Origin: Candidatus Brocadiaceae bacterium
GTDB taxonomy: Bacteria > Planctomycetota > MHYJ01 > JACQXL01 > CAKKQI01
Assembly: GCA_919901895.1 (NCBI GenBank)
Contig: CAKKQI010000149.1
Location: 1-7,314, forward strand
Length of the DNA: 7,314 bases
Direction: 5' to 3'
The translations under genes were made by a program, and so were the position numbers. Numbering within the stretch: the first letter of the stretch is position 1; every line of letters starts with the position of its first letter. The notes under the pieces are model-generated. The model was given only the letters and a program-made list of their open reading frames with translations, was not told the origin of the DNA and ran no database searches. This document shows positions 1-7,314 of the stretch, piece after piece.

Positions 1-1350
1 GATCCGGTCGCGCCGACTGTCGAGAATGCGCGTGGTCATCGTGGCCATCGTGTCGCAGCCTAATCCCAATACCATCGGTAACACCGCCTTGCCGGTTAAT
101 CCGATTAATTTAAATAGGCGGTTAACCATTATTGCCAACCGGGGTAAATAACCGGAATCTTCCATCAGGCCGAAGATAATAAAGAAAAAAGTGACAATCG
201 GCAGAACAATGGCAATCGCATAAGTCAACGCCATCGTGATTATTCCGTATTGGCCGACCAGCAATTCGTGAAGCAGCGGCCAGGGGATTAATTTTATTAG
301 ATCAGTCAGCCACGGGTTTAAATATGTTTTAAAAACGACTTCTTCCAAGAAATTAACACAGATGCCGGCGCCGACTTTTCCAACGATGAAATAAGTCAGG
401 TATAATACCAATATTAAAAAGGGAATTCCTATCACCGGATGCATGGTCCATTTTCCCAGAAAAACTGCGGGGGAACGACGGGGGGGCGGTGTTTCTGTTT
501 TTAGGACTTCCTGTAAAATCACGTCTATCTGTTCAAGCCGGTTTTGATTAATGATATAACTGACCGGTTTAATATAACAGTTCTGCAGTTCTCGTCTGAT
601 ATCTTCTATCTGTGTCAGAGTGGGTTGTTTTATTTTATTGGCCGGAACGGTTTTAAGAAAGTCATCTCCGGCCAGCCACATTAATGATAATGATTTAGGA
701 GTAACGTGTCCTTTCGGCAAAAGAGGGGTTATTTGTTGAATCGCCGATTCAATCATCGGTTCATATCTGAAATCAAACGAGGGTATTTTGCCTGAAGAAA
801 TATTTTTAATTAATGTTTTGATTCCTTTACGCTGGGTAGCCACAGTGGAAATAACCGGGACATTTAGAAGGGCGGATAATTTTTTGGTATCAATGACAAT
901 CCCGCGTTCTCTGGCCTCATCATCCATATTTAAAACGAGGACAAAAGGTAATTTCATTTCGGCCAGTTGCCCGCTGATAAAAAGCGCCCGGCGCAGATTT
1001 TTGGTATCGGCAATCTGAATTACCAGGTTCGGTTCCTCGTGGAGGATGATATCGCGGGTAACTCGTTCATCTTCGGACTGCGGAATAAGATTATTAATAC
1101 CGGGTGTATCAATGACGAGGATGTTTTCGTCAAAAAGGGCCGGGCCCTGGGTGATTTCCACGGTGGTGCCCGGGTAATTGGAAACGGTGACGTACCGGCC
1201 GGTGAGTAATCCGAAAATGACGCTTTTGCCGACATTGGGATTGCCCACCAAAACGACCTTGTTTTTGTCCCGATAGTCATCGGGACTCCGTTTCGCTTCG
1301 CCGGTTAAATCCAGGGCGACTTTTTTATCAACTAATCCGGTCTGGTGCAT
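1..1350 (-). CDS. feoB: Ferrous iron transport protein B (FeoB), 3' end beyond window
   Basis: Inner-membrane Fe(II) uptake protein with an N-terminal GTPase domain. The reading frame is open for 450 codons from ATG at 1350 to the window edge, so the C-terminal half of the membrane domain is missing. Visible in order: a 30-residue leader; G1 GNPNVGKS (36-43); switch I YPGTT (59-63); G3 DTPG (81-84); G4 NMDD (141-144); a G5-like STVAT region (168-172); a helical linker; the first membrane segments (about 305-325 and 368-396); then EDSGYLPR (397-404) and GLGCDTMATMTTR (429-441). The last is the position of the GFGCNVPAI gate motif of E. coli-type FeoB, with the cysteine kept (C432). An in-frame TAA lies five codons upstream, so ATG 1350 is the best start, although no clear Shine-Dalgarno precedes it. 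No feoA is seen upstream. It has its own promoter and a likely metal-responsive operator. Family assignment is firm; metal specificity is inferred. Confidence 0.96.
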   Translation of the reverse strand, partial: MHQTGLVDKKVALDLTGEAKRSPDDYRDKNKVVLVGNPNVGKSVIFGLLTGRYVTVSNYPGTTVEITQGPALFDENILVIDTPGINNLIPQSEDERVTRDIILHEEPNLVIQIADTKNLRRALFISGQLAEMKLPFVLVLNMDDEARERGIVIDTKKLSALLNVPVISTVATQRKGIKTLIKNISSGKIPSFDFRYEPMIESAIQQITPLLPKGHVTPKSLSLMWLAGDDFLKTVPANKIKQPTLTQIEDIRRELQNCYIKPVSYIINQNRLEQIDVILQEVLKTETPPPRRSPAVFLGKWTMHPVIGIPFLILVLYLTYFIVGKVGAGICVNFLEEVVFKTYLNPWLTDLIKLIPWPLLHELLVGQYGIITMALTYAIAIVLPIVTFFFIIFGLMEDSGYLPRLAIMVNRLFKLIGLTGKAVLPMVLGLGCDTMATMTTRILDSRRDRI

Positions 1351-1367
1351 AGGTATTCTTAATTAAG

Positions 1368-1381
1368 TTAGGTTTGCCTAA
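1368..1381. promoter_or_regulatory. DtxR-type iron-box-like operator of feoB
   Basis: The sequence TTAGGTTTGCCTAA is an imperfect palindrome, TTAGG-4-CCTAA. It matches 13 of 14 bases of TTAGGTTAGCCTAA, the core of the DtxR/IdeR-type operator. It lies at about +6 to +19 relative to the predicted transcription start and 18 bp before the feoB start codon, where a bound repressor would block transcription. A second short perfect palindrome, CTTAATTAAG (1358-1367), abuts it. Regulator identity (DtxR, IdeR or MntR type) is inferred from the motif only; no regulator gene is in the window. Confidence 0.6.
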
Positions 1382-1392
1382 TAATCATATTA

Positions 1393-1420
1393 ATTTTATC
1401 ACTTCCGCCGGAGATGTCAA
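1393..1420 (-). promoter_or_regulatory. Sigma70-type promoter of feoB
   Basis: On the minus strand a perfect -35 TTGACA (1420-1415) is followed after 16 bp by TAAAAT (1398-1393, one mismatch to TATAAT). The -10 is preceded by TGA, giving an extended -10 TGnTAAAAT. The predicted transcription start is near 1386, leaving a leader of about 36 nt before ATG 1350. The -35 begins 6 bp after the permease stop codon, so feoB is separately transcribed even if upstream read-through also occurs. Confidence 0.72.
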
Positions 1421-1426
1421 GGAAAA

Positions 1427-3115
1427 TTATATTTCTATTCGTTTAATGGCTTTAACGCCGAAATAAAGCGGAACAATAGTGGTTACCAGTCCTATTAAGG
1501 TGATGCCGATGGTCGTGATCGACAGCCAGAAGAGAAATGAGTTAAGCGTCAGGAGTTTGATGGTAAAATAATAATGGCAGGGGAGTGATTCCAGAATAAT
1601 TACCGTCAGGACAAAACAAAGACTGAGAATCATGTTTAAGGTTCCGCCGAAACCGCCCACAATTTTTGAGGGATTATCTTCGCACAGGTTCGGATAAATG
1701 GTGCCCAGCCCGACCGAAAGAGCCGATAACCCGAGGCAGATAATTAAAATCAGGTAGAGTTGAAATAACGTAAAAAGAAGCGGGATTTCTACCATCCAGT
1801 TGGAAATAATAATTAAAACACCGCTGACGCCGAGTGAACCGCAGAGAGCAAAAAGAAATTTGCCGTAAAAAATAGTGGCTCTCGGGATAGGGACCATTCC
1901 CAGTATCCAGAAACACCGGCCTTCCAGACTTATTTGCGGATAGACAAAACGGGTGGTGAAAGTGGCCAGGGTAAACGAGGTGGCGGTAAAATTCAGCAGA
2001 GAAACAAGATACTGCCAGAATTGTTCATTAATATTGATATAAGGCAGGTTATTGATATTAAGAAAATATACGCCCAGGAGTCCGAAAAAAATGAGAAACT
2101 GAGACCATTGCACCGGATCACGGCTGAAATTTTTAATATCTTTAATAATAAGCAATTGGATCGGTTTTTTGAAAAAGAAAAAAATAAGCGGAATAATCCG
2201 GTCCAGAAACCCATGTTGAGAGTACTTTTTATTGCGGCGCCAGGATTGAACCAGTGAATATCCGGTTCGGTACCAGCGGGCTGCGAATTGATAAGCCAGC
2301 AACATTACAAAAAGGCCGTTAGCCAGGAGCATTAAAAAAAAGAAAATCATTTTTGACGATTCGCCGTGGGCCGAGCCGACGATTCCCTGCACCATCCAGT
2401 AACTCGGTAAAAACGGGTTCTGGCAAAAAGATAGTTTGCCCAGGAATTCCTGCATCCAACGGGCGGTAAAAGGAAGGGCCAGTCCTTTTAATTGAGTCAG
2501 TTGAGAAAGAATGAGTAAAATAATTAATACCGCTAGGCTAGCCAGCGAGATAATAATATGTTTTTTCCGGCGCGGGAAAAACGTAGCCAGCCCCATCGCG
2601 ATTAAAGCGCCCAGGGCCGATGGAATCATAATAAAGACTCCAAAAAAAACTAAAAAAATCGGATAAAACGACAATGGATTTCGGTAAACAACGCCGTAAG
2701 CGACCATTAACGGCGTGCCCAGAAAAAGAAAGGCCCAAGAACTGAACGTTACCGTATCAAGCAGTTTGTAAAGAAAAATATGCGATTCTTTTACAGGAAA
2801 AGATAATAAAAATTCTGATTCCTTTGATTTGTATAATGAAGAATAAATGATAATGGCGTTACTGATAATTAACATTAATCCCAGGGCGAAAAAAAACAGG
2901 GCGAAAAGATACTCGGTCAGCCAGCCGCTTAAATCAGGAAACTGGTTTAAAAAATTAAAAACACCGAGAAAGATACGGAATAGGCTGAGCCAGAAAATAA
3001 AGCTGGCTAAAAGAACAACCGATGTTTTGAATTTAGCTTGCTGTTGAATCAGCCAGGTCTGGTTAATTAAACCGGTCAGTTTTGTCTTGATGAGAACCAG
3101 AACCGGATATTTCAT
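1427..3115 (-). CDS. ABC exporter permease, large polytopic (ABC-2-like) family
   Basis: A 562-residue integral membrane protein with about twelve hydrophobic segments (roughly 32-57, 69-93, 120-143, 150-178, 187-205, 255-277, 336-353, 366-388, 418-440, 447-472, 490-510, 525-553). Motifs I recognise from a family of long, probably internally duplicated ABC permeases are KSKESEFLLSFPV (96-108), KDIKNFSRDPVQWSQ (325-339), SLEGRCFWIL (396-405) and EDNPSKIVGGFGGTLN (479-494). It should form the membrane channel partner of the ATPase at 3302-4030. The substrate cannot be read from sequence. Start ATG 3115 is preceded by AGGGA (3125-3129) at 9 bp. Unlike the tightly packed genes before it, it is separated from its ATPase by 186 bp that hold a repeat element. 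It ends with TAA 76 bp before feoB. Confidence 0.88.
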   Translation of the reverse strand: MKYPVLVLIKTKLTGLINQTWLIQQQAKFKTSVVLLASFIFWLSLFRIFLGVFNFLNQFPDLSGWLTEYLFALFFFALGLMLIISNAIIIYSSLYKSKESEFLLSFPVKESHIFLYKLLDTVTFSSWAFLFLGTPLMVAYGVVYRNPLSFYPIFLVFFGVFIMIPSALGALIAMGLATFFPRRKKHIIISLASLAVLIILLILSQLTQLKGLALPFTARWMQEFLGKLSFCQNPFLPSYWMVQGIVGSAHGESSKMIFFFLMLLANGLFVMLLAYQFAARWYRTGYSLVQSWRRNKKYSQHGFLDRIIPLIFFFFKKPIQLLIIKDIKNFSRDPVQWSQFLIFFGLLGVYFLNINNLPYININEQFWQYLVSLLNFTATSFTLATFTTRFVYPQISLEGRCFWILGMVPIPRATIFYGKFLFALCGSLGVSGVLIIISNWMVEIPLLFTLFQLYLILIICLGLSALSVGLGTIYPNLCEDNPSKIVGGFGGTLNMILSLCFVLTVIILESLPCHYYFTIKLLTLNSFLFWLSITTIGITLIGLVTTIVPLYFGVKAIKRIEI

Positions 3116-3187
3116 ATCGGTGATTCCCTGCAGGATTAACTCATCTTGCTATAGACCGTTAAGTTACGGCCATTACCATCAGGTCGG

Positions 3188-3202
3188 CTAGTGCCTTGTC
3201 AA
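3188..3202 (+). repeat. Left terminal inverted repeat
   Basis: The 15-mer CTAGTGCCTTGTCAA is the inverted partner of 3291-3305, with one difference (G at 3198 where the partner's complement has A). Read on the minus strand it contains TTGACA (3202-3197), but no good -10 follows at normal spacing. Confidence 0.75.
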
Positions 3203-3222
3203 CTTTGTTTTTTGTTGGTTAC

Positions 3223-3269
3223 CCAGACTAAAGTCTGGTCCGCCTGAGGCGGATTAGGCTTTAGCCTAA
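3223..3269. repeat. Three directly abutting perfect palindromes
   Basis: Palindrome 1, CCAGACTAAAGTCTGG (3223-3238), has 7-bp arms around AA. Palindrome 2, TCCGCCTGAGGCGGA (3239-3253), has 7-bp arms around G. Palindrome 3, TTAGGCTTTAGCCTAA (3254-3269), has 7-bp arms around TT. They follow each other with no spacer base. Palindromes 1 and 3 share a CTAAAG centre but in opposite orientation, so the core is an inverted pair around a GC-rich palindrome. In RNA read from the minus strand they could form three consecutive small hairpins. No T-run follows on either strand, so this is not a standard intrinsic terminator. Confidence 0.85.
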
Positions 3270-3290
3270 GGACAACACCTAATTTCAGTA

Positions 3291-3305
3291 TTGATAAGGC
3301 ACTAG
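3291..3305 (-). repeat. Right terminal inverted repeat, overlapping ATPase stop
   Basis: TTGATAAGGCACTAG is the inverted partner of 3188-3202 (14/15). On the minus strand its outer CTAG supplies the last base of the final alanine codon GCC and the TAG stop (3304-3302) of the ABC ATPase gene. Confidence 0.75.
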
Positions 3306-4030
3306 GCTGATTCCTGGGTAATGGTCAGGAAGATATCTTCCAGGTTGCCGTTTACCCGGCTTTGTTTTTTCAATTCCGCCATTGTGCCGGTCATAATCAG
3401 TTGACCGTTATTGATAACGCCGATGCGGTCGGCTACTTCTTCGGCAATCGTTAATAAGTGGGTGGACATAAAAATAGTGGTGCCGTTTGATTTGGATTCT
3501 TCGCGAAAGAGATTTTTAACCAGCCGGGCGCTCCGGGGATCCAGCCCGACCAGCGGTTCATCAACCACAATAATCTGCGGTTGACGCATTAAAGTACCAG
3601 CGATAATTAACCGTTGTTTCATTCCCAGAGAATAAGTTTCAATCAACTGGTCAAGATAACCGGCCATCTGGAATAATTCTACGTATTTGGCTAAAGATTT
3701 ATTAAAAGAATCGGAATTCACCTGATACATCCGGTTGATAAATTGTAGGAACTCGCGGCCGGAAAGTTTCTCATAAATAAAGGGCTGGTCCGGAATATAA
3801 GCCAGATACCGTTTGGCGGTCAGGTAATCATCCTGAAGAGAGAATCCGTTAATAAAAATCCGTCCGCCGGTCGGCCGTAAGAGCCCGACCAGGAGTTTAA
3901 CCGTGGTAGTTTTGCCGGCCCCGTTCGGTCCGATAAAAGCAAACAATTCTCCGGCCGGAATTTCCAGGGAAAGATTATCAAGCGCCATCTTAGTTCCGTA
4001 TTTTTTTACGACGTTTTCAAATTTAATCAT
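3302..4030 (-). CDS. ABC transporter ATP-binding protein
   Basis: A 242-residue cytoplasmic ATPase that should power the permease at 1427-3115. All nucleotide-binding elements are present: Walker A GPNGAGKT (34-41), Q-loop glutamine Q82 in IPDQPF, signature YSLGMKQR (133-140; a variant of LSGGQ common in ABC-2 exporter ATPases), Walker B IIVVDE (153-158) with catalytic E158, the D-loop GLDP (162-165) and the switch histidine H191 in STHLL. The length is normal for a stand-alone ABC-2 type ATPase. Start ATG 4030 lies 4 bp after the preceding stop; only a weak purine run (AAAGAAGAA) precedes it, so translational coupling is likely. Its TAG stop lies in the end repeat of the element at 3188-3305. 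The C-terminal stretch after residue 215 (TGTMAELKKQ) looks complete for the family. Confidence 0.95.
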   Translation of the reverse strand: MIKFENVVKKYGTKMALDNLSLEIPAGELFAFIGPNGAGKTTTVKLLVGLLRPTGGRIFINGFSLQDDYLTAKRYLAYIPDQPFIYEKLSGREFLQFINRMYQVNSDSFNKSLAKYVELFQMAGYLDQLIETYSLGMKQRLIIAGTLMRQPQIIVVDEPLVGLDPRSARLVKNLFREESKSNGTTIFMSTHLLTIAEEVADRIGVINNGQLIMTGTMAELKKQSRVNGNLEDIFLTITQESA

Positions 4031-4034
4031 AATT

Positions 4035-4802
4035 TTATTCTTCTTTAAGTAAATACAAACCGGGGATCAGGGCTTCTTGTTTCAGGATGTCTCCGGCCGG
4101 GGTAATCCAGGCGCGGAATTGGAATTTTTTATAATCAAGCACCACTTCATAAACTTCATATTCCTTTTCCTGCCACACCAAGGTTGTTTTTTCTTCCACC
4201 CGGGCGGTGGTTGATTCAACCTGCCCGCTCAGAGGGTTAATCATACTGCTGGCCCATTGCTTGCCGACTGAAAGATGAGGCATTGAGGTAAAAGGCGAAA
4301 AACCGTGCGAAACAATAGTATTTGGCTGAAAAGGCCGTCGGCTGGTTTCCATTTTCTTCCCGTCCCAGATGTTTAATTCCAGCGATGAACCGTTAACTTT
4401 CCCTTTAATCTGATAAGTCAGGTTAATCATCGGCGAGGTGATTGAGAAATCAAAGGAATCCAACTGGTAAGAAAGGTTAACTAATGAATAACCGGAGATA
4501 TCTATTCCGGCCGGAAGAACTATCTGGCCGGATGGTATTTTTTCGATCTTAGTGATGTTGGTAATTTTATAATAATTATTGTCCGGCTGGCGGCTGATGA
4601 CGGTTTTCGTGTATCCGATTCTTTTATTAAAAAGGTAGATACCCATTTGTGAGGGCTTGAAATCTTTTAGATGTTTAAGGATGGCTTTATAAGACGGGTC
4701 GGTTAATTGGGGCAGGGTCGGTAAAATTTCTTTTTTAATAAAAAGGGTGGTCATCGTCAGCCAGAAAAATACGATTGAATAACCGATTATTTTTCCAAAC
4801 AT
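4035..4802 (-). CDS. Unrecognised membrane-anchored extracytoplasmic protein
   Basis: I do not recognise a named family. The 255-residue product has a single hydrophobic segment at 5-23 followed by KK. It is probably a signal anchor or uncleaved signal peptide, since there is no lipobox cysteine and no clear cleavage site. The rest is polar and beta-rich in appearance, with stretches such as GIYLFNKRIGYTK (54-66), LSVGKQWASSMINPLSG (177-193) and AWITPAGDILKQE (231-243). The last resembles the WxxxxGxxLxxE endings of beta-sheet modules found in some large exported proteins, a weak likeness only. It lies 13 bp after the HIT gene and 4 bp before the ABC ATPase, which suggests co-expression with the exporter and perhaps a role as an accessory protein or in envelope maintenance. 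Start ATG 4802 has no strong Shine-Dalgarno. Confidence 0.8.
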   Translation of the reverse strand: MFGKIIGYSIVFFWLTMTTLFIKKEILPTLPQLTDPSYKAILKHLKDFKPSQMGIYLFNKRIGYTKTVISRQPDNNYYKITNITKIEKIPSGQIVLPAGIDISGYSLVNLSYQLDSFDFSITSPMINLTYQIKGKVNGSSLELNIWDGKKMETSRRPFQPNTIVSHGFSPFTSMPHLSVGKQWASSMINPLSGQVESTTARVEEKTTLVWQEKEYEVYEVVLDYKKFQFRAWITPAGDILKQEALIPGLYLLKEE

Positions 4803-4815
4803 ACTGGTAGTGAGT

Positions 4816-5235
4816 TTACCGAACTAAATGATTTGAAATCTGGTTTAATGTTTTTTCTATTAGACCGGGCGGATAAGGCCGGGGATTCCAATGAAAACTG
4901 ACTTCGTCATCGTTTTTTCTGGGGATGATGTGAATGTGGAGGTGGGGAACGACCTGCCCGGCGCAGCGGCCATTATTCAGGAGCAGGTTAAACCCTTCGG
5001 AACCGGTTCCCCTGACGATGGCCCGGCTTAATTTATCAAGAGGTTGCAACCAGGTGACCTGTTCGGCCGGTGTTAATTCCGACAAAGAGGCATAATGTTT
5101 TTTAGGAATTAAGAGCGTGTGACCGGGCCGGATAGGATTTATATCAAGAATCGCAATTACCTGACTATCTTCATATAATTTACTAACCGGTATTTCCCCT
5201 CTAATAATCCGGCAAAAAATACAATTTGTATCCAC
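4816..5235 (-). CDS. HIT-family (histidine triad) nucleotide hydrolase/transferase
   Basis: A small cytosolic protein of the HIT superfamily, whose members act on the alpha-phosphate of nucleotide conjugates, for example nucleoside phosphoramidates or dinucleoside polyphosphates. The 139 residues hold the triad HLHIHIIP (98-105, with H98, H100 and H102), preceded by NNGRCAGQVVP (87-97). The N-terminal CIFC (C5, C8) together with H47 and H98 fits the zinc site of bacterial Hint-type proteins. The start is GTG at 5235, sharing one base with the rplQ stop (TAGTG), so stop-start coupling is likely; no clear Shine-Dalgarno is seen. The exact substrate cannot be assigned. The ribosomal-operon position suggests a constitutive housekeeping role. 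Confidence 0.94.
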   Translation of the reverse strand: MDTNCIFCRIIRGEIPVSKLYEDSQVIAILDINPIRPGHTLLIPKKHYASLSELTPAEQVTWLQPLDKLSRAIVRGTGSEGFNLLLNNGRCAGQVVPHLHIHIIPRKNDDEVSFHWNPRPYPPGLIEKTLNQISNHLVR

Positions 5236-5750
5236 TATTTTGTCGTTTCTTTTGCTTTTTCTTTTTTGGCGGTAGCTTTTGGTTCAGGCAATGATTTTTT
5301 TTGCTTGGTTTTTCCTTTTTTCTTCTCCTGAACCGGTTCGGATCTTTCAACCAACTCAAAAAGGACGCGCGAGCCGTTATCGCCCAGCCGGTTAAAAGCC
5401 CACCGGCCTTTATTTTTTTCTCCGCTTGAGGTGGCCCAGCGGCTGCCGCCTAATTTAACTATTCTGGTGTAGCCGCCCGGCCGGTTTTTAAAACGAGGGG
5501 CGATTTCCTTAAGCAGTTTCCGGACAATTGTTTTATCCTGCAATTCCGATAAAATTAACCGGAAATGATGCAGTGATGGGTCTTTGGCAAGCGTAATTAA
5601 ACGTTCGGCTAACCTGGCAAATTCCTTGGCGCGTTCACGGGTGGTAATAATCCGTTCGTGCAGGAATAAACTGTTTACCATGTTACGACCCATCAACCGG
5701 TAATGGCTTGAGGTTAAACCTAATTTCCTATAATCTTTACGGTGCCTCAT
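5235..5750 (-). CDS. rplQ: 50S ribosomal protein L17
   Basis: Large-subunit protein that sits near the peptide exit tunnel. The N-terminus MRHRKDYRKLGLTSSHYRLM and the following NMVNSLFLHERIITTRERAKE (about 23-43) are typical of L17. The C-terminal part of the fold, GGYTRIVKL (92-100), is followed after an extra segment of about 20 residues (101-119, rich in G, S, W and K) by NRLGDNGSRVLFELVE (120-135), which takes the place of the usual RRGDxA...ELV. Residues 138-171 are a Lys/Glu-rich low-complexity tail. At 171 residues it is clearly longer than E. coli L17 (127). ATG 5750 lies 6 bp after the rpoA stop; its Shine-Dalgarno AAAGGA (5761-5766) is inside the rpoA end. The one-base overlap with the HIT gene points to coupled translation. 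Confidence 0.97.
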   Translation of the reverse strand: MRHRKDYRKLGLTSSHYRLMGRNMVNSLFLHERIITTRERAKEFARLAERLITLAKDPSLHHFRLILSELQDKTIVRKLLKEIAPRFKNRPGGYTRIVKLGGSRWATSSGEKNKGRWAFNRLGDNGSRVLFELVERSEPVQEKKKGKTKQKKSLPEPKATAKKEKAKETTK

Positions 5751-5756
5751 CGGGAC

Positions 5757-6767
5757 TTAATCCTTTCTGGTTAACCGGGTATTAATATCCATCCCCAGGG
5801 ATAATTCCATATCGGCTAATTTCTTCTTGACCTCCTTAAATGAAGTCTTTCCGAAATTCTTTACTTTCAAAAGGTCCGGCTCGGTGCGGGTAACTAATTC
5901 GCCAATGGTACTGATATTTTCTGTTTGCAGGCAATTTGAAGCCCGGACGGAAAGGTCCAGTTCGGAAACGGACAGGGCTAATTTCTTTTTCAATTCAACC
6001 AGGTCTTCTTCTTGTTTCCGTTCTTCTTGTTCTTTTTTTTCATCGATCTGTAGTTCCCGTCCTAATTCAAAATACTGAACAAAAGGATTAATATGCCGCC
6101 GGTAAATTTTAGATGCTTCCACCAGCGCCATTTCCGGTGTGACGATTCCGTTGGTCCAGATTTCCATGATTAATTTGTCATAATTGGTTAATTTGCCGAC
6201 CCGGGTATTTTCCACGTGATAATTCACCTTAATAATCGGCGAGAAGATGGCATCAACCGGGATTAATCCTACTTCCGGTTCGGTCTGGGTATGTTCTTCA
6301 GCCGTGATATAGCCTCTTCCTTTTTTAACGATTAACTCGGCTTCAAATTCTTGTTCGTCCACCAGGGTAGTCAGTAACAGGTCCGGGTTCATAATTTCCA
6401 CCGTTGGGTCCGGTGTAATATCAGCCGCCGTAACCGTTCCCTGTTTCTTAACCGAAAGAGTTAATTTTCTAGGTTCATCCGAATTAAGGCGCACCTGTAA
6501 TTTTTTGATGTTCAGGATGATATCCGTAACATCTTCCCTGACGCCTTCAATTGTGGAGAATTCATGGTCAACCCCTTTGATGCGTACGGATATTACCGCG
6601 GCGCCTTCAATGGATGAAAGTAAAATACGTCTTAATCCATTGCCGATCGTGGCGCCGAAGCCGCGTTCAAACGGTTCAGCCACAAAACGGCCGTAGGTTG
6701 CCGTAATACTTTTTTCATCACAGACAACCCGGTTCGGCAGTTCAAAATCGCGCCATCTTACTCTCAT
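5757..6767 (-). CDS. rpoA: DNA-directed RNA polymerase subunit alpha
   Basis: The alpha subunit dimerises to nucleate assembly of the polymerase core and contacts upstream promoter DNA. The 336 residues show a complete alpha-NTD (about 1-236) with FERGFGATIGNGLRRILLSS (33-52) and VREDVTDIILNIK (76-88). A charged, probably coiled-coil linker follows (241-262, rich in E, K and Q), then an alpha-CTD (about 264-330). In the alpha-CTD, VRASNCL (274-280) places R275 and N278 at the DNA-contacting R265 and N268 of E. coli. NFGKTS (304-309) has threonine at the E. coli K298 position. Length is near the family norm. The start ATG 6767 is supported by a good Shine-Dalgarno. It lies 41 bp after rpsD and 6 bp before rplQ, the classic order. 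Confidence 0.98.
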   Translation of the reverse strand: MRVRWRDFELPNRVVCDEKSITATYGRFVAEPFERGFGATIGNGLRRILLSSIEGAAVISVRIKGVDHEFSTIEGVREDVTDIILNIKKLQVRLNSDEPRKLTLSVKKQGTVTAADITPDPTVEIMNPDLLLTTLVDEQEFEAELIVKKGRGYITAEEHTQTEPEVGLIPVDAIFSPIIKVNYHVENTRVGKLTNYDKLIMEIWTNGIVTPEMALVEASKIYRRHINPFVQYFELGRELQIDEKKEQEERKQEEDLVELKKKLALSVSELDLSVRASNCLQTENISTIGELVTRTEPDLLKVKNFGKTSFKEVKKKLADMELSLGMDINTRLTRKD

Positions 6768-6777
6768 AGGTTATTTT

Positions 6778-6783
6778 CTCCTT
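6778..6783 (-). promoter_or_regulatory. Shine-Dalgarno of rpoA
   Basis: AAGGAG on the minus strand, 10 bases before ATG 6767, is the closest match to consensus among the ribosome binding sites in this window and fixes the rpoA start. The surrounding 41-bp spacer between rpsD and rpoA is otherwise AT-rich, with no terminator or promoter that I can support. Confidence 0.75.
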
Positions 6784-6808
6784 ATAAATTTTTCCTAAAA
6801 ATAATAAT

Positions 6809-7314
6809 TTATCTGGAACAGAATTCAACCACCATCTGTTCATTAATCGGTGCGGTAATATCTGTCCGTTGCGGTATCTGGATTACTTTTAATTCCAACG
6901 GGTCATCGGAAATCTGCAGCCACGAAGGAATTTGATTTTTCGTTTTAGTTTCTTCCCGGAACAGTTTAACGAAATTAAGATTTTTTTCCTTTGGTTTAGG
7001 TCTGATTACGTCGCCGGCTTTCAGCCAGGATGAAGGGATGCTGATTTTATGGCCGTTAACCTGGATATGCCCCTGTTGGATAATCTGCCTGGCGCACGCG
7101 CGTGAATTGGCCAGCCCGCCCCGGAAAATAATGTTATCCAAGCGGCGTTCCAAAAGAATTAAGAGGTTTTCGCCGGTGTTGCCCGGTTGTTGTTGGGCTT
7201 CATGAAAATACCGCTTAAACTGGGTTTCCAATAAGCCATAAATTCTTTTTACTTTTTGTTTTTCCCTGAAATGAGCGCCATAATCGGTCCTCCGGCGCCG
7301 TCTGGCGCCGTGCT
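6809..7314 (-). CDS. rpsD: 30S ribosomal protein S4, N-terminus beyond window
   Basis: Primary 16S rRNA-binding protein of the small subunit. The frame is open from the window edge to TAA at 6809, showing 167 residues; roughly the first 30-40 residues of a normal S4 are cut off. The first visible residues, HGARRRRRTDYGAHFREKQK, then RIYGLLETQFKRYF and GNTGENLLILLERRLDN, are typical of S4. The S4 RNA-binding domain follows (RLDN, SRACARQIIQQGHIQVNGHKI, PSSWLKAGDVI). The C-terminus ends INEQMVVEFCSR. An in-frame TTG at 7231 could be mistaken for the start, but the conserved upstream residues show the gene begins outside the window. It is the first visible gene of the rpsD-rpoA-rplQ block. Confidence 0.97.
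   Translation of the reverse strand, partial: HGARRRRRTDYGAHFREKQKVKRIYGLLETQFKRYFHEAQQQPGNTGENLLILLERRLDNIIFRGGLANSRACARQIIQQGHIQVNGHKISIPSSWLKAGDVIRPKPKEKNLNFVKLFREETKTKNQIPSWLQISDDPLELKVIQIPQRTDITAPINEQMVVEFCSR

Follow-up and report, generated by a model that had tools for sequence, protein, structure and literature searches.

A probable IS630-ended MITE on the TAG stop codon of an ABC transporter ATPase gene

The stretch of DNA analysed here (the window, 7,314 nucleotides) is contig C149 of an assembly (G000, the own genome) that comprises 2.5 Mb in 509 contigs and is 93% complete. It carries a string of genes that includes HIT, L17, RpoA and S4-domain genes, together with an ABC transporter ATPase (3302..4030; PF00005, E 7e-28) and an ABC transporter permease (1427..3115; PF16949, E 5e-154), both on the minus strand. 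A short element lies between the last two genes, as a preliminary description of this DNA had stated, with the ATPase upstream of it in the direction of transcription and the permease downstream. The ATPase ends at about the same position as its orthologs when compared by eye, and the gene therefore does not look truncated. Adjoining the transporter genes, positions 4035-4802 encode a 255-aa protein with no match in Pfam or NCBIfam.

The outermost bases of the element, 3188-3202 and 3291-3305, are complementary at 14 of 15 positions, an inverted repeat that is real and far from chance. Between them lies a 47-bp core (3223-3269) of three palindromes side by side, CCAGACTAAAGTCTGG (3223..3238), TCCGCCTGAGGCGGA (3239..3253) and TTAGGCTTTAGCCTAA (3254..3269), each recognised by direct reading and by folding; ends and core were found where the preliminary description had placed them. 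The predicted folding energy is -54.2 kcal/mol for plus-strand RNA (z -7.6), -26.4 for plus-strand DNA (z -7.3) and -49.3 for minus-strand RNA (z -7.0), and in each case none of 200 shuffles equalled it. The CTAG at either extremity, also described previously, is present, but direct reading and comparison with other copies assign both the left 4-mer (3188..3191) and the right one (3302..3305) to the target site rather than to the mobile part, which thus covers about 3192-3301. The ATPase reading frame ends within the right CTAG, its TAG stop codon being 3302-3304 on the minus strand. Terminal inverted repeats were delimited at 3192..3218 (plus strand) from an alignment of 11 ends and the model built on it (model R1, E=1.1e-5, with the window ends in the training set) and at 3275..3301 (minus strand) from the same alignment and model. 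The end shared by the family is about 27 bp long and reads NTAN followed by TGCCTYGTCAANNTTGAA.

At 118 bp the element is too short for a transposase gene, and the sole listed open reading frame of at least 60 aa that overlaps it is the end of the ATPase. The two weak matches obtained with Rfam at E<=1 do not overlap the element, nor does any of the three terminator-like sites in 2900-3600. An outward promoter formed from TTGACA in the ends was considered and dropped, as no promoter-like site was found in the same interval.

The own genome has six copies with both ends and a single unpaired end (on C1), so that several copies sharing their ends, which the preliminary description had named as a sign of mobility, do occur in the source genome. 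The ends of about 27 bp are common to all of them and the core is not. Used as a query, the whole element recovered C61 (92% identity), C155 (75%) and, over the core only, C495 (93% across 43 bases). Other copies adjoin unrelated genes, the C61 copy lying a few bases past the stop codon of an ORF that we take to be mraY. A 14-base end allowed up to 3 mismatches returned mostly noise (100 matches versus 237 for a reversed control); at 0-1 mismatch it has eight matches in the own genome, including C447 and C127, which have the identical end type around another core. C328 carries a 137-bp member that has diverged and is bounded by CTAG on either side; a looser matrix finds both of its ends, and model R1 rates the left one at no better than E 1.1. 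With C328 left out, the eleven own-genome ends align without gaps over 31 columns. These eleven ends served as the training set for the matrix and for model R1, so own-genome scores are not independent; independent support comes from the end matches at low mismatch, from paired ends in other genomes and MAGs, and from the test of 30 IS630 loci described below.

The cores behave differently from the ends. That of the window occurs with family ends on C149, C61 and C155 and without them on C495, at four loci only. C447 and C127 have as their core (core ii) a palindrome that occurs dispersed, GTCATTCCTGC...GCAGGAATCC...CTCCCGCTTTCGCGGGAGTGAC, with 14 matches in the own genome, two of which are the C447 and C127 copies and 12 of which lie where model R1 finds no end at E<=10. 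It was matched in eight of the 12 genomes searched (own genome included), 49 times in G002, and in that genome two RAYT genes have parts of the palindrome no more than a few hundred bases away. Since the same ends surround different cores, and cores also occur without the ends, the ends behave as a mobile frame and the palindromes as cargo, and the palindromic cores may have been captured by mobile ends. At the C495 locus (L004:733-782), which has the window core but not the MITE ends, the core supplies the stop codon of an ORF that is presumably ubiE, and GCACCAA/TTGGTGC flank the core on either side.

Beyond the own genome, 392 genomes of the phylum were scanned with a sequence-only end model trained on its copies, and 31 of them (own genome included) have a match at E<=0.1, many being weak single ends that probably arose by chance. 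Paired inverted ends 109-163 bp apart were found in G002, G314, G384, G089 and G236. One 109-bp member matches 41 times in G314, and several G314 copies of this high-copy CTAG-ended MITE have common left flanks and different right flanks. In genome contigs the end pattern was found in three stretches from two named MAGs, one of Omnitrophota and one of Desulfobacteraceae, in which paired inverted ends were likewise seen, and the Omnitrophota MAG carries an identical 90-bp element at two loci; no literature related to MITEs of Omnitrophota was found among papers judged by title. As a DNA query the whole element had no match at E<=1e-3 in 98 other genomes and no matches in plasmids and phages. 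The exact pattern of the window core was absent from viral contigs and genome contigs, and the end pattern from viral contigs.

A candidate partner was found in G021, a genome of the same class, in which family ends 1236 bp apart (G021:C105, L136:1598-2833) surround a transposase split over two frames, whose pieces match HTH_32 and DDE_3 as well as NF033545 transpos_IS630 (E 1.5e-40). The right end of this copy directly abuts the end-like sequence CTAGTGTCCTGTCC, which suggests that the IS630 copy inserted at an element's own CTAG end. Relatives of the G021 transposase are present in 85 of the 392 genomes. Among 30 IS630-transposase loci, that of G021 included, 14 have matching inverted ends 1172-1247 bp apart, when a pair is defined by a summed score of at least 20 with the window-genome matrix and by a spacing of 1100-1350 bp, a range set after a first look; 100 column-permuted matrices gave a mean of 0.5 and a maximum of 2 end pairs on the same loci. 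The transposase match lies between the ends in all 14, one of which (L233) is weak, its ends agreeing at 6 of 20 positions. The other 16 loci, some of them cut by contig ends, have no such pair, and no ends were convincing at the DDE_3 loci of G009 and G007, where the best scores were 8.1 and 9.9. The own assembly, which is fragmented, yielded no DDE_3 match and no match to the G021 transposase. A transposase with matching ends, which the preliminary description had suggested looking for, is present in related genomes and was not found in the own assembly, and we infer mobilisation, as well as which transposase moved the element and when. Because MITEs are mobilised in trans, the missing transposase counts against the identification of the partner and not against the interpretation as a MITE. 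The ends are those of an IS630-family group, which supplies the family that the earlier description had not been able to name.

Insertion is supported by the orthologous junctions. Of 39 relatives, 20 yielded the permease, and 14 junctions were compared, a partial same-order match in G002 being left out; distances were taken from the ATPase stop to the first candidate permease start codon. Stop and start overlap or lie at most 23 nt apart in nine of the 14 junctions overall and in four of the five from the same order, where the window has a gap of 186 nt. The remaining five of the 14 have gaps of 122-361 nt and no family ends (best scores <=5.3). Empty ATPase-permease junctions, sought at the suggestion of the preliminary description, thus exist across genera, the sites compared being those of other genera and not of sister strains.

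The flanks of the copies bear on the length of the duplicated target. The window copy has TA on both sides, and its CTAG/CTAG, the commonest state among copies with agreeing 4-mers, fits a 2-bp and a 4-bp duplication alike. Exact 4-bp repeats at C61 (CTAC/CTAC), C127 (GTAG/GTAG) and L163 (CTAC/CTAC) favour the longer duplication and would be expected of a MITE of an IS5-like family, such as MITEPsy1, for which passages of PMC3189936 give a duplication of CTAG or YTAA. We nevertheless consider an IS5-like origin improbable, because the autonomous elements with matching ends carry IS630 transposases and because C447 (ATAG/CTAG), G002:C410 (GTAG/CTAG), L164 (TTAG/CTAG) and L118 (GTAG/CTAC) fit a 2-bp TA duplication instead. 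Among the 37 distinct copies of G314, the two 4-mers are identical in 13 and differ in 24, with decay or slips in the alignment accounting for some of the differences, and some copies have an identical non-TA centre on both sides. IS630 itself is said, in the title of a 1991 paper by Tenzen and Ohtsubo, to prefer the TA in CTAG.

The preliminary description had called the element MITE/REPIN-like, and a REPIN would be a pair of REPs moved by a RAYT tyrosine transposase. In keeping with this, core ii is a dispersed palindrome with parts near the two RAYT genes of G002, and the own genome has one Y1_Tnp match, for which the best NCBIfam model, REP_Tyr_transpos, scores 54 bits, below its cut-off of 80. 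The only RAYT-like gene detected in the own genome (L251, G000:C364:15138-15458) is, however, flanked by other, GTAG-headed TGTAGCTGCG... repeats, and none of the four cores tested matches that locus. The window core, with its four loci, also lacks the GTAG/GTGG head motif that a REP table in PMC2817692 gives for REPs. We regard a REPIN as very improbable: the MITE half of the label is upheld by the copies, the tight junctions and the IS630 elements with matching ends, but the REPIN half is not, given the different repeats at the RAYT gene and the missing head. Least probable of the readings weighed here is a fixed cis-regulatory RNA of the transporter operon, an attenuator or a processing hairpin. 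The strong hairpin on either strand between co-directional genes would agree with such a role, yet it is contradicted by the dispersed copies beside unrelated genes; moreover, the nine tight or overlapping junctions leave no room for it, the five longer gaps are without the ends, and no Rfam, promoter or terminator match overlaps the element.

We therefore read the 118-bp stretch, with a probability of about 0.82, as an IS630-ended MITE with no gene of its own that was cut and pasted in trans into the CTAG of the ATPase TAG stop. In the mechanism we propose, an IS630 transposase acting in trans would cut the MITE out and paste it into the CTAG that contains this stop; the target duplication and the first base of the element would together rebuild the TAG, so that the upstream gene would survive; and the hairpin may now uncouple translation of the permease from that of the ATPase. 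As the element sits exactly on the ATPase stop codon, it likely did no damage, and the rebuilt stop is the likely reason that the site was tolerated.

Landing on stop codons was also seen among other copies, in counts that were made post hoc. When open frames of at least 60 codons are considered, the TAG of the 4-mer is the precise stop of an ORF in eight of 16 paired copies, and two of these ORFs have what we take, from their sequence, to be complete GatC and FKBP endings. A strict gene caller gave five of the 16, missing three G002 cases from the open-frame look, and nine of the 22 G314 copies that have 400 bases on both sides. The same element end lies on the stop codon in seven of the nine G314 landings. 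The background, taken with the strict caller as the share of stops among non-coding plus stop CTAG sites, was 1/22 in the own genome (268,551 bases), 5/36 in G384 (400,000 bases) and 3/25 in G314 (400,000 bases), the G384 value being borrowed for G002, the named MAGs, G089 and G236. In total, 14 of 38 copies lie on a TAG stop versus 4.3 expected (P 3e-5); the expectation rises to 6.3 when the G314 background is widened to GTAG/CTAC (P 0.002) and to 8.0 when this widened background is applied to all copies (P 0.018), and with G314 left out the count is 5/16 versus 1.7 expected (P 0.018). Of 49 flanks in G314, 13 have an ORF of at least 100 codons running into the element, ten of them in the TAG frame. 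Copies of the insertion sequence have no excess at stop codons, with two of six flanks that have a long ORF running in being in the TAG frame. Where the target was CTAG, an in-frame TAG cannot have been internal to a gene, so ORFs in the TAG frame had already ended there before the insertion. The pattern reflects a transposase preference for CTAGs of this kind or, alternatively, selective retention of the insertions. In literature on IS630, MITEs and CTAG duplication, judged mostly by title and including passages of PMC10969869, no description of stop-codon landing was found.

IS630-derived MITEs are already known, among them RUP (the repeat unit of pneumococcus) and the Correia elements, in passages of PMC2229807, PMC3049150 and PMC2817692. 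RUP, as described in parts of PMC2229807 and PMC3049150, is likewise geneless, about 107 bp long, with ends like those of IS630-Spn1 and a TA target. It occurs in other hosts and is a simple repeat, a comparison made by description and not by alignment, whereas in the present family one type of end surrounds palindromic cores of different sequence, and copies are often located at TAG stops. The Correia elements of Neisseria, according to passages of PMC2817692 and PMC3049150, share the IS630 derivation, inverted repeats of about 26 bp and internal sequence of variable length; they too have other hosts and were compared by description rather than aligned, and one of the cores here is a palindrome that is also dispersed independently. 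With IS630 and ISY100 the family has in common an IS630-family transposase and a TA target (passages of PMC2170065), CTAG being preferred by IS630 according to the Tenzen and Ohtsubo title in the reference list of that paper, but the window copy carries no transposase and the length of the duplication is mixed among family copies. REP and REPIN sequences with RAYT are palindromic and intergenic as well; unlike them, the present family has no GTAG/GTGG head, has IS630-type ends and an IS630 partner, and is present in few copies. What is variant here is the combination of shared ends around exchangeable, partly REP-like cores with landing on stop codons.

We tentatively extend this to MITEs of IS630 type that target CTAG in general, and think it possible, if rather doubtful, both that TAG stops serve them as safe landing sites in packed operons and that their ends are a vehicle for exchangeable REP-like cassettes. 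If this is true, a mobile system disperses repeats that belong to a different one, shared ends carrying REP-like palindromes. Hitting a stop codon and rebuilding it would offer a transposon a simple route into gene-dense operons without gene breakage, a mechanism that can be tested in any genome with IS630-type elements. The element would also be a chimera that links two classes of bacterial repeat, IS-derived MITEs and REP-like palindromes, and would show how operon junctions can gain long RNA hairpins.
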